Shown piece by piece: positions 1 through 64,000 of a DNA stretch of 64,000 bases (the first letter of the stretch is position 1; each line of letters opens with the position of its first letter). The position numbers were made by a program, and so were the translations under genes. The notes under the pieces are model-generated. The model worked only from the letters and a program-made list of their open reading frames with translations, was not told the DNA's origin and did no database searches. This DNA comes from Desulfomicrobium baculatum DSM 4028 (GTDB lineage Bacteria > Desulfobacterota > Desulfovibrionia > Desulfovibrionales > Desulfomicrobiaceae), in contig NC_013173.1 of NCBI RefSeq assembly GCF_000023225.1, forward strand, positions 2,172,501 through 2,236,500, written 5' to 3'.

Positions 1-2
1 AG

Positions 3-77
3 AAAATAGGCATCCACACCTTCAACGAACTGCGTCAAGGAGGGATGTACTTCCTTGATCTTCTGAACCAGAATTAA
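3..77 (+). CDS. C-terminal end of an unidentified protein (partial)
   Basis: An open frame enters from the left edge and stops at TAA 75-77. The 24 visible residues (KIGIHTFNELRQGGMYFLDL followed by LNQN) have a normal protein-like composition and their codons resemble those of the following genes. There is too little to assign a family. The frame could be a chance opening, so this is a low-confidence partial gene end. Confidence 0.4.
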   Translation, partial: KIGIHTFNELRQGGMYFLDLLNQN

Positions 78-627
78 TTCCCTGACAGAATACTTCGCAC
101 TAGTCCTTGCGGAATTCAAAATTTGCAAAGCGCAGAGCCCTTGCGTTCGAAAAAAATACCCCCACTTGTTTCAACAATTACAAATAGTTAAGACAATTCA
201 AACCTTTTCACAGGCTTTCACAGCGGCGCGATGATCGAAAACATCCCGACGGACGGGAATCCGTCATCACAGCATACCCCGCTCCTCTCCCCAAAACCAA
301 ATCTCCCCGCGACCATGCACAGAAAAAAACATCCGCGTCTGATTTTTCATTCTTCATGATTTGAAAAATTGCAGAATTATCTGTATCCGTCATCATGAAC
401 AACCCATATCTTGCCCTATCCTCGTGCTACGGCAATGAATTGGCACCGCTCACCACGCTACGACCACGATCTGCGAATCGACTGTTTTTTGCAAATGATC
501 ATGCTATGTTAAGATTTCAAACACATACGACAAATCGCTACAGTGATATATATCTCAAGAGAAAGCACGAGTCACGTAACATTCATTTTTTATTGGATAT
601 GATTACGACATTCCCGAAAACCGGGTC
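78..627. other. AT-rich intergenic region
   Basis: About 550 bases between the partial left-edge gene and the flavin reductase. The short open frames here have no Shine-Dalgarno sequence and odd composition, and I do not accept them as genes. The region probably holds the promoter of the reductase, but I cannot place a convincing -35/-10 pair. Confidence 0.5.
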
Positions 628-2004
628 ATGAAATCTGAACAAACGGAGTTACTTTTGAAAACCCGAAAATTCGACGTCATCGTCCTGGGCTCCGGAGTCG
701 CCGGAGGCCATGTTGCCACACGCTGCCACAAGGCCGGACTGAGCGTGGCGCTGGTGGAAAGCCACGGTTTCGGGGGCACCTGCCCTCTGCATGGTTGCGA
801 ACCCAAGAAAGTGATGGCCGATGCCGCAGAGACTGTGGAACGCTTCAACAATGCCTCCGGATCAGGCCCGGTCGGCTCCGCCAAGCTCGACTGGGTGGAA
901 CTCATGCGCTTCAAACGCACCTTCACGGACGACTTGCCGGACAAAATCCAAAAACACTACGAAAAGCTAGGCATCCACACATTCACTGCGGCCGGAATCT
1001 TTGCCGGACCAAACACCATCGTCAGCGGAAATTCACGGCTTGAAGCCTCCCATATCTGCATTGCAACCGGCTCAACTCCCAGGGAGTTGCACATCCCGGG
1101 CAGCAGTCTGCTGTCTTCCAGCAACGATTTCTTGGCCATGCCAACCCTGCCGGAGAGGATCGCCTTCATCGGAGGCGGATTCATAGCCTTTGAAATGGCC
1201 CACATTGCGGCAGCGGCCGGTGCGCACGTAACGATTGTTCATCGCAGCCAGCGGTTTCTCAAAAAGTTTGACGCCGACCTGGTGAAGCGACTGGCTGAAC
1301 ATCTGGAAAAAATGGGGGTGAAATTTTATCAGAACTGTCCACCCCACTCCATCGAAAAGGATGGCAGCGCGTTGGTATTGAAAGCCGGAGAAGACGGCAG
1401 CCAAAGCTTTGCGGCGGACGCAATCTTCAACGCGGCCGGGCGTATCCCAAACCTGGCGGACCTTGACCTGCCCACCGGCAACATCGACACGCACAAAGGA
1501 GGAGTCGCCGTCAACGCCTGCATGCAGAGTCTCTCCAACCCTAGCGTATTCGCTGCCGGAGACGTCATCGCCGAAACCATGCCCCTCACTCCCGTGGCCA
1601 GCGTGGAGGCGGAAGTCGTGGCCAAAAACATCATCGAAGGCCCAATACACGAAATCAGCAAGGACGTGACGCCATTCGCCCTGTTCACCTACCCGCCGCT
1701 GGCAGGCGTGGGCATGCTCGAAGAAGAGGCGCACGAGCAGGGCTTAGGATTTGATGTCATCCATGGAGATTCGGCAGGGTGGTCGGAATACCAGCGCATC
1801 GGGCAGCAGTGCGCGGGATTCAAGCTGCTGGTCGATAAAGAGACGCGCCAACTCCTCGGGGCGCACGTTTTGGGTGACGCGGCAGAGGAAACGATCAACC
1901 TATTCGCACTGGCCATGCGCAAGAAGGTCGATGTGGACGAATTGCGATCCATGTTGTGGGCATACCCGTCTTTTGGGTACGCAATCAAATACATGTTCAG
2001 ATAA
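628..2004 (+). CDS. FAD-dependent pyridine nucleotide-disulfide oxidoreductase (glutathione/mercuric reductase-like)
   Basis: Homodimeric flavoprotein of the dihydrolipoamide dehydrogenase/glutathione reductase family, which moves electrons between NAD(P)H and a disulfide or metal substrate. Visible in order: N-terminal FAD fold (VIVLGSGVAGG), redox-active disulfide GGTCPLHGCEPKK (CxxxxC; the lysine pair follows as in the family), NAD(P)-binding GGGFIAFEMAH near residue 185, FAD motif VFAAGDVI near 310, and a C-terminal dimerisation domain. The usual C-terminal His-x4-Glu catalytic pair is not evident (the end is WAYPSFGYAIKYMFR), which argues against a true lipoamide dehydrogenase. The start is uncertain: ATG 628 has no ribosome-binding site, whereas TTG 655 has GGAG at 645-648 and would begin MKTRKFDVIV, a typical start for the family. 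The physiological substrate is unknown. Confidence 0.85.
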   Translation: MKSEQTELLLKTRKFDVIVLGSGVAGGHVATRCHKAGLSVALVESHGFGGTCPLHGCEPKKVMADAAETVERFNNASGSGPVGSAKLDWVELMRFKRTFTDDLPDKIQKHYEKLGIHTFTAAGIFAGPNTIVSGNSRLEASHICIATGSTPRELHIPGSSLLSSSNDFLAMPTLPERIAFIGGGFIAFEMAHIAAAAGAHVTIVHRSQRFLKKFDADLVKRLAEHLEKMGVKFYQNCPPHSIEKDGSALVLKAGEDGSQSFAADAIFNAAGRIPNLADLDLPTGNIDTHKGGVAVNACMQSLSNPSVFAAGDVIAETMPLTPVASVEAEVVAKNIIEGPIHEISKDVTPFALFTYPPLAGVGMLEEEAHEQGLGFDVIHGDSAGWSEYQRIGQQCAGFKLLVDKETRQLLGAHVLGDAAEETINLFALAMRKKVDVDELRSMLWAYPSFGYAIKYMFR

Positions 2005-2041
2005 CTTAACATGCTGTTCTAAAATACCAAAATCCACAGCG

Positions 2042-2063
2042 GGAGCGGTCGACCGGCCGCTCC
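2042..2063. terminator. Possible terminator hairpin between convergent genes
   Basis: GGAGCGG (2042-2048) pairs with CCGCTCC (2057-2063) around an 8-nt loop. It sits in the 83-bp gap between the ends of two converging genes. There is no good T-run on either side, so termination efficiency is uncertain. Confidence 0.45.
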
Positions 2064-2087
2064 TGCGATTTGTGCAATTCGGGGGGC

Positions 2088-5000
2088 CTACTCTCCTGAT
2101 CGCTTTTCTTCCTGCACGGCACCATCCATTTCCAGATTCCGGAAAAAGGCCGTGGTGTCTCCCTTGGCCCAAAGGCCGACGTAACCGGCAACGGGCCGGG
2201 GGGCAGTGAAACGCAGACTGCGCCCATCAACCACGCGGGCGGTGATCTCCTTCCCCATCACCCTCACCTCAAGACCAAACCAACTGCCCACAGACATTTT
2301 CATAGCGATCCGCGTCAAAAACTGTCTGGTGTTGTTCACAAATTCGAGCAGTTGCAGCTCCCCTGCGGCGGCATCTGCAGCCAGCACCAGACAATTTCCC
2401 ACGTTGGCCAGGCCGAAAGCCAGCCCGGCGGCGAGGTCCACGCATCCGGCCTCGATGCGCACATCGACCCGGATGCGTCCATCTTCGTGCCGACTGTCAC
2501 GCTTCACGGCTACGGGATAGTAGTGCCGGGCATGCCGCTTCTCCAAAAATTTCCGGTACCGTTCGCCCAGCACCGAACTCGCCGCAAAATGCAGCGCGCA
2601 CGTGACTGTCTGCCCCATACGCGCCCCGTCCTGCATGATGACCTCCAGGCCGTCCATTTCAGAAAGGGACCATTGGCCGAAAGATGCGTAAAAACCGGGA
2701 AGGCGCTTTTCGGAACGATCCAGAAAATCATATTCCTGCCTGAAGAACAACTCGGTCAGAGTCTGCACCTCCGTCTGGTTCGGGATAGCGAGATCGAGCA
2801 GCCTGCTGCACCCCAGCAGACGGCCGGTCTGATCCAGAACATCTTCCATTGCCGGACAGTCAAGACCTCTGAGAGCTGCCTGCAGCATGTCCCCGCTGAT
2901 CTCGACCTCGTAGCCCAGTCGGCCAAGAACATTGGATAAAAACTCGATGCGCAGGGCCTTGCCGGAACTGGTGCCGGCCCCGCCCGAAAACTGCAGGGTT
3001 ATGATGTTGGCATCCGGCTCATCCGAACAGAGCGCATCCAGATTCGAATAATGGTATCCGAACTTGACGCTCAGGTTCAGATATTCGGCGGAGACCAGGG
3101 CGTAGGATTTCGTTTGCAGCGGCACGGTGCCTCCGGGCCCCATGCTCCCGGACATGAGGGCCATGAAGTTGCGCCCGCTGATGTCCACGTTACCGGCCCA
3201 GGTCACCCCCGGATGGGCCAGGCCCCGCCATAGCGCGGCCATGGGTTTGGAACGGATGTGCTCCGGGCGAATCTCGTCGCAGGTACGCAGTCCCTCGGCC
3301 AATCCGCCGCCCAGATCAATGAAATGCATGGCCAGGGGAATATTGGCGCTCATGCTGCGCGAAACCAGGGATTCACCGGCGAGCCTGGAGATGTTGAACA
3401 TTTCCTCCATGGCCTTTTCGTGGGCGAAGCGGATCAGGTCATGCAGAGTGCGACACCCCCCGGGGGTGAACTCCGGCGATTTGGGGTCGGTCAGATTGAG
3501 GGGAGAAATGCGTTCCAGCAGTTCGCGCAGATGCCTGCCAATGGGCCCACGGCCTTCATCTTCTTCCCTGCCGGGCAGCTTTCGGGCCAGTTCGGGGATG
3601 AGGCCCTGATAGACCTCCCCTTCTTCCGCCAGCAAGGTGATCTCTTGGCCGGTGGATATTCTCGTCGTGGCCTCGCGGGTGTCCATGAGGGCCGGGACAT
3701 TGAACTCCCGCGCCACGGAAGCCAAATGGCTGGCCACTCCGCCCAGATCGGTGATCAGCCCTCGGGCCCGGCTCATGTAGGGGGCCAGATCGGGCGCGGC
3801 CGTACGGGCGACAAGGATGGCATTTTCAACCTGGTCCGGTTGCAACTCCGCCGAAACAAGAACCGCCTTGCCCGAAACCCTGCCGGGTGATGCCGTTTGA
3901 CCGGCGGACAAGATCAGCTCCATGCCGTCAGTCTTCAAGGCGGCCGCGGGTTTGTCTACCTTGGTCATGCCCAAGGGGCGCGACTGAAGAAAAACGATCC
4001 GCCCTTCCGCATCTTCCGCCCATTCGATATCCTGCGGCGCGCCGAAATGGGCTTCGAGCCGAAGTCCGGAGCGCACCAAATCAACGACGCTCGAATCCGC
4101 CAGCGCAGGCGTCATGTTTTCCGGATCATCGCCTTTGGGCTGGACGCTGCGCCGGGCGATTGACAATGAGTCACGATCAACCCGGTATACATCCGGCGAG
4201 GCGGTCCCCCCGACCACCTGCTCGCCCAAACCCAGGGCCGCGTCGATACGTGCTTGCCTAGCCGTCGGGATGGAAGGATCGACAGTATACAGGACGCCGC
4301 TGGCCCTGGCATCGACCAAATCCACGGCGGCCACGGCCATGGGTGTGGCCGCGTCGGACAACCCGTACCGCAACCGGTACAGGATGGCGCGAGGCGTGTA
4401 TTTACTGGCCAGAACTGTGCGATAGGCCGTGGGCAGATCCTTTTCTTCAACCGGAAGCACACTTGCGTACTGACCGGCAAAAGAGGCCGCGGTGTCCTCT
4501 CCCACGGCGCTGCTGCGAACTGCCATGCGTGGTTTGCGGCCAAGTCGCCTGGACAGCGCAAGAAATTCACCCTGCATGGCCTCCTCCAGAGCGCCTGGCA
4601 ACGGAGCGGCCAGAATTTTTTCCCGAATCAGTCGACACGCCTCGCCCTTGTCCGCCGCGTCCGGATCAAAATCGGCCAGCATTTCTTCCACGGGCTCAAG
4701 CAAGCCGTTATCGCGCAGAAAGAGATCAAAGCCTGCCGTCGTGACGACAAACCCGTCCGGAGCCGACAGCCCGAGCACATTGGTGATCTGCGCCAAATTG
4801 GCGGCCTTGGCGCCGGCCAGAGGCACGTCTTTTGCGCCCAGTTCCGCGAAAGACAACGTCAGGGGGCCGTCGATGACCGGCCTCGTGCGCTGGATCAAGG
4901 CGTCAAGCTCCCCGGCCACGGTATCAAAAACGGATAAAATCTCCTCGTACCGATGACCTGAAAGCTCATTCAAGGATTCCACCAGCCCCTTGACCTGAAC

Positions 5001-5201
5001 CAGAAGCTCCGTGCCACGACGCTGGATGAAGGCCAAAGTGGCCAGACCAGCCCCCCGGTCCAGCATTTCAAGCTCAGCCAGGATGCGCAGAGCGCGATGA
5101 TTGTGCTCCAGAAAGGCATCGTAATGCCGAAAACGTCGCGAGGCCTGACCGTCCTGGTTCGCCAGCAGGTGGCAGGAATCGTGCTTGGAAAATAAGGGCA
5201 T
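2088..5201 (-). CDS. PEP/pyruvate-binding (PEP synthase-like) protein with unusual C-terminal half
   Basis: A protein of 1037 residues. Residues 1-105 are helical. Residues about 110-410 form a PPDK/PEP-synthase-type ATP-grasp domain (GAKAANLAQI, RSSAVGEDTAASFAGQY, DIEWAEDAEG, FLQSRP). Residues about 430-520 are a phosphohistidine swivelling domain, with His492 in GGVASHLA as the likely phospho-acceptor. The C-terminal PEP-binding TIM barrel of true PEP synthase or PPDK is absent. It is replaced by some 500 residues that I do not recognise, ending in a beta-rich segment (GYVGLWAKGDTTAFFRNLEM) like the laminin-G/DUF1080 sandwich. The protein may be a phosphotransfer or regulatory relative rather than PEP synthase. 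ATG 5201 follows GGAG by about 6 nt. Confidence 0.8.
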   Translation of the reverse strand: MPLFSKHDSCHLLANQDGQASRRFRHYDAFLEHNHRALRILAELEMLDRGAGLATLAFIQRRGTELLVQVKGLVESLNELSGHRYEEILSVFDTVAGELDALIQRTRPVIDGPLTLSFAELGAKDVPLAGAKAANLAQITNVLGLSAPDGFVVTTAGFDLFLRDNGLLEPVEEMLADFDPDAADKGEACRLIREKILAAPLPGALEEAMQGEFLALSRRLGRKPRMAVRSSAVGEDTAASFAGQYASVLPVEEKDLPTAYRTVLASKYTPRAILYRLRYGLSDAATPMAVAAVDLVDARASGVLYTVDPSIPTARQARIDAALGLGEQVVGGTASPDVYRVDRDSLSIARRSVQPKGDDPENMTPALADSSVVDLVRSGLRLEAHFGAPQDIEWAEDAEGRIVFLQSRPLGMTKVDKPAAALKTDGMELILSAGQTASPGRVSGKAVLVSAELQPDQVENAILVARTAAPDLAPYMSRARGLITDLGGVASHLASVAREFNVPALMDTREATTRISTGQEITLLAEEGEVYQGLIPELARKLPGREEDEGRGPIGRHLRELLERISPLNLTDPKSPEFTPGGCRTLHDLIRFAHEKAMEEMFNISRLAGESLVSRSMSANIPLAMHFIDLGGGLAEGLRTCDEIRPEHIRSKPMAALWRGLAHPGVTWAGNVDISGRNFMALMSGSMGPGGTVPLQTKSYALVSAEYLNLSVKFGYHYSNLDALCSDEPDANIITLQFSGGAGTSSGKALRIEFLSNVLGRLGYEVEISGDMLQAALRGLDCPAMEDVLDQTGRLLGCSRLLDLAIPNQTEVQTLTELFFRQEYDFLDRSEKRLPGFYASFGQWSLSEMDGLEVIMQDGARMGQTVTCALHFAASSVLGERYRKFLEKRHARHYYPVAVKRDSRHEDGRIRVDVRIEAGCVDLAAGLAFGLANVGNCLVLAADAAAGELQLLEFVNNTRQFLTRIAMKMSVGSWFGLEVRVMGKEITARVVDGRSLRFTAPRPVAGYVGLWAKGDTTAFFRNLEMDGAVQEEKRSGE

Positions 5202-5321
5202 GGAATTCTCCGCAAAAAAGAGTGCAGACGGTCTATGTCACGTCATCCAGTTCACAAACCAAACGCCACCGCATGGCTCAAGCATCAGCCTTGCCGTTTT
5301 CATCCGTACCGAAGGTTCATG

Positions 5322-7247
5322 CTAGAGAGGCCAAAACCATACCAGAAGCGGAAGCCCCAGGGCGACGACCACGCAGTCCATGGGTAGGCCCATGCGCCAG
5401 TAATCGCCAAAACGAAATCCGCCGGGGCCGAGGATCAGGGTGTTGTTCTGGTGCCCGATGGGGGTCAGGAAAGCGCAGGAAGCGCCGATGGCAACGGCCA
5501 TCAAAAAAGTGTCCGGATTGACGCCGAGCTGAATCGCCGCGCCCAGCCCGATGGGAGCCATCACGGCCGCCGTTGCGGCATTGTTCATGAGATCGGTCAA
5601 AACCATGGTCGTGAGCATGACCACGGCCAGTCCGACAAGGGCATTGCCCTGGGCCACATTTTCCAGCAGCAGGCGCGCGATCAGATCGGCCGCGCCGGTA
5701 TGCTGCATGGCTCCGGCAACCGGCAGCAGCGCTGCCAGCAGCACAATCACCGGCCAGTCCACCGCCTCGTAGACAGAACGCAAGGGCACGATGCGCAGCG
5801 CCATGGACGCGAGCACTCCGGCGGCGAACGCCACTGCCGCAGGCAGCAGTCCCAGAGCCGCCAGGCTCACGGAAATCACCATGATGCCCGTGGCCATGAG
5901 CGCTTTGCGTTTGTCGGGAATGCGCAGATCCCTCTGCGCCAAGGGCACGCAGCCGGAATTGCCGGCAAACCCGCTCAAACGGTCACGTTGCCCCTGCATC
6001 AGCAGCACATCGCCGGGCTTGATCCGCATTGAACGCAATCGCGCCATGCTGCACTCGCCCTGACGGGCAATAGCGAGCAGGTTAATGCCGTACCGCGTTC
6101 GCAGCAGCAGGTCGCTGGCTGAACTTCCGACAATTTTGGATTCCGGCAATACCGCCATCTCCATCAGCGCAGTCTCTTCCGTGCGCGGAGAGTCCTCGGA
6201 CTCTTCGGTTGCCGCGGCAAGATCCGCGCGATCTTCGGGATTGTCTTCGAAGGTGGCCGGTTCAGCGTCACCCGCGCCCGGCTCCTGCGCTTCCAAGACA
6301 TCAAAATGATCTTCATCGACAGGCTTGGCATCTTTATCGTCAGGAGCATCCGGCAGCTTGTCCTCTTCCAGCTTGAGACCAAGCCGCATGAGCACCTCGT
6401 TCAGAGCCCCCACGTCTGCCTCCAGAACCAATATGTCTCCGGCATGCAGAATCTTGCCGGGCCGGGGAGAACGGACATGGATATCGTTGCGCACAAGATC
6501 CAGCATTTGCGCATCAAGCTCCTGCAGAACCGCCTTTATTTCCTGCACCTGCTTACCTTCCGTGACGCTGCCTTCCGGCACGCGAACCTCGGTGACGTAG
6601 GCGCTCATCTCGAAACCAGCCGCTCCCGCCTGCCTGCGCGCCGGGACAAGACGCCAGCCAATGAGGACGATAAAGACAATGCCCGCCAGGGTCAGCGGCA
6701 GGCCGACCAGCGAAAAATCGAACATGCCAAAGGCGTCCGTGTTCGGCTGGTTTGCGCGAAAGCCCGCGATGATAAGATTGGGTGGGGTCCCGATCAGGGT
6801 TGTGGTGCCACCCAGAATCGACCCGAAAGCAAGAGGCATCAAGACCTTGCCCGGAGGCAGGTCCAGACGTCCGGCAACCTGAATTGCGACCGGCATCAGC
6901 AAAGCCAGTGCGCCGACATTGTTCATGAAGCCGGAAAGCACGGCAGCCAGGGTGACCAAGGCCGCGATGCTGAGCGTCGGACCGGCGTTGGCCGGCAAGA
7001 CAGTCCGGGTCAGCACATCGACCGCGCCGGAGGATTGCAGACCACGACTCAGCACCAGCACGCAAGCCACCGTAACCACGGCGGGATGACCAAAACCGGC
7101 AAAGGCCTCCTGCGGTTCGACCAGGCCGAGAAGGACGCAAACCACCAAGGCACCGATCGCAACCATGTCGTGCCGCCATTTTCCCCATAAAAACATGCCG
7201 ATGGCAGCGGCTATAATCGCCATGACGAGAGCCTGGTCAAAAGTCAT
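5322..7247 (-). CDS. SLC13/DASS-family anion transporter with RCK_C domains
   Basis: Membrane carrier of 641 residues related to divalent-anion:sodium symporters and bacterial sulfate or organic-acid permeases. Membrane segments occupy residues 1-205 and 430-641, with the family-like motifs FMNNVGALALLMPVA, GSILGGTTTLIGTPPN and, in the second half, DLMNNAATAAVMAPIG. Between them lie two TrkA-C/RCK_C ligand-sensing domains (around VTEVRVPEGSV and IVGSSASDLLLRTRYG) joined by a strongly acidic linker of about 70 residues at roughly 315-390. Substrate cannot be read from sequence; sulfate or a dicarboxylate is likely. A GGGGGAGAGG ribosome-binding site precedes ATG 7247. It is divergent from the BCCT gene. 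Confidence 0.85.
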   Translation of the reverse strand: MTFDQALVMAIIAAAIGMFLWGKWRHDMVAIGALVVCVLLGLVEPQEAFAGFGHPAVVTVACVLVLSRGLQSSGAVDVLTRTVLPANAGPTLSIAALVTLAAVLSGFMNNVGALALLMPVAIQVAGRLDLPPGKVLMPLAFGSILGGTTTLIGTPPNLIIAGFRANQPNTDAFGMFDFSLVGLPLTLAGIVFIVLIGWRLVPARRQAGAAGFEMSAYVTEVRVPEGSVTEGKQVQEIKAVLQELDAQMLDLVRNDIHVRSPRPGKILHAGDILVLEADVGALNEVLMRLGLKLEEDKLPDAPDDKDAKPVDEDHFDVLEAQEPGAGDAEPATFEDNPEDRADLAAATEESEDSPRTEETALMEMAVLPESKIVGSSASDLLLRTRYGINLLAIARQGECSMARLRSMRIKPGDVLLMQGQRDRLSGFAGNSGCVPLAQRDLRIPDKRKALMATGIMVISVSLAALGLLPAAVAFAAGVLASMALRIVPLRSVYEAVDWPVIVLLAALLPVAGAMQHTGAADLIARLLLENVAQGNALVGLAVVMLTTMVLTDLMNNAATAAVMAPIGLGAAIQLGVNPDTFLMAVAIGASCAFLTPIGHQNNTLILGPGGFRFGDYWRMGLPMDCVVVALGLPLLVWFWPL

Positions 7248-7579
7248 ATTCGCCTCTCCCCCGGGATATTCAGTTCATATGCAACATGTTTTCTTCAACA
7301 AAATGCCATGAAAAATCATTTCATAAAAAATCAAACAGACTCCTTTCTTTATGTAATGCACTTACAGAATTCATCGCAAAAACGAAATAATTTTGAAAAG
7401 ATTCACGTGATACGAAACCTGCCGAGATAATCAAAAAAAAATCAACACAAAATGCAATTTTCCGAGGAGGAGCAAGTTCGCTGAAATGCTTTTTTTCTGG
7501 ATGCTTCCGCGCAAAACAGCTAAGAGTTAGACTCTGATCCGTACGTGCGCCCGTCAAGAAGCAAACCGTGGAGGCAGCC
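7248..7579. other. AT-rich divergent intergenic region
   Basis: About 330 bases between the leftward SLC13 gene and the rightward BCCT gene. It must contain both promoters, but no -35/-10 pair stands out. It contains poly-A stretches near 7436-7455 and 7595-7610. No gene was accepted here. Confidence 0.5.
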
Positions 7580-9400
7580 GTGGACAAAGGTAAAAAAATA
7601 AAAAAAAAGAGACGCGAGCCAACCTATGAGCGCAAAGCCATTGAAATGGCGCGCGAGCACTACGAAACGCAAAAGCAGAAAGCCATCCACGAACGACGGG
7701 TTTTTCGCGGTCTTCAGATCATCCCGACAAAAGCCTATTACGACGACTCCCTCGGTCACAAACCCGGAGAAAACAACTGGGTCGGATACGGATTCGATGT
7801 TCACCCCTACGTCTTTTTCGGCGCGGGAACTCTGCTTTTGACATTCATCATCGTGACGATAATGTTCAAAGAGCAGTCGGCAGTCTTTTTTCAAAGCGTA
7901 CTGGATGGAATCGGCAATACCTTTGGCTGGTTTTACATTCTTTCGGCCAACTTCTTTGTCATCACCATGATCCTGATCGCATCCAGCGACTACGGAAAAA
8001 TACGAATAGGCGGCCCGGACGCCTTGCCGGAATTCTCGACATTCAGCTGGTATTCCATGCTCATCAGCGCCGGCATGGGTATTGGCCTCATGTTCTGGAG
8101 CGTAGGCGAACCCATCTTTCATTACATGTCGCCCTCCCCAATGTTCGATGTTCCCGCCAGCACCCCGCAGTCAGCGCAGGTTGCGCTGGGGCTCACGTAT
8201 TACCATTGGGGAATTCATCCCTGGGGCATCTATGCGCTGGTCGGACTCTCGCTGGCTTTTTTCGCCTACAACCGGGGACTCCCCCTCACCATCCGTTCCA
8301 TCTTTTACCCACTTCTGGGTGAAAAAATATATGGATTCTGGGGCAATATCATCGACATTCTCTCCGTGCTGGCCACGCTTTTCGGTCTCGCCACGTCTCT
8401 TGGCCTGGGCGTAAAGCAGGTCGCGACGGGACTGACGTATCTGTTTGGCTCGCCCAACACAGTGGAATTCGCCGTGATCCTGATCGCAGCGATCACGTTC
8501 CTGGCTGTCCTTTCAGTGACTGCCGGTCTGGATAAAGGAGTCAAACTGCTGAGTATCGGCAACATGTATCTGGCTGGTGCCTTCATGATCTTTTTGTGCG
8601 CGGTGGGTCCGACGGTCTATATTCTCAAGGCTTTTACGCAGAATATCGGCTTTTACATCCAGAACCTGCCACAACTCAGCTTCTGGGTGGAAACCTATTA
8701 CGGCGCGGAAGGAAGCAACTGGCAAAATCCCTGGACCATATTTTATTGGGGCTGGTGGATCTCGTGGTCACCCTTTGTGGGCATGTTCATAGCCAGAATC
8801 TCAAAAGGAAGGACTGTACGGGAGTTCATTCTCGGGGTGATGATATTCCCGACGATACTTTCATTCCTGTGGATGTCTTCTTTCGGCGGATCAGCCCTGT
8901 GGTTGCAGATTGCCGGCAAGGTCGACATCGCGAGTGCGGTCAGTAAGGATGTTTCAACAGCACTCTTTGTGATGCTTGAAAATTTTCCGTTGTCGCAGAT
9001 CACATCATTTATCGGCATAACTCTTGTGATCGTCTTTTTTGTAACCTCATCCGATTCCGGATCATTAGTAGTGGACCATCTCACCTCAGGCGGAAAACTT
9101 GACTCTCCAATCCCGCAGCGCATTTTCTGGGCCGTCATGGAAGGCGTTTGCGCCGCTGCTCTGCTCATGGGAGGCGGATTGGTGGCGCTGCAAAGTGCAT
9201 CCATCGCCACGGGGTTGCCGTTTACCCTTGTATTGCTGATCATGTGCTACAGCTTGTACAAGGGGTTGCAGGAAGAGGACTACCACGCGCGAATCATAGA
9301 AAAGATCACCCCGGCCACGCAAACCATCCAGATCCCTCTGGGAGAAGGCGACTCCACCACCAAAATCGCTCCCCCGGCAACATCAAGTCAGGGCAGGTAA
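7580..9400 (+). CDS. BCCT-family transporter (betaine/carnitine/choline type)
   Basis: Twelve-helix secondary transporter, about 606 residues, probably importing glycine betaine or another quaternary amine for osmoprotection. The N-terminal tail is highly basic (KGKKIKKKRREPTYERKAIE) and cytoplasmic. The family signature WGWWISWSPFVGMFIARISK lies near residue 390, and GMGIGLMFWSVGEP near 170 is the family's glycine-rich helix. The start deserves attention. GTG 7568 has only a weak upstream AAGAAG, but GTG 7580 is preceded by GGAGG (7570-7574) at 5-nt spacing, so 7580 is preferred. A hairpin follows the gene at 9455-9496. Confidence 0.9.
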   Translation: MDKGKKIKKKRREPTYERKAIEMAREHYETQKQKAIHERRVFRGLQIIPTKAYYDDSLGHKPGENNWVGYGFDVHPYVFFGAGTLLLTFIIVTIMFKEQSAVFFQSVLDGIGNTFGWFYILSANFFVITMILIASSDYGKIRIGGPDALPEFSTFSWYSMLISAGMGIGLMFWSVGEPIFHYMSPSPMFDVPASTPQSAQVALGLTYYHWGIHPWGIYALVGLSLAFFAYNRGLPLTIRSIFYPLLGEKIYGFWGNIIDILSVLATLFGLATSLGLGVKQVATGLTYLFGSPNTVEFAVILIAAITFLAVLSVTAGLDKGVKLLSIGNMYLAGAFMIFLCAVGPTVYILKAFTQNIGFYIQNLPQLSFWVETYYGAEGSNWQNPWTIFYWGWWISWSPFVGMFIARISKGRTVREFILGVMIFPTILSFLWMSSFGGSALWLQIAGKVDIASAVSKDVSTALFVMLENFPLSQITSFIGITLVIVFFVTSSDSGSLVVDHLTSGGKLDSPIPQRIFWAVMEGVCAAALLMGGGLVALQSASIATGLPFTLVLLIMCYSLYKGLQEEDYHARIIEKITPATQTIQIPLGEGDSTTKIAPPATSSQGR

Positions 9401-9454
9401 ACCATGTTCCTGCGCAAATCCTCAATAATTCCGGAAGAAGACACGCCAAAAACA

Positions 9455-9496
9455 CGTCGGGACCCACGACCATGCAAATGCCCGTGGGTCCCGACG
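9455..9496. terminator. Hairpin with 14-bp perfect arms after the BCCT gene
   Basis: CGTCGGGACCCACG (9455-9468) is perfectly complementary to CGTGGGTCCCGACG (9483-9496), with a 14-nt loop. Its position 55 nt after the stop suggests a transcript end or RNA-stabilising hairpin. It lacks a T-run. Confidence 0.55.
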
Positions 9497-9700
9497 ACCA
9501 GAAACCTGTGACGGAAATCATATGAGAGCACCGCAAACCGGAAGGCTGTGCGACTCATGACCCCGGGTTCATGAAAAGCCCGACGGCAAGCGTCCAGGCA
9601 AGGGGACGTAAATATCCCCAAAAAGCATCAACGCCATTTGTCGAAATTTACGTACGTATTTCTCTTGATTGTTCCATATTTCACATGCTACCATTTTTAT

Positions 9701-9847
9701 ATGAAAACGACTCTCATTATCACAATCGCCCTGATCATAGTAGCACTCGCAATGCTGGCAGGACTGGCCAAAGCATTTGGAAAACCCAGTCGACCGATAA
9801 ATGTCTGTTTCGATCAACTGAAGAATATGGAACACAGAGATCGTTGA
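9701..9847 (+). CDS. Possible 48-residue single-pass membrane protein
   Basis: Begins MKTTLIITIALIIVALAMLA, a clean hydrophobic membrane anchor of about 20 residues, followed by a basic, polar tail with one Cys (INVCFDQLKN). No family recognised. No Shine-Dalgarno sequence precedes ATG 9701, and the reading frame stays open upstream to 9638. It may be a genuine small membrane protein or a chance frame. Confidence 0.3.
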   Translation: MKTTLIITIALIIVALAMLAGLAKAFGKPSRPINVCFDQLKNMEHRDR

Positions 9848-9949
9848 GAAAATCCCGCAATGCCATTCTCCAAGGATGGACTTTTCCCCGTGCTTTGCCG
9901 ATGAATTTCCTCTTCGAGGCAAATCACCACCCAAAATCCGGAGCATTCC

Positions 9950-10444
9950 ATGGATGATATCCGCATCCGTCCCATCGGCGTCATCAATTCACCCTACACC
10001 GACAGGGCCAACATGCCCATCCAACCGTGCGGCGCGCGCGATGTGGCCGGCCGGATCGTGATAGAGGAAGCCCTGGCCCCCGGCCTCAAGGATCTTGAAG
10101 GATTTTCCCACATCTATCTGCTCTACCACTTCCACATGAGCACGGGGTTCGATTTAACCGTCGTCCCATTCATGGAACCGGCCGAGCGCGGGCTCTTTTC
10201 CACCCGCGCTCCCAGGCGCCCCAACCAGATCGGCCTGTCCATCGTGAGACTGGAGCGCATCGAAGGCAATACCCTGCACATCCTGGATGTGGATGTTCTG
10301 GATGGCACTCCGCTCCTGGACATCAAACCCTACTTCAAAACCTTCGACGCCTTCCCCGAAGCCATCTCCGGCTGGGCCGAAGCGCATCAGAACAAGGCAG
10401 GCCAGGTCCGCTCCGATACACGCTTTGTCAGCCCCAAGACGTAA
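9950..10444 (+). CDS. trmO: tRNA (N6-threonylcarbamoyladenosine(37)-N6)-methyltransferase TrmO (TsaA/YaeB family)
   Basis: Methylates t6A37 in certain tRNAs with S-adenosylmethionine. The 164-residue protein shows the VirR/TsaA fold features: RPIGVINSPYTDRANMPIQP at the N-terminus, LEGFSHIYLLYHFH, STRAPRRPNQIGLSIVRLER and the core DVDVLDGTPLLDIKPYF, which are the family's SAM-binding and catalytic segments. The length matches single-domain bacterial and archaeal TrmO proteins, which lack the extra C-terminal region of E. coli TrmO. The gene stands alone and converges on the coiled-coil gene. The family assignment is secure; methylation of tRNA is inferred from the family. Confidence 0.88.
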   Translation: MDDIRIRPIGVINSPYTDRANMPIQPCGARDVAGRIVIEEALAPGLKDLEGFSHIYLLYHFHMSTGFDLTVVPFMEPAERGLFSTRAPRRPNQIGLSIVRLERIEGNTLHILDVDVLDGTPLLDIKPYFKTFDAFPEAISGWAEAHQNKAGQVRSDTRFVSPKT

Positions 10445-10546
10445 TCAAGGGCATAGCGCCCGAGGGGAGCCGGGCATGCCTGCTCGCCTCTGCTTCCTGG
10501 AGAGTACGGCGCCCCCTGGCGTGGCAACGTCAATCACCCATCAGCT

Positions 10547-10870
10547 TCAATCCTTGTCTTTTTTACCGTCCTTGAATCCCTGCTCAAACGCGGCCTTTGC
10601 CTTGGAAAAGCTGTCCTTCCAGACGTGGAATGACTCTTCGAGCCCTTCTTTGATTTCATCCCAGGCGGACCCGCTGGCCTCCTGCACTACTTTCAATTTT
10701 GCCTCAACCTCATTACGTTTTTCCCTCAACTCCTCGACGTGCTCAAGGTAGCGAAGCTTCAAATCCGCCTGAGACTGATTCGCCTTTGCGGTCAATATGT
10801 CGATTTCGGCATTCCATTCATCAATTTTGGCCTTGAGTTTCTGCACATAGACATCTTTTTTTTCCGGCAT
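10547..10870 (-). CDS. Small coiled-coil protein
   Basis: A 107-residue charged, almost entirely helical protein. Residues about 8-75 show heptad-like spacing (KLKAKIDEWNAEIDILTAKA, LREKRNEVEAKLKVV), and the C-terminal part is amphipathic with a Lys/Asp-rich end. It has no signal peptide or Cys. Such proteins are common in Desulfovibrionales and proteobacteria as unassigned coiled-coil proteins. A purine-rich GAGGAGACG precedes ATG 10870. Function unknown. Confidence 0.75.
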   Translation of the reverse strand: MPEKKDVYVQKLKAKIDEWNAEIDILTAKANQSQADLKLRYLEHVEELREKRNEVEAKLKVVQEASGSAWDEIKEGLEESFHVWKDSFSKAKAAFEQGFKDGKKDKD

Positions 10871-11017
10871 GAGAATCGTCTCCTCGCAAAATTACGGATT
10901 ATGTGTGAGCAATGGTTAGGATTGACCTTTTTACCAAGGATAAATAATTTTGCCAAATTCTTCCGCGACTGTCCGCACGGTGCCATCCGGCGCCCATGCC
11001 CGCAACAAGGAGAAACA

Positions 11018-11959
11018 ATGGAGACATTGATCATCGGTGCCGGGGCGATGGGTGGCCTGTTCGCCACCCTGCTTGCTCCCGTGGTTCCGACACGCCTCTT
11101 CACCACCAATGCCGAACACGCCGAGGCCATCAATCTGGCCGGGCTCAGCCTCACCGGCATGGATGGCCGGGTCCGCCGCTCTGCGGCCAATGCGTTGACC
11201 GATCCACGGCAATACGGCCGCTGCGCCGACCTGATCATAATCTGCACCAAGGCCCGCTCGACAAGCCAGGCCGCGAGCATTGCCAGTCAGCTGTTGGCAA
11301 AGGACGGCCTGGTGCTGACCCTGCAAAACGGGCTCGGCAACCTCGAACTCATTCAGGCCGCAGTGGGCACCGCCCGCGCCGCCGCCGGCATCACCGCTCA
11401 AGCGGCCACCCTGCTCGGCCCCGGACAGGTCCGTCATGCCGGCAGCGGTCCGACCGTGCTGGCCGCAGGCCCCGGGCAGGCCAAAAAGATCGACGCCGTC
11501 GTAGCCGTGTTCAACCAGGCAGGCATCCCGACCAGTGTCACCAAAGATGGCGAGGCCCTGCTCTGGTCAAAACTCATCATCAACGTGGGGATCAACGCCT
11601 TGACCGCATTGCTGCGGGTCCCGAACGGCACGCTGGCCCAAATCTCCGAATGCGAGATCATCATGGCCCAGGCTGTGGCCGAGGCCGTAACCGTGGCCAC
11701 AGCCATGGGCGTCAGGCTACCCGATGAGGCTCCGCTCAATGGGGTCAGGCAGATTTGCGAGGTGACCAGCAGCAATCAGTCTTCCATGCTGCAGGACATC
11801 CTGAAAGGCAGGCCTTCCGAAATCGATGTCATCAATGGCGCCGTCGTCCGCAAAGGCGCCGAGAACGGTGTCCCCACTCCGGTCAACCAGATGCTGACGC
11901 AACTGATCAAGGCATTGGAAGCCACCTCCGCCCACCGGATCCCCCCCTCTTCCTCATGA
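11018..11959 (+). CDS. panE: 2-dehydropantoate 2-reductase (ApbA/PanE family)
   Basis: NADPH-dependent reduction of ketopantoate to pantoate in pantothenate/CoA synthesis. The protein has 313 residues. The N-terminal Rossmann motif is IIGAGAMGG, followed by LIIICTKARSTSQAA and the family's LTLQNGLGN segment. The C-terminal helical domain has the conserved lysine in ALLWSKLIINVGINALTALL and the substrate-binding NQSSMLQDILKGRPSEIDVI. The start is ATG 11018 because AAGGAGA lies at 11007-11013; the longer in-frame extension upstream is non-coding. A related ketoacid or opine reductase remains possible, as paralogs are frequent. Confidence 0.85.
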   Translation: METLIIGAGAMGGLFATLLAPVVPTRLFTTNAEHAEAINLAGLSLTGMDGRVRRSAANALTDPRQYGRCADLIIICTKARSTSQAASIASQLLAKDGLVLTLQNGLGNLELIQAAVGTARAAAGITAQAATLLGPGQVRHAGSGPTVLAAGPGQAKKIDAVVAVFNQAGIPTSVTKDGEALLWSKLIINVGINALTALLRVPNGTLAQISECEIIMAQAVAEAVTVATAMGVRLPDEAPLNGVRQICEVTSSNQSSMLQDILKGRPSEIDVINGAVVRKGAENGVPTPVNQMLTQLIKALEATSAHRIPPSSS

Positions 11960-12023
11960 AAGTGCACCCAAGTAAACCTCTGCTTTTGGGTAACGCCAAC
12001 TTTGAGATGTTTAAAATCAGCGC

Positions 12024-13955
12024 TCAGCCGCGAGGACGCACCAGAGGCAGCCTCGCTCCCGGAATCTCGGAGGCTTTGCCCAGGCGGGTTTCGTAGATGG
12101 CCGTGTAGGCCGCCACCTTTTCCACATAATTCCTGGTTTCGTTGAACGGAATGGTTTCCACCCAGACGTCGGCAGGCATGAGGCTTGACGGGAGCCAGCC
12201 TTTGACCCGGCTCTGCCCGGCATTGTAGGCGGCAGTGGCCAGGAAGGGGTGATTTTGCAGGTCGTCGAACTGCCTGCGCAGATAGGAGGTTCCGTAACGG
12301 ATGTTCCGCTCGGGCTGCAGCAGCAATATGGGGTGGGACAATTTTTCGCCGTGCCAACCCGCAATGCGCTTGCCTGTCTGCGGCATGATCTGCATCAATC
12401 CCAGGGCCCCGGCAGAAGATCCCACATCGGACATGAACAGGCTCTCCTGGCGCGTCAGACCGTAGACCAGGGCCGGGCTGAGGCCGGTGGCACTGGCCTC
12501 GGCAAAAACGATCTCACTGTGCGGCACGGGAAAACGCAGTTCCAGGTCTGTCATGTGACCGGCCGCGGCAGTGGCGACGATGGCCCGGTCATGCCAGCCA
12601 AGCCCATGCGCCCAGGCGGCTGCCGCTGCCAGTTCCTCGGCATCGAACCTGGGCTGCGCCTGCTGCCACTCCCGGCGGGCCGGGCCGTAGCGCTCCAGGG
12701 CGTAAAGCTCGGCGGCGCGCTGCAGGGCGGGCAGCTTCCCGACGCGGCGCACAGCATCGTCCGTAACGGCCAGCGGGATGTGCGGCACCACCATGGGCCT
12801 GCCCAGATGCCCCAGCGCCAGCATGGAGAAGTAATCCTGCCTCTCGGCCAGCGTTTCAAACACTACCAGCGCTTCCCTGTCCCGGCCATTCTCCTGCAGG
12901 GCGCGGCCCTGCCAATAGCGCCAGCGCGGTTCCTCCTTCTGGGTGACGCTGAGCCCATCCAGCATGTGGAGCGCCGCCCCCCAGTCCTGCTCGCGCAGAG
13001 CCGCGCGCACGGCCCACTCGCGCACGGAGTCGCTGCGAAGGTCTTGCGGGATGGACTCTACCCGCGCCACGGCGCCTGGTTCAAAGCGCAAGCACATGTA
13101 CAAAGCCGCATCGTTTTCAATGGCTGCAAAGCGCGCACGGTCCAGGCCATTGCGTCGCCGCAAAACATCCCATTCCTTAGCGGCACGGGACGCATCGGCC
13201 CGCGTCATCTTACGCATGCCGTGGGCGAGTATGGCGTCCATCCGGTCGTGGGTCACCGTGGTCCAGTCACGCTCCAGAATCAGGGCGGGGTTCTGGTCCA
13301 CCCGTAGCCAGTAATCGAGCCACTGCGCATCGGCCGGGGCCAGATGACGCCACAGATGGCGGGCCAGATTGGCCTGACCCCGCTGCATGGCCAGCTCAAT
13401 GCGCTGCCAGGTCAAGGCTCTGGTCAATCCGCCTTCCTTGATCCAGGCGTTGAACAGGGGGTCGCAGGATTTCGGGCGCGAGGAACCCGAAAGCCACAGT
13501 GACGCGGCCTGGTCCATGGCCTCGGACCGCCTGCCCGTGGCCAGCAGGGCCTGGCCGTAAAAGCATTGCAGATTTTCGTCGTTTTGCGGGCGATAGTCTT
13601 CCACAAACCGGCTCCACTGAGCATTTTTGGCAAGCAGGGCAAGCCAAGACCTGCGCAGCGCCTCGGCGGGCGGGGTGCCGTCGTGCTCGCGCAGAAAGGA
13701 ACGGACTTCCCCGGAGATGCCGAGCCCCATGCGTTTTTCCAGATCCTGCTGCGTCAGATAGGGCAGAAGCACGTAGTCGCCGAGCTCGGCACGCCTGGCC
13801 AGGTAGTCCTGACGCTGCCCCTTGCCCAGCGCCTCCTCGGCCTGGAGATAAATCCGGCGCCTGATTTCCGAGCCAAAAGCTTCGGACGGAGCGGAGATCA
13901 TGACGCCAAGGGCGGCCATGCACACGAAAACAAGAATGCGAGAGATGAAAACCAT
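12024..13955 (-). CDS. slt: Soluble lytic murein transglycosylase (Slt70-like)
   Basis: Periplasmic enzyme that cleaves the MurNAc-GlcNAc bond of peptidoglycan with 1,6-anhydro product formation. A protein of 643 residues with an N-terminal signal peptide (VFVCMAALGVMISAPSEAFG). A long helical superhelix follows (about residues 30-480). The C-terminal SLT domain carries the catalytic Glu in GLTRQESLF, then SSAGALGLMQIMPQTGKRIA and YNAGQSRVKGW. This is the full architecture of E. coli Slt70. ATG 13955 is chosen because AAGAAGGA precedes it and because it starts the signal peptide; the frame is open further upstream. Confidence 0.9.
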   Translation of the reverse strand: MVFISRILVFVCMAALGVMISAPSEAFGSEIRRRIYLQAEEALGKGQRQDYLARRAELGDYVLLPYLTQQDLEKRMGLGISGEVRSFLREHDGTPPAEALRRSWLALLAKNAQWSRFVEDYRPQNDENLQCFYGQALLATGRRSEAMDQAASLWLSGSSRPKSCDPLFNAWIKEGGLTRALTWQRIELAMQRGQANLARHLWRHLAPADAQWLDYWLRVDQNPALILERDWTTVTHDRMDAILAHGMRKMTRADASRAAKEWDVLRRRNGLDRARFAAIENDAALYMCLRFEPGAVARVESIPQDLRSDSVREWAVRAALREQDWGAALHMLDGLSVTQKEEPRWRYWQGRALQENGRDREALVVFETLAERQDYFSMLALGHLGRPMVVPHIPLAVTDDAVRRVGKLPALQRAAELYALERYGPARREWQQAQPRFDAEELAAAAAWAHGLGWHDRAIVATAAAGHMTDLELRFPVPHSEIVFAEASATGLSPALVYGLTRQESLFMSDVGSSAGALGLMQIMPQTGKRIAGWHGEKLSHPILLLQPERNIRYGTSYLRRQFDDLQNHPFLATAAYNAGQSRVKGWLPSSLMPADVWVETIPFNETRNYVEKVAAYTAIYETRLGKASEIPGARLPLVRPRG

Positions 13956-14087
13956 ATGTCCTTCTTGGAATTTTGTTCCATTCTGCCCGGGCGGCCCCAT
14001 GCTGGCAAGCCCGCCTGAGCAAAACGAGCCGTGTTTCAGGCAGACCGCCCGCAAAACTCTCACATAATGCCGCCCGTAGTCCCAAAA

Positions 14088-14112
14088 ACCGGGGGCGGTT
14101 TGCGCCCCCGTT
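14088..14112 (-). terminator. Rho-independent terminator of the ABC operon
   Basis: CGGGGGCG (14090-14097) pairs perfectly with CGCCCCCG (14103-14110) around a 5-nt loop, and extends by AAC/GTT. On the minus strand the stem is followed by GTTTTTGGG. It lies just beyond the stop of the ATPase gene. Confidence 0.75.
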
Positions 14113-14124
14113 GGTCATCCCGAT

Positions 14125-14802
14125 TCAGTCATGACAGATCACGCCATCCCGCACCCGCACAAGGGTGTCGGCCCGGGCGGCGATTTCGGCGCTGTGCGTG
14201 ACCAGGATGATGGTCTTGCCCTGGCGGACGAGATCCTCAAGCACGTTCAGCACCTCCGCCTCCGCCGCCGAGTCCAGGTTCCCCGTGGGTTCGTCCATGA
14301 GCAGCACCGGAGGGTCATTGGCCAGGGCCCGGGCAATGGCCACCCGCTGCTGCTGCCCGCCGGAGAGCTGCCCCGGCTTGGCATTTATCTTGTCCGAGAG
14401 TCCGACCAGTTCCAGCAGCTCCTCGGCCCGTTCTTTTTGCCGGGTTTCGGACGCAGCGGCCAGCATCAGGGCCATTTCCACATTCTCACGGGCCGTGAGG
14501 CTCTGCAGAAGATTGAAGAACTGGAACACGAACCCGATCTTGCGCGAGCGCAAAGCGGCCAGCTCACTGTCGCGAAGATCGAACATGTTCTGTCCGTCAA
14601 GCTGGACCCGGCCGCTGCTTGGCCGGTCCAGCCCCCCGAGCAGATGCATGAGGGTCGACTTGCCGTGCCCGGAGGGGCCGACGATGCAGGTCAGCCCGCC
14701 CCGCTCGATTTCAAGGTCCACGCCGCGCAGGGCCTGGGTCAGGCTTGCGCCCTGGCCATAGGTCTTGGTCAGACCCTGGGTTCTTATGATGGAATCATTC
14801 AT
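14125..14802 (-). CDS. ABC transporter ATP-binding protein (MacB/LolD type)
   Basis: A 225-residue nucleotide-binding domain: Walker [11 protein letters not shown]-loop FVFQFFNLL, signature [15 protein letters not shown], Walker [11 protein letters not shown]-loop THS. The sequence type matches the LolD/MacB/FtsE group that partners FtsX-like permeases. ATG 14802 overlaps the end of the upstream permease by 8 nt, which indicates translational coupling. It is the last gene of a five-gene leftward operon (17432 to 14125). Substrate unknown; the operon context suggests envelope lipoprotein, metal or thiol-related export. Confidence 0.9.
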
Positions 14803-15952
14803 AACTGATGGCCTCCACGGGTGAAAGTCTGGACGCGCGCCAGGCAGGATAGAGCCCGGAGAGCATGGCGATGAGCGTCGAAAAAAGCACCGCCCCGGCC
14901 AGCATGAGCGGGTCGATACCGCCTTGCGCGCCCTTGACGAAAGACGATGCCGCGTTCTGGCTGATGAGGGGAGTCGCGAGCATGGACGCCACCAGGCCCA
15001 GCGCGGCCCCGCCGATGCCGCCCAGCAGCCCGTAGATCCCGGATTCGAGCAGGAAGAGGCGAAAGATCGTTCCCCTGGTCGCGCCCATGGCCTGCAGGAT
15101 GCCGATCTCGCGCTTGCGCTCATAGGTTGCGGTCATCATGGTGTTGACGATCCCAAAAGCCGCCGCCAACACTGCCACAGCCGCGATGAGCTGCAGGGTC
15201 ACGCTGACCGTGCCCACGATGGACAGGACCGAGGCCAGCATCTGCTTGTCCGAGACCACGCCCAGACTCACCACATCCTTGATTTTCAGGGCATAGGCGT
15301 CGACCTCTTCCAAGTCATCCACCCGCACCGCCACGTACGAAACGCGGTCCTGCTGATCGTACAACCTCTGGGCCACCGGCAGGGACAGGAACACGGTCAG
15401 ATCGTCCTTGCCGCCTGTCTCTTCCAGTACCCCGAGCACCGGCAGGCGCGTCCCCCGGATCGTCACTTCCCCGCCCGGCTGCAGGGCGAACTGCCCGGCC
15501 ACGACCGAGCCGAGCAACGCGCCGTGTTCGTCAGGGGCGCTAAAGTAGCGTCCGGCAGAGACTCGCCACCCCTTGAACGGCAGGGACTCCTCGGTCGGAA
15601 CGCCCAGCACGGACACCGGACGGTTCTGGATGGCCGAACGCTCGGCCAGAAACGGAATGGCCGTCATGCCGGGGATTGCGCGGATGGCCGCGACTTCTTC
15701 TGCGGTGATGGTGGTCGGCAACTGTTCGCCGGTCAGGATCGAGACCTGCTCAAAGGCGCAGCTGCCCTTGGGGGTGACGACCAGGTTCGCGCCCAGAGCG
15801 GCGGATTCCTTCTTGATCTGCGCCGTGAGGCTTCCGCCAAGCGCCACGAAGGTCACAAAAGAGGCCATGCCGATGACTATGCCCAGCAGGGTGAAGACAA
15901 ACCGCCCCCGGCGGCGGACGATGTTCTTGAAAACGAGTTTGGCCGGGGTCAT
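14795..15952 (-). CDS. ABC transporter permease, FtsX/MacB-like
   Basis: A 385-residue permease with the four-helix MacB/FtsX topology. TM1 is near the N-terminus (FVFTLLGIVIGMASFVTFVA), followed by a large extracytoplasmic MacB_PCD domain (about 45-250). Three C-terminal segments follow, with the conserved YERKREIGILQAMGATRGTI cytoplasmic loop. It ends [13 protein letters not shown], the typical family C-terminus. It starts with a 4-nt ATGA overlap with the upstream lipoprotein gene and overlaps the ATPase by 8 nt. It should form the transmembrane part of a mechanotransmission-type ABC system. Confidence 0.88.
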   Translation of the reverse strand: MTPAKLVFKNIVRRRGRFVFTLLGIVIGMASFVTFVALGGSLTAQIKKESAALGANLVVTPKGSCAFEQVSILTGEQLPTTITAEEVAAIRAIPGMTAIPFLAERSAIQNRPVSVLGVPTEESLPFKGWRVSAGRYFSAPDEHGALLGSVVAGQFALQPGGEVTIRGTRLPVLGVLEETGGKDDLTVFLSLPVAQRLYDQQDRVSYVAVRVDDLEEVDAYALKIKDVVSLGVVSDKQMLASVLSIVGTVSVTLQLIAAVAVLAAAFGIVNTMMTATYERKREIGILQAMGATRGTIFRLFLLESGIYGLLGGIGGAALGLVASMLATPLISQNAASSFVKGAQGGIDPLMLAGAVLFSTLIAMLSGLYPAWRASRLSPVEAISYE

Positions 15953-16335
15953 TTGAAGGCCTCCAGATTGTGCCGCGCCAGGATCTGCAACGCTTCCGCC
16001 TTGAACAGGTAGCCCGACGCGTCCTTGACCATAACTCCTGTGACCCTGACTTCATCGCCAATGGCGGGCCGCGTGTCGCCGAGCCTGACCGGAAGGAGCA
16101 CCTTGGTGCAGCCCGGGCTTGCACACTTCAATTCGCCCAAATCCATGATGCCCATGACGTTTGGATCCGAGCTGGAATAGGCATAGGCGATCCCGATGAC
16201 ATCCATGGATCCGCTGAAGGCGCCGGGATCGGACACCAACTGGCCGACCCCCAGAGGCGGATTGTTTTTTTCACAACCCGTGACGAACAGGGCCATGACG
16301 ACAAGCAAAATCCCGCAAAACGTGACAATGCGCAT
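15949..16335 (-). CDS. Small lipoprotein, OB-fold-like
   Basis: A 128-residue exported protein. The signal peptide ends in the lipobox VTGC (Cys about 20). The mature part is a single beta-rich domain with an OB-fold look (GSMDVIGIAYAY, IGDEVRVTGVMVKDASGYLF). A CxxxxC pair in KCASPGCTKVLLP could bind a metal or form a disulfide. It is translationally coupled to the permease by an ATGA overlap, so it probably works with the ABC transporter on the periplasmic side. No named family recognised. Confidence 0.75.
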   Translation of the reverse strand: MRIVTFCGILLVVMALFVTGCEKNNPPLGVGQLVSDPGAFSGSMDVIGIAYAYSSSDPNVMGIMDLGELKCASPGCTKVLLPVRLGDTRPAIGDEVRVTGVMVKDASGYLFKAEALQILARHNLEAFK

Positions 16336-16423
16336 GAATTCACTCCTGAAGAGAAAAGGAAAAACGATCGCCGGAACGCGCCACAGCGCGCATCGGCGGC
16401 CTCGAAAAAAGGGGGCTAGCGGA

Positions 16424-16771
16424 TCAGATGAACTCAGGAGGGAATTCGGCGGCGCGCAGGAACGGGTCCGGCGCAGCCAGGGCGAGTTGCCACTCGAAGC
16501 GGCTCGCGGTGCGGCTGACGGTCACGGGGAAGCCCTGTTCGGGGAGAAAGGAAAGAAAGCCGGTAATCATCCCGCAAACCGAATCTGCGCACTCACTCGT
16601 CGCGGCAGCGGATTCGGGGGGACATTCCTCGCTGCAACAGGCCTTTTCCAGCCCGTGCAGAAAAATCACAGTGGATACGGAAACAGACATGAGCATGAAC
16701 GCAAGCAGCGGCACCAAGGCGACCCCAAGCAGGCGACTTTGCAACATGGTTCTGTGTCCGCGGTGGTTCAT
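16424..16771 (-). CDS. Small membrane-anchored Cys-containing protein
   Basis: About 115 residues: a basic N-terminus, one hydrophobic segment (LGVALVPLLAFMLMSVSVST), then a short extracytoplasmic region with clustered cysteines (ACCSEECP, ECADSVCGM), then an unremarkable tail ending in FPPEFI. The start is uncertain: ATG 16771 and ATG 16747 both lack a strong ribosome-binding site, and the former overlaps the TPR gene end. The position between TPR and lipoprotein genes suggests a function in the same operon. No family recognised. The Cys cluster may bind metal or form disulfides. Confidence 0.55.
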   Translation of the reverse strand: MNHRGHRTMLQSRLLGVALVPLLAFMLMSVSVSTVIFLHGLEKACCSEECPPESAAATSECADSVCGMITGFLSFLPEQGFPVTVSRTASRFEWQLALAAPDPFLRAAEFPPEFI

Positions 16772-16787
16772 GGATTCACGTCGCGGG

Positions 16788-17432
16788 TCAGTTGGCGGGG
16801 TTGCTGAGTGGCGCAAGGAGCTTCTGTTCCCCGCCGCTCGCGCCCGGTGCCTTTCCGGTCATCTCGCGCAGGACCTCAGCGATGGGCGTGCCGTTGGCGT
16901 TCACCGCCTGCGGATTTATGCGCACCAGATCCTGCCAGGCCGCGATGGCTCCTTCCCTGTCGCCAAGGTCGTAGAGCAGCACGATACCGGTGTTCATGCG
17001 CGCAGTTTCGTGCCGGGGATCCGCGGCGATGGCCTTGGCAAAGGCATCCAGGGCCTTCTGAAATTCACCCAAAGAGCGGTGCATGACGCCCATATCGGTC
17101 AGCACGTTGGGATTGCCCGGACTGAGTTCCAGGGACCGGCTGTAGGCCTCGATGGATTTGGCGGGCTGGCTCGTGTCGAAGTAGAGATTGCCCAGGGTGA
17201 TCCAGGCGTTCACGTCCTGCGGGTTCAAGAGGACGCGATCGGAATAGACCTTGATCTGGGCGAGCATGTCATTGCCCTGGGACTGGGCCGGGGCTTCACT
17301 CTGTCCTTTGGTGGAATGAAAGGCCGTGCTGAAGGCGACGCCGATGAGCGCCCCCGCCATCAGGATCACAATCCCGTAAACCAGGGCATTGTTCTTTTTG
17401 CCGGCCTGCTGTTTGGGCGATGATTTCGCCAT
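16788..17432 (-). CDS. Membrane-anchored tetratricopeptide repeat protein
   Basis: A 214-residue protein with a short basic cytoplasmic N-terminus, one membrane anchor (ALVYGIVILMAGALIGVAF), then three or four TPR units from about residue 60 to 170 (AWITLGNLYFDTSQPAKSIE, VLTDMGVMHRSLGEFQKALD, ARMNTGIVLLYDLGDREGAI). The overall build resembles CcmI/NrfG-type TPR scaffolds. It is the first gene of the ABC operon and AAGGAGG precedes its ATG. It probably scaffolds envelope partners of the transporter. Confidence 0.82.
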   Translation of the reverse strand: MAKSSPKQQAGKKNNALVYGIVILMAGALIGVAFSTAFHSTKGQSEAPAQSQGNDMLAQIKVYSDRVLLNPQDVNAWITLGNLYFDTSQPAKSIEAYSRSLELSPGNPNVLTDMGVMHRSLGEFQKALDAFAKAIAADPRHETARMNTGIVLLYDLGDREGAIAAWQDLVRINPQAVNANGTPIAEVLREMTGKAPGASGGEQKLLAPLSNPAN

Positions 17433-17788
17433 ACATCCTCCTTGTCTGAATCTGAAATTGTCGCCCGGATCCGGGCAGCACGGCCCGGACTACCCGGACC
17501 GCACCGGAGCCACAAGCAAGCTTCGGACCAGCCAGAGGCACCGTCACGTCCGCAAATCCACAATCAAACGCTCAGAAAAAACATGAAATTTGCACATCAT
17601 GTGCACAACCATGTGACCATAGCTGCACATCACCGTACACTCTGCGTCGCAAACCACTTGAAACACTGTCACCAAAAAAAGAATGCCCCGTACGGAGGAA
17701 AGCGGTTCGACAGATTTTACGCGTTGCGGTAGATGCCTTGCATCACGAGCCCCGCACGCCACAATTCCCGAAAAAATTCGGAGCGCCC
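17433..17788. other. Divergent intergenic region with short inverted repeat
   Basis: About 350 bases between the TPR gene (leftward) and the RelA-like gene (rightward). It contains the inverted repeat TGCACAT-c-ATGTGCA (17591-17605) plus further copies of the GCACAT/ATGTG core at about 17611 and 17624. These may be operator half-sites for a dimeric regulator. No gene accepted. Confidence 0.45.
17591..17605. promoter_or_regulatory. Inverted repeat, possible operator
   Basis: TGCACAT (17591-17597) and ATGTGCA (17599-17605) are perfect complements separated by one base, in a divergent promoter region. The binding protein is unknown. Confidence 0.4.
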
Positions 17789-19021
17789 ATGTACCTGACC
17801 GCCATGACCCATCGGGACGAACTCTTTGATCTGACCATGCGCTGGATGAACGACGACTTCCACCCTGAAGACGGGGAAACCCTGACCCGGATATTCGTCT
17901 ATGAAAGCGCCATCTCCGCCCTGATCATCGAACGCGTCCTGCGCCTGCTCGGCAAATTCCGGGACGCCCCGCTCAACGCGCGGCGGGTCCGCTTCAAGCA
18001 TGAGCTGCGCGAGAACATCCTCGCGCACCTTGGAGTGCACACGTCACGAGTGGATGAGCTGACGCAGAATTTCCGCGACAACCCCACATATTTTTTTCCT
18101 TTCCTGCCCGTGGACGCCCTGGTCATCACCGATGACGCGACCCGGCTGATGGCCCTGGGACGCGTCAAACGGATGGCCCGCGTCGCGGAAAAAGTGTCCT
18201 TTCGTCTGGTGGAGGCGCTCTTCAAGGAAATCCAGGCCAAGGCGAGAAGTTTTGCCCAGCAGCGGGCCGCGCAGGCCGGAGTGCCGCTGGACGCGTTTGT
18301 CAGTTCGGACGAGGCGATGCAGGACGATTTCGTGCAGGCCGAGGAAGCCGTGGCCCACAGCTTCAAGGACAAAACCATCCACATCGGGGCCGAAGCCCTG
18401 ACCATAAACGACATCCTCGGCTTCAAAATCATCGCCCCGCAGGAAACCCTCGACCGTCTCCCGTCCATATTGGGCGGCGAACCGGGGGTGAACGTGGCGG
18501 AAATCCAGGAACACAGCGGCAACTACAACGCCGTAAACCTGCTGCTGGACCTCGAGCTTCCGCCTGCGGACACGTTGGCCGCGCGCCTGCGCGACATGGA
18601 CTGGAGCATGGCCGGTCAGCGCGGACTGGACCCGGACGATGTCCAGCTTAATATCGGGAACTACGTGATGGAAGGGGCGGGTTCGGTCAGGATCGAACTT
18701 ATCCTGACCACCCCGGAGGAACTGATGGAAGCGGAATTCGGCCGCTCAATCCACGAACTGCGCATCCTGCGACTGCGGCAAAGGCAGGCGTACTGCGGCC
18801 CTCTCGGGCAAAACGCGGGATATCTGATCGAGTACATGCTCACCCTGGCCGCATCGCCCACGGTCCGCATTCCGGAAATACCGGTCAAGATGTACGGACG
18901 CTATCTGCCCGAAGAAATCGAGGCCTTGAAATCCGCCCTGCGCGGCAATGCCTTTGATGAAGGTCTGCTTGGCACGTTCTGCATGCGCCAGGGAACATGC
19001 GAAACGACAGGGGACGATTAG
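17789..19021 (+). CDS. Protein with distant resemblance to RelA/SpoT synthetase domain
   Basis: About 410 residues, soluble. The N-terminal 200 residues are helical and charged. From about 190 the order of motifs resembles a (p)ppGpp synthetase: Lys-containing VAHSFKDKTIH, then INDILGFKII (compare DxxGxR), then HSGNYNAVNLLLDLE (compare NGYxSLHT), then RIELILTTPEELMEAEFGRSIHEL (compare VExQIRTxxM...AExGxxAH). Several catalytic positions differ: Lys for Arg after DxxG, and the ExQIR motif is ELILT. It may therefore be an inactive or altered nucleotidyltransferase. ATG 17789 is preceded by CGGAG; a TTG further upstream (17738) is not supported. Function unknown. Confidence 0.7.
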   Translation: MYLTAMTHRDELFDLTMRWMNDDFHPEDGETLTRIFVYESAISALIIERVLRLLGKFRDAPLNARRVRFKHELRENILAHLGVHTSRVDELTQNFRDNPTYFFPFLPVDALVITDDATRLMALGRVKRMARVAEKVSFRLVEALFKEIQAKARSFAQQRAAQAGVPLDAFVSSDEAMQDDFVQAEEAVAHSFKDKTIHIGAEALTINDILGFKIIAPQETLDRLPSILGGEPGVNVAEIQEHSGNYNAVNLLLDLELPPADTLAARLRDMDWSMAGQRGLDPDDVQLNIGNYVMEGAGSVRIELILTTPEELMEAEFGRSIHELRILRLRQRQAYCGPLGQNAGYLIEYMLTLAASPTVRIPEIPVKMYGRYLPEEIEALKSALRGNAFDEGLLGTFCMRQGTCETTGDD

Positions 19022-19079
19022 AGCGGAAGCACCGAGCCACTGAACCCGCCCTCAAACGACGGCGAGGCTGAAACGCAGA

Positions 19080-19877
19080 CTATCCGAGTCGTTTTGTTTC
19101 GGCCCGACCCACGCCCCGCCCGGCCCTGGCCACAAGCCACAGCCCGGCCAGAATGCACGGAACGCTCAGCCACTGTCCGACGGTCAGGAAAAAACCAGCT
19201 TCATAGGCGGCCTGAGGCATCTTGTAGAATTCAAGCACAAGACGGGCGGCAAACACCAGCACCAAAAAGCTTCCGGCGAGCAGGCCTTGGCGGCTGCGCA
19301 CGCCCTCCGCACGCCAGGCCGAAAAAAGAACCGCGAAGATCATAAGATAGGCCGCAGCCTCATAAAGCTGCACGGGATGACGCGGAAGATCGTCCACCCG
19401 CGCGAAAATCACGGCCCAGGGCACGATGGTCGGCATGCCCACGATTTCGGAGTTCATGAAATTGCCGATGCGGATGAACGCTCCGCCCAGGACGGCGGGC
19501 ACAGCAATGCGGTCCAGCAGCCACAAAAAAGGATAGCTTCTGGTCCGAGCAAAGGCCCAGACCGCGACAAGAATCCCGGCCACCCCGCCGTGGCTGGCCA
19601 GCCCTCCCTCCCAAATCTTCAAGATATCAAGAGGATTGGCCAAATAATAGGCAGGATCATAGAGCAGACAGTGTCCAAGCCTGGCCCCGACTAGAGCGCC
19701 GATGACCACGAATCCAAGCAGGGAGTCCAGGTCATTCTTATCCCGCCCTTCCCGCACGAACATGCGGCCCATGATCTGCAATCCGGCAATGAAGGCGGCG
19801 GCGAAAAACAGTCCGTACCAGTGGATGGACAGGGGGCCGAGGGACACGGCGATGGGGTCGGCGTTCCAAAAAAACAT
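19080..19877 (-). CDS. lgt: Prolipoprotein diacylglyceryl transferase
   Basis: Inner-membrane enzyme that transfers diacylglycerol from phosphatidylglycerol to the lipobox Cys of prolipoproteins. The protein has 265 residues and about seven membrane segments. Diagnostic motifs are HWYGLFFAAAF, GARLGHCLLYDP, IWEGGLASHGG, the Lgt signature IRIGNFMNSEIVG and HPVQLYEA near the end. ATG 19877 follows AGGA. It converges with the RelA-like gene and lies downstream of, but 200 bases away from, the GGDEF gene. The lipoproteins in this window (15949, 29743, 34533, 59382) would be its substrates. Confidence 0.95.
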   Translation of the reverse strand: MFFWNADPIAVSLGPLSIHWYGLFFAAAFIAGLQIMGRMFVREGRDKNDLDSLLGFVVIGALVGARLGHCLLYDPAYYLANPLDILKIWEGGLASHGGVAGILVAVWAFARTRSYPFLWLLDRIAVPAVLGGAFIRIGNFMNSEIVGMPTIVPWAVIFARVDDLPRHPVQLYEAAAYLMIFAVLFSAWRAEGVRSRQGLLAGSFLVLVFAARLVLEFYKMPQAAYEAGFFLTVGQWLSVPCILAGLWLVARAGRGVGRAETKRLG

Positions 19878-20080
19878 GTATTTAATCCTAAATTTTGATT
19901 TATTTGAAAAACGACCGCAATCTGTGCCTCCTTGAATTGGAGGCTCATTATCTCAAAATTACAAATTTCTGGATAGATGCAGACCGATGAACGCTTACGA
20001 AAAACGTGACGTCCATAAACATCCTTGGTGTTATCCGCATGCAAGCCGCGCCTTAGACTTTGGCGCGAAGAAAATTGATG

Positions 20081-21298
20081 CTAGCGGAGCGCACAACATT
20101 CCAGACGATCGCGACCGCTGTTCTTGGCGATATACAGCAGGCGGTCAGCCTCCTTATACATCGTGTCGAAAACATTGGAAAACGAATTGTCCACCAGCCC
20201 CATGCTGACGGTCACGGCGAGATTCCCGCGGGTAAACCTGTGCTGGCGGATGGCCTCCAACAGCCGCTGCGCTATGACCTTGGCCTGATCCTGGGCAACG
20301 GGGAAAAGAATGCCAAACTCCTCGCCTCCGAAGCGGCCAAAAATCTCCTCCCGCCGGAGCAGCTGCTGGATCAGACGCACAAGCTCAATCAGCACCTCAT
20401 CACCAATGTCATGGCCATAGGTGTCATTGATCTCCTTGAAATGATCTATGTCGAAAAGCATGAAGGACGCAAACTCGTGCGCAGGGCTGAGGAGCATCTC
20501 TTGAGCGAATTGGACAAAAGTGTTGCGATTGAAAATTCCGGTCAGACCATCGATTTGAGATTTCTTCGTCAACACCTCCTTCTCCTGCACATGTGCGGTG
20601 ATGTCGATGAAGACAATGATGTGGCTGTTCTCGGTGACGGGGACAATCTCCCTTTCGACGATTGTCACGTGACCATCGCGATTGCGAAAACGAACGAGCT
20701 TTTTTGTTCCCTCCGTCTTGCATTTCTCAAAACAGTCCAAAAAGATCGTCACGTTGCGACCCACAACGTTTTCCTGCTTTTCGTTGAGCATTCTCAGAAA
20801 AGACTGGTTGACTCGATTGATCACCCCGTCGACCACAAACAGAAGCCCCGCACGAACCTTCTCGAAGATGATCTCAAGTTCCCGATAACGGTTCCTGATC
20901 TCTTCACGGGCATTAACTTCTTCCGTTATATCGTCGAATGACCACAGCACAAATTGCTGAACGTCAGTCGCGATGGGCACGCCCGTCAGCTTAACCCAGA
21001 AAAGCGCGCCGTCCTTTTTCCTGTAAAGCAGGTCGCGGCTTTGCAAGGATCCGTCGCGTGTTCGCTCGAAGCATTGCTTGTAGCTCTCAAAATGTTCCAG
21101 GGATGGAGTCAACATGGCTGTGGACTGGCCGAGGATCTCTTCCCGCGAATACTCGAACAAATCGCAAAAACGAATGTTCGCCTTGACCATGATGCGTTGA
21201 CTGTCCACGATCACCATGGGAGTGATGCTGCGCTCGAAAAGAATATCCCCGGTGAGCATGGAGTCATACGTCGCGAGCACTTCTTTTCCTAACGTCAT
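20081..21298 (-). CDS. PAS-GGDEF diguanylate cyclase
   Basis: A 405-residue cytoplasmic signalling enzyme making cyclic-di-GMP. PAS domain 1 covers about residues 20-130 (SITPMVIVDSQRIMVKANIR), PAS domain 2 about 140-250, and the GGDEF domain about 260-405, with DGLTGIFNRNTF, FDIDHFKEINDTYGHDIGDE and the active loop GRFGGEEF. The GGEEF form is catalytically competent in known enzymes. The inhibitory I-site RxxD, five residues upstream, reads RREE, so product inhibition may be weakened. ATG 21298 is only 1 nt beyond the stop of the TauE gene, which makes it the third gene of a rhodanese-TauE-GGDEF operon. A longer upstream frame is rejected because it overlaps TauE. Confidence 0.88.
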   Translation of the reverse strand: MTLGKEVLATYDSMLTGDILFERSITPMVIVDSQRIMVKANIRFCDLFEYSREEILGQSTAMLTPSLEHFESYKQCFERTRDGSLQSRDLLYRKKDGALFWVKLTGVPIATDVQQFVLWSFDDITEEVNAREEIRNRYRELEIIFEKVRAGLLFVVDGVINRVNQSFLRMLNEKQENVVGRNVTIFLDCFEKCKTEGTKKLVRFRNRDGHVTIVEREIVPVTENSHIIVFIDITAHVQEKEVLTKKSQIDGLTGIFNRNTFVQFAQEMLLSPAHEFASFMLFDIDHFKEINDTYGHDIGDEVLIELVRLIQQLLRREEIFGRFGGEEFGILFPVAQDQAKVIAQRLLEAIRQHRFTRGNLAVTVSMGLVDNSFSNVFDTMYKEADRLLYIAKNSGRDRLECCALR

Positions 21299-21299
21299 G

Positions 21300-22043
21300 T
21301 TATACCGCCAGAATGTCGTAAAGCATTTTGAAGCCGACCAAACATAAAACAAGGCACAGCACATTTTTGATATCGGTGTTCTTGAGTTTCGCGTGCATGA
21401 TCCGGTTGCCAACAAATCCGCCCAACATACTTGCAATAGTCGTCACGCCAATGAGCGTCCAGTCGATCGTGATGAATCCGGCGTAACTCAGAAAAGCGGA
21501 CAGCGTCGAAAAAGGGATCATGAAGCTGGCGTTGATGGCAATTTGCATGGGTGAAAACCCCATGGCGAACAGAACCGGAACAATGAGCGCGCCGCCGCCG
21601 ATGCCCAGAAGACCGGCCAGAAAGCCGACACCGAGACCAAGCGAGAAAATGGCCCATTTGCACTTCACTGTTTCCTCGTGCGGTGTGCGACCTTTGAAAA
21701 AGATCTTTGCCGAAGAAAAAAACAAAAAGATCACGAAAGCCAGCTTGATGTACTCCACATTCCAGATGCTGGCGCAGTAGGTTCCGATCGGAGCGCAGCA
21801 TACCGACGCGATGAGAAATGGCGTGATGGTGGAGAAATCGAGCAGTTGTCGCCGCCAATTCAAGAAACTGGCGGTCGAGGTCGTCGTGGTGTTGATGAAC
21901 AAGCCGACGGCCTTGGCCAGATTAAAATCAACACCGAGGAATCCCAGAATCGGAATGAGCACGACAGAGGACCCCATTCCGCCTGTCGCGAAAAGAGCCG
22001 AGAAGAACAGCGTGGCGAAAAAACTGGCGATGTAGAGGATCAT
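21300..22043 (-). CDS. TauE/SafE-family sulfite/organosulfur exporter-like permease
   Basis: A 247-residue, eight-helix membrane protein with the family's duplicated glycine-rich motifs (GGMGSSVVLIPILGFLGVDF in the first half, GFLAGLLGIGGGALIVPVLF in the second). TauE/SafE proteins export sulfite, sulfoacetate or related anions. ATG 22043 overlaps the end of the rhodanese gene by 4 nt and the stop is 1 nt before the diguanylate cyclase start. Pairing with a rhodanese points to sulfur-oxyanion handling. The exact substrate is not deducible. Confidence 0.85.
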   Translation of the reverse strand: MILYIASFFATLFFSALFATGGMGSSVVLIPILGFLGVDFNLAKAVGLFINTTTTSTASFLNWRRQLLDFSTITPFLIASVCCAPIGTYCASIWNVEYIKLAFVIFLFFSSAKIFFKGRTPHEETVKCKWAIFSLGLGVGFLAGLLGIGGGALIVPVLFAMGFSPMQIAINASFMIPFSTLSAFLSYAGFITIDWTLIGVTTIASMLGGFVGNRIMHAKLKNTDIKNVLCLVLCLVGFKMLYDILAV

Positions 22044-22411
22044 GCACGATCAAGCTTGAGATCATTGGCCGCGCCGCCCCGCAATCTGTCTGCCAGCGCG
22101 AGCAGTCCGCCAACAAGAATCTTGGCCGTGAATCCCTGCTGGAGAAGAAACTGGCAAGCGATATTGGACCGGATATCAAGCGGACAGGCACAGACAATCG
22201 TTTTGTCCCTGGGCAATTCCGCCAAGCGGTCGGGAAGTTCATTCAGGGGTATCGCAACGGCGAACGACATGCCCCACAAGCGTGTCTCAAAAGGAAAGCG
22301 GATATCCAGAAGAACGGTTTCCCCTCCGTTGAACAGGGTCACAAACTGATCAGCCGAAATGAGGCTTGTGCCGATATCTTTCATGGTCATGCTGCGCAGA
22401 AAATCTTCCAT
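22040..22411 (-). CDS. Rhodanese-like sulfurtransferase
   Basis: A single-domain rhodanese of about 123 residues. The active-site loop CACPLDIRS contains the catalytic Cys six residues before the Ser (C-P-L-D-I-R-S) with the conserved Arg, and LLDIRFPFETRLWGM matches the CDC25/rhodanese Asp-Arg motif. Later AKILVGGLLAL is the typical GG-x-x-x-W region. It probably carries persulfide sulfur in the cytoplasm. ATG 22411 follows TAGGAGA by 5 nt; upstream in-frame Met codons lack a site. First gene of the rhodanese-TauE-GGDEF operon. Confidence 0.85.
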   Translation of the reverse strand: MEDFLRSMTMKDIGTSLISADQFVTLFNGGETVLLDIRFPFETRLWGMSFAVAIPLNELPDRLAELPRDKTIVCACPLDIRSNIACQFLLQQGFTAKILVGGLLALADRLRGGAANDLKLDRA

Positions 22412-22710
22412 GACGTCTCCTATTTTATCGAATAAAATTTGAATCTGACACGAAAAATCCATGAATCCACAACTATTTGTTATTATGGACAGATTCGCCT
22501 TCGCTTCATGCACAGTTGCAACGTTTCAGACTCCCGGCGTCAACGGTCGCTAACGACAAACCCAATCTTCCAATAATTTCAAGCTATTAAATAAAGACGT
22601 TATCGAACCAGGCCCTCTCGGCCATCCATGCTCATCGTACAGTCTAAATGAGTTTAGGGGAACCTCCGCACGCACAGACACTGGAACTACTTTCGGACAT
22701 TTCGACTCTC

Positions 22711-22944
22711 CTATTTGGCAAGAATTTTCTTCAGTTCATCCACCGTCGGCACCTTGCCAACCAGCTTGACCTCTCCATCCACGACCAATCCCGGAGTCAT
22801 CATCACGCCGTAGGCCATGATCTTGTTCACATCCGTGACCTTTTCAATTTCATAAGCCAAACCCAAGGCGTCTGCCGCCGTCTTGACGGCCTCCGTCAAT
22901 TTCACACACTTGGGGCACCCGGTGCCCAGGATCTGAATCTTCAT
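22711..22944 (-). CDS. Small thioredoxin-fold protein (redox-active disulfide protein 2 type)
   Basis: A 77-residue glutaredoxin-like protein: IQILGTGCPKCVKLTEAVKT carries the CPKC active site directly after strand 1, and the cis-Pro is in GVMMTPGLVVDGEV. The family is often encoded next to YraQ/ArsP-type permeases and ArsR regulators, and may supply electrons or transfer thiol-bound metalloid. It lies 30 bp downstream of the permease gene in the same orientation, so the order of transcription is ArsR, permease, this gene. Confidence 0.88.
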   Translation of the reverse strand: MKIQILGTGCPKCVKLTEAVKTAADALGLAYEIEKVTDVNKIMAYGVMMTPGLVVDGEVKLVGKVPTVDELKKILAK

Positions 22945-22974
22945 ATTTCCTCCACATTACGTTCAATGATCAAC

Positions 22975-24276
22975 TCAACCCCAGATTGATCCGTAAAAAA
23001 TACCCGAAAACGTGGCCATGATGATGACCAGGCTGACGAAGACCACGGTCTTCTTGAGGCCCATGATGCTATTGATGACCAGCATATTCGGCAGGCTCAG
23101 CGCAGGACCGGCCAGGAGCAGGGCCAGGGCCGGGCCCTTGCCCATGCCGGAACCGATGAGCCCTTGCAGGATGGGCACCTCGGTCAGGGTGGCGAAGTAC
23201 ATGAAGGCACCGGCGAAGGAGGCGAAGAAGTTGGCCATGAATGAATTGCCGCCCACAGCCCCGGCTACCCATTCCGAGGGGATGAGGCCTTCGTTGCCCA
23301 CGCGGCCCAGCAGCGCCCCGGCGACGAGCACGCCGAAGAGTAGAAGCGGCAGGATCTGCTTGGCAAAACCCCAGGATGACGAAAACCAATCCCCGACCTC
23401 TCCGTCATCTGTGCTGGTGAAGGCGGACAGGCCGATGACGCCGGCCGTGAAGGCCAGCAGTGGCTGCTGCGGAAAAACAAGCGCAAGCAGAACGACGGGA
23501 ACGGCCGCAACGCCGACCTTCCAAACCTTTACGCCAAACCAGGTCACGAGCATAGCGCCCAGAGCCACGGAAAAGGCCGAAGTCAGCATCCACTTGGCAT
23601 TATAGATGGCAGCCCACAGCCCGGTATCGGCCTGCGGAGCGCCCCAGTTGGCAAAAACCAGGATGGCTACCATGGAAGCGAAATAGAGGGCGTTCTGCCA
23701 CAGGGGGCGTTTCACTTCCTCTTCCAACATGGCCATCTGCATGACCTGCCGCTCGGCCTCCTCTTTGCGGAAGAAAAAGTGCATCAAAAGGCCGATGACC
23801 ACGCTGAACAGGATGGCTCCCACGGCGCGGGCGATGCCCATTTCTGGCCCGAGGATGCGGGCCGTCATGACAATGGCCAGCACGTTGATGGCCGGACCGG
23901 AATAGAGAAACGCGCAAGCCGGGCCAAGGCCCGCGCCCATGCGGTAGATGCCGGCGAAGAGCGGCAGCACTGTGCAGGAGCATACGGCCAAGATGGTGCC
24001 CGAGACGGCGGCCACGCCGTAGGCCAGAACCTTGTTGGCCTTGGCTCCCAGGTACTTCATCACCGCCCCCTGGCTGACAAAGACCGAAATGGCCCCGGCG
24101 ATGAAGAAGGCCGGGATCAGACACAAAAGAACGTGCTCTCTTGCGTACCATTTGACGAGATGAAACGCTTCGAGGATGGCGTTGTCAAAACGCGGCAAAC
24201 CGACGGGCAGATAAAAACAGGCCAGGAATACGACGACGATCAAGCCCAACGGCTTCCACTCTTCTTTCCAGTTCAT
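22975..24276 (-). CDS. Permease of the DUF318/YraQ (ArsP-like) family
   Basis: A 433-residue, about ten-helix membrane protein. Family hallmarks are CSCTVLPLFAGIYRMGAGLG with the CSC motif in a membrane segment, GPAINVLAIVMTARILGPEM, and the second-half repeat GPALSLPNMLVINSIMGLKK. Members include ArsP, which exports trivalent organoarsenicals. The operon with ArsR and a CPKC thioredoxin-like protein suggests metalloid or thiol-conjugate export. The substrate (inorganic or methylated arsenic, or another soft metal) is inference. The gap to the upstream ArsR gene is only 9 bp. Confidence 0.87.
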   Translation of the reverse strand: MNWKEEWKPLGLIVVVFLACFYLPVGLPRFDNAILEAFHLVKWYAREHVLLCLIPAFFIAGAISVFVSQGAVMKYLGAKANKVLAYGVAAVSGTILAVCSCTVLPLFAGIYRMGAGLGPACAFLYSGPAINVLAIVMTARILGPEMGIARAVGAILFSVVIGLLMHFFFRKEEAERQVMQMAMLEEEVKRPLWQNALYFASMVAILVFANWGAPQADTGLWAAIYNAKWMLTSAFSVALGAMLVTWFGVKVWKVGVAAVPVVLLALVFPQQPLLAFTAGVIGLSAFTSTDDGEVGDWFSSSWGFAKQILPLLLFGVLVAGALLGRVGNEGLIPSEWVAGAVGGNSFMANFFASFAGAFMYFATLTEVPILQGLIGSGMGKGPALALLLAGPALSLPNMLVINSIMGLKKTVVFVSLVIIMATFSGIFYGSIWG

Positions 24277-24285
24277 GACAAACCC

Positions 24286-24630
24286 CTACTTGATTTGCGG
24301 CCGGTCCGAGAGGCCGGTCATTGAAAGATGTTCCCGGGTGCGTGCGGACAACACGGCCTCCACGCAATGCATGAAATTCAAAACGCACGGGACCTTGAGG
24401 CTATAGTAGACCTGCTTGCCTCTTTTGTCGTCCTGCACGATACCTGCCTGCTTGAGTACGGTAAGGTGCTTGGACACGGTGGAAAAATCCGCGTCGATGA
24501 GCTCGGCAAACTCGCACACGCATTTTTCACCGGCTTCAAGCTGCTCCACCATCCACAGCCTGGTCGGATGAGCCAAGGCTTTGAGGACCGCGGACTTGGC
24601 CTCATAAAATTTCTTGTCTTCAGTTTTCAT
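24286..24630 (-). CDS. ArsR-family repressor (metalloid-responsive type)
   Basis: A 114-residue winged-helix repressor. The recognition helix is DADFSTVSKHLTVLKQAGIV, followed by the wing DKRGKQVYYSLK. A Cys pair GEKCVCEF is equivalent to the ELCVCDL arsenite site of classical ArsR, and two further cysteines in VPCVLNFMHC near the C-terminus may complete a thiolate site. ATG 24630 is chosen because AAGGAG (24636-24641 on the complement) precedes it. The palindrome at 24641-24656 overlaps that ribosome-binding site, consistent with autoregulation. It leads the permease/thioredoxin operon and is divergent from a second ArsR gene. Confidence 0.88.
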   Translation of the reverse strand: MKTEDKKFYEAKSAVLKALAHPTRLWMVEQLEAGEKCVCEFAELIDADFSTVSKHLTVLKQAGIVQDDKRGKQVYYSLKVPCVLNFMHCVEAVLSARTREHLSMTGLSDRPQIK

Positions 24631-24640
24631 CTTCGCTCCT

Positions 24641-24656
24641 TCATTTGCACAAATGA
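24641..24656. promoter_or_regulatory. Palindromic operator candidate for the leftward ars operon
   Basis: TCATTTG-ca-CAAATGA is a perfect inverted repeat with 7-bp arms immediately upstream of, and touching, the ribosome-binding site of the leftward ArsR gene. Binding by one of the two adjacent ArsR proteins is inferred. Confidence 0.6.
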
Positions 24657-24750
24657 CCAAATAAGCAAGCTTGTCAGTCTCGTCAATGGCGGAAACATGA
24701 TTTGGGGTAATTTTCACTTTCCATTCCTGACGAAATCTCACGGAAAAGAA

Positions 24751-24783
24751 TTGACGCGGGAAACGCTTGGCAATATTGCCAAG
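24751..24783 (+). promoter_or_regulatory. Promoter and 18-bp perfect palindrome upstream of the rightward arsR gene
   Basis: TTGACG at 24751-24756 is a plausible -35 element. The following CTTGGCAATATTGCCAAG (24766-24783) is a perfect 18-bp palindrome that would cover the -10 region. It lies 20 bp before the rightward ArsR start. Operator function is inferred from position and symmetry. Confidence 0.65.
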
Positions 24784-24802
24784 TGAAAATCAGAGGACAA
24801 CC

Positions 24803-25123
24803 ATGCTCATGCATTTTCGCCCCACCAGGGAAGACTTCGAGGCCCGTGCCCGGGTCATGAAGGCCCTGGCCCATCCGACCCGGCTCATGATGATCGAGGA
24901 GCTTTCGCGCGGCGAACGCTGCGTCCGCGACCTGCGTGATCTTGCGGACTGCGACCTGTCCACGGTTTCCAAGCATCTCTCGCTCTTGAAGGACGCGGGC
25001 ATAGTGGAAGACGAAAAGCGTGGCAAGCAGGTCTACTATCGCCTGCGCGTTCCCTGTGTGCTGAATTTCTTTCACTGTCTGGACTCGGTGCTCACGGCCC
25101 GGGACAGGCTGACAGGCCTTTGA
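24803..25123 (+). CDS. ArsR-family repressor, second copy
   Basis: About 106 residues and clearly paralogous to the divergent ArsR: ALAHPTRLMMIEELSRGERC, recognition helix CDLSTVSKHLSLLKDAGIV, wing DEKRGKQVYYRLRVPCVLNF. In place of the CVC pair it has RCVRDLRDLADCDLS, so the first ligand pair has changed, while the C-terminal VPCVLNFFHC is retained. This suggests that the two repressors sense different ligands or use different coordination. ATG 24803 follows AGAGGA; upstream in-frame TTG 24767 lies inside the palindrome and is unlikely. Confidence 0.88.
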   Translation: MLMHFRPTREDFEARARVMKALAHPTRLMMIEELSRGERCVRDLRDLADCDLSTVSKHLSLLKDAGIVEDEKRGKQVYYRLRVPCVLNFFHCLDSVLTARDRLTGL

Positions 25124-25322
25124 AAAACGGCGATCTGCCGCGTCAGCGAAGAAATCCAGACCGCTTATGTATTCGCAATACACCGCACGTCCTGAATTTT
25201 TTCGCTTCCTTGCATCTCACCATTTTTGAAAGGCCTGTGAATTTGAATTGTTATGTCAGTCATGTGTACACTGATTCTTGGCCGCAAGGCCAATCAAAAC
25301 TTCAACCGTTTACGGAGCTGTC

Positions 25323-25559
25323 ATGAAAAAAGTTCACGTCATGGGTCCTGGCTGCCCCAAGTGCACCGAAACCTTCAAGATCGTCGAAGCGGCCATTGCC
25401 GAAACCGGCGTTGAGGCCACTCTCGAAAAAGTCACCGACTTCACCGAGATTTCAAAATTCGGCGTGTTCACCACTCCGGCCGTGGCCGTGGACGGGACGG
25501 TCAAGGTCATGGGCAAGGTGCCCAAGAAGGCCGACGTGGTGGCCTGGCTGACCGCATAA
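25323..25559 (+). CDS. Small thioredoxin-fold protein, second copy
   Basis: A 78-residue paralog of the 22711-22944 protein: VHVMGPGCPKCTETFKIVEA carries CPKC and GVFTTPAVAVDGTV carries the cis-Pro. It is cytoplasmic. It follows the second ArsR gene after a 200-bp gap and precedes the periplasmic thioredoxin and CcdA. It is a probable electron donor for ArsC or for CcdA-mediated transfer. ATG 25323 is chosen as the family start; the preceding in-frame extension is not conserved-looking. Confidence 0.87.
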   Translation: MKKVHVMGPGCPKCTETFKIVEAAIAETGVEATLEKVTDFTEISKFGVFTTPAVAVDGTVKVMGKVPKKADVVAWLTA

Positions 25560-25658
25560 TACGCTCCTGCCCCGATCCTGTCTTGCGAACCGCTTCGGGG
25601 CAGGATGCGCCGACATCAACTACCGGCTTGCCTATCCATCCCTTGCACCGAGGTTTGC

Positions 25659-26045
25659 ATGAAAATTCTTCGCCTTCTCCTTGCTCTCATTTTTCTGGCC
25701 GCAGCGTCTCCAGCCCTGGCCGCGCCGTCCCCACTCATCTCCGGCGACCCGCAGGAAGTTCCCATCAAGGGCATGGTCACCATGGTCGACGTCGGCGCCA
25801 AGGCCTGCATACCCTGCAAGATGATGATTCCGGTCATCGAATCCTTGTCTGAAGAATACGAAGGCCGGGCCGCCATCGTCTTCATCGACGTCTGGAAAAA
25901 CCCGGACGAGACCCCGAAATTCGGTCTTCGCGCCATCCCGACCCAGATTTTCTACGACAAGGACGGCAATGAAGTCATGCGCCACGAGGGGTACTTTTCC
26001 AAAGAGGAGATCATCAAGGTGCTGACCAAGCTCGGGGTGGAATGA
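25659..26045 (+). CDS. Exported thioredoxin-like protein
   Basis: A 128-residue protein with a signal peptide (LLLALIFLAAASPALA, cleavage after ALA). The mature thioredoxin fold has the active site ACIPCKMMIPVIESL (CxxC) and the cis-Pro in LRAIPTQIFYDKDG. It is likely periplasmic and reduced by the adjacent CcdA-like protein, whose ATG overlaps its stop by 4 nt. Together they form a reductant relay from the cytoplasm to the periplasm. The substrate is unknown. Placement between ArsR and ACR3 suggests protection of, or electron supply to, periplasmic thiols under metalloid stress. Confidence 0.87.
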   Translation: MKILRLLLALIFLAAASPALAAPSPLISGDPQEVPIKGMVTMVDVGAKACIPCKMMIPVIESLSEEYEGRAAIVFIDVWKNPDETPKFGLRAIPTQIFYDKDGNEVMRHEGYFSKEEIIKVLTKLGVE

Positions 26046-26749
26046 TGGATCAATTCCTGATCCTTATCCATGAATGGATGGGGTCCGGCGTGGGTCTGGC
26101 GGCTCTGGGCTGTTTTTTGTGGGGCGTGGTCAGCGTGCTTTTCAGCCCCTGCCATCTGGCCTCCATCCCGCTCATCGTGGGCTACGTGGCCGGACAGGAC
26201 AGACTGGTCGAAGGACGTCAGGCCGCGCTCTACGCGGGCCTCTTCACCAGCGGGTTGTTTCTGACCATCGCCGCCATCGGCGTGATCTGCGCCCTGCTCG
26301 GCCGCATGCTCGGCGACGTGGGACCGTACTGGACCATCGCCGTGGGGCTGATCCTGCTGTGGGTGGCCATGGACATGCTCGGCGTGGCCACATGCTCCAT
26401 GGGCGGAAGTCTCATGGGCCGCTTTAAACTGCGCGGCATGGGCGGAGCCTTTGTGCTCGGTCTGGCCTACGGAGTCCTGTCCGGCTCCTGCACCTTCGGC
26501 TTCATCGCCCCCATCCTGGCCGTCATCACGGTGCAGGAAAAAATCGCGACCGGCATCCTGCTCATCATTCTCTTTGGCCTCGGGCACTGCATCCCCATCG
26601 TCATCGCCGGCAGTTCCACGGCCCTGGTGCGGCGCCTCCTAGACAATGCCTCCTGGCAGCGCGGCGGAACGGCCTTCCGTCGATTGGCCGGAATCCTCAT
26701 CGGCCTCATGGGCATCTATTTCATCGCCCGCCCCTTTCTGCCCGCCTGA
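26042..26749 (+). CDS. CcdA/DsbD-like thiol:disulfide transmembrane transporter
   Basis: A 235-residue, six-helix protein of the CcdA family. The two membrane cysteines that shuttle electrons are in VLFSPCHLASIPL (TM1) and LSGSCTFGFIAPI (TM4), in the symmetric positions known for CcdA. It is coupled by a 4-nt overlap to the exported thioredoxin. It should pass electrons from cytoplasmic thioredoxin (possibly the CPKC protein next door) to the periplasmic one. The ars context rather than a ccm locus is unusual. Confidence 0.87.
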   Translation: MMDQFLILIHEWMGSGVGLAALGCFLWGVVSVLFSPCHLASIPLIVGYVAGQDRLVEGRQAALYAGLFTSGLFLTIAAIGVICALLGRMLGDVGPYWTIAVGLILLWVAMDMLGVATCSMGGSLMGRFKLRGMGGAFVLGLAYGVLSGSCTFGFIAPILAVITVQEKIATGILLIILFGLGHCIPIVIAGSSTALVRRLLDNASWQRGGTAFRRLAGILIGLMGIYFIARPFLPA

Positions 26750-26796
26750 ATCATCTGCCCGCGAGTGCTCGGTTTCATAAACCTGAAGCCCTTGCA

Positions 26797-26825
26797 TTGA
26801 CATATCCACCTATGCGGATATATCA
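26797..26825 (+). promoter_or_regulatory. Promoter with inverted repeat upstream of ACR3
   Basis: TTGACA (26797-26802) and TATATC (26819-26824) at 16-bp spacing form a good sigma-70 promoter. The spacer and -10 contain ATATCC (26803-26808... arms) and GGATAT with an 8-bp centre, an imperfect palindrome consistent with an ArsR-type operator. It implies that acr3 has its own regulated promoter. Confidence 0.6.
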
Positions 26826-26862
26826 AGCAAACAAAGCCCACCCAAGAAGGAGCAAGCGCCAC

Positions 26863-27918
26863 ATGAAAAAAGAGAACCTCGCCGGAATCAGCTTTTTCGA
26901 AAAAAATCTTACGCTTTGGGTCGCCCTGTGCATGGTCGCGGGGGTGCTCATCGGCAAGTTCCTTCCCGCAGTCCCGGCTTTCTTAAGCAAGTTCGAATAC
27001 GCCAAGGTCTCCATTCCCATCGCGGTGCTGATCTGGTTCATGATCTATCCGATGATGATGAAGGTCGATTTCGCGAGCATCAAAAACGTGGGCAGGAATC
27101 CGGGCGGTCTGTACCTGACCTGGATCGTGAACTGGCTGATCAAGCCGTTCACCATGTTCGCCATCGCGGGGTTTTTCTTTTTCGTGGTCTTCGCGCCCTT
27201 CATCGAGCCCGAACTGGCCCGGGACTACCTGGCCGGGGCCATTCTGCTCGGGGCCGCGCCGTGTACGGCCATGGTTTTCGTCTGGAGCCACCTGACCCGG
27301 GGCAATCCGGCCTACACCGTGGTCCAGGTAGCCACCAACGACCTCATCATTCTGGTCGCCTTCACCCCCATCGTGGCATTCCTGCTTGGCATCAGCGGCG
27401 TGAGCATTCCCTGGAATACCCTATTTCTCTCCGTGATCCTATTTGTGGTCATCCCTCTTGCCGGGGGCGTGCTGACCCGCAAGCACGTCATCAAGAGCAA
27501 GGGTCTGGACTATTTCAACAACACCTTCATCCCCAAGTTCAACAACGCCACTATCGTCGGGCTGCTGCTGACCCTGGTGCTCATCTTTTCCTTCCAGGGG
27601 GAGGTCATTCTCGATAACCCGCTGCACATCCTGCTCATCGCCATCCCGCTCATAATCCAGACCGTGCTCATTTTTTTCATCGCCTACCTGGGGGCCAGAA
27701 AAATGAAGCTCTGCCACAGCATCGCGGCCCCGGCGGGCATGATCGGCGCGTCCAACTTCTTCGAGCTGGCCGTGGCCGTGGCCATCACCCTGTTCGGAGC
27801 CTCGTCCCCAGTGGTGCTCGCCACCATCGTCGGCGTGCTGGTGGAGGTTCCGGTCATGCTGGCCCTGGTCAAGTACGCCAACCGCACCGCAGGCTGGTTC
27901 CCGGATCTGCGGAGCTGA
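26863..27918 (+). CDS. acr3: ACR3-family arsenite efflux permease
   Basis: A 351-residue, ten-helix transporter that exports As(III). Family motifs: FFEKNLTLWVALCMVAGVLI, IPIAVLIWFMIYPMMMKVDF, and AILLGAAPCTAMVFVWSHLT, which contains the essential Cys of ACR3. ASNFFELAVAVAITLFGASS is the conserved last part. ATG 26863 follows AAGGAG at 26847-26852; upstream Met codons fall in the promoter. Downstream is ArsC, so the pair converts arsenate to arsenite and expels it. Confidence 0.93.
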   Translation: MKKENLAGISFFEKNLTLWVALCMVAGVLIGKFLPAVPAFLSKFEYAKVSIPIAVLIWFMIYPMMMKVDFASIKNVGRNPGGLYLTWIVNWLIKPFTMFAIAGFFFFVVFAPFIEPELARDYLAGAILLGAAPCTAMVFVWSHLTRGNPAYTVVQVATNDLIILVAFTPIVAFLLGISGVSIPWNTLFLSVILFVVIPLAGGVLTRKHVIKSKGLDYFNNTFIPKFNNATIVGLLLTLVLIFSFQGEVILDNPLHILLIAIPLIIQTVLIFFIAYLGARKMKLCHSIAAPAGMIGASNFFELAVAVAITLFGASSPVVLATIVGVLVEVPVMLALVKYANRTAGWFPDLRS

Positions 27919-28025
27919 CGCAGTGAATTTGCGTTCGGGGATAATTTTGGAATGACTGCCCGCAGTACCGGAATGGACTAAGGGCTTTGATCGTTAAAGC
28001 AGTATCGAAGCATCAGGAGATCATC

Positions 28026-28445
28026 ATGAAAATACTCTTTCTCTGCACAGGAAATTCCTGCCGCAGCCAGATGGCTGAAGGCTGGGCCAGGCATCTGAAA
28101 AAAGGCGAAATCGAGGCAGCGTCCGCCGGCATCGTCCGGCACGGCATGAATCCTTACGCGGTCAAGGTCATGCAGGAGGCAGGGGTGGACATGAGTGCCC
28201 ACGTCTCCAAGACTCTCGATGATCTGCCGAGCCTGGAATTTGACGCCGTGGTTACGCTGTGCGGACACGCCAGCGAAACCTGCCCGTTTTTTCCCGGGCC
28301 GGTTCGTAGAGTGCACCATGGCTTCGACGATCCGCCGAGCCTGTGCGCCGGGATGACGGATGAAGAAGAAATACTGGCCGTCTATCGCCGGGTCCGCGAT
28401 GAAATCCTCACATTCATTGAAGGCTTGCCCAAAAATCTGGAATAA
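28026..28445 (+). CDS. arsC: Arsenate reductase, thioredoxin-coupled (low-molecular-weight phosphatase type)
   Basis: A 139-residue enzyme that reduces As(V) to As(III). The P-loop LCTGNSCRSQMAEGWARH has the nucleophile Cys. The second and third redox cysteines are in TLCGHASETCPFFPG (C-x6-C), the triad of the Staphylococcus/Bacillus type that uses thioredoxin. ATG 28026 is preceded by CAGGAG. The length is typical. The CPKC thioredoxin-like proteins in the same island are possible partners. Confidence 0.93.
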   Translation: MKILFLCTGNSCRSQMAEGWARHLKKGEIEAASAGIVRHGMNPYAVKVMQEAGVDMSAHVSKTLDDLPSLEFDAVVTLCGHASETCPFFPGPVRRVHHGFDDPPSLCAGMTDEEEILAVYRRVRDEILTFIEGLPKNLE

Positions 28446-28511
28446 TCCGCTCACCCGGCAGGGTCCGCACCAAGACCGCCGCTCGAATTCGCAACTCGCG
28501 CACCACGCATC

Positions 28512-28961
28512 TCAATTTGCGGCATGAAGCCGCTCCATGGTGCGGGCCACGGCGCTCAGGCTGAAGTTGCTGAGCATGTGCACGGGCTTCTTGAACTTCT
28601 TGCCCAGACTTTTGACCTTCAGGCACGCGCCGTGGCTGTTGCAGTTGACTGGGCAAAGGACCAGATCCGCCCGCTGCACGCTGTTTTCGAGGCCCTTGCC
28701 ACCGGATTTCATGTGCCCGGCGTGGTACTCGAAAATTCCTCCGCGCTCTTCCACCAGCTTCCGATAAGCCTTTTCCATGCGCTCGATGCCGCCGACGATG
28801 AGCACCCGCTTCCTGCACAGGTCATAAGACGGACACTGCGCGCAATCGCCGCTGCGACATGGCACGTATGACGACTCATCCGCATTCGGTTGCGCTGAAA
28901 ATCCTTTACGCGAATGCCGCCGGTGCTTTCCCAGGTCGTGCTGTTCAACAGATTTGTTCAT
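28512..28961 (-). CDS. DUF2325 domain protein
   Basis: A 149-residue protein. The N-terminal 50 residues are polar, with a Cys cluster (VPCRSGDCAQCPSYDLC) that could bind a metal or Fe-S cluster. It is followed by the DUF2325 Rossmann-like domain: KRVLIVGGIERMEKAYRKL, HAGHMKSGGKGLENSVQRAD, CPVNCNSHGACLKVKSLGKK. The family occurs in many anaerobes. Its function is unknown, though it is repeatedly found beside metal- or redox-response genes. It converges on arsC. Confidence 0.8.
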   Translation of the reverse strand: MNKSVEQHDLGKHRRHSRKGFSAQPNADESSYVPCRSGDCAQCPSYDLCRKRVLIVGGIERMEKAYRKLVEERGGIFEYHAGHMKSGGKGLENSVQRADLVLCPVNCNSHGACLKVKSLGKKFKKPVHMLSNFSLSAVARTMERLHAAN

Positions 28962-29384
28962 CCTCGTCCTCCAGTCTGACCGATTGTGTTACCAACTCCA
29001 TTTCAAACAATTTCCTTCAACTCGGGCATCGGCAACAAAATCCCAGTGCTTCATAAAATTTTATAATTCTAAAATTGAGAGAACTGAAAATTATTTTTTC
29101 TGATTTTATTCTGAGTATTTATTTAATTATTGAGAACACAATTATTAGTCACGCCTAATAAATAACCCGCATAAACGCCCCCTGTCAACACACTCCGTTC
29201 CTGATCGTTCAACGGCCAACATCCTGCGCCGTCTTTTCCGGGCGGATCACATACACAACACCGCGTATCCGGTTGGAACAACAAGGGGAGTTGTTACCCA
29301 GCAGCGGTTTGTCTTACTGCGTTTCCATAATTCAGGCGAACAATCGCCACCCTGCAACTGGATGCGAGCAAGGAGGAAACGATC
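28962..29384. other. AT-rich intergenic region
   Basis: About 420 bases with markedly low GC between 29060 and 29170. No gene is accepted. The last part (29331-29384) reads in frame into the following Rpn-like fragment, giving SKEETIM directly before it, so it is probably a decayed part of the same ancestral gene. An in-frame TAA at 29328 blocks the rest. Confidence 0.5.
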
Positions 29385-29639
29385 ATGACTCTGGCTGAAC
29401 GACTCCGCAAGGAAGCCCGAATGGAAGGCAAACTGGAAGGCAAACTGGAAGGCAAGCTGGAAGGGGAAGTCCTGGGCCGCCACGCTGTTCTGAGGCGTCA
29501 GCTTGGCAAGCGCTTCGGAAAGGATATTCTTGACATCCGCATGCAGGAACGCCTGCGCTGCGCCACCGCCGAACAGCTGGACCTCTGGGCCGAGCGTATC
29601 CTCGACGCTCACACACTGGAGGATGTTTTCAGGGAATAA
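29385..29639 (+). CDS. Orphan C-terminal fragment of an Rpn-family nuclease/transposase (DUF4351-like)
   Basis: An 84-residue protein starting MTLAERLRKEARMEGKLEG. The tetrapeptide EGKL is repeated three times through a 12-nt tandem repeat (29421-29465), followed by a helical DUF4351-like tail ending AHTLEDVFRE. This arrangement is the C-terminus of Rpn/PDDEXK transposase-like proteins, but the nuclease domain is missing. A very good ribosome-binding site (AAGGAGG, 29370-29376) stands before the ATG. In this family, short products from internal starts have been described as modulators of the full nuclease. Remnant or stand-alone small protein. Confidence 0.6.
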   Translation: MTLAERLRKEARMEGKLEGKLEGKLEGEVLGRHAVLRRQLGKRFGKDILDIRMQERLRCATAEQLDLWAERILDAHTLEDVFRE

Positions 29640-29742
29640 CCCCCTTTTGCGGGCCCGTGCCGTCATTTCTCCCGGCTCGATGCCCCATGCACGGCATCGT
29701 TCACGTCATTCTTCGCCGCCAAGCCATCCCCGATAAACACTC

Positions 29743-31338
29743 TTATTCTCGCGAGCCGCCATCTGTCTCGCCTGAAACGGACGACTCCAGCAACGCGCCC
29801 CAGTCCGTGCGCCCGCTCATTTCCCGCAGGATCTCTTGCGGCAGAAAATCCTTGCCGAACCTGAATTCCCAGCCGCCGCCAAGGGCCTTGTACGTAGCGA
29901 TCAGATTGGTAAGCACCGAGCCCTGCGTGGCGGTCAGCTGATCCTGAACCTGGACTTTGGAGCGCTGCGTGTCCAGGACGCGCTGAAAATCGGCCAGGCC
30001 CTCGCGGTACTGGATCATGGAAATTTCCACCGAGCGCGTGGCGGCGGCCACCCCCTGCTCCAGAAACGCCACTTCCTCACGGGAGCGCGAAAAGGCGGTC
30101 AAGGCGTCCTCGGTCTCGCGGGCCGCGGTCAGTACTATGTTCTTGTACTGTTCCACAAGCTGCTGGAAACGGGCATCCTGAACGCGCACATTGTTCGTGA
30201 TGCGCCCATAATTGAAGATGTCCCAGCCAAAACCCAAGCCGCCTGAATACTGCAGGCTCTCACCGCTCCAAAGGTCGCCCAGGCTGCTCCCCCCCGGATA
30301 CCCGGCAAAGGTCAGGGCCGCGTTGCTGGCCGAGAGGCCGATGGTGCCGAAAAGCGAAAAGCGCGGATAGAGGTCCGCTTGGGCCACCCCGATCAGGGCG
30401 CACTGGGCGGCCATCTGCGCCTCGGCGAGGCGAATGTCCGGCCGCCGCCGGAGCAGCTCGGCGGGAACCCCCACGGCCACCTCGGACGGCACTTGCGGAA
30501 CAGGTCCCGGCCCGCCGAGAATCCGGTCCGCTTCGCCGGGCAGCATCCCGAGCAGGGCCGAGAGCCCGTTCTTGGACTGCCGCAGCTGCGCCTCAAGGCG
30601 CGGGATGGAGGCCTGCGTCCCAGCCAGCAGCGCTGCAGCCTGGGTCACATCCAGTTCGGTCACGTCCCCGCCCTGGTGCAGCACCCGGGCGATCTGCAGG
30701 GACCGCTCCTGCAACGCCACGTTTTCATGCGCAATGAAGAGCCTCTGCTCCAGGGTGCGCAGGGTCACGTAGACCCGCGCCACCTCCGCCGTGAGCGTGA
30801 CCAGCAGGTCGTCGTATCCGGCCATGGCCGCGTCCACGCTCCACGCCCCGGATTCCACGGCCCGCCGGAACCTGCCCCAGAAATCCAGCTCCCAGGCCGC
30901 GTCCAGGGCCACGGAGGCCGTGGCGTAATACCTGTCGATGGCCGGCGTGGTGTTGGCGTTGTGCCTGCTCAGGCCCGTGTCGGAAACACTGCCTTGAAGC
31001 TGCTGCAACTGCGGGAACTGGTTCCCGGTGGCGATGCCGAGCCGGGCCCGCGACTCCAGGATACGCAAGGCCGCCACATGCAGGGACGGGTTGCGCTCGG
31101 CGGCCAGCGCGACCAGGCGGTCCAGAACGGGGTCATTCAGACGCTTCCACCAGGCCGCAAGCTCGGCCGGACCGTGCTTCAGCCCCGCGTCATCTTTTTC
31201 AAGCCACTCCTGCATCTGCGGAGCCTGGGGCCGCACGTAGTCCGGCCCCACGGCGCAACCGGCGATGACGGCCAAAGCAAGGCTGAAAATCGCGAGCCGA
31301 AACGCCCTGCCGCCCAACGTCCGTCGTATATCCTTCAT
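29743..31338 (-). CDS. RND efflux outer-membrane lipoprotein (OprM/NodT family)
   Basis: A 531-residue outer-membrane channel of the TolC class. The signal peptide ends in lipobox VIAGC, followed by the family's AVGPDYVRPQAP, LVALAAERNPSLHVAALRIL, and the repeat ELLRRRPDIRLAEAQMAAQCALIGVAQADLYP split across the two halves. YREGLADFQRVLDTQRS lies near the end. It is the third gene of the operon MFP (34533), RND pump (31343), this channel. The gap to the pump gene is 4 bp. It would form the exit duct of a tripartite export pump. Confidence 0.92.
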   Translation of the reverse strand: MKDIRRTLGGRAFRLAIFSLALAVIAGCAVGPDYVRPQAPQMQEWLEKDDAGLKHGPAELAAWWKRLNDPVLDRLVALAAERNPSLHVAALRILESRARLGIATGNQFPQLQQLQGSVSDTGLSRHNANTTPAIDRYYATASVALDAAWELDFWGRFRRAVESGAWSVDAAMAGYDDLLVTLTAEVARVYVTLRTLEQRLFIAHENVALQERSLQIARVLHQGGDVTELDVTQAAALLAGTQASIPRLEAQLRQSKNGLSALLGMLPGEADRILGGPGPVPQVPSEVAVGVPAELLRRRPDIRLAEAQMAAQCALIGVAQADLYPRFSLFGTIGLSASNAALTFAGYPGGSSLGDLWSGESLQYSGGLGFGWDIFNYGRITNNVRVQDARFQQLVEQYKNIVLTAARETEDALTAFSRSREEVAFLEQGVAAATRSVEISMIQYREGLADFQRVLDTQRSKVQVQDQLTATQGSVLTNLIATYKALGGGWEFRFGKDFLPQEILREMSGRTDWGALLESSVSGETDGGSRE

Positions 31339-31342
31339 GACG

Positions 31343-34300
31343 CTATTCCTCGCACTTCACGTTGAAAAAGATGGCATAGAGCACCGGCACGACAATCAGG
31401 GTCAGGACCGTGGCGAACCCGAGGCCGAACATGATGGTCACCGCCATGGACACGAAGAAGGCATCCTGGACCAGGGGGAGCATGCCAAGAATCGTGGTCA
31501 GGGCGGCCATGGACACGGGAATGAGGCGACTGACGCCGGAATCGAGGACTGCCTTGAAGGGAGGTTTGCCGCTCCCGGTTTCCACATCGATCTGATCGAT
31601 CAGCACGATGGCGTTCTTGATGAGCATGCCCGAGAGGCTCATGAGACCAAGCAGGGACATGAACCCGAAAGGCTGGTTGAAGAGCAAGAGGCCCGCGGTC
31701 ACGCCGATGACGGAGAGGGGCACGGTAAGCCAGATGACCAGGGTCTTCTTGATGGAGTTGAAGAGCACGATGACAATGAGCACCATGAGGCCGAAGAACA
31801 CCGGGATGGTGCCCGCGAGGCGCGCATTGGCCTTGGCCGAGTCTTCGGACTCACCGCCCCAGGCCATGTAGTAGCCGGGCATATCCTTTATGGGCCATTT
31901 GTCTGAGTAACCGACCTTGAGCGTCGAGGCGTCATAGTCCTTTTGAAAGGGATCCTCTCCGGGCGGAAGGGTTTTTCCGAGCACCTGCGCCACATCCACG
32001 TTCAGAACCTGCTCGATCCTGGGCTTCACGCGCTGCATCAGCTCGCTCGGCAGGCCCTCGCTGGGATCGGCATGAATGCGCAGCATCTTGAAACGATCCC
32101 GCCGCCACAGATAGGCGTCCTCGAACTCCATGGTTATGCCGGAAAGCACCTGACCAATGGGAATCATGGATTGCGCGGCCGGACTCCAGATGGGCATGCC
32201 CTCCATGCTGTCCAGGTCGGCGCGCTCCTCTTCCGGAGCACGCGTGATGATCGGAAGCAGTTCGTCGCGCTCCTTGAACACGCCCACCCGGGTACCCTCG
32301 AAGACAGACTCGAAAGCCGTGGCGATCTGCGGCCTCTCGATGCCGGCCTTGAGCGCCGGAACTTCGGCCATCCGGGGCCGCATGACCTTGGCCTTCTGCC
32401 GCCACTCGTTGCGCACGGACTTGGCGTGCGGGTCATCCAGCAGCACCTGCTCCGCCTTGGCGGCGAGTTCCCTGAGGACCGTCGAATCGGGACCGTACAG
32501 CCGCAGCTGGAGCTTGCCGCCCACGGAGGGTCCAAGCACAAAGAGCCGCACGCTGACCAGAGCCTCAGGGAACAAGCGGTCGAGATCCCGCTGAATCTCC
32601 TTGGTCAGGCCCGGGATGCGCTTGTAATCGTCAACGTCGACAAGGATCTGGCCAAAGGCGTCGTAACTCTTCTCCGTCGGATAGGTCAGCAGGAAACGGA
32701 CCTGCCCTCCCCCGATCATGGTCGTCATGTGGGTCACGCCTTCGCGCCTGCCGATATCCGCTTCGGCCCGCTCCAGTTGCCGCTGGGTTTCGCGGATGTC
32801 AGTGCCCTCGGCGAACCAGAAGTCCACGTAGAACTGTGCTCTGGTCGAGTCCGGGAAGAAGCTGTTCTTGAGGGTTCCAAAGCCGACCATGGACGCGATG
32901 AACAGGGCGACCACGACCGCCACAGTGACCCAGCGCCAGCGGATGCACCACGCCAGAAAGACGCGATATGCGCAGTAGAATCTCCCGCCATAAGGATCGG
33001 GGGAGGCGCTTGAGCCGTCCGCGTTTTGCGGCCTGACCTTCAGAAACGTCTTGCAAAAGAGCGGGGTGGTGTTCACGGCCGTGACCCAGCTCATGAGCAG
33101 GGAAATGAGAATGACATAAAAGAGGGAACGGCAATATTCTCCCGTGCTGTCCTGGGAAGTGCCGATGGCGGCAAAGGCGGCCACGGCCACGAAGGTCGCG
33201 CCCAGGAGCGGCACCCCGACCTGTCCCACGACATCACGGGCAGCGGTCAGAGCGTCGACGCCCCGGTTCATCTTCTCCTTCATCCCGTCCGTGACCACGA
33301 TGGCATTGTCGACCAGCATGCCCAGCGCGATGACCAGCGCGCCGAGCGAGATCCTCTCCAGAGTGATGTCGCCCAGGTCCATGACGATAAAAGTCGCCAT
33401 GATGGTGATCACAAGGACCGCCCCGATGATCAGCCCGCTGCGCAGCCCCATGAATATGAGCAGCACCACCACGACGATGGCCACGGCCTCCAGCAGGTTG
33501 ATCAGAAAACCGTTGATGGCCTCGGTCACGGCCCGGCTCTGGTGCGAGATGACGTGCAGCTCCATGCCCACCGGACGCATGGATTCAAGCTCGCGGAAAC
33601 GCTGATCCAGAGACTCGCCCATGTCGACCACGTTGCCGCCCAGAACGGTGGACACGGCCAGCCCGATGGCGGGCTTGCCGTCGTAACGCAGGATCGCATC
33701 CGGCGGAGCGATGTAGTCGCGCTTGATGTCGGCCACGTCACGCAGATAGACCGTGCTGTCCGACCCCATGCCCTTGATGAGCAGCCCGCCGATGTCCTGC
33801 TCGGATTTGAATTCGCCCGTGGGGCTGATGGGGATGTATTCGCCCCCCAGCGGCAGATGCCCACCGCTGGCCGGAATGTTCTTGGCCTTCAGGGCGCCTG
33901 CGATATCGGACGGAGCAACGCCGAATTGGGACATTTTTTCGCGGCGCATCTCGATGAAGATGGCCTCCTTCTGCACGCCGTAAAGCATGATCCGCTTCAC
34001 GTCCTTGGCCTTCAAGAGCTCGCGCTGCAGAAACTTGGCGTACTCGTGAAGTTCGCGCGGCGTATAGCCCTCTCCGGTGATGGCCAGAAAGACGCCGTAA
34101 ACATCGCCAAAATCGTCATTGACGATGGATGGCCCGGCGCCGGGCGGCAGACTGCGCTGCGCGTCGGAAACCTTGCGCCGCAGCTCGTCCCAGACCTGAG
34201 GCAAGGAGGACTTGTCAAAGTTGTCCTTCATCGTGACCTGCACGATGGACAAGTCCCGCGAGGATCTCGACTCCACCCGCTCCAATTGGCCCATCTCCTG

Positions 34301-34513
34301 GCAGGCCTTCTCGATCACGTTGGTGACCTCTTCCTCCACCTGCTCCGCCGAGGCCCCCGCATACGGGGTGATGATGACCGCCTCCTTGATGGTGAACTCC
34401 GGGTCTTCCAGCCTGCTCAGATTATTGAAGGAGTACCATCCGACCACCAGAAAAAGGATGGTCATGACCCAGCTGATGACGCTCTTGCGTATGCTCCACT
34501 CCGCGATATTCAT
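31343..34513 (-). CDS. RND-family efflux pump, inner-membrane subunit
   Basis: A 1056-residue AcrB/MexB-like proton-driven pump with twelve helices, two large periplasmic loops, and TM4 carrying the proton-relay acidic residues (LGMLVDNAIVVTDGMKE). The closing part, including SGMLIKNAIVLIDQIDVETG, is standard. The sequence is of the heavy-metal/hydrophobe-exporter-independent group often paired with single-lipobox adaptors. The exported compound is unknown. Three consecutive ATG codons (34519, 34516, 34513) follow GGGAGA; the third has the best spacing. The adaptor gene lies just upstream and the outer-membrane gene just downstream. Confidence 0.92.
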   Translation of the reverse strand: MNIAEWSIRKSVISWVMTILFLVVGWYSFNNLSRLEDPEFTIKEAVIITPYAGASAEQVEEEVTNVIEKACQEMGQLERVESRSSRDLSIVQVTMKDNFDKSSLPQVWDELRRKVSDAQRSLPPGAGPSIVNDDFGDVYGVFLAITGEGYTPRELHEYAKFLQRELLKAKDVKRIMLYGVQKEAIFIEMRREKMSQFGVAPSDIAGALKAKNIPASGGHLPLGGEYIPISPTGEFKSEQDIGGLLIKGMGSDSTVYLRDVADIKRDYIAPPDAILRYDGKPAIGLAVSTVLGGNVVDMGESLDQRFRELESMRPVGMELHVISHQSRAVTEAINGFLINLLEAVAIVVVVLLIFMGLRSGLIIGAVLVITIMATFIVMDLGDITLERISLGALVIALGMLVDNAIVVTDGMKEKMNRGVDALTAARDVVGQVGVPLLGATFVAVAAFAAIGTSQDSTGEYCRSLFYVILISLLMSWVTAVNTTPLFCKTFLKVRPQNADGSSASPDPYGGRFYCAYRVFLAWCIRWRWVTVAVVVALFIASMVGFGTLKNSFFPDSTRAQFYVDFWFAEGTDIRETQRQLERAEADIGRREGVTHMTTMIGGGQVRFLLTYPTEKSYDAFGQILVDVDDYKRIPGLTKEIQRDLDRLFPEALVSVRLFVLGPSVGGKLQLRLYGPDSTVLRELAAKAEQVLLDDPHAKSVRNEWRQKAKVMRPRMAEVPALKAGIERPQIATAFESVFEGTRVGVFKERDELLPIITRAPEEERADLDSMEGMPIWSPAAQSMIPIGQVLSGITMEFEDAYLWRRDRFKMLRIHADPSEGLPSELMQRVKPRIEQVLNVDVAQVLGKTLPPGEDPFQKDYDASTLKVGYSDKWPIKDMPGYYMAWGGESEDSAKANARLAGTIPVFFGLMVLIVIVLFNSIKKTLVIWLTVPLSVIGVTAGLLLFNQPFGFMSLLGLMSLSGMLIKNAIVLIDQIDVETGSGKPPFKAVLDSGVSRLIPVSMAALTTILGMLPLVQDAFFVSMAVTIMFGLGFATVLTLIVVPVLYAIFFNVKCEE

Positions 34514-34532
34514 CATCATTCTCCCGGCCGGA

Positions 34533-35699
34533 TCAGAAGGTTCCATCAAACGGCTTGACCCGCATCCCGTCACGCAGCTGACTGGCTCCGCTCACCGCCA
34601 CAATCTCTCCGGCCTGCAGGCCTTCGGTTATGCGGATGCCCGCATCCCCGGCCACCTCGCCGATGCCGACCTTGCGGCGCTGCACGGCCATGGATTTCGG
34701 CTCCACCACCCAGACATGGGAGACGCCCTGCTCGTCGCCGAAAACAGCCACTGCGGGAATGACGTACCGGCCGTCTCCGTTCACGCCTTGCTGCGCGGAG
34801 CCGACGATCATGGCGGTCATGCCCGGCAGGATGGCGACATCGTCCGGCTTTTCCATCTGGAAGACGACCTGGAAGGTCTGGGTTTTGGGGTCCGCCCTGG
34901 TGGAGAATTCCTTGACGATGAGAGAAAATTCCCGACCCGGCAGGGCCGCGAACTCCGCATGCACCGGAGCCTGCTTCCCTGTTCTTTCAGAAGGCTCGTT
35001 TATGCGCGCAACCACGCTCTCTGGCAGGTCGACCAGAATTTCAAGGGACGAGATGTCGTCCAGGCTGACGACGGGCTCCTTGGCCTGCACCTCCTGAAAA
35101 TTTTCCACATGCCGCCTGGAGACGATGCCGGAAAAAGGAGCGTGCAGGCGGGTGTAGCCAAGCTTGTCCCTGGCCGCGTCCACCGCTGCCTGGACGGACT
35201 CCAGCTCGGCCGTGGCCCGGTCCATGGCTTCGCGCCTTTTCACGATCATGCTCTCGCTGGTCGCGCCGGGATCCTGTTTGCGGATCCGCAGAATCCGCTC
35301 GTACTCGCTTTTGGCGCTCTCCAAAGCGGCGCGGACATTGCCGTACTGCCCCTGGGCGCTGCGCAGACCGGTCTCGAAATCGCGTTGCTCCAGCTGTGCC
35401 AGAACGTCCCCTTCCCGCACCTCCTGCCCCTCCCCAACGGGAAGCCGGATGAGGGTGCCGGAAACCTGAAAGGCCAACTCCGCCCGCCTGGCCGCCCGCA
35501 CCGTGCCCGGAAACGAGCGTTGCGTGGCTTGCGAAGCCTGTCCGACGGTCATCATCTTCACGGGCCGGGGCTCCGCGGACGCCTCCTGCACCTCCTTTTG
35601 ACCCTCGCACGAGGCCAGAAGGGTCAGACAGACAACCACAACGGCCGCGCCGGGAAAGAAAAACCCGAGACTGCGAGAATTTCCGTTCATCCTGCTCAT
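34533..35699 (-). CDS. RND efflux periplasmic adaptor (HlyD/AcrA-type lipoprotein)
   Basis: A 388-residue adaptor with a signal peptide ending in lipobox LLASC, lipoyl-type half-domains around GTLIRLPVGEGQEVREGDVL and YTRLHAPFSGIVSRRHVENF, a helical hairpin between them, a beta barrel, and the membrane-proximal domain. It is the first gene of the tripartite operon. ATG 35699 is preferred over the longer frame (35864), which lies upstream of a convincing signal peptide. AAGGAT stands 12 nt before, so ATG 35690 is also possible. No regulator is adjacent. Confidence 0.88.
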   Translation of the reverse strand: MSRMNGNSRSLGFFFPGAAVVVVCLTLLASCEGQKEVQEASAEPRPVKMMTVGQASQATQRSFPGTVRAARRAELAFQVSGTLIRLPVGEGQEVREGDVLAQLEQRDFETGLRSAQGQYGNVRAALESAKSEYERILRIRKQDPGATSESMIVKRREAMDRATAELESVQAAVDAARDKLGYTRLHAPFSGIVSRRHVENFQEVQAKEPVVSLDDISSLEILVDLPESVVARINEPSERTGKQAPVHAEFAALPGREFSLIVKEFSTRADPKTQTFQVVFQMEKPDDVAILPGMTAMIVGSAQQGVNGDGRYVIPAVAVFGDEQGVSHVWVVEPKSMAVQRRKVGIGEVAGDAGIRITEGLQAGEIVAVSGASQLRDGMRVKPFDGTF

Positions 35700-36303
35700 G
35701 CGGACACCATATCCTTGTTTTGCTACTGCGAGTGGACAATCCCGGACGGACTGCCGGCTTCTAGTTCCGGCATGCCTGCCCAGGCTAAATTTTCCGTACT
35801 GACCTTGGCACCGTCTTTCAGACGACACACCTGTAGCAGATTCCGCACCCACAGTTCCAGTCATGATTTACCGATAATCACCCCGCGCCCCTGGCTCTAC
35901 CCCACGCCACGACCATGTTCTCCAAGCACTTCGTTACAATCCCAAGAATAAACTCCTGATCGAATATTCTACCTTCTATATTATTCCAATAAATAAATTA
36001 TTGAAGCATATAATACAACAAATTTTTAATTTATTCATTTTTGCACTCATTATCATCATAACAATAAAATAGTTATAATTTAATTTTATACTATTTTATT
36101 GTTATGATTTAAGAAAAATAAATTAATTATTATTTTAAATTTATATTTTTAAATTCTTGTACTACAAAAACTAGTAACACAAGTAAAAAAATGTTTACTT
36201 TTAGACAAAACGATCAATCTGTATGACATATTGCACTTTCAACACCCTTGTGACAAAAGGCGCAAAATTAGCACTATTGACACCTCACCTTGCGGAGATT
36301 CTC
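35700..36303. other. AT-rich intergenic region containing a large inverted repeat
   Basis: About 600 bases between the leftward RND operon and the rightward chemoreceptor. GC falls sharply between 35950 and 36200. It contains the perfect 19-bp inverted repeat at 36055-36108 (listed separately). No gene accepted. Confidence 0.6.
36055..36108. repeat. Perfect 19-bp AT-rich inverted repeat
   Basis: The arm at 36055-36073 (ATCATAACAATAAAATAGT) is exactly complementary to that at 36090-36108, with a 16-nt AT-only centre. It lies in the divergent region between the RND operon and the chemoreceptor gene. It could be an operator, a cruciform/nucleoid-protein site or a hairpin in a 5' leader. Confidence 0.8.
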
Positions 36304-38337
36304 ATGAAAAATATCAAACTCGGCACCAAGCTCATTGGCGGGTTCACTCTTACCGCTCTCATCGCCCTTGTCATCGGACTGGTCAGCATTCTGACCATGC
36401 GCGACCTGTCCGAAGACATTGAATCCATGGGCACCGAATCCCTGCCCTCGGTGGAGCTTCTGCTGCGCGTCAAGGGCGGCATCGCGGACCTGACCACAAG
36501 CCTGCGCGGCCTGCTCAGCACGGAACTGACCGTCCAGGATCGCAAGGAAATCCCGACGCAGATCAGCTCCATCCGCGATGCGTACCGCAAATCGGCGGAC
36601 GCCTATGCCGCTTTGCCCCACGGCGAGGAAGAGGCGGCGTTGTGGCGGGACATCCAGACCGTTGTCACCAATATAGCCGGAACCAACAACAAGGTCCTGG
36701 GGCTTAACGAACGTCTCATCGAACTCGACATCATGAATCCCGACAACCTCATGGGCAGGTTGCAGCAGTTTCGCGGTGACCACTACAGCCTGATGACCAA
36801 CGTCGGGCAGCTCTTGGCTACCGGCGAGAGTTTCGAAGGCGGAACGGATCACCACGCCTGCAATTACGGCAAGTGGTCAGGGGAGCTGACCACCACGAAT
36901 TCCAAAATGAAGAGCATCCTGGATACCGTCTACCCCGTGCACCAGTCGTTCCACCAGACCATCGCCAAGATCAAGGAGCTGGCCGCCGCAGGACGAGGTG
37001 AAGAATCGCTGGAATTGTACAAACAACTCCTGCCCATCGCCACGGAAGTGTTCAAGCACTTCGGTGACATGCGCGGCCAGGCCCAGGAGGCGCAGGAATC
37101 TTTCCAGGAAATGGGTCGGCTGCTCATGGTCGAATCAAGGGTGGACCAGGAAAAACTCGACCAAACCATGCTTGAGGCCGTGGACCTGACCACCCGCAAC
37201 AGCGCGCAGGCCGCCACCACCGCCGGGGAAGAAGCGACCCGCGCCATGACCGTGGCCAGCGTCGGCGTCGTGCTCGGTGTGATCATCGCCCTGGCCCTGG
37301 GCGTCATCCTGACCAGATCCATCACCGGGCCAGTGTACAAGGGCGTGGATTTCGCCAAGAAGATCGCCCAGGGAGACCTGACCGCCGAGGTGGACGTGCA
37401 CCAGAAGGACGAACTGGGCATCCTGGCCCAGGCCTTGCGCGACATGGTCGCCAAGTTGCGCGAGATTGTCGGCGAGGTGCAGTCGGCCTCGGACAACGTG
37501 GCTTCCGGTTCCGAGGAACTGAGCGCCTCCTCCGAGCAGCTCTCGCAGGGCGCCACCGAGCAGGCCGCTTCCGTGGAAGAGGTCTCGTCGAGCATGGAAG
37601 AAATGGGTGCCAACATCCGTCAGAATTCCGAGAACGCCACCCAGACCGAGAAAATCGCGCTCAAGGCCGCCCAGGACGCCGAGGCCGGCGGCAAGGCCGT
37701 GGTCCAGGCCGTGAGCGCCATGAAAAACATCGCCGAGAAAATTTCCATCGTCGAGGAAATCGCACGGCAAACCAACCTGCTGGCCCTCAATGCCGCCATC
37801 GAAGCCGCGCGCGCCGGTGAACACGGCAAAGGCTTTGCCGTGGTCGCGGCCGAGGTGCGCAAGCTGGCCGAACGCAGCGGCACTGCCGCAGCCGAGATCA
37901 GCCAGCTGTCCTCCTCCACCGTCAGCGTGGCCGACCAGGCCGGGCAGATGCTGGTCAAGTTGGTCCCGGACATCCAGCGCACGGCCGAGCTGGTGCAGGA
38001 GATCTCCGCCGCATCGAACGAACAGAACGCCGGTGCCGAACAGATCAACAAGGCCCTGCAGCAGCTTGATCAGGTCATTCAGCAGAACGCCTCGGCCTCC
38101 GAGGAAATGGCCTCCACCTCCGAGGAACTGTCCAGCCAAGCCGAACAGCTGCAGTCGTCCATCTCCTTCTTCCATCTGGGCGCAACGGCGGCCCGCATCA
38201 CCCGTCAGAGTGTCCACCGGGGCAGGCCGCAACAATCCAGAAAAGCCCCAAAGGCTCTGGCCGCCAAGGCTCCAATCGGCGGACTGGCCCTTGATATGGG
38301 ACGCGATGATGAAGACGATGAATTCGAACGCTTCTAA
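36304..38337 (+). CDS. Methyl-accepting chemotaxis protein with CZB-like zinc motif in the sensor region
   Basis: A 677-residue receptor. TM1 is at about 10-33 ([20 protein letters not shown]), an extracytoplasmic helical region spans to about 310, then TM2 ([17 protein letters not shown]), a HAMP domain, and a signalling domain with the hairpin tip [20 protein letters not shown]. The sensor region contains [10 protein letters not shown] near residue 182 and a [10 protein letters not shown] pair some 30 residues later, the H/C/H/H signature of CZB zinc-binding domains, here between the two membrane segments. Zinc or hypochlorous-acid type sensing is inferred from the family. ATG 36304 follows GGAG. 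CheW is the next gene. Confidence 0.88.
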
Positions 38338-38356
38338 CCAAAGATCGAGATAACCC

Positions 38357-38842
38357 ATGAGTGACATCACTACCCTGCAGTACCTGACCTTCGCCCTGGG
38401 CGAGGAGGTCTTTGCCCTGGAGACGGGCTGTGTGCGCGAGGTCATCGAACTCGTGCCCGTGACCCGCATCCCCAAGACGCCGCCTTTCATGCGCGGAGTC
38501 ATCAACCTGCGCGGCCACGCCGTGCCGGTGGTCGACCTGCGCATCAAATTCGACATGCCCACCGCCCACGACACGGTGAACACCTGCATCATCATTGTGG
38601 ACGTGGAAGTCGAGGGAGAAAACTGCTACATGGGCGCCATCGTCGACTCGGTGCGGGAAGTATTCGAGATGACCAGCGACCAGATCAACCCGCCGCCGCG
38701 CATGGGCACGTCCATAAGGGCGGACTTCATCCGGGGCATGGGCAAGCAGAACGAGGAGTTCATCATGATTCTCGACATCGGCAAGGTCTTCTCCCAGGAG
38801 GAACTGGCACTGGTGCTCGAAAAGGAAGGGACGGAAGCGTAA
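38357..38842 (+). CDS. cheW: Chemotaxis coupling protein CheW
   Basis: A 161-residue single CheW domain that links receptors to CheA. Features include LTFALGEEVFALETGCVREV, the family motif FMRGVINLRGHAVPVVDLRIKF, NTCIIIVDVEVEGENCYMGAIVDSVREVF and a C-terminal DIGKVFSQEE. It starts 19 bp after the chemoreceptor and shares its transcript, ending at the terminator 38892-38930. Confidence 0.93.
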   Translation: MSDITTLQYLTFALGEEVFALETGCVREVIELVPVTRIPKTPPFMRGVINLRGHAVPVVDLRIKFDMPTAHDTVNTCIIIVDVEVEGENCYMGAIVDSVREVFEMTSDQINPPPRMGTSIRADFIRGMGKQNEEFIMILDIGKVFSQEELALVLEKEGTEA

Positions 38843-38891
38843 CACTTCCTTTTTGCCCGGAAAGCCTGCTCCAGCAGCCTGCCGCACATAC

Positions 38892-38930
38892 AAAAAGCCC
38901 CCGCTTGGAAGATTCCAGCAGGGGCTTTTT
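38892..38930. terminator. Bidirectional rho-independent terminator between cheW and hcp
   Basis: AAAAAGCCCC (38892-38901) pairs with GGGGCTTTTT (38921-38930), with additional GGAA/TTCC pairing inside the loop. A T-run occurs in both directions, serving both convergent transcripts (cheW and hcp). Confidence 0.9.
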
Positions 38931-38947
38931 CAGTTCTACTATGAGTT

Positions 38948-40609
38948 CTAGTTTCCGGCCATCATGGCTGCGATGTCGTCCTGTACCGTTCCGATGGGCC
39001 TTATGTTGAAGTTCTCAACCAGCACCTTGGCCACATTCGGGGACAAAAAGCCCGGCAGCGTCGGCCCGAGGCGGATGCCCTTCACGCCGAGAGCCAGGAG
39101 GGCCAGGAGCACGGCCACGGCCTTCTGCTCGTACCAGGCGATGTCGTAGGACACGGGCAGGTCGTTGATGTCATCAAGGCCGAAGACCTCTTTGAGCTTC
39201 AGGGCGATGACGGCCAGGGAATAGGAATCGTTGCACTGCCCGGCGTCCAGCACGCGGGGAATGCCGCCAATGTCGCCGAGGTTCAGCTTGTTGTAGCGAT
39301 ACTTGGCGCATCCGGCCGTCAGGATAACCGTGTCCTTCGGCAGGGCCTCGGCCACCTGGGTGAAGTACTCGCGTGACTTCTGACGCCCGTCGCAGCCGGC
39401 CATGACCACAAAGCGCTTGATGGCGCCGGATTTGACCGCCTCCACCACCTTGTCGGCCAGGGCCATGACCTGATGGTGGGCGAATCCGCCGACGATGCTG
39501 CCGGTCTCGATCTCGACTGGCGGCGGACATTTCTTGGCCTGGGCGATCAGCGCCGAGAAATCCTTGGCTCCGCCCGCCGGACGGTCAGCGATGTGCGTGG
39601 CGCCCTCGTAACCGACCACGCCCGTGGTGTAGAGACGATCCAGATAGGTGTTGTCTTTTTTGAGCGGCACCAGACAGTTGGTGGTCAGCAGGATGGGGCC
39701 GTTGAAGGATTCGAATTCAGGATTCTGCTGCCACCAGGAGCCGCCGTAGTTACCCACGAAATGCGAATACTTTTTGAATGCCGGATAGTAGTTGGCCGGA
39801 AGCATCTCGCCGTGGGTGTAAACGTCCACGCCCGTGCCCTCGGTTTGTTTCAGCAGTTCGGCCATATCTTTGAGGTCATGGCCGCTGATGAGGATGCCGG
39901 GATTCTTGCCCACGCCGATGTTGACCGTGGTGATTTCCGGGTTGCCGTAAGTGGTCGTATTGGCCTCGTCCAAAAGGGCCATGGTCGTCACGGCCATGTT
40001 GCCCGCCTTCATGACCAGAGCGACCATTTCGTCCACGGACAGATTTTTGGTGGTGGAAGCCAGGGCTTCAAGCATGAAGTCATCGATCTCGGGCTTGCGG
40101 AAACCCAGCACCGCCGCATGGTCGGCATAGGCGGCAACGCCTTTGAGGCCGATGATCAAAAGTTCCCGCAGGGAGCGAACATCCTCGTTCTCCGTGGCCA
40201 GAATACCCACGCTTTTGGCCTTTTCGGCAAAGGCGGACGAGTTCCCGGTCCAGGTCGCGGCCTCGGGCAGCGGATCGGCGAAATCCTTGCCGTGCTTGGC
40301 CTTGTAGGCAGACAGGAAGGAATTTTTGAGTTTGTCGCGACGGGCAAGAGCTTCCTGGATCAGGGTCACAAAGCGACCGTCGTCCCAGTTGGCATTGGTG
40401 ATGGTGGCGAAAAGCGCCTGCAGCACGAAATCGTCATTGGAGCGATCCGGATGCCCGAGTTCTTTGAGTCTTTCGCCATACACGGCGATGCCGCGCAGCA
40501 CGAAAATGAGCAGATCCTGCAGGTTGGCGGTCTCTTCCGGCTTGCCGCACATGCCTTTGACCGTGCAGCCCGTATTCTTCGCCGTTTCCTGACACTGGAA
40601 GCAGAACAT
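38948..40609 (-). CDS. hcp: Hybrid cluster protein (hydroxylamine reductase)
   Basis: A 553-residue cytoplasmic enzyme that carries a proximal Fe-S cluster and the hybrid Fe-S-O cluster. In other bacteria it reduces NO to N2O or hydroxylamine to ammonia. The N-terminal motif [20 protein letters not shown] gives the four proximal cysteines (C-x2-C-x8-C-x5-C). Hybrid-cluster ligands are visible in [28 protein letters not shown] and [13 protein letters not shown] 40609 follows AAGGAGG by 6 nt; the longer frame is spurious. It is the last gene of a leftward train and lies 58 bp after the flavodiiron gene. Confidence 0.95.
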
Positions 40610-40667
40610 AGTGACCTCCTTTTTTTGTTGTTGATCGCGTGACAACGCACGCACCTCAAGTCAAAAA

Positions 40668-41849
40668 CTACCCTTGAAAGCCGCTCTCCTTGTGCTTGGC
40701 GGCAATGGCATCCGCCAGACGATCCAGGGCGCCGTAGGTATCGTCCGTCGGCAAGCCCTTGCACAGCACAGGCTCCAGCACCTCGACCTTCAGATTGGGA
40801 ATCATGCCAGCCAGGGTCTCCACCGTCTTGCCGCCCCATCCGTAGGAGCCGATGATGGACAGGTATTTGGCCTTGGGACGCAGGGCATTGGCCAAAAATG
40901 CCGCGTAGGCGGCCATGGGATGCGGACCGGCAAGCACTGTGGGGGTGCCGAGCACGATGGTGCCCGCATCCACCAGGGACATGGCCAGCTTGCCGATGTC
41001 GGTCACGGTGAGATTGAAAAGCTCCACCCGCACCTCGCGCTCGGACAGGGCCGCCGCCAGGTGATCGACCATGAGCCGGGTGCTGCCGTGCATGGAGACA
41101 AAGGGTAAGGCCACCAGATTGTGCGCCGTGCCCGAAACCCAATCCTTGTAGGCGTCCACGATCCAGCCGGGACTGTCGTAGATCTGGCCGTGGCTGGGGG
41201 CGATCATGGCGATGTCGTAGGGGCCGAGTTTTTCGAGGTTTTTGGCGATGATGGCCCGAAACGGCATCATGATCTCGCCGAAATAGCGCTTGGCGGCTTC
41301 ATGCACCCGGCCCTGGTCGCGCACGAAAAGGTCGCTCGTGGCGATGTGCGAACCGAAAAAGTCGCAACTGAACAGGATCTTGTCCTCAGCAAGATAGGTG
41401 GACATGGTTTCCGGCCAGTGCACCCAGGGCGTGAGAATGAAGGTCAGCGTCTTGTCGCCAAGGGAGAGGGTTTCGCCGTCTGCGACAACGATGAATTTGT
41501 CATCGGGGATGAGCAAAAGATCCATGAGCATGGACTTGGCCTTGGCGTTGGTGACGACCTTGGCCTCGGGGTACAGGTCCAGTACCAGGGCTATTGTTCC
41601 GGAATGATCCTGCTCGGCATGCTGGCAAATGACATAGTCGAGTTTTTCCACTCCATCCAGGTGCCCAAGCAGGGTGTCGACCATGTCGGGGTCCACGGCG
41701 TCGATGAGCGCGGTCTTCTCGCTGCCTTCCACGAGGTAGGCGTTGTAGGTCGTCCCGTCGGGGAGCGGAACCAGGGAGTCGAACAGCCGCCTGTCCCAAT
41801 CCACCGCACCCATCCAGAAGACGCCGTCTTTTATTTTCTTCGTATGCAT
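40668..41849 (-). CDS. roo: Flavodiiron protein (rubredoxin:oxygen/nitric oxide oxidoreductase)
   Basis: A 393-residue cytoplasmic protein that reduces O2 to water or NO to N2O with electrons from rubredoxin. The metallo-beta-lactamase-type domain (residues 1-250) has the diiron ligands in CQHAEQDHSG and TPWVHWPETMSTYL, CDFFGSH and IAPSHGQIY. The flavodoxin domain (255-393) binds FMN (SMHGSTRLMVDHLAAAL, LGTPTVLAGPHPMAAYAA, GSYGWGGKTVETL). No rubredoxin gene is visible nearby. It is upstream of hcp and 72 bp downstream of the HPP gene. Confidence 0.95.
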   Translation of the reverse strand: MHTKKIKDGVFWMGAVDWDRRLFDSLVPLPDGTTYNAYLVEGSEKTALIDAVDPDMVDTLLGHLDGVEKLDYVICQHAEQDHSGTIALVLDLYPEAKVVTNAKAKSMLMDLLLIPDDKFIVVADGETLSLGDKTLTFILTPWVHWPETMSTYLAEDKILFSCDFFGSHIATSDLFVRDQGRVHEAAKRYFGEIMMPFRAIIAKNLEKLGPYDIAMIAPSHGQIYDSPGWIVDAYKDWVSGTAHNLVALPFVSMHGSTRLMVDHLAAALSEREVRVELFNLTVTDIGKLAMSLVDAGTIVLGTPTVLAGPHPMAAYAAFLANALRPKAKYLSIIGSYGWGGKTVETLAGMIPNLKVEVLEPVLCKGLPTDDTYGALDRLADAIAAKHKESGFQG

Positions 41850-41921
41850 CGCTGAGTCCTTGTTTTCGTGTTGCGGATGTCTTGTTTTACGCTTCAGCCA
41901 GTGCGGCAGGGCGCGTCCGAA

Positions 41922-42458
41922 CTAGAGCCAAAACTCCGGATAACGCCTGCCTTTTGGAATGTTGTTGACCACCAGGGCAACCAGAAGCAGGATCACCGCC
42001 CCCAGTCCCGCCGGAACCAGGGCGTACATGTAGCCCAGGCTGTGCACCGAATCCCCGCCGATGACCGCGATCAAGGCCGTGGCCCCGCCCGGAGGGTGCA
42101 GTGTCTTGGTCAGATGCATGACCGCGATGGCCGTGGCCACGGCCACCGCAGCGGCCAGCCAGGGAGTCGCGCCAAGAATCTCTTGTGCGCATACACCAAT
42201 TAAAGCGGAAAGAACATGCCCCCCGAGCACATTTCTTGGTTGGGCCAAGGGGCTGCGGATAGCGCCGTAGACAAGGACCGCCGTGGCCCCGAAGGAGCCG
42301 ATGAGCAGGGCCTGACCGGCCTGGTCCACCATCCGCGCGTGCAGAAGCCCGACCAGGGCGATGCCGATCACAGCGCCGGTCCAGGACCAGAGCACCTCCG
42401 AAAGGGCTACCCGGGGCGGGCTTTGCGTCGTGCCGCGCATTTTCTTGAAATAGTCCAC
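41922..42458 (-). CDS. HPP-family integral membrane protein
   Basis: A 178-residue protein with four or five membrane helices and the family motifs LIGSFGATAVLVYGAIRSPL, AQPRNVLGGHVLSALIGV and, at TM3-4, the HPP motif itself, LTKTLHPPGGATALIAVIGG. HPP proteins in plastids and cyanobacteria have been implicated in nitrite transport; bacterial members often fuse to CBS domains. Here the CBS protein is a separate gene only 3 bp upstream, so the two probably form a complex. The role beside flavodiiron protein and Hcp suggests nitrogen-oxide transport (inference). Confidence 0.85.
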   Translation of the reverse strand: MDYFKKMRGTTQSPPRVALSEVLWSWTGAVIGIALVGLLHARMVDQAGQALLIGSFGATAVLVYGAIRSPLAQPRNVLGGHVLSALIGVCAQEILGATPWLAAAVAVATAIAVMHLTKTLHPPGGATALIAVIGGDSVHSLGYMYALVPAGLGAVILLLVALVVNNIPKGRRYPEFWL

Positions 42459-42461
42459 GGG

Positions 42462-43052
42462 CTACCTCCCGCACATGGAGCCGACAAGGTCGGTCCGGGT
42501 CACGATGCCGACAGGGCGGCCCTCTTCGTCGCAGATGGGCAGGCGGTTGATGGAATGCCTGGCCAGCATCTCCGAAAGCTCGGCCACCGGCGTTTCGCGG
42601 GAAGCGACCACGGGCGGGGAACTCATGATGTCGTCCACCAGCAGCTTGCGCACATCCGTGACCATGCACCCCGGGGTGCTCAGGCAGGTGGAGACCACGG
42701 TCATGAATGAGGCCGTACCGGGCAGGCCCATCTTGCGCAGATAGTCCTTTTCCGAGACCACCCCGCAGATCCGGCCCTCCACGTCGAGCACGGGCGCGCC
42801 GCTGATGCCGAGCCCGGCCATGAGCGCTGCGGCTTCCGAGGCGCTCATGCCCTTCTGCAGGCAGTGCACGGGCGCGGTCATGATGTCCTCGGCCGTGCCC
42901 AGGGAGCGCACGCGCTTCAGGGCCAGGTCATATGCCAGCGCATAAATCTCCCGAAACGTCCCCGGCGTTATGTCCACGTAGCCCTGCATGGAACGCATGG
43001 CGTCGAGGACATCCTCTTCAGTCAAATCCGTAAATCCGCATTGATCGTTCAT
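42462..43052 (-). CDS. CBS-domain pair protein
   Basis: A 196-residue soluble protein. An N-terminal helical segment is followed by two CBS motifs in tandem: MTAPVHCLQKGMSASEAAAL...GISGAPVLDVEGRICGVVSEKD, and VDDIMSSPPVVASRETPVAELSEMLARHSINRLPI with a closing GIVTRTDLVGSM. CBS pairs bind adenosyl compounds and regulate attached proteins. It is located between the ABC ATPase and the HPP protein (gaps 17 and 3 bp) and probably regulates the HPP membrane protein. ATG 43052 is preferred because AAGGAG lies 5 nt upstream; ATG 43073 would put that site inside the gene. Confidence 0.87.
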   Translation of the reverse strand: MNDQCGFTDLTEEDVLDAMRSMQGYVDITPGTFREIYALAYDLALKRVRSLGTAEDIMTAPVHCLQKGMSASEAAALMAGLGISGAPVLDVEGRICGVVSEKDYLRKMGLPGTASFMTVVSTCLSTPGCMVTDVRKLLVDDIMSSPPVVASRETPVAELSEMLARHSINRLPICDEEGRPVGIVTRTDLVGSMCGR

Positions 43053-43069
43053 CTCATCTCCTTTCCGGT

Positions 43070-43777
43070 TCACTCCACGGACCGCCCTTCACCGGCCTGT
43101 TCCTCGGTGCGCCCGTCCCGAATCTGGTACAGGCGCTTGAAGGTCGGAATGATTTTTTCATCATGGGTCACGACAATGATCGCGGTTTCATACTGGCTGG
43201 CCATCTGGTTCAGAATCCGGATCACGGCCATGGCCCTTTCGCTGTCCAGGGGCGCGGTCGGCTCGTCGGCCAGAATGACTGGCGGCCGATTGACGAGGGC
43301 GCGGGCAATGGACACACGCTGCTGCTCCCCTCCCGAAAGCTGGGCAGGCATAGCCCCCGCCCTGTGCCCGACGTCCAGAGCTTCGAGAAATTCCAGAGCC
43401 AAGGCCCTGGCCTTGGAATTCGGCATGCCGGACAGCATCGGCAGCAAGGCCACGTTGTCCGTAACGTCCAAAAAAGGAATGAGGTAGGGCGCTTGAAAGA
43501 TAAACCCAATCTTGTCGCGCCGAAGCGCCCGCAAATCGGAAATCTTCCAGCCCTGATCGAAAATGATGTCATCCCCCAGCGTCATCCTCCCGCCGCTCGG
43601 CTCGATGACCGCTCCCAGGCACTTGAGCAGCGTGCTCTTGCCTGAACCTGACGGGCCGATGAGACCGACCACTTCTCCCGGCCCCACGACCATGTCCACC
43701 CCCTTCAGGGCGTCCACCGCCGTGTCGCCTTGGCCATAGCGCTTGCGCACGTCTTCGATGAGTATTCCAGGCATCAT
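43070..43777 (-). CDS. ABC transporter ATP-binding protein (DevA/MacB-type)
   Basis: A 235-residue ATPase. Walker A GPSGSGKSTLL, Q-loop FIFQAPYLI, signature LSGGEQQRVSIARAL, Walker B VILADEPTAPLD (Asp-Glu present), H-loop VTHDEK. The two Met codons at 43777 and 43774 overlap the stop of the upstream permease, with the A of the TGA used as the A of ATG, which gives translational coupling. It forms with the permease and the HlyD-like adaptor a DevBCA-type exporter. The C-terminal tail after the H-loop is short. Confidence 0.9.
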   Translation of the reverse strand: MMPGILIEDVRKRYGQGDTAVDALKGVDMVVGPGEVVGLIGPSGSGKSTLLKCLGAVIEPSGGRMTLGDDIIFDQGWKISDLRALRRDKIGFIFQAPYLIPFLDVTDNVALLPMLSGMPNSKARALALEFLEALDVGHRAGAMPAQLSGGEQQRVSIARALVNRPPVILADEPTAPLDSERAMAVIRILNQMASQYETAIIVVTHDEKIIPTFKRLYQIRDGRTEEQAGEGRSVE

Positions 43778-44976
43778 CACCCTCCAATGGCTTCGGCCGG
43801 ATCGACCTTGAGGGCCGCACGGATTGCCATGACGCTGGCCAGTGCACAAATGACCATGACGGCCACCAACCCGCGCGCCGCGTCTTCGGGCAGCAGCAGG
43901 ACGTATTTCGGGAAAATGGGAGCCCACAGCGTGGCCGCGATCTTGCCGACCACGAAGCCGATCAGCCCCAGCCCCAGGGCCTGTTGCAGGATCATGGCGG
44001 CAATGGTCCTGTTGCGCGTGCCGATGAGTTTCAGGACCGCGATCTCCCGGATCTTGCCCATGGTCAGCGTGTAAATGATGAAGGCGACGATGGCCGCGCT
44101 GACCACGGACAGAATGACCAGAAACATGCCGATCTGACGGGCCGACGTGGCCACGAGCTTTTCGATCAGGATTTCCTCCATCTGCGCCCGCGTATAGACC
44201 TGATACCTGCTCCAGCGCTGAATGGATTTCGCCACTTCGCCCGGCACATGGCCGGGAGCAAGGCGGACCAGCACGGCGTTGACGTTGGTGTTGGTGGACT
44301 GGGACGCGATGACGGCGTCCAGAAGACCCGGAATCGGACGGTTGAATGCCGGATTCTGCGCTGCCCGCTGGCGGGAACGGACGATGGCGTCGTTGTCTTT
44401 CAAAAACTGCGCCTCCTGGGCGTCCTTGAGCGGAATGAAGACCATGGGGTCACCGCCCGAGGAAACCGTTCGCCGAGTCAGCCCGACCACCGTGTAGACA
44501 TTTCTGCGGATGACGATCTCTTGCCCCAGCCTGAAGCCGGTTTTGACATCGGCCACGGCCTCGTAATGGCTTCGGGTGATATGGCGTCCGGCCACCAGAA
44601 AAATGGGCTGTCCCGGCTCTCCGGGCCCACCCGGAACCACGCCGACGACCATGGCCCGCACGTCGCCGCCGTCGTGCCGGACCTGCATGGTCAGATAGGT
44701 CACGTTCGCAGCCCTCTCAACGCCCTCCATGCCGAGAATCGAGCGATAGACATCGTCGGGGATGGTCGAGGATTCGGCGTAAGGACCCAGGGTATCCTGC
44801 TGCACGACCCACAAGTCCGCCCCGCTGTTGTCCAGAAGCACCTTGGCGTCCTCGACCATGCCGCGATAGATCCCGGCCATGGACAGCGTCACCCCGATGA
44901 GCAGGCCAAGCCCCACCCCGGTAAAGACGAACTTTCCCCAGGAATGCAGGATATCGCGCCCGGCCAGGCTGATCAT
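43777..44976 (-). CDS. ABC transporter permease (DevC/FtsX-like)
   Basis: A 399-residue permease. TM1 is at about 15-38, a large extracytoplasmic domain spans 45-275, and three C-terminal helices follow (IGMFLVILSVVSAAIVAFII, ILQQALGLGLIGFVVGKIAA, LVAVMVICALASVMAIRAAL), with the FtsX motif GKIREIAVLKLIGTRNRTIA. It ends KVDPAEAIGG as usual. Its ATG overlaps the end of the HlyD-like gene by 4 nt and its stop overlaps the ATPase start. DevC-type systems export glycolipids or other amphiphiles. Confidence 0.9.
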   Translation of the reverse strand: MISLAGRDILHSWGKFVFTGVGLGLLIGVTLSMAGIYRGMVEDAKVLLDNSGADLWVVQQDTLGPYAESSTIPDDVYRSILGMEGVERAANVTYLTMQVRHDGGDVRAMVVGVVPGGPGEPGQPIFLVAGRHITRSHYEAVADVKTGFRLGQEIVIRRNVYTVVGLTRRTVSSGGDPMVFIPLKDAQEAQFLKDNDAIVRSRQRAAQNPAFNRPIPGLLDAVIASQSTNTNVNAVLVRLAPGHVPGEVAKSIQRWSRYQVYTRAQMEEILIEKLVATSARQIGMFLVILSVVSAAIVAFIIYTLTMGKIREIAVLKLIGTRNRTIAAMILQQALGLGLIGFVVGKIAATLWAPIFPKYVLLLPEDAARGLVAVMVICALASVMAIRAALKVDPAEAIGG

Positions 44977-46163
44977 TTGGGCACCCCCGGAAGATGGTCC
45001 ACAATCGTGATGCCGCTTCTGGCCGTCAGCGTGGACGCGCTGTGCGAGACGACGGTCTGTCCCGCACTCAGCCCCTTGCGGACCTGCACCAGCCCGTCCA
45101 GATCTCCCTGGCCAAGTTCGACGGGAACGAATTCGATGTTCCCGTCTTCAACAACCCAGACTCCAAGCGTGTCTTTGTCCCGCAGCACGCTGCTGCCGGG
45201 AATGGCCGGAGCAGGCGGCAGGGCAGGCAGATCCACGGTCACCTCGGCCAGTTCGCCCATGGCAGGCAGAGGGTCTGGCAGGGATTCGAAGGTCACCTTT
45301 GCCAGCAGTTCCTCAGTCACGGCGTCCGCAACCGGCTCGACACGGTACACGTGCGCGCGAAGGGATTCCGACGAACGGGAACGCAGCACGACTCGCGCCG
45401 GCAAGCCGGCCGCAAGCCCGGAAGCCCGGAGCTGATCGAAGCGGGCATTGACCCAGATATGATCCGGGTCGATGATCTCCACCACGGCCTGCCCGGCCAC
45501 GGCAGTCGTGCCGGGCTCGATCAGCCGCCTGGTGACCAGCCCGGCAACAGGCGAAACCAGCCTGACGGTCTCCCGCTGGCGAGATATGCCGGCCCCTTCG
45601 GACGTGAGGCGGTCGTATTCGTGCTTGGCCGAAGCCACGGTGGCCAGGGCGGCCTCAAGCCCGCTCCGCGCGACCTGCAACTCCTGTCTGCTTGCCTCGA
45701 AGGTATCCCTGCTCACCGCTCCGCTCTGCACCAGGGTGTCAAAGCGGCGGGCCTGGGACTCGGCGTAGGTTGTTTTCGCCCGCAGTTCCGAAACCTGGGC
45801 TTCGGCGGCCCGCACCGTCGCAGCGGCGCGCATCATGGCGGCATCCTGGGCGTCGAGCCTGTCATCAAGGTCCACGGGGTCCATTTCACCAATGACCTGC
45901 CCCGGTTCGACCCGGTCCCCCACATCCACCAAAATCTCAAGAACCCGGCCGGAGCCTATCGGTCCAATGTTCTGCGTGTACCGTGCCTCCACCGTGCCGA
46001 TGCCGAAAAGCGACGGCTCCACCGGCATCTCCCTGACCTCGAACACGACCACCGCAACGGGAGCCAACGGCCCGGAACGCAGCGCCACATACAGGAAGGC
46101 CCCTGCCAAGAGACCAAGGATGACCAGCATCAGAAATTTCTTGCGGGACATGAGACTCATCAT
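44973..46163 (-). CDS. HlyD-type membrane fusion protein (DevB-like)
   Basis: About 396 residues: N-terminal signal-anchor (FLMLVILGLLAGAFLYVALR), a lipoyl/biotinyl-like motif (GSGRVLEILVDVGDRVEPGQ), a coiled-coil hairpin (about 90-190), the second lipoyl half (RLVSPVAGLVTRRLIEPGTT), and beta-barrel domains. It links the ABC permease to an outer-membrane channel that is not encoded here. It starts at ATG 46163 with AAGGAG 6 nt upstream. The ribosome-binding site is embedded in an inverted repeat (46161-46178) that overlaps the end of the TetR gene. Confidence 0.9.
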   Translation of the reverse strand: MMSLMSRKKFLMLVILGLLAGAFLYVALRSGPLAPVAVVVFEVREMPVEPSLFGIGTVEARYTQNIGPIGSGRVLEILVDVGDRVEPGQVIGEMDPVDLDDRLDAQDAAMMRAAATVRAAEAQVSELRAKTTYAESQARRFDTLVQSGAVSRDTFEASRQELQVARSGLEAALATVASAKHEYDRLTSEGAGISRQRETVRLVSPVAGLVTRRLIEPGTTAVAGQAVVEIIDPDHIWVNARFDQLRASGLAAGLPARVVLRSRSSESLRAHVYRVEPVADAVTEELLAKVTFESLPDPLPAMGELAEVTVDLPALPPAPAIPGSSVLRDKDTLGVWVVEDGNIEFVPVELGQGDLDGLVQVRKGLSAGQTVVSHSASTLTARSGITIVDHLPGVPK

Positions 46164-46768
46164 AAGGATCTCCTTATGGCGCGACGAAACAGGGCAAACG
46201 TTTGCGCAGCACCGCGAGTCATGCACTCCATATCGCCAAGCAAGAGCGCCTTGATGACCAGTCCCTGGACTGCGCCCACAAAAAGGGAGACCGCGACATC
46301 CGTGGGAATCGTGCTGTCCACCTCGCCACAGGCTTTGCCCTGCGCAAGCGTCCCGGCCAGGAGCTTTCCGTACTGCTCGATCAGGGCAGCCACGACGATT
46401 TTAGCCGGAGTGGATTCGGTTTTCTGGAGCTCTCCGAAGAGCATACGCGGAATCCCGGGATATTCAACGGCAAAGGCGATGTGGGCCATGAACATGGCCT
46501 CAAGAGCGGCAAGCGGACTAGCGGCGGTTTGGGCCGCCGTTGAAACACGCGCATACAATTCCGTGGCAACCCACTCCATGACCGCGCGCCAGATTTCGTC
46601 TTTACTGGAAAAATGCCGGAAGATACCGCCCTGGGACAAGCCCATGCGCGCCGCAATGGCCGTGGTCGTTATGTCCGCCGGATTCTGGACGGCGGCCAAT
46701 TCAAGCACCGCCTTGACGGCCATGCCCCGCCTTTCCTCCGCCGAGAGATATTTTGCTGCCTGATTCAT
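46160..46768 (-). CDS. TetR/AcrR-family transcriptional regulator
   Basis: A 202-residue dimeric repressor. The N-terminal helix-turn-helix is ITTTAIAARMGLSQGGIFRH followed by FSSKDEIWRAVMEWVATELY, as in the family. The C-terminal ligand domain has no distinguishing motif. It is the first gene of the leftward train and its stop overlaps the HlyD start, so it probably controls its own transcription together with the DevBCA-like exporter and perhaps the genes behind it. An inverted repeat at 46778-46803 lies immediately upstream. Confidence 0.9.
   Translation of the reverse strand: MNQAAKYLSAEERRGMAVKAVLELAAVQNPADITTTAIAARMGLSQGGIFRHFSSKDEIWRAVMEWVATELYARVSTAAQTAASPLAALEAMFMAHIAFAVEYPGIPRMLFGELQKTESTPAKIVVAALIEQYGKLLAGTLAQGKACGEVDSTIPTDVAVSLFVGAVQGLVIKALLLGDMECMTRGAAQTFALFRRAIRRSL
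46161..46178 (-). promoter_or_regulatory. Inverted repeat sequestering the HlyD ribosome-binding site
   Basis: CATAAGGA-ga-TCCTTATG (minus strand) has 8-bp perfect arms. The left arm holds the Shine-Dalgarno AAGGAG and the right arm runs into the start codon. A hairpin here could limit translation unless the upstream TetR gene is being read by ribosomes. Confidence 0.5.
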
Positions 46769-46777
46769 GATGTCTCC

Positions 46778-46803
46778 AAAGAAAGCGATTGATAACTTTC
46801 TTT
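46778..46803. promoter_or_regulatory. Candidate TetR operator
   Basis: AAAGAAAG (46778-46785) and CTTTCTTT (46796-46803) are perfect complements 10 bp apart, about 10 bp upstream of the TetR start codon. The position suits autoregulation. Confidence 0.55.
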
Positions 46804-47003
46804 TGGTTCCTTGTTCGAAGTTGTCAAGGGTCCAATTTTTCCGTTTGACCCATTACGAAGCACGGCAAGCACTGTTTTCCCGTAACGACGGTGACCGCCA
46901 ATAGAAACATCCGATCCATAATTCGCGAATCCATCAATTATCACGATTTGCATCCACTCCATGTTTCCAGCATATAAGGAAAAATTATTCTCCGGAGGTA
47001 ATG

Positions 47004-48281
47004 ATGACGCAGGAAGCTTATCGTGAAATGTGGGAAAATCTGAATCTGGACATCGCGGCCCATGACGGGCTCCTGGGCGTGCTCGGAAAATTTTACGGCG
47101 ACATCTACATGAGCCAGCAGGGACGGCTCAAAGGAATGGAATACCTGGATTTCGTGCTTTCGGAAGTGCACGGCCTGCGCATCAAGGAACTGCAGGATGC
47201 CAAGGCCCAGGGACGCAAGATCATCGGCACTTTCTGCGTGTTCGTGCCCGAAGAGCTGGCCCTGGCCCTGGACGCCGTTCAGGTCGGCCTGTGCGCAGGA
47301 GCCGATGCGGGCAAGGAAGCGGCCGAAACCCTGGTACCGCGCAACACCTGCGCATTGATCAAGTCCTTCATCGGCTTCAAACTGGCCCGGCTGTGCCCCT
47401 ACACCGAATCCTGCGACCTGATCGTCGGGGAAACCACCTGTGACGGCAAGAAAAAGGCCTATGAGGCCTTTGCCGAGCACGCGCCCATGTTCGTCATGGA
47501 AGTGCCGCAGACCAAGTCCCCCGCCGCCCGCGCCCTGTGGAAAGAGGAGATGCTGCGCTACATGGCCAGGCTTGAGGACCTGACCGGCAAGAAAGTCACC
47601 GCCGAAAAACTGGCCGAAGCCATCAAGACGGTCAACGCCCGCCGACGTGCCCTGCAGCGCCTGAACAGGCTGCGCGCCGCCGTGCCCACGCCCATCTCCG
47701 GCCGCGACGTGCTGCTCATCAATCAGGTCAGCTTCTACGATGATCCGGTCCGTTTCACCGCGTCCGTAAACACCCTGTGCGACCAGCTCGAAGAACGGAT
47801 CAAGGCCGGCGAAGGCGTGGCTCCGAAAGACGCGCCCCGGCTCATGCTCTCCGGCTGTCCCATGGCCGTGCCGAACTGGAAGCTGCCCTATGTCATCGAA
47901 AGCTCCGGGGCGGTCATCGTCGGCGAGGAGTCGTGCATCGGCACCCGCAACACCCGGGACCTGGTGGACGAGTCCGCCGGGACCCTGGAAGAGATGCTCG
48001 ACGCCCTGGCCGACCGCTACATGAAAATCGACTGCGCCTGTTTCACGCCCAATGACGAGCGTCTGGAAAACGTCGAAGCCATGGCCTCGGACCTGAAAGT
48101 CGACGGGGTCATCCAGTACGCCCTCATGTTCTGCCAGCCCTACGCCCATGAAGGCATCAAGGTGGAGAAGCGGCTGACTGCGGCCGGCATCCCGAGCATG
48201 TCCCTGGAGACGGACTATTCCATGGAGGATGTGGAGCAATTGAAGACCCGCGTCGAAGCCTTCCTGGAAACCGTGAAATGA
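47004..48281 (+). CDS. 2-hydroxyacyl-CoA dehydratase-like double-cubane cluster protein (HgdB/YjiM family)
   Basis: A protein of about 425 residues of the HgdB/benzoyl-CoA reductase superfamily. Cysteines likely to hold the Fe-S cluster lie in LVPRNTCALIKSF, LCPYTESCDLIVGETTCDGK and MLSGCPM...GEESCIGTRN, with the C-terminal CACFTPN. Single-subunit members with their own activator are the double-cubane cluster proteins that catalyse difficult two-electron reductions with ATP. It is coupled by a 4-nt overlap to the HgdC-like activator. GGAGG (46994-46998) is 2 nt before ATG 47001 and 5 nt before ATG 47004; the second is preferred. Confidence 0.9.
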   Translation: MTQEAYREMWENLNLDIAAHDGLLGVLGKFYGDIYMSQQGRLKGMEYLDFVLSEVHGLRIKELQDAKAQGRKIIGTFCVFVPEELALALDAVQVGLCAGADAGKEAAETLVPRNTCALIKSFIGFKLARLCPYTESCDLIVGETTCDGKKKAYEAFAEHAPMFVMEVPQTKSPAARALWKEEMLRYMARLEDLTGKKVTAEKLAEAIKTVNARRRALQRLNRLRAAVPTPISGRDVLLINQVSFYDDPVRFTASVNTLCDQLEERIKAGEGVAPKDAPRLMLSGCPMAVPNWKLPYVIESSGAVIVGEESCIGTRNTRDLVDESAGTLEEMLDALADRYMKIDCACFTPNDERLENVEAMASDLKVDGVIQYALMFCQPYAHEGIKVEKRLTAAGIPSMSLETDYSMEDVEQLKTRVEAFLETVK

Positions 48282-49054
48282 CGGTTCTGGGCATCGACAT
48301 CGGCTCCCGCTCCATCGAAGTGGTGGCCATGCGGCAGGGCAAGGTGGTGGAAAAGCGTCAGGCTCCCACCACCTTCAATCCCGTTAAGCAGGTAATGGAC
48401 CTTCTGAGCGGCCTTGACGCCCACCTAGCGGTGGCCACGGGCTACGGGCGCAAGCTGGTGCAGGAACTGGACCTGGGCTTTCCGGTTGAGACCATCACCG
48501 AAATAAAGGCCCACGGCCTGGGCGCGCACCATCTTTTCCCGGCGGGCCGGACCGTGCTCGACATCGGCGGCCAGGACACCAAAGCCCTGTCCCTTTTGCC
48601 CAGCGGCCGGGTCGGCAAATTCGAAATGAACGATCGCTGCGCGGCAGGCACGGGAAAATTCCTGGAATACACGGCCCAGATCTTCCAGATTCCGGTCCAG
48701 GACTTCGGGAATTACGCCCTTGGCGGCGACAAGCCGCCCATCATCAATTCCATGTGCACGGTCTTCGCCGAGACCGAGGCCACGTCCCTCATGGCCCAGG
48801 GCGTACGTCCCGAAAACATCGCCCTCGGCCTGCACCTGTCCATCGCACGGCGCACGGCCAACATGCTCGGCCGCGTGGGTCTTGTCCTCCCGCTCATCTT
48901 CGTCGGCGGCGTGGCCCACAACCCCTGCATGCGCCGCCTGCTTGCCGAGCAGACAGGCACCGCGCCCGGCGAAACCCTGTTCATCCCCGACGAACCGGAC
49001 ATGACCGGAGCCCTAGGCGCGGCGCTGTGGTCCGAGACACTGGCTTCCGGCTGA
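48278..49054 (+). CDS. ATP-dependent activator (HgdC/YjiL family, BadF-type ATPase)
   Basis: A 258-residue ASKHA-fold ATPase that donates high-energy electrons to the HgdB-type partner. Phosphate 1 motif LGIDIGSRSIEVV, cluster-ligand cysteines in FEMNDRCAAGTGKFLEY and NSMCTVFAETEATSL (the [4Fe-4S] shared by the homodimer), and adenosine motif VFVGGVAHNPCMRRLLAEQ are visible (LPLIFVGGVAHNP in the sequence). The start overlaps the end of the upstream gene by 4 nt. The reaction of the pair is unknown; acyl-CoA dehydration or reduction of small molecules are candidates. Confidence 0.9.
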   Translation: MTVLGIDIGSRSIEVVAMRQGKVVEKRQAPTTFNPVKQVMDLLSGLDAHLAVATGYGRKLVQELDLGFPVETITEIKAHGLGAHHLFPAGRTVLDIGGQDTKALSLLPSGRVGKFEMNDRCAAGTGKFLEYTAQIFQIPVQDFGNYALGGDKPPIINSMCTVFAETEATSLMAQGVRPENIALGLHLSIARRTANMLGRVGLVLPLIFVGGVAHNPCMRRLLAEQTGTAPGETLFIPDEPDMTGALGAALWSETLASG

Positions 49055-49236
49055 CCGCGTCTGCGCAGGGATCATCATGAACGACCGGGACCGGACTGCG
49101 GCCCCGCTTTAGTGCTCGGAACAGCTGGATATTGCCGGAGGCCTGAGACATCAATCGAGCGATTCGATTGCAATGCACCAAACGCATAGAATTTTTCATT
49201 TTGACAGCCGGATTCGAAAACGATCACTGTGTCCGC

Positions 49237-50034
49237 ATGGGTATGAAAGTTGAACAGATTCTTGAGCAGGGTTCCGGAGCCCAGAATGAAGACTATCTGA
49301 TCTCGGAACACGATGTCTTTGGCGTGTTTGACGGCTCGACGAGCCTGGACGGAGCCTTTTTTGGCGACGGCCGGAGCGGCGGAGCCATGGCGTCATCCAT
49401 CGCGGGCCGGGCGTTTCTGGGAGGTTCGGAGCCACTGACCGGACTCGGGGCCTTGGCCAACGACTCCATCAGGGCGCAGATGGAACTTTGCGGGGTTGAT
49501 TTTTCCAGACGGTGCGGCCTGTGGAGCACCAGTGCCGCCGTCGTGCGCCTGAGAAACGGCGTCATCGAATGGTTCCAGACAGGGGATTCGCAAGTCGTCT
49601 TCATCGGCCAGGATGGTAACCACAGGGTCGCGACCAGACGCGAAGACCACGACTTCCCCACCTTGAGCCTGATCAGGGAGAAAGGGCGCCATCACCCAGA
49701 GGTGCGAAAACTCGTGGAAACGATCCGGCAGGACATGAACCGCAGCTATGGAGTGCTGAACGGGGAGCGAGAGGCGGTGGATTTTTTCCGCACGGGAATG
49801 GAAGATGCCCGTAACATAAAGACCGTGCTGATCTTCACGGACGGACTGGATGTCCCCTGCCCGGCCCCCAAAAAATACAAGGACTTTTCATGCCTTGTCG
49901 ACATGGCCTGCGAACTGGGGCTCGAAGGTCTGCGCGATCATGTGCGCAGTCAGGAGGCAGCCGACCCCGACATGAAACGGTATCCGCGCTTCAAGAAACA
50001 TGACGACATCGCAGCCATCGCCATTCATCTCTAG
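49237..50034 (+). CDS. PP2C-like protein serine/threonine phosphatase
   Basis: About 265 residues. N-terminal QNEDYLISEHDVFGVFDGSTSLDG is the PP2C motif pair with metal-binding Asp residues (NEDY, GVFDGST). SAAVVRLRNGVIEWFQTGDSQVVFI is the Asp-containing GDS motif. IFTDGLDVPC is the late TDG motif, and KKHDDIAAIAI the final DD metal site. Probably a cytoplasmic Mn/Mg-dependent phosphatase. The start is uncertain between ATG 49237 and ATG 49243, as neither has a good Shine-Dalgarno sequence; a further upstream TTG (49168) is rejected. It is convergent with the histidine kinase. Confidence 0.82.
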   Translation: MGMKVEQILEQGSGAQNEDYLISEHDVFGVFDGSTSLDGAFFGDGRSGGAMASSIAGRAFLGGSEPLTGLGALANDSIRAQMELCGVDFSRRCGLWSTSAAVVRLRNGVIEWFQTGDSQVVFIGQDGNHRVATRREDHDFPTLSLIREKGRHHPEVRKLVETIRQDMNRSYGVLNGEREAVDFFRTGMEDARNIKTVLIFTDGLDVPCPAPKKYKDFSCLVDMACELGLEGLRDHVRSQEAADPDMKRYPRFKKHDDIAAIAIHL

Positions 50035-50037
50035 CCG

Positions 50038-51342
50038 TCACTTGTCTTCCAGAGCCTGCCTGTAAACAACCGCGCGGGAGGGCGTGAACGAAACCTTGAA
50101 ACACGTTCCAGTCTCCTGATCGCTCGTCGAGGAAATATTCCAGCCATTGTGCTCGCAAATGCGCTTCACCAGCGACAGTCCGAGCCCCAAACCCTCACCC
50201 CTTGCGGCTGACCCGCGCACGAAAGGCTGGAAAATGCGTTCCTGTTCATGGGCGGGAATCCCCATGCCCGTGTCCTCGATGCGAAATCCATCATGTTCCA
50301 GGACGAGACGCACCGTGCCCTGGGCCGTATAGTGCAACGCGTTCCGCAGCAGGTTTGCCATTACCGTGCGCAGGAAGGTCGGGTTGTGACCTGCCTTGTC
50401 CGTCCCCTCGTCGATGAGTTCAAAATCAAGTCCCTTGGCGTGGATCGCCGCTTCCCAGAGTTCCGCTTGTTCCCGTGCGACATCCGCCAAAGTGACCGTT
50501 TCCGCCTCCGTGCCATCGACCGGGCCTGATCGGGCGAGCATGAGAAATGTCCGGACCAGGTCGTTCATGTCCCGTGCAGCCCGAGCGATGCGTTTAATCT
50601 GCTCGCGTTGACCATCATGCAGCTGGTTTTCGAGCAGCAGCTCGCACGATGTCGAGATGACCATCAGCGGCGTACGCAGTTCATGACTGACGTCGCTGGT
50701 GAAGAGGCGCTCGCGTTCGATGGACCGCCGGAGTTGCCCGAGGGTGCTGTCGAAGGCGGCCGCCAAGTGCCCGATCTCGTCATCCGCATAGTCCAGGGCC
50801 AGAGGGGCCGTGCGGGTGGCAAGCTGGTCGCGGTGCCGGACTTGTCCGGCGAGCCGGGCGACCGGCTCCATAACCTGCCTGGCCATGATCGCGCCCAGCC
50901 CCCAGGCACAGACGATGGATAACAGAAAACCCGCCAGGACTACCGAGAAGAGAATCTCCTCCCGGTCCTCGAATTCCTGCTGCTCCTGCAGGAGCACGTA
51001 TCGAACCCCGTTTATCTCTGTCAGATAGACGTAGGCCGCTTCGTTCTCATCCTCGATCTCCGTGAGTCCCTCGGAAAATTCCGCGAAGCGTTCCGGGATC
51101 GGGTGCACGGCTGAGTTCGATGCAAAGAAACGGGTTCGGGCGTCGAGCCGTGGAGCCCTGCCCGCCTTGATATCCTCATGGAGCACCAGGCTCAGTTTGC
51201 CGTGCAGCTCCTTTGTGATGAGCTGGTCTTCGACAAAATGGACGACACCTACAATCCCGAGGGAAAAAGAGCCGCTGACGAGCACCGTCATGAGCACGAA
51301 GGCGGTGACTATGCGCTGGGAGAAGGGAAGCCTAGAGGTCAT
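50038..51342 (-). CDS. Sensor histidine kinase
   Basis: A 434-residue kinase. TM1 is at about 12-35, the periplasmic sensor region spans about 36-150, then TM2 (EEILFSVVLAGFLLSIVCAW), HAMP (about 175-225), HisKA with the phospho-acceptor His in TSDVSHELRTPLMVISTS, and HATPase with NLLRNALHYTAQG, DTGMGIPAHEQERIF and GLGLGLSLVKRICEHNG. It overlaps the upstream response-regulator gene by 11 nt, so the two form a classical two-component pair. The signal is unknown. The neighbouring LtaS-like gene, divergent from the regulator, suggests envelope or antimicrobial-peptide sensing. Confidence 0.9.
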   Translation of the reverse strand: MTSRLPFSQRIVTAFVLMTVLVSGSFSLGIVGVVHFVEDQLITKELHGKLSLVLHEDIKAGRAPRLDARTRFFASNSAVHPIPERFAEFSEGLTEIEDENEAAYVYLTEINGVRYVLLQEQQEFEDREEILFSVVLAGFLLSIVCAWGLGAIMARQVMEPVARLAGQVRHRDQLATRTAPLALDYADDEIGHLAAAFDSTLGQLRRSIERERLFTSDVSHELRTPLMVISTSCELLLENQLHDGQREQIKRIARAARDMNDLVRTFLMLARSGPVDGTEAETVTLADVAREQAELWEAAIHAKGLDFELIDEGTDKAGHNPTFLRTVMANLLRNALHYTAQGTVRLVLEHDGFRIEDTGMGIPAHEQERIFQPFVRGSAARGEGLGLGLSLVKRICEHNGWNISSTSDQETGTCFKVSFTPSRAVVYRQALEDK

Positions 51343-52015
51343 CGGTATTCTCCGCCAGACGGTATCCGATGCCATGCACCGTGTGCAGCAGCGGCGAGTC
51401 GAAGGACTTGTCCACGACCTGGCGCAACTGATGAATATGGCTACGCAGGCTGTCGCTATCAGGACAGTTATCCCCCCAAAGCTCCCGCTCCAGTTCCTCG
51501 CGACGGACCACGGCGGGGCTTTTTTTCATCAGAATCTCCAGAAGCCTCAGCCCGAAGGGATGCGGCCTGAGCGTCCGCCCCGCGCGTCGCACCTGGAGGG
51601 TCTCCACGTCGAAGGCGAGGTCGCCGACCCGCAGCTCATGGACCCTGCTCCCCTTGGCCCGGCGCAGCACGGCCTGGATGCGCGCGTGGAGTTCGGACAG
51701 GGCGAAAGGCTTGACGAGATAGTCGTCGGTGCCGGTGTTGAACCCCTGGATGCGATCGTCCAGCGTGTCGCGGGCAGTGAGCATGATGACCGGAATATCA
51801 AGCTTGGCGTCCTCGCGCAGCCGCTTGCAGATCTGGTAGCCGTCGATGCCGGGCAGCATGACGTCCAGCACGATCAGGTCGTAGGCGTGGGTGACGGCCA
51901 GGTGCAAACCTCCGAGCCCATCCTGCGCGCAATCGACAGTGTAACCCTTGAGCTGGAGATAATCGAGCACGTTGGCGAGGATGTCGGAATTGTCTTCAAC
52001 GATCAGGATGCGCAT
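51332..52015 (-). CDS. OmpR/PhoB-family response regulator
   Basis: A 227-residue regulator. The receiver domain (1-118) contains the acidic pair VEDN, the phospho-acceptor in DLIVLDVMLPGIDG and the Lys in YLVKPFALSEL. The C-terminal winged-helix trans_reg_C domain (about 130-222) includes RRAGRTLRPHPFGLRLLEIL and DSDSLRSHIHQLRQVVDKSF. It is translationally coupled to the kinase. It probably binds the 105-bp divergent region before the LtaS-like gene. Confidence 0.92.
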   Translation of the reverse strand: MRILIVEDNSDILANVLDYLQLKGYTVDCAQDGLGGLHLAVTHAYDLIVLDVMLPGIDGYQICKRLREDAKLDIPVIMLTARDTLDDRIQGFNTGTDDYLVKPFALSELHARIQAVLRRAKGSRVHELRVGDLAFDVETLQVRRAGRTLRPHPFGLRLLEILMKKSPAVVRREELERELWGDNCPDSDSLRSHIHQLRQVVDKSFDSPLLHTVHGIGYRLAENTDDL

Positions 52016-52120
52016 GCGGCGAGCCTTGTTTTGGGGGTTTCACGAATTTTTCACGCCAACGCGACAATCGATTCACGTCCTGGCGGGTAGAGAGGGGACC
52101 GACAACATGGAGGAATGCAC

Positions 52121-54121
52121 ATGTCCCTTTCACGATATGCCCAGGTGCGCTGTTTGGCCATCATCTTGGGCGCCTGGTTGATCATTTTTTTTCTGACCCG
52201 CCTCGTCTTGCTGGCAAGTCACTTTGGAGATGTCAATACGACTTTGTTCGGTGTTCTGAGCATCTTCGGGCTCGGTCTGGTCCATGATCTGAGTTTCCTC
52301 AGCTATGCGGCGCTACCCGTGGTCTTGTATCTTGTCCTTTGTCCCGCAACAATCTGGCGACGCCGATGGCACCAAAGACTGTTGCGCAGCCTGGTCGGGT
52401 TCAGTCTCTTCGTCATGCTCTTCACGGCCGTTTCGGAATGGATGTTCTGGGACGAGTTTGGGGTGCGCTTCAATTTCATCGCCGTCGATTATCTTGTTTA
52501 TTCCACCGAGGTCATCAACAATATATTGGAATCGTATCCCGTCTATCCCCTTTTGGCGGTGCTGGTCGTAATCTCGGCGGTCGGGGTTGTCGTGTCGGGC
52601 CAGGTGGTCGATCAGGCTCTCGGGGCACCCCTCTTGTCGCGGCGCGGGCGCGGGCTTCTGTTCGCAGCGGTCGCCGGAGTATGTCTGCTCGTGACCGCCG
52701 CCGTGGGGCAGGACTTCACCAGCGACGGAAACACCGTACGGCGCGAACTTGCAGGCAATGGTCCTTTTCAGTTTTTCGCAGCGTTCCGCAATAACGAACT
52801 GGACTACTCTCAACTCTACGCCACATTGCCCGATGAGGATCTCGGCGGTTTGCTCCGCCAGGAAGTGGCCGAACCCAATGCCCGCTTCATGAGTGCGGAC
52901 CCCCTTGATATCCGCCGCGACATCGACAACTCAGGGTCGTTCAGACGGCTCAACGTCATTCTGGTCACGGTCGAGAGCTTGAGCGCGAAATACCTCGGGT
53001 GTTTCGGCGACTCCCGAAACTTGACACCGAATCTGGACCGCTTGCGCCAGGATAGCCTGTTTTTCAGCAATTTCTACGCAACCGGCACGCGTACGGACCG
53101 AGGCTTGGAGGCCATCACCCTGTCCATGCCTCCGACCCCGGGACGATCCATCGTCAAACGCCTCGGCCGGGAAAGCGGATACGCCAGCCTGGGCAGGCAA
53201 CTGGAGGCGCAGGGCTACGACAGCGTCTTTCTGTACGGCGGACGCGGCTATTTCGACAACATGAACGCGTTCTTCGGCGGCAACGGATACCGTATCATCG
53301 ACCAGAGCAGCGTCCCCGAGGAGGAGATAACTTTCAAAAACGCCTGGGGCATGTGCGACGAGGACCTGTACAGCCAGGCGCTGCGGCAGGCGGACATCGA
53401 CCACGCCGTGGGCAAACCGTTTTACTTCCAGCTCATGACCACATCGAATCACCGTCCCTTCACCTATCCCGAGGGCCGCATCGACATTCCTTCGGGATAT
53501 GGCCGGGAAGGCGCTGTCAAATACACGGACTACTCCATCGGAGAATTCATGGAACAGGCGCGGCGAAGACCCTGGTTTGAAAAAACGATTTTCGTCTTTG
53601 TCGCCGACCATACGGCGGGGAGCGCAGGCAAGGAAGACCTGCCGGTTGCCAAGTATCATATTCCCTTGTTCATCTTCTCGCCCAACTTACTCAAAGCGCA
53701 GGAGGTTTCGGTGCTCGCCAGCCAGATCGACCTGGCCCCGACCCTGCTTGGCCTCTTGAATCTGGATTACACATCGACTTTTTTTGGACGCAACGTATTG
53801 CGCGACGATGTTGCTTCAGGACGGGCGCTGATCGGAAACTACCAGCATCTTGGTCTGTTTGATGGTCAGAACCTTGCGATTTTGAGCCCTCGTCAGGGCA
53901 TGCGACGCCATGACGACGCGCTGGGGCTGAGCGACGAATCCGGCGACAGTGTCGCCGATCCGCTGATGCGGCGCGATATTGCGTATTACCAAGGTGCCAG
54001 CCACGCATTCAAGGCAGGTCTGCTCCGTTGGCAAAGCAATGGTTTGAAAGAGATTGGCGAAAAAAATTCAAATCTATCTCACTCCGTTCCAGTATCACCC
54101 CGAACCCGTCCGGAGAGTTGA
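52121..54121 (+). CDS. LtaS-family phosphoglycerol transferase-like sulfatase (membrane)
   Basis: A protein of about 666 residues. The N-terminal five-helix membrane domain spans about 1-210, followed by a periplasmic sulfatase/alkaline-phosphatase-fold domain. Motifs: VTVESLSAKYLGCFGDSRNL with the Asp-Glu metal ligands, FYATGTRTDRGLEAITLSMP with the Thr nucleophile position, FVFVADHTAGS with the DH metal site, and KYHIPLFIFSP. The family transfers glycerol phosphate or related groups onto cell-surface polymers. ATG 52121 is preferred over ATG 52115 because GGAGG (52109-52113) is 7 nt from the former and 1 nt from the latter. Its stop shares one base with the start of the following pseudogene. 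Confidence 0.88.
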   Translation: MSLSRYAQVRCLAIILGAWLIIFFLTRLVLLASHFGDVNTTLFGVLSIFGLGLVHDLSFLSYAALPVVLYLVLCPATIWRRRWHQRLLRSLVGFSLFVMLFTAVSEWMFWDEFGVRFNFIAVDYLVYSTEVINNILESYPVYPLLAVLVVISAVGVVVSGQVVDQALGAPLLSRRGRGLLFAAVAGVCLLVTAAVGQDFTSDGNTVRRELAGNGPFQFFAAFRNNELDYSQLYATLPDEDLGGLLRQEVAEPNARFMSADPLDIRRDIDNSGSFRRLNVILVTVESLSAKYLGCFGDSRNLTPNLDRLRQDSLFFSNFYATGTRTDRGLEAITLSMPPTPGRSIVKRLGRESGYASLGRQLEAQGYDSVFLYGGRGYFDNMNAFFGGNGYRIIDQSSVPEEEITFKNAWGMCDEDLYSQALRQADIDHAVGKPFYFQLMTTSNHRPFTYPEGRIDIPSGYGREGAVKYTDYSIGEFMEQARRRPWFEKTIFVFVADHTAGSAGKEDLPVAKYHIPLFIFSPNLLKAQEVSVLASQIDLAPTLLGLLNLDYTSTFFGRNVLRDDVASGRALIGNYQHLGLFDGQNLAILSPRQGMRRHDDALGLSDESGDSVADPLMRRDIAYYQGASHAFKAGLLRWQSNGLKEIGEKNSNLSHSVPVSPRTRPES

Positions 54122-54686
54122 TGTCTGCACCCTGTCTTCGTTCGACGGCCTTGTTGGGCGGCTTGCTTGGCCTATTGATTCTGCTTTATGCTGGGATATT
54201 CGCCCATCGGGCCGTGCTGGGCGTGGATATAATGGAGGCCCGCAACCTCATCACGGCAAGGAACACATCCCGCCATGGGTTTCGCCGGACATCCCGGAAC
54301 GCCATACGGCTGATGAAAAGGAGCTCATGCAAATTTTTGAAGATCTGAACATAGATTACGCTATGGCCGCAGACTTTCATGGCTATAACCGGACGCGTCT
54401 GCGCGGGGTGGAATATATCATCACTGGCGGTGGAGGGGAACGGTTGCACGAATCTCAAGGGCGACAATTTCATCATGCCATAGCCTTGACTGTTGGAATG
54501 AACATGGTTTCGGAACGAATTCTGCCAGCATCTGCGCATTTTGATTTTAAAGAATGGATAGATATGAATTCCATTGCTTATATCGGTCCATTTTTGCTTG
54601 ACCATTCTTTTTTTATTGTAATAGGAAATATTAGTATAATTATATTTTTGATAATCTTATATAAAAAAAAAAAAAATAAATGCTGA
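54121..54686 (+). pseudogene. Decayed metallophosphatase-like gene
   Basis: ATG 54121 (TGATG overlap with the sulfatase gene) opens a membrane anchor (LLGGLLGLLILLYAGIFAHR) and a few more residues, then the frame is lost near 54250. A second frame then resumes with HIPPWVSPDIPERH, KELMQIFEDLNIDYAMAADF, HGYNRTRLRGVEYIITGGGG, the C-terminal half of a calcineurin-like phosphoesterase, and ends with a hydrophobic segment at about 54570-54665. The middle of the domain, with most metal ligands, is missing. This is best explained by an internal deletion plus frameshift. The late part is AT-rich (poly-A at 54660-54675). Confidence 0.7.
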
Positions 54687-54784
54687 AATTGGCTAAATGA
54701 TATGGATCTACACATCACATTAAACGCTAACCTCAACTCAAGCAACAAACGACATCGAGGCCATCGCCATACAGTTCTGAGGTT

Positions 54785-56011
54785 CTACCTCTCTTGAACG
54801 GCCCGATTATAGGCGGCCTCGATTCTCAAAAAAATCTTCTCCCAGGTGAACGGCTCCGTAATCCTGCGGATGTATTCCTCATCGGGCCGCACCCCGTTCA
54901 TCACATCCGAGATGCTCATCTCCAGCGCCTTGGCCAGCCGGGCTTCCAGTACCGGCTCGTCGGCAGTGTACGGCCTGTCCACGGTTTCAAGCCGGGGAAG
55001 TTCCACCATGCGCACCATGTGCGGATGCGGCTCGGCGAAAAGCCCCCTGGCTCCAGACAGGTCCGTGGTGACTATGCGGCAGCCGCAGGCCATGGCCTCC
55101 AGCAGGACCAGGGGAAGGCCCTCGAAAAACGACGGCAGCACGAAAATGTCGCATCTGCGCATCAGTCCGCCCAACTTCTCGTGGGAGAGCACGCCATGAA
55201 CCGTGACCCGGTCGCCATGGCTCGCGGCCAACTCCAGGCACAGGTCTCTTTCCGGCCCACTGCCCGCGCCCACGAGATGGAGGTTCCAGGGAGCCTCTAT
55301 CCTGTTGAGGCTTCGTAGCAGCCAGGGAACACCCTTGGAGGAATCGAGCTTGCCCGCGTAGAGAAGCTGCACGACATCCGAATCCGGCTCGTCCTCCTCG
55401 GCATAGAAGCACAGCTCGTTGAATCCGCCGCTGATGACGTCCACCCTGCCGGGATCAATGCCCAGCAATTCGACGATGTCGGCCTTCTGCTGCTCGAAAA
55501 GGGCGATGACCCGATCGATGCCGCGCAACGACTCTTTGAGCGAATCGCCCAGTTCCAAACACAGGCGGTGCTGGCGCAGACACGAACCGTGACAGGTAGT
55601 GACCAGGGGCAGATGCGGAGCGACCTCGCGGGCCACGGCCGTGGCCATCCACAGATGGTTGGAATGGATGACGTCGGGCGCGAAATCCACCACGGCGGCA
55701 CCGATGACCCTGAAAAAGACCGTCTTGTACTCGATGATCTGCAGTCTGGTCAGGGAGGAACAGACCGTGCTTTCGTAAGGCATGACATCGCTCATACCCA
55801 TGACGGGAAACCCCAGGTCATGGCCGTCAAAGCGGATGACCCGGAGCCTGCCCGGCTGCACCAGATCTTCCGGCACCGCGAAGTCAGCACAGACGCCCGC
55901 GATGAGAAACGGCTCATGCCCTCTGTTTCGGCCCTGACGGATCATCTCCTGAACGTATTTCCCGCTACCCGTGTAGTCCGGTTTCTGGCTGATGAGATGG
56001 AGGACTCGCAT
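54785..56011 (-). CDS. Glycosyltransferase, family 4 (GT1-like)
   Basis: A 408-residue GT-B fold enzyme transferring a sugar from a nucleotide donor to a cell-surface glycan. The N-terminal half has the typical GSGKYVQEMIRQGRNRGHEP loop. The C-terminal donor-binding domain contains VVQLLYAGKLDSSKGVPWLL, LHLVGAGSGPERDL, HGVLSHEKLGGLMRRCDIFV, PSFFEGLPLVLLEAMACGC (the E-x7-E motif) and VTTDLSGARG. It is isolated, with no operon partners in the same orientation except the small acidic gene far upstream. Donor and acceptor unknown. Confidence 0.9.
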   Translation of the reverse strand: MRVLHLISQKPDYTGSGKYVQEMIRQGRNRGHEPFLIAGVCADFAVPEDLVQPGRLRVIRFDGHDLGFPVMGMSDVMPYESTVCSSLTRLQIIEYKTVFFRVIGAAVVDFAPDVIHSNHLWMATAVAREVAPHLPLVTTCHGSCLRQHRLCLELGDSLKESLRGIDRVIALFEQQKADIVELLGIDPGRVDVISGGFNELCFYAEEDEPDSDVVQLLYAGKLDSSKGVPWLLRSLNRIEAPWNLHLVGAGSGPERDLCLELAASHGDRVTVHGVLSHEKLGGLMRRCDIFVLPSFFEGLPLVLLEAMACGCRIVTTDLSGARGLFAEPHPHMVRMVELPRLETVDRPYTADEPVLEARLAKALEMSISDVMNGVRPDEEYIRRITEPFTWEKIFLRIEAAYNRAVQER

Positions 56012-56131
56012 GCCGGTCGGCTAGCATTTTCTTTTTTGGATATCCATAATAGTCGCGCTGTTCAGACGGGACCAATCGCTCATTTCACGGCGCGTCGACA
56101 ACATTACATGGCGGACGCCGATACGAGGCAC

Positions 56132-56162
56132 CCAAAAAAAACGCCCCGCAAGGGCGAGGCGT
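56132..56162 (-). terminator. Terminator for leftward transcription
   Basis: ACGCCCCGC (56141-56149) pairs with GCGAGGCGT (56154-56162) with one mismatch. On the minus strand the stem is followed by a run of eight T. It would end the transcript of the small acidic gene at 56286-56471 before the glycosyltransferase gene. Confidence 0.7.
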
Positions 56163-56285
56163 CCCCCTTCATTTCGGCGCAGGAGGTCCTCCATGGAAAT
56201 CAGTAAATTCCAGACCTGTAGGAAGGATGAAGGGTGTGTTCCCGATTGTTTATTCCAGGGGTCAATACTAAACTAATATTTGTAT

Positions 56286-56471
56286 TTAATCAAAAATAGT
56301 ATAGTAGTCTTCAGCATAATAATTCAAATCATCATCTTCTTGCAACAGGTCAGACATTTTTTCTAGTTTTTCTTCGAACTCTTCATTTTCATCGTTTGCC
56401 ATTGCGCTCCACTGCTCTTTAATTTTGTTTTTAAACCAATCAGAATTTCCTTTCCAAATATTTTCATTCAT
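56286..56471 (-). CDS. Small acidic orphan protein
   Basis: A 61-residue, strongly acidic protein (NENEEFEEKLEKMSDLLQED region, ending DLNYYAEDYYTIFD) without Cys, membrane segment or signal peptide. It has an excellent ribosome-binding site (AAAGGAGAG) and its own terminator, so it is very probably expressed. Base composition is far more AT-rich than the neighbours, suggesting recent acquisition. Such proteins are often immunity proteins, antitoxins, or DNA-mimic or phage-related inhibitors, but no assignment is possible. Confidence 0.7.
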   Translation of the reverse strand: MNENIWKGNSDWFKNKIKEQWSAMANDENEEFEEKLEKMSDLLQEDDDLNYYAEDYYTIFD

Positions 56472-56948
56472 ATGAGCTCTCCTTTCAACCAGCTCTCACT
56501 GGAAGTAGTTATATGTCCATATTCTTCTCATCACCAATTCTAATTAAAATTAAATGCATTCACTGTAACAACTGCAATGGAAACTCTGCGCCAATATGTT
56601 GAAACTGGGCATTTGAGCGATAAAAAGCACACGGCCCAGCCTCCCGAGCTCTTGGCAACATCCATGCCAAAAGAAGTTAACAGCCATTTATGATCACAAC
56701 ATATCTATTATACGAGACTAAACGAAATGAGGGAGTGGCTTGAACAGAGGGATACATCAAATCAACTCGTCAGATCCAACATAACCGCCATATATGACGA
56801 GGCAGCTCGCGCATCAGCTTCATGGCTTGCAGCGCGGCCATATGGATTCCGGCATCTTCCAGCTTCATCCCCATCTTGACGAAGAGGTCTGGTCAATGAC
56901 ATATTAATATTTGTTTATATGCTTATTTACAATGTGCCCGGAGGGCTC
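56472..56948. other. AT-rich intergenic region with a palindrome
   Basis: About 475 bases of low-GC DNA. On the minus strand, about 56772-56880 would encode a short Met-rich helix (GMKLEDAGIHMAALQAMKLM) that may be a remnant of a longer gene; not secure. At its right end ATATTAATAT (56901-56910) is a perfect palindrome upstream of the ArsR-family gene. Confidence 0.45.
56901..56921. promoter_or_regulatory. Palindrome upstream of the selenoprotein cassette
   Basis: ATATTAATAT (56901-56910) is a perfect 10-bp palindrome. With the flanking C and the later ATATG it also forms the longer interrupted repeat CATAT...ATATG (56900-56921). It precedes the ArsR-family start by about 30-50 bp and is a candidate operator for that regulator. 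Confidence 0.5.
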
Positions 56949-57278
56949 ATGGACCACGAAGACGATCTCAAGGGGGTGGGACGATCCCTGGCCGACCTGG
57001 CCTTTCTGGCCCGGGCGCTGTCCGATGAGAACAGGCTGCGCATCCTGATGCATGTCGGGACCGGCAGACTGTCCGTCACGCAGATCGCCGAGGAGCTGGG
57101 GTTGTCCCAGCCGCTTGTTTCGCATCACTTGAAGGAGTTGAAACGCGCCCTGCTGGTCGACGTCGAACGCCGGGGGCCATTCATTCACTACGGAATCAGC
57201 CGACCGGAGGTACTTGACGTCCTTCGATCCATCGGCACCCTGGCCAGACAGCTCATTGCGGACAGGTCAAGCTTCTAA
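56949..57278 (+). CDS. ArsR-family regulator without cysteines
   Basis: About 109 residues. Winged helix: DENRLRILMHVGTGRLSVTQ, recognition helix LSQPLVSHHLKELKRALLVD, wing ERRGPFIHYGISRPEV. It contains no Cys at all, unlike the two ArsR proteins at 24.3-25.1 kb, so it does not sense soft metals through thiolates in the classical way. His/Asp or another ligand is possible. ATG 56949 follows GGAGG by about 4 nt; the frame is open to 56919. It heads the selenoprotein cassette, with the next start 18 bp downstream. Confidence 0.87.
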   Translation: MDHEDDLKGVGRSLADLAFLARALSDENRLRILMHVGTGRLSVTQIAEELGLSQPLVSHHLKELKRALLVDVERRGPFIHYGISRPEVLDVLRSIGTLARQLIADRSSF

Positions 57279-57296
57279 AATCGCATGGAGAGTACA

Positions 57297-57746
57297 ATGT
57301 CTGAACTCGAAAAATTCCTCGACCGCATGGAGCCGGAACAGGCTGCCGTTTCCTTGGCCCTGGCGGCGCGTGGCCTTTTTGCGCTCTTGAACGAGGAGCA
57401 GCGACGTGAATTCATCGAGCGCATGCTCGGAGAACCCGGCGAGGACAAGGTTGTCGGGATGGTCCATCTCTGACTGGCCGAATGCATGGACGAAGGTGTC
57501 GATCCAACAAAGATGTGTCAGAGTTTAGTGGATAAAGTGGCCCAGTCGCGGCAGCTGATGGCGCTCGCGCACCCCGAGGTACTCGGTCTCTTCGAGGATT
57601 GGCTCGAAGAACTGGAAGAGGAGGTTGTCCGGCTCGCAACCAAGGAAGCTCTCAACCCGCACATCATTGCGGACAAAACAGGGCTCTCACGGGCCGGGGC
57701 GGAATTCGTCCTGGCCAAACTGCGTCGTGAACAAAGAATAGAATGA
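57297..57746 (+). CDS. Candidate selenoprotein (149 residues, Sec59), UGA read through
   Basis: The frame from ATG 57297 (GGAGA at 57287-57291) reaches UGA at 57471-57473 and then continues open in the same frame to a UGA stop at 57744-57746. The product is mostly helical: residues 1-58, then Sec59-Leu-Ala-Glu-Cys63, then Cys74 (TKMCQSL), an acidic helix (FEDWLEELEEEV), and at 119-146 a helix-turn-helix-like end (NPHIIADKTGLSRAGAEFVL). A SECIS-like hairpin lies at 57487-57506. The ATG after the UGA (57486) has no ribosome-binding site. Sec59 and Cys63 could form a selenenylsulfide or bind a soft metal. Family not recognised; UGA decoding is inferred. Confidence 0.72.
57471..57506 (+). promoter_or_regulatory. 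In-frame UGA with SECIS-like hairpin, first selenoprotein gene
   Basis: UGA 57471-57473. Downstream, UGGA (57487-57490) pairs with UCCA (57503-57506) and CGA (57491-57493) with UCG (57499-57501), leaving one bulged A (57502) and the apical loop AGGUG (57494-57498). The loop starts 20 nt after the UGA and has G as its second base. Both values lie within the ranges reported for bacterial SECIS elements. Confidence 0.65.
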
Positions 57747-57842
57747 GGCGCGCGTCATGAACGCCGGAGCCGCTTCCGCGCTGACCGCCGCCATGACGGT
57801 TTTGCCCAACGGTTGAAAAACCAAAAAAAACAGGAGACTCGC

Positions 57843-58124
57843 ATGATCAAGGTCCATTTGTTCCTGAACGAACCCAACGGCAACGCCTGAAAACATTTCC
57901 TGGAAATGCTGCCCAGGTTGGGCGCAAACTACGAAATCGAACTGGAAGTGACCTCCCAGCCCAGAGCCGCGTACCAGACCGACGAGTATTTCGAACTCGA
58001 ACTACCCCTGGCCCCGGCCGTGATGGTCGGTGACGAGGTGGCGACCGAAGGTTCGGACATTGCCGAGGACAAGCTTGAAGCCTGTATCCGTCGGCATCTC
58101 GGACTGTCCGATCCGACGTCCTGA
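57843..58124 (+). CDS. Candidate thioredoxin-fold selenoprotein (93 residues, Sec16)
   Basis: ATG 57843 has a strong ribosome-binding site (AGGAGA, about 7 nt upstream). The frame MIKVHLFLNEPNGNA is followed by UGA (57888-57890) and then KHFLEMLPRLGANYEIELEV and on to a UGA stop at 58122-58124. The build is strand 1, active-site loop with Sec at the position of the second thioredoxin Cys (GNA-Sec-KHF), helix, a strand around EIELEV, cis-Pro58 in LPLAPAVMVGDEV and a final helix with Cys81. There is no CxxC partner, so it is a one-chalcogen redox protein. The post-UGA Met at 57906 has no ribosome-binding site and would remove strand 1. A SECIS-like hairpin lies at 57907-57926. Confidence 0.82.
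57888..57926 (+). promoter_or_regulatory. In-frame UGA with SECIS-like hairpin, second selenoprotein gene
   Basis: UGA 57888-57890. UGC (57907-57909) pairs with GCA (57924-57926) and GCCC (57911-57914) with GGGC (57920-57923). A single bulged U (57910) lies between the two stem parts, and the apical loop is AGGUU (57915-57919), 24 nt after the UGA. A bulged U and a GGU loop are the known SelB-recognition features of E. coli fdhF. Confidence 0.8.
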
Positions 58125-58146
58125 AAAAGAGAACCGGAAAAACGCC

Positions 58147-58953
58147 ATGGATCTCCAAAACATAGTCAGGCTCGGAGCTTTCGTATTGACGGCCGTACTC
58201 ATGGCCGGCCTGGAAATCGCCCGGCCGCGCAGACGCCCCGATCCGGGCAGGATGGGCCGCTGGGTGGGCAACCTCGGCGTGGTGGCCGTGTCCACAGTGC
58301 TCGCGCGCCTCGTCTTTCCCGTTGTGCCCATGGCCCTGGCTGCCACGCTCCGTGGCCAGGGCCTGGGCATCTTCCCCGCCCTCGGCCTGCCCCTGGCCGT
58401 GGAAATCGTTCTTGGCATCCTCATCCTGGATCTGGCCATGTACGGCCAGCACCGCCTCTTCCATGCCTGGCGACCCCTGTGGCGGGTGCACCGCATGCAC
58501 CATGCGGACACCTTCTTCGACTTTTCCACCGGGGTTCGCTTCCATCCCGTGGAAATCCTCATTTCCATGGCCTTCAAGCTCGCCCTGGTGGCCCTGCTGG
58601 CCCCGCCGCCCCTGGCCGTTTTGGCCTTCGAGATCATCCTGAACAGCGCGGCGATGTTCAACCACTCCAACCTCTTCCTGCCCCTCCCCCTGGACCGAGC
58701 CCTGCGCCTGGCGCTGGTCACGCCGGACATGCACCGCATCCACCACTCCACCGACGGCAAGGAAATGAACAGAAACTTCGGCTTCAGCTTCCCCTGGTGG
58801 GACCGGCTCTTCTCGACCTACCAGGACCAGCCCGTCGGCGGCCACGAAACCATGCCGCTGGGACTGAACATCTTCCGTGACGCCAGATACCGCTCCCTGT
58901 TTCAGATGCTGGCCATGCCCTTCACGAATCCCGGCTCAGTACGCAAGAAATAA
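58147..58953 (+). CDS. Membrane fatty acid hydroxylase/sterol desaturase-family protein
   Basis: A 268-residue diiron-type integral membrane oxygenase homolog. Three or four helices and the histidine clusters HRLFH, HRMHHADTFFDFSTGVRFHP, FNHSN and HRIHHSTDGKEMNRNFGF, the pattern of the FA_hydroxylase family. The start ATG 58147 lies 22 bp after the selenoprotein stop, so it is probably cotranscribed. An O2-using enzyme is odd in a strict anaerobe; it may act under microaerobic stress or on lipids. Substrate unknown. Confidence 0.88.
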   Translation: MDLQNIVRLGAFVLTAVLMAGLEIARPRRRPDPGRMGRWVGNLGVVAVSTVLARLVFPVVPMALAATLRGQGLGIFPALGLPLAVEIVLGILILDLAMYGQHRLFHAWRPLWRVHRMHHADTFFDFSTGVRFHPVEILISMAFKLALVALLAPPPLAVLAFEIILNSAAMFNHSNLFLPLPLDRALRLALVTPDMHRIHHSTDGKEMNRNFGFSFPWWDRLFSTYQDQPVGGHETMPLGLNIFRDARYRSLFQMLAMPFTNPGSVRKK

Positions 58954-59381
58954 GCACGCCTTCCGACCTGCGACCTCGCTGTTGGAAACGTATTGCCTGA
59001 CATGGACGAAACGTCCCTTCACCCATGCCAGGCAATACACTGCGGCAACGCTGTTCCACGACAAATAACGAGTTTACCTCGAATCCGATTTTTCCGGACT
59101 CCCATAATCCGATTTATTTTCATCCAGACAGCAATTACTGCTTGACTCTTGCACAGGATAGTGTGTTAAGTAACTCGCAATATTCCCCGCACATTTTCAA
59201 TATATTGATTTTTATATATTTTCCAATTTCACCCGCCTTTAATGCATCAGTGCATTGAAATATTGGCAGCAACATGGTCACGCGCATGTGTCGACGCACC
59301 ACTGCTATACCTCTCGGCGCATGCCGTGCTGTTCGCCAAGCCCGATAACCCTCTCACGTTCAACATCTTGAGGAGTGCGGT
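58954..59381. other. Intergenic region with a hairpin, AT-rich in the right half
   Basis: About 430 bases between the hydroxylase and the octaheme cytochrome gene. It contains the hairpin 58990-59038 (separate entry), a short inverted repeat AATGCA-tcag-TGCATT near 59239-59254, and TTGACT at 59142 as a possible -35. No gene accepted. Confidence 0.5.
58990..59038. terminator. 16-bp hairpin after the selenoprotein cassette
   Basis: GTATTGCCTGACATGG (58990-59005) pairs with CCATGCCAGGCAATAC (59023-59038) with one mismatch. The loop is 17 nt. It lies 36 bp after the hydroxylase stop. There is no T-run; it may mark the 3' end of the cassette transcript. Confidence 0.6.
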
Positions 59382-60659
59382 ATGGAGCGGAAGAAAAGAA
59401 ATCTGATTCTTCTGGCGTTGGCGGCCTGGATCGCCCAGCTGGGATGCATGGCGACAGAGCCGGAGGTGAACGTCGCCCAGCTCACCTCGAAACCCAAGGC
59501 TTACGTAGGTTCGGAGCAGTGTAAGACGTGCCACCTCGAACACTACGACTCCTGGAAGATGACCCTGCACAGCCGCATGCTGCTGGACGCGAAGGCCAAC
59601 CAGGACGCCATCGTGACCGAACTCGACCCCGCGGCCATCCGGGCCGACCTGGAAAAAATCAAGGACTCCCTCAAAATCCCCCCGGACCAGTTCTACATCC
59701 CCAAACCCGAAGAGGTCCTCTTCACCATCGGCAGCCAGTGGAAGCAGCGCTACCTCGTCCAGAAGGACGGCATGCTCGTCATGGCCCCCATCCAGTACAA
59801 CACCGACACCGGCCGCTGGGTGAACTACAATGAGGACAAATGGGACAAAAACTCCTGGATCTTGAAGTGCGGCGGCTGCCATGCGACCGGCGTGGACCTG
59901 GAGAAAGGCACCTTCGAACCGTCCGTAGGCTGCGAGGCCTGCCACGGTCCCGGCTCCTGGCATGTGGCCTTGCCCAAGAGCGCCCTGTTCGAGAAGCGCC
60001 AGACCGTGGTCAACCCAGCCAAGCTGACGCCAGGAGTGGCCGTCCAGATCTGCGGTTCCTGCCACAACCGCGGCAAGGCCACCAAAAACGATAAGGCTGC
60101 GTGGCCCGTCGGCTACATGCCCGGCAAGGCCCTGGAGACCTACTTCAAGTCGACGTCTTTCGCCGCAGGCGACAAGCAGCACATGTACGGCAACGAGTTC
60201 TCCAAGGCCCACCACCAGCAGTACATCGACTGGAAGCTGTCCAAGCACTACATGGAAGGCGTCGCGTGCACCTCATGCCACTATGTGCACAAGCTCGGAA
60301 TTTCAGACACCAGGCTGCAGACCAAGGAAGCCGGCTCCAACCAGTGCCTGTCCTGCCACACCCAGCTCAATCAGAACCTGGCGCATTCCATCCACTCGCA
60401 CGCCAACTGCGTGGGATGCCACATGCCCAGGGTAGTCAAGAGCGCCGAGTCCGGCGACCTGCACAGCCATGTCTTCAAGCCGCTGCTGCCCAAGGAAACC
60501 CTGGCCAATCCCGCCATCCCGAATTCCTGCCAGACCTGCCACAAGCACAAGGACGCGGATCTGGCCCAACTGCAGAAGCAGTATGACGCCCTGGCGAGAC
60601 TCCCAAAGCCCATGGGTCAGTCCATCGGGTTCATCAGTGAAGCCGGAGGGGCGCAGTAA
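59382..60659 (+). CDS. Octaheme c-type cytochrome (lipoprotein)
   Basis: A 425-residue periplasmic or outer-membrane-attached protein with an N-terminal signal containing a lipobox-like AQLGC. Eight CxxCH haem sites: CKTCH, CGGCH, CEACH, CGSCH, CTSCH, CLSCH, CVGCH, CQTCH. The fold around GCEACHGPGS and CVGCHMPRV is that of the cytochrome c554/multihaem oxidoreductase superfamily. ATG 59382 follows AGGAG. It is the first gene of a three-gene electron-transfer operon with a triheme cytochrome and cytochrome b. It probably accepts electrons from the membrane quinone-linked partner; the terminal acceptor is unknown. Confidence 0.92.
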   Translation: MERKKRNLILLALAAWIAQLGCMATEPEVNVAQLTSKPKAYVGSEQCKTCHLEHYDSWKMTLHSRMLLDAKANQDAIVTELDPAAIRADLEKIKDSLKIPPDQFYIPKPEEVLFTIGSQWKQRYLVQKDGMLVMAPIQYNTDTGRWVNYNEDKWDKNSWILKCGGCHATGVDLEKGTFEPSVGCEACHGPGSWHVALPKSALFEKRQTVVNPAKLTPGVAVQICGSCHNRGKATKNDKAAWPVGYMPGKALETYFKSTSFAAGDKQHMYGNEFSKAHHQQYIDWKLSKHYMEGVACTSCHYVHKLGISDTRLQTKEAGSNQCLSCHTQLNQNLAHSIHSHANCVGCHMPRVVKSAESGDLHSHVFKPLLPKETLANPAIPNSCQTCHKHKDADLAQLQKQYDALARLPKPMGQSIGFISEAGGAQ

Positions 60660-60677
60660 CCCCGAGGGAGGTGGATC

Positions 60678-61358
60678 ATGATGCGACTCATCGTCCGACT
60701 CGGGCTCGGGATCCTTCTCGCTCTGGCCGCGTGGATCACAGCCGGAGCTCAAGAGGAGCTCTCCCGCGTGACTCACGGGCGCTACGGCGAAATGGAGTCG
60801 AGCACCGGGCGCTACGGCGATCACGAAGTCAGCAGCGGCCGGGCCGGAGCCATGGGGAGGCTGCGCGGCGCCGCCAGACCGGAACTGCGCTATAACCCCG
60901 CCGCCGGGCCGCGCAACTGGCAGGCCATATTCGCCTGGGACGCCCACGCAGGCGTGCGCAACTACTCCCCGAGCCTGGCTTGCGCGCGCTGCCATGCCGA
61001 GCATGCCGTCAACAACAAGCACGTGCTGCGCGGAGCAGTGCAATGCCGACAGTGCCACGGAGGGGAACCCATCGCAGCCGTCAGTTCGGCCGCAAGCCCC
61101 CTCAACCCCATGCGCAGGCACGCCTATGCCTGCGCCAAATGCCATCAAGGAGCCAGCGCGTCCTTCGCTTTGTACGTCATCCACGAACCGCCGCCCATGA
61201 AAGCGGCGACCCTGGTCACCTTTCCGGAGCTGGCCTGGGCTTTCTGGATCATGACGGGCATCGCGGCGCTGACCTTTGCCCTGTTCCTGCCGCACACCGT
61301 CCTCTGGGGACTGCGGGAACTGTTCTCCAAAGCCCCGGCCAAGGAGGGTACGCCATGA
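60678..61358 (+). CDS. Triheme c-type cytochrome with membrane anchor
   Basis: A 226-residue protein. Signal peptide (LGLGILLALAAWITAGA), then a stretch with a repeated GRYGEMESSTGRYGD motif, three haem sites (CARCH, CRQCH, CAKCH) at about 100-160, and a C-terminal membrane helix (FPELAWAFWIMTGIAALTFA). It follows the octaheme gene after 18 bp (GGGAGG before the ATG) and overlaps cytochrome b by 4 nt. It probably bridges the membrane cytochrome b and the octaheme protein. Confidence 0.88.
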   Translation: MMRLIVRLGLGILLALAAWITAGAQEELSRVTHGRYGEMESSTGRYGDHEVSSGRAGAMGRLRGAARPELRYNPAAGPRNWQAIFAWDAHAGVRNYSPSLACARCHAEHAVNNKHVLRGAVQCRQCHGGEPIAAVSSAASPLNPMRRHAYACAKCHQGASASFALYVIHEPPPMKAATLVTFPELAWAFWIMTGIAALTFALFLPHTVLWGLRELFSKAPAKEGTP

Positions 61359-62164
61359 GAATACGACGGTTCACACCTGCGCAGCGCGCCTTTCACGCGC
61401 TGCTTCTCATTACGTTCCTGTGGCAATCGGCCACCGGCCTGGCCCGGATGTACCACGAGACGGCCTTCGGACAGACCCTGACCGGCCTCCTGGGCGGCCA
61501 GGAGAGGGCCCTGGCCCTGCATATCTGGGGAGGGATCGCCATGCTGGCCCTCTTCGCCGCGCACCTGATCTATCTGGCCGCCGTAGCCGTCACGGCGAGA
61601 CGCGCCATGACCGGGCCGGATTCCCTGCTGCCCCGGTTGCGGGACGCGGGCGACTTCCTCAGGCACTTGGGATGGATGCTCGGCCTGACCAAAGCTCCGC
61701 ACTTCGAGCGTTGGGGATACTGGGAGAAGTTCGACTACTGGGCCGTCTTCTGGGGCATGGTCATCATCGGCGGGACAGGCCTCATGCTCATCTCGCCCTT
61801 GGCGACGAGCCGCTGGCTGCCGGGGTGGTCCCTGAACGTGGCCTTCTGGGTGCACCGCATCGAGGCGGTGCTGGCCATGGGGCACGTCTTTATCATCCAC
61901 TTCTTCGTGGCACACCTCAGACGGCACAACTTCCCCATGGACCGCGCCATGTTCGCGGGGGGAACCGATCTGAAGGCGCAGACCGAGGAGAGACCGGCCT
62001 GGGTGGAACGGCTCGGGAAAGAGGGCCGGCTGACGACAATGACCATGCAGGACGCCCCCGTCCTGGCCCGGGCCGCGTCCTATGCCCTGGGCCTGTGCGC
62101 CGTCGGCGTGGGTTTGTGGCTGATTATCCAGGCCGTGCGCCACGCGCCGCTTGTCACGTGGTAG
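61355..62164 (+). CDS. Cytochrome b membrane subunit (quinol/ubiquinol-type, b561-like)
   Basis: A 269-residue, four- or five-helix membrane protein. Candidate haem-ligating His residues lie in AQRAFHALLLITFL, LALHIWGGIAML, HLIYLAAVA, FWVHRIEAVLAMGHVFIIHF. The architecture matches the membrane anchor of formate-dehydrogenase-gamma/NrfH-independent cytochrome b families. The start ATG 61355 overlaps the triheme gene, and the start choice is supported by AAGGAGG 7 nt upstream. It likely exchanges electrons with the menaquinone pool and passes them to the periplasmic cytochromes. Confidence 0.87.
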   Translation: MRIRRFTPAQRAFHALLLITFLWQSATGLARMYHETAFGQTLTGLLGGQERALALHIWGGIAMLALFAAHLIYLAAVAVTARRAMTGPDSLLPRLRDAGDFLRHLGWMLGLTKAPHFERWGYWEKFDYWAVFWGMVIIGGTGLMLISPLATSRWLPGWSLNVAFWVHRIEAVLAMGHVFIIHFFVAHLRRHNFPMDRAMFAGGTDLKAQTEERPAWVERLGKEGRLTTMTMQDAPVLARAASYALGLCAVGVGLWLIIQAVRHAPLVTW

Positions 62165-62246
62165 CGATCCGGAAAGAACGGACGAATCCGCGTTCCACAG
62201 ACTCTGAAGAGCCAATGGAACTGACGACCGCCAAGCCGGCCGTCAC

Positions 62247-62296
62247 CGTCAAAGCGAAAGGCCGCCTGCTTCGAGAGGCGGCCTTTCGCTTTGACG
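62247..62296. terminator. 21-bp perfect inverted repeat after the cytochrome operon
   Basis: The arm at 62247-62267 is exactly complementary to that at 62276-62296, with an 8-nt loop. It lies 83 bp after the cytochrome b stop and before the converging TauE gene, so it would form a very stable hairpin in either transcript. There is no T-run. Confidence 0.8.
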
Positions 62297-62344
62297 ATTT
62301 CAAGTGATCGGGATGTTGCCAGACGCGCTCCGTGCCCGCCCCGC

Positions 62345-63172
62345 CTAGATCAATCCCGCCGCCAGCCCCCCTCCCAGCAGCAGGAGCATCGCGCCGACCA
62401 GCAGCCGCACCGTCTGGATGGTGATTTTTTGGAGCACCTTGCGGCTGTAGTGCACGCCCAGGAAGGCCGACAAGGTGGCGGCGACCACAAGGCCCGCATT
62501 ATCAGTGATCATGTGCGAACCGGACATGCCCGCGTAGACGCCAAGGCGCGTCACGTCGACCACGCAGGCCAGGACCACGCCCGTGGCGATGAAGGCATCC
62601 TTGCCCAGGCCCGCGCCCAGCAGGAAGGCGCTGCGGAAGGCCCCCTGGTTGCCCGACAGCCCGCCGAAAAACCCGCTGACGATCCCGCCAAGGGGCAACC
62701 AGACTGGTGAAATGGCCTGTCTCTTCCCGCCGCGCAGTTCCTGGGCGGCGAAAAAGACGATGAGCACGCCGACCAAGAGCTTGACCGGAGTGATGAAAAA
62801 CTCGCCCCCGGCCAGGGTGTAGAAAAAGAGCGGCTCTAGGTCCGAGACGCTGACCAACACACAGGCTCCGGCGAAGCTCGCGACCAGGGCGGGCAGGCCG
62901 AAGCGCAGGCTCACGCCCCAGTCGGCCTGCCGGCCGAACAGGGCAAGCTTGAAGAGGTTGTTGGCGAAGTGCACCACAGCGGTCACTGCCACGGCCGTCT
63001 CGATAGGAAAGAAGATGGCCATGACCGGGGTCAGCACCGTGCCGAGACCAAAACCGGAGAAAAGGGTCAGGCCGGAAACGGCCAGGCTGGCCAGACAAAT
63101 GACGAGGTATTCCACTCGGTGCTCCGTGAGTTCGGGGATCTGACGGCCCAAAGCCGACAGTGTGGCCTGCAT
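62345..63172 (-). CDS. TauE/SafE-family permease, second copy
   Basis: A 275-residue, eight-helix membrane protein with the family repeat motifs (SGFGLGTVLTPVMAIFFPIE, first half; VSGFFGGLSGNQGAFRSAFL, second half). It differs clearly from the copy at 21300-22043 in length and motif details (LFSGFGLGT and GGLSGNQG), so it may handle another anion. ATG 63172 opens the gene. It converges on the cytochrome operon and is separated from it by the hairpin. Confidence 0.87.
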   Translation of the reverse strand: MQATLSALGRQIPELTEHRVEYLVICLASLAVSGLTLFSGFGLGTVLTPVMAIFFPIETAVAVTAVVHFANNLFKLALFGRQADWGVSLRFGLPALVASFAGACVLVSVSDLEPLFFYTLAGGEFFITPVKLLVGVLIVFFAAQELRGGKRQAISPVWLPLGGIVSGFFGGLSGNQGAFRSAFLLGAGLGKDAFIATGVVLACVVDVTRLGVYAGMSGSHMITDNAGLVVAATLSAFLGVHYSRKVLQKITIQTVRLLVGAMLLLLGGGLAAGLI

Positions 63173-63461
63173 TCAGACCGGACATCCATAAAAAAATGCA
63201 ATCGATGTTACTTCATAATCGCAGCGAGGTTGCAAGTCATCCTTGATGGCAACCGGCAATACCGACGGTGCAAAACGCATGCGCACCTCCCTTGACCGCA
63301 AATCCGGAAACCCGAGCGCTTTTTCCTTCTTGACCCGATCCGGCGTACCGCGCCATGCTTAGTGCTTTGAGCGGGAACTGGCCCTGCCCATCTTTCCGCG
63401 ACCAGGGCACGGCACTGCCGGCATCATTGATCCCAACAGTTTCACGGAGTTCTCACAGACC

Positions 63462-64000
63462 ATGCTGTCCCTCTTCATTCTCCTGTTCATCGTGCTTTGC
63501 GCCCTGGTCCTTTTTATCGGCGGCTGGGTGCCTGCGGATGTGGTCGGGATCATGGTCCTTGCCGCCCTGGCCCTGACCGGCCTCGTTTCCCCGGAAGAAG
63601 CCGTGGCCGGATTCAGCAGTCCGGCGGTCATCACGGTGCTGGCCATGTTCGTGCTCTCGGCCGGGCTGACCCGTACGGGCGTGGCCTACCGCATCGGCCA
63701 GCCGCTGCAGCTCTTCGCGCGCAAGGGCGAAGCCGTGCTGATCGTGGTGCTCATGGCGGCGGCCGGCATCCTCTCCGCCCTCATCAACACCACCACCGTT
63801 GCCGTCATCCTGCTGCCCGCGACCATGGATCTGGCCCGCCGCAGCGGTCTGCCGCCCGCGCGTCTGCTCATGCCCATGGCCCTGGGCTGCCTGCTCGGCG
63901 GACCGTTCACGGGCATCTCCACGCCGCCCAACATCCTGGCCACGGACGCCTTGCGTGCCGCCGGACTGACGACCTTCAAGATCTTCGACTTCACCCCCAT
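63462..64000 (+). CDS. SLC13/ArsB-like ion transporter, partial (runs off the window)
   Basis: The frame from ATG 63462 is open to the right edge (179 residues visible). It is a membrane carrier of the same superfamily as 5322-7247: LFIGGWVPADVVGIMVLAAL, LVSPEEAVAGFSSPAVITVL, SALINTTTVAVILLPATMDL and GCLLGGPFTGISTPPNILAT. These match the first half of DASS/SLC13-type permeases. The C-terminal half and any RCK domains lie beyond the window. Substrate unknown. Confidence 0.85.
   Translation, partial: MLSLFILLFIVLCALVLFIGGWVPADVVGIMVLAALALTGLVSPEEAVAGFSSPAVITVLAMFVLSAGLTRTGVAYRIGQPLQLFARKGEAVLIVVLMAAAGILSALINTTTVAVILLPATMDLARRSGLPPARLLMPMALGCLLGGPFTGISTPPNILATDALRAAGLTTFKIFDFTP

Follow-up and report, generated by a model that had tools for sequence, protein, structure and literature searches.

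TsoC, a Selenoprotein of Desulfomicrobium baculatum DSM 4028, and the Deletion of tsoB from Its Operon

Identity of the Frame and Its Setting

The frame at 57843–58124 of the window, i.e. the 64,000 nt stretch of Desulfomicrobium baculatum DSM 4028 DNA analyzed here, very probably encodes the protein TsoC, with an in-frame UGA (57888) decoded as selenocysteine (Sec). What is new at this locus is the deletion of a second gene, tsoB, from the operon, which has left a scar; the rest is a known family, ordinary in kind. The frame scores 138.3 bits against NCBIfam NF045708 (NEPxGxxU motif selenoprotein TsoC, cut-off 45), and its version of the motif is NEPNGNAU. A sequence-only reading of the DNA had already proposed Sec here and had described the selenoprotein as hidden. 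The Sec call is correct but is not a discovery because the TsoC family, described in 2025, has this curated NCBIfam model; TsoA, TsoB, TsoC, and the Tso operon are listed in a 2026 review citing Haft and Tolstoy 2025 (PMC13188914). The features of the locus are as follows.

56919–57278, + strand: tsoR, ArsR/SmtB-type regulator (NCBIfam NF045707, 130.9 bits, cut-off 115)
57297–57746, + strand: tsoA, LULAxC-motif selenoprotein with UGA (Sec) at 57471–57473 (NCBIfam NF045695, 212.2 bits, cut-off 170)
57757–57831, + strand: scar of the deleted tsoB, its first ~19 codons joined to its 3′ end (blastn to the nearest relative, G011; breakpoint within 57787–57816)
57832–57836, + strand: AGGAG ribosome-binding site of tsoC (sequence)
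57843–58124, + strand: tsoC, 93-residue thioredoxin-fold selenoprotein (NF045708 and AlphaFold2 model)
57888–57890, + strand: UGA codon 16 of tsoC, Sec (TGA in all copies compared; Sec machinery in the genome)
57908–57925, + strand: bacterial SECIS hairpin with bulged U 57910 and loop AGGUU 57915–57919 (stem pairing, bulged U, AGG conservation)
58147–58953, + strand: fatty acid hydroxylase-family gene (PF04116, 102.9 bits)

The tsoC frame begins at ATG 57843, contains the in-frame UGA, and is then open to a UGA stop at 58122–58124; these elements and the ribosome-binding site all lie where the sequence-only reading had placed them. A standard open reading frame call yields 57906–58124 only, in agreement with its expectation that gene callers would report a truncated product. 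A second in-frame UGA, at 57471 in the gene just upstream (tsoA), had been missed.

The D. baculatum protein shares with TsoC as modeled in NF045708 its sequence, motif, Sec position, and the neighbors TsoR and TsoA. It differs in lacking the basic C-terminal tail (consensus KKGxxxRL), in having Ala immediately before Sec and Asn before that (GNAU, compared with mostly GKPU in the family), and in having no adjoining TsoB. With respect to the three-selenoprotein Tso operon, the order tsoR-tsoA-tsoC followed by the fatty acid hydroxylase gene is as in several relatives, whereas the deletion of tsoB leaves two selenoproteins instead of three. The hydroxylase-family gene adjoins tsoC in several genera, and tsoR is also found upstream of tsoA in relatives. 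The internal name of the NF045707 model is Dbac_1936_reg, which presumably refers to the very locus studied here.

The Selenocysteine Codon in Relatives

TsoC copies were compared from 80 species in GTDB genomes. Codon 16 is TGA in all 103 copies, and in 395 genomes drawn from the phylum a TGA is present inside every TsoC match. The residues ahead of the UGA are conserved in frame, with Asn9, Pro11, and Gly13 invariant. No Cys form of TsoC was found among the 103 copies or among the matches in the 395 phylum genomes. Cys-containing homologs aligned at position 16 had been proposed as the test of the Sec assignment; because there is no such form among these sequences, all of which carry UGA, the Sec/Cys pairing could not be made. 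The TsoC family looks, from these alignments, to be obligately Sec. No viral relatives were found. Tandem tsoC copies occur at several loci (L070, L072, L089, L099, and others), where one copy is often tail-less and has NDPCGxTU in place of NEPNGKPU.

The genome encodes tRNA-Sec (86 bits, over cut-off) and SelA, SelB, and SelD (each over cut-off), so that selA, selB, selC, and selD, the presence of which the sequence-only reading had wished to see confirmed, are all accounted for. The Sec system of D. baculatum has been studied in a sister strain (PMC3035215). Elsewhere in the genome, selD itself (L148, C1:3136326–3137243, − strand) has its own in-frame TGA, as does a stand-alone rhodanese-like gene (L013, C1:2685509–2685943, − strand; CRGFRU), the product of which is related to the rhodanese part of TsoB and is likely another selenoprotein.

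The SECIS Hairpin

The hairpin downstream of the UGA was found as it had been described, with its bulged U, AGGUU loop, and 24 nt from the UGA to the loop. It has a 4 bp stem with 2 bp below the bulge, a 5 nt loop, and a folding energy of −8.2 kcal/mol. The bacterial SECIS (bSECIS) model specifies a loop of 3–9 nt with G in the first two loop positions, an upper stem of 4–16 bp, a distance of 16–37 nt from the UGA, and a minimum free energy of at most −7.5 (PMC13188914); the tsoC hairpin lies within these bounds. Folding energy alone is not significant relative to shuffled sequences: that of a 48 nt piece is not better than those of shuffles (z −0.82, with 39 of 200 shuffles as good). We accordingly set aside minimum free energy as an argument for the hairpin, and, given the unremarkable fold energy, the Sec claim rests on the relatives.

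Among 99 distinct tsoC sequences the upper stem is paired in 96%–99% and the bulged U is retained in 98, while the pair at the stem base varies (GC, GU, UA, CG, and AU). Below the bulge, the window has two further pairs, which relatives do not conserve. The codons that form the hairpin show a preference not seen elsewhere: Arg25 is encoded by AGG in 88/88 copies, compared with 61 of the 446 Arg codons in the remainder of the same genes, and Pro24 by CCC in 96/98; at Pro11, Pro40, Pro55, and Pro58, by contrast, all four Pro codons occur. This pattern indicates that the tsoC SECIS hairpin is under selection at the RNA level. The invariance of the TGA, the codon constraint in the hairpin, and the Sec machinery together bear out the Sec reading of UGA 57888.

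Comparable observations were made for tsoA. Its Sec codon is TGA in 61/61 copies and its hairpin covaries: 34 distinct sequences pair GGGC with GACCC, and 18 pair GGAC with GATCC. The C-terminal part of TsoA shows a weak similarity to winged helix-turn-helix domains: of 49 TsoA family members, 30 match HTH_24 (best E 2e-4), and Foldseek matches to winged helix-turn-helix structures have a probability of about 0.9 but an E value of about 0.8.

Fold and Active-Site Position

An AlphaFold2 model of TsoC (58 sequences) has a pLDDT of 92.5 and a pTM of 0.81, and comprises a strand (residues 2–10), a helix (14–29), a strand (32–40), short helices, two further strands (59–62 and 65–69), and a C-terminal helix (75–86). 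The top Foldseek matches are thioredoxins (probability 1.00, E 9e-4). Structural alignment with VIA-align gives Z up to 9.5 for thioredoxins (rmsd 2.8 over 81 residues), tied with Z 8.7–8.9 for selenoprotein W-related (Rdx) proteins. The model, which is confident, supports a thioredoxin fold, in line with the thioredoxin-like order of strands noted from the sequence. At the sequence level the resemblance is slight: Pfam Thioredoxin_3 scores 12.1 bits against TsoC, below its gathering cut-off of 24.8, Pfam Rdx does not match, and a sequence search of solved structures returned no meaningful match.

The model places Sec16 at the beginning of helix 1 and Pro58 immediately ahead of strand 3. The proposal that Sec falls at the Cys position of the thioredoxin loop holds with respect to the active-site loop; the motif, however, is GxxU, and the helix boundaries in the model suggest that Sec16 occupies the second Cys position of CxxC, with Gly13 at the first. 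TsoC therefore shares with thioredoxin the fold, the position of the redox loop, and the conserved Pro58 before the third strand, but has GxxU in place of CxxC. Selenoprotein W-related proteins have a CxxU motif, with Sec in the second position. They are close to TsoC in size and fold (2p0g, Z 8.8, rmsd 1.9 over 72 residues), except that the first Cys is replaced by Gly in TsoC.

Deletion of tsoB

In relatives, tsoB, which contains two UGAs, lies between tsoA and tsoC. In D. baculatum the tsoA-tsoC gap is only 96 nt, and no TsoB scores over cut-off in the whole genome, the best match being a DsbD-like protein (149 bits). The gap retains both ends of the missing gene. Counted from the end of tsoA, the 5′ arm of the scar is identical to the first tsoB codons of G011 at 109/134 positions, and the 3′ arm to its last tsoB codons at 37/46 positions (blastn, E 4e-6). 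The arms overlap at 57787–57816, which corresponds to a near-repeat in G011 (CTTTTGTCCATCG / CTTTTGTCCAACG). The simplest reading, judged from G011, is that tsoB was lost by deletion between short repeats.

Two other candidates were considered and rejected. A mini-ORF at 57757–57816 could be taken for a third selenoprotein gene, but aligns to the first tsoB codons of G011 and is part of the scar. The frame at 26087–26833 is not a split tsoB; it encodes a CcdA-like membrane protein beside thioredoxin-like and ArsC-like genes. Thioredoxin-like, CcdA-like, ACR3/bile-acid-type transporter-like, and ArsC-like genes stand in a row at 25660–28445, which, read by eye, is probably arsenic-related.

TsoB is absent from other genomes too, mostly drafts. 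On the TsoA tree the TsoB-less state needs three separate changes, and three or more distinct lineages appear to lack TsoB. The basic TsoC tail is present in 70/70 loci with TsoB and absent from five of the nine TsoB-less loci, which include those of D. baculatum DSM 4028 and G038 (Fisher p 6e-6, uncorrected for descent). Some TsoB-less genomes retain the tail, and a strict rule linking TsoB and tail was rejected. Ala before Sec is observed in four tail-less relatives and in D. baculatum; all other copies tallied have a different residue there. In a group of four species without TsoB, tsoR-tsoA-tsoC is retained with the same Ala and no tail. Because tail loss and Ala before Sec coincide in two TsoB-less lineages, the comparison suggests that TsoB and TsoC function together; this is a lead that draws on two independent cases.

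Alternative Readings

Were UGA 57888 a real stop, a 72-residue protein starting at ATG 57906, or nothing, would be made, and the standard open reading frame call returns just this product. We consider this highly improbable. The residues ahead of the UGA would then have no cause to be conserved in frame, nor the UGA to be kept in every copy, nor synonymous codons to be constrained within the hairpin; moreover, the truncated product would begin partway into helix 1 of the modeled fold and have no strand 1. Sec decoding of UGA 57888 is thus strongly preferred.

The absence of tsoB might in principle be a sequencing or assembly error, given that a single assembly of the species was examined. There is very little to recommend this reading: the genome was published as complete, with one replicon (PMC3035215), and the joint holds diverged copies of both tsoB ends, contrary to the collapse of an exact repeat. 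If tsoB was indeed deleted, tsoA-tsoC could be a decaying remnant, with the two selenoproteins no longer mattering in this lineage. The deletion itself, the missing tail of TsoC, and the substitutions K14N and P15A beside Sec would fit such decay, and the changes at residues 14–15 together with the missing tail could reflect a weakening function after tsoB loss. Decay is nonetheless unlikely overall. Both frames and both hairpins are intact, and dN/dS relative to G011 is about 0.18 for tsoC and about 0.32 for tsoA. Since the four TsoB-less species share the Ala and the absence of the tail, this shortened form of TsoC persists in them along with tsoR and tsoA. These observations suggest that TsoC is under purifying selection and that TsoA and TsoC are, on the whole, maintained.

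Proposed Role and Implications

The computational evidence supports a mechanism in which SelB and tRNA-Sec decode UGA 57888 as Sec, directed by the hairpin at 57908–57925, to give a 93-residue thioredoxin-fold TsoC whose active-site loop contains a single Sec (GxxU). Because the first CxxC position holds no Cys, TsoC would most likely act as a one-selenol redox relay: it would form a mixed bond with its partner, which would then resolve it. We hold this role tentatively. Probable partners are TsoA (LULAxC) and, for most species, also TsoB, a rhodanese/DsbD-like membrane protein whose exchange with TsoC would be of reducing power or persulphide sulphur. Here, where TsoB is missing, TsoC would use TsoA or other reductants, and TsoA and TsoC are presumably kept to work with another reductant.

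A broader proposal, which we regard as possible though somewhat less likely than not, is that a reduced, TsoB-less Tso system has arisen at least twice: with the loss of TsoB, TsoC would shed its tail and gain Ala before Sec, the tail and this residue would serve contact with TsoB, and TsoA-TsoC would work with a soluble partner.

As the tsoC Sec call shows, a sequence-only reading is able to find recoded UGAs. The loss of tsoB points to a testable contact between TsoB and TsoC, involving the tail and residue 15, and its natural occurrence in a cultivable strain provides a ready test bed for which parts of the Tso system persist alone.
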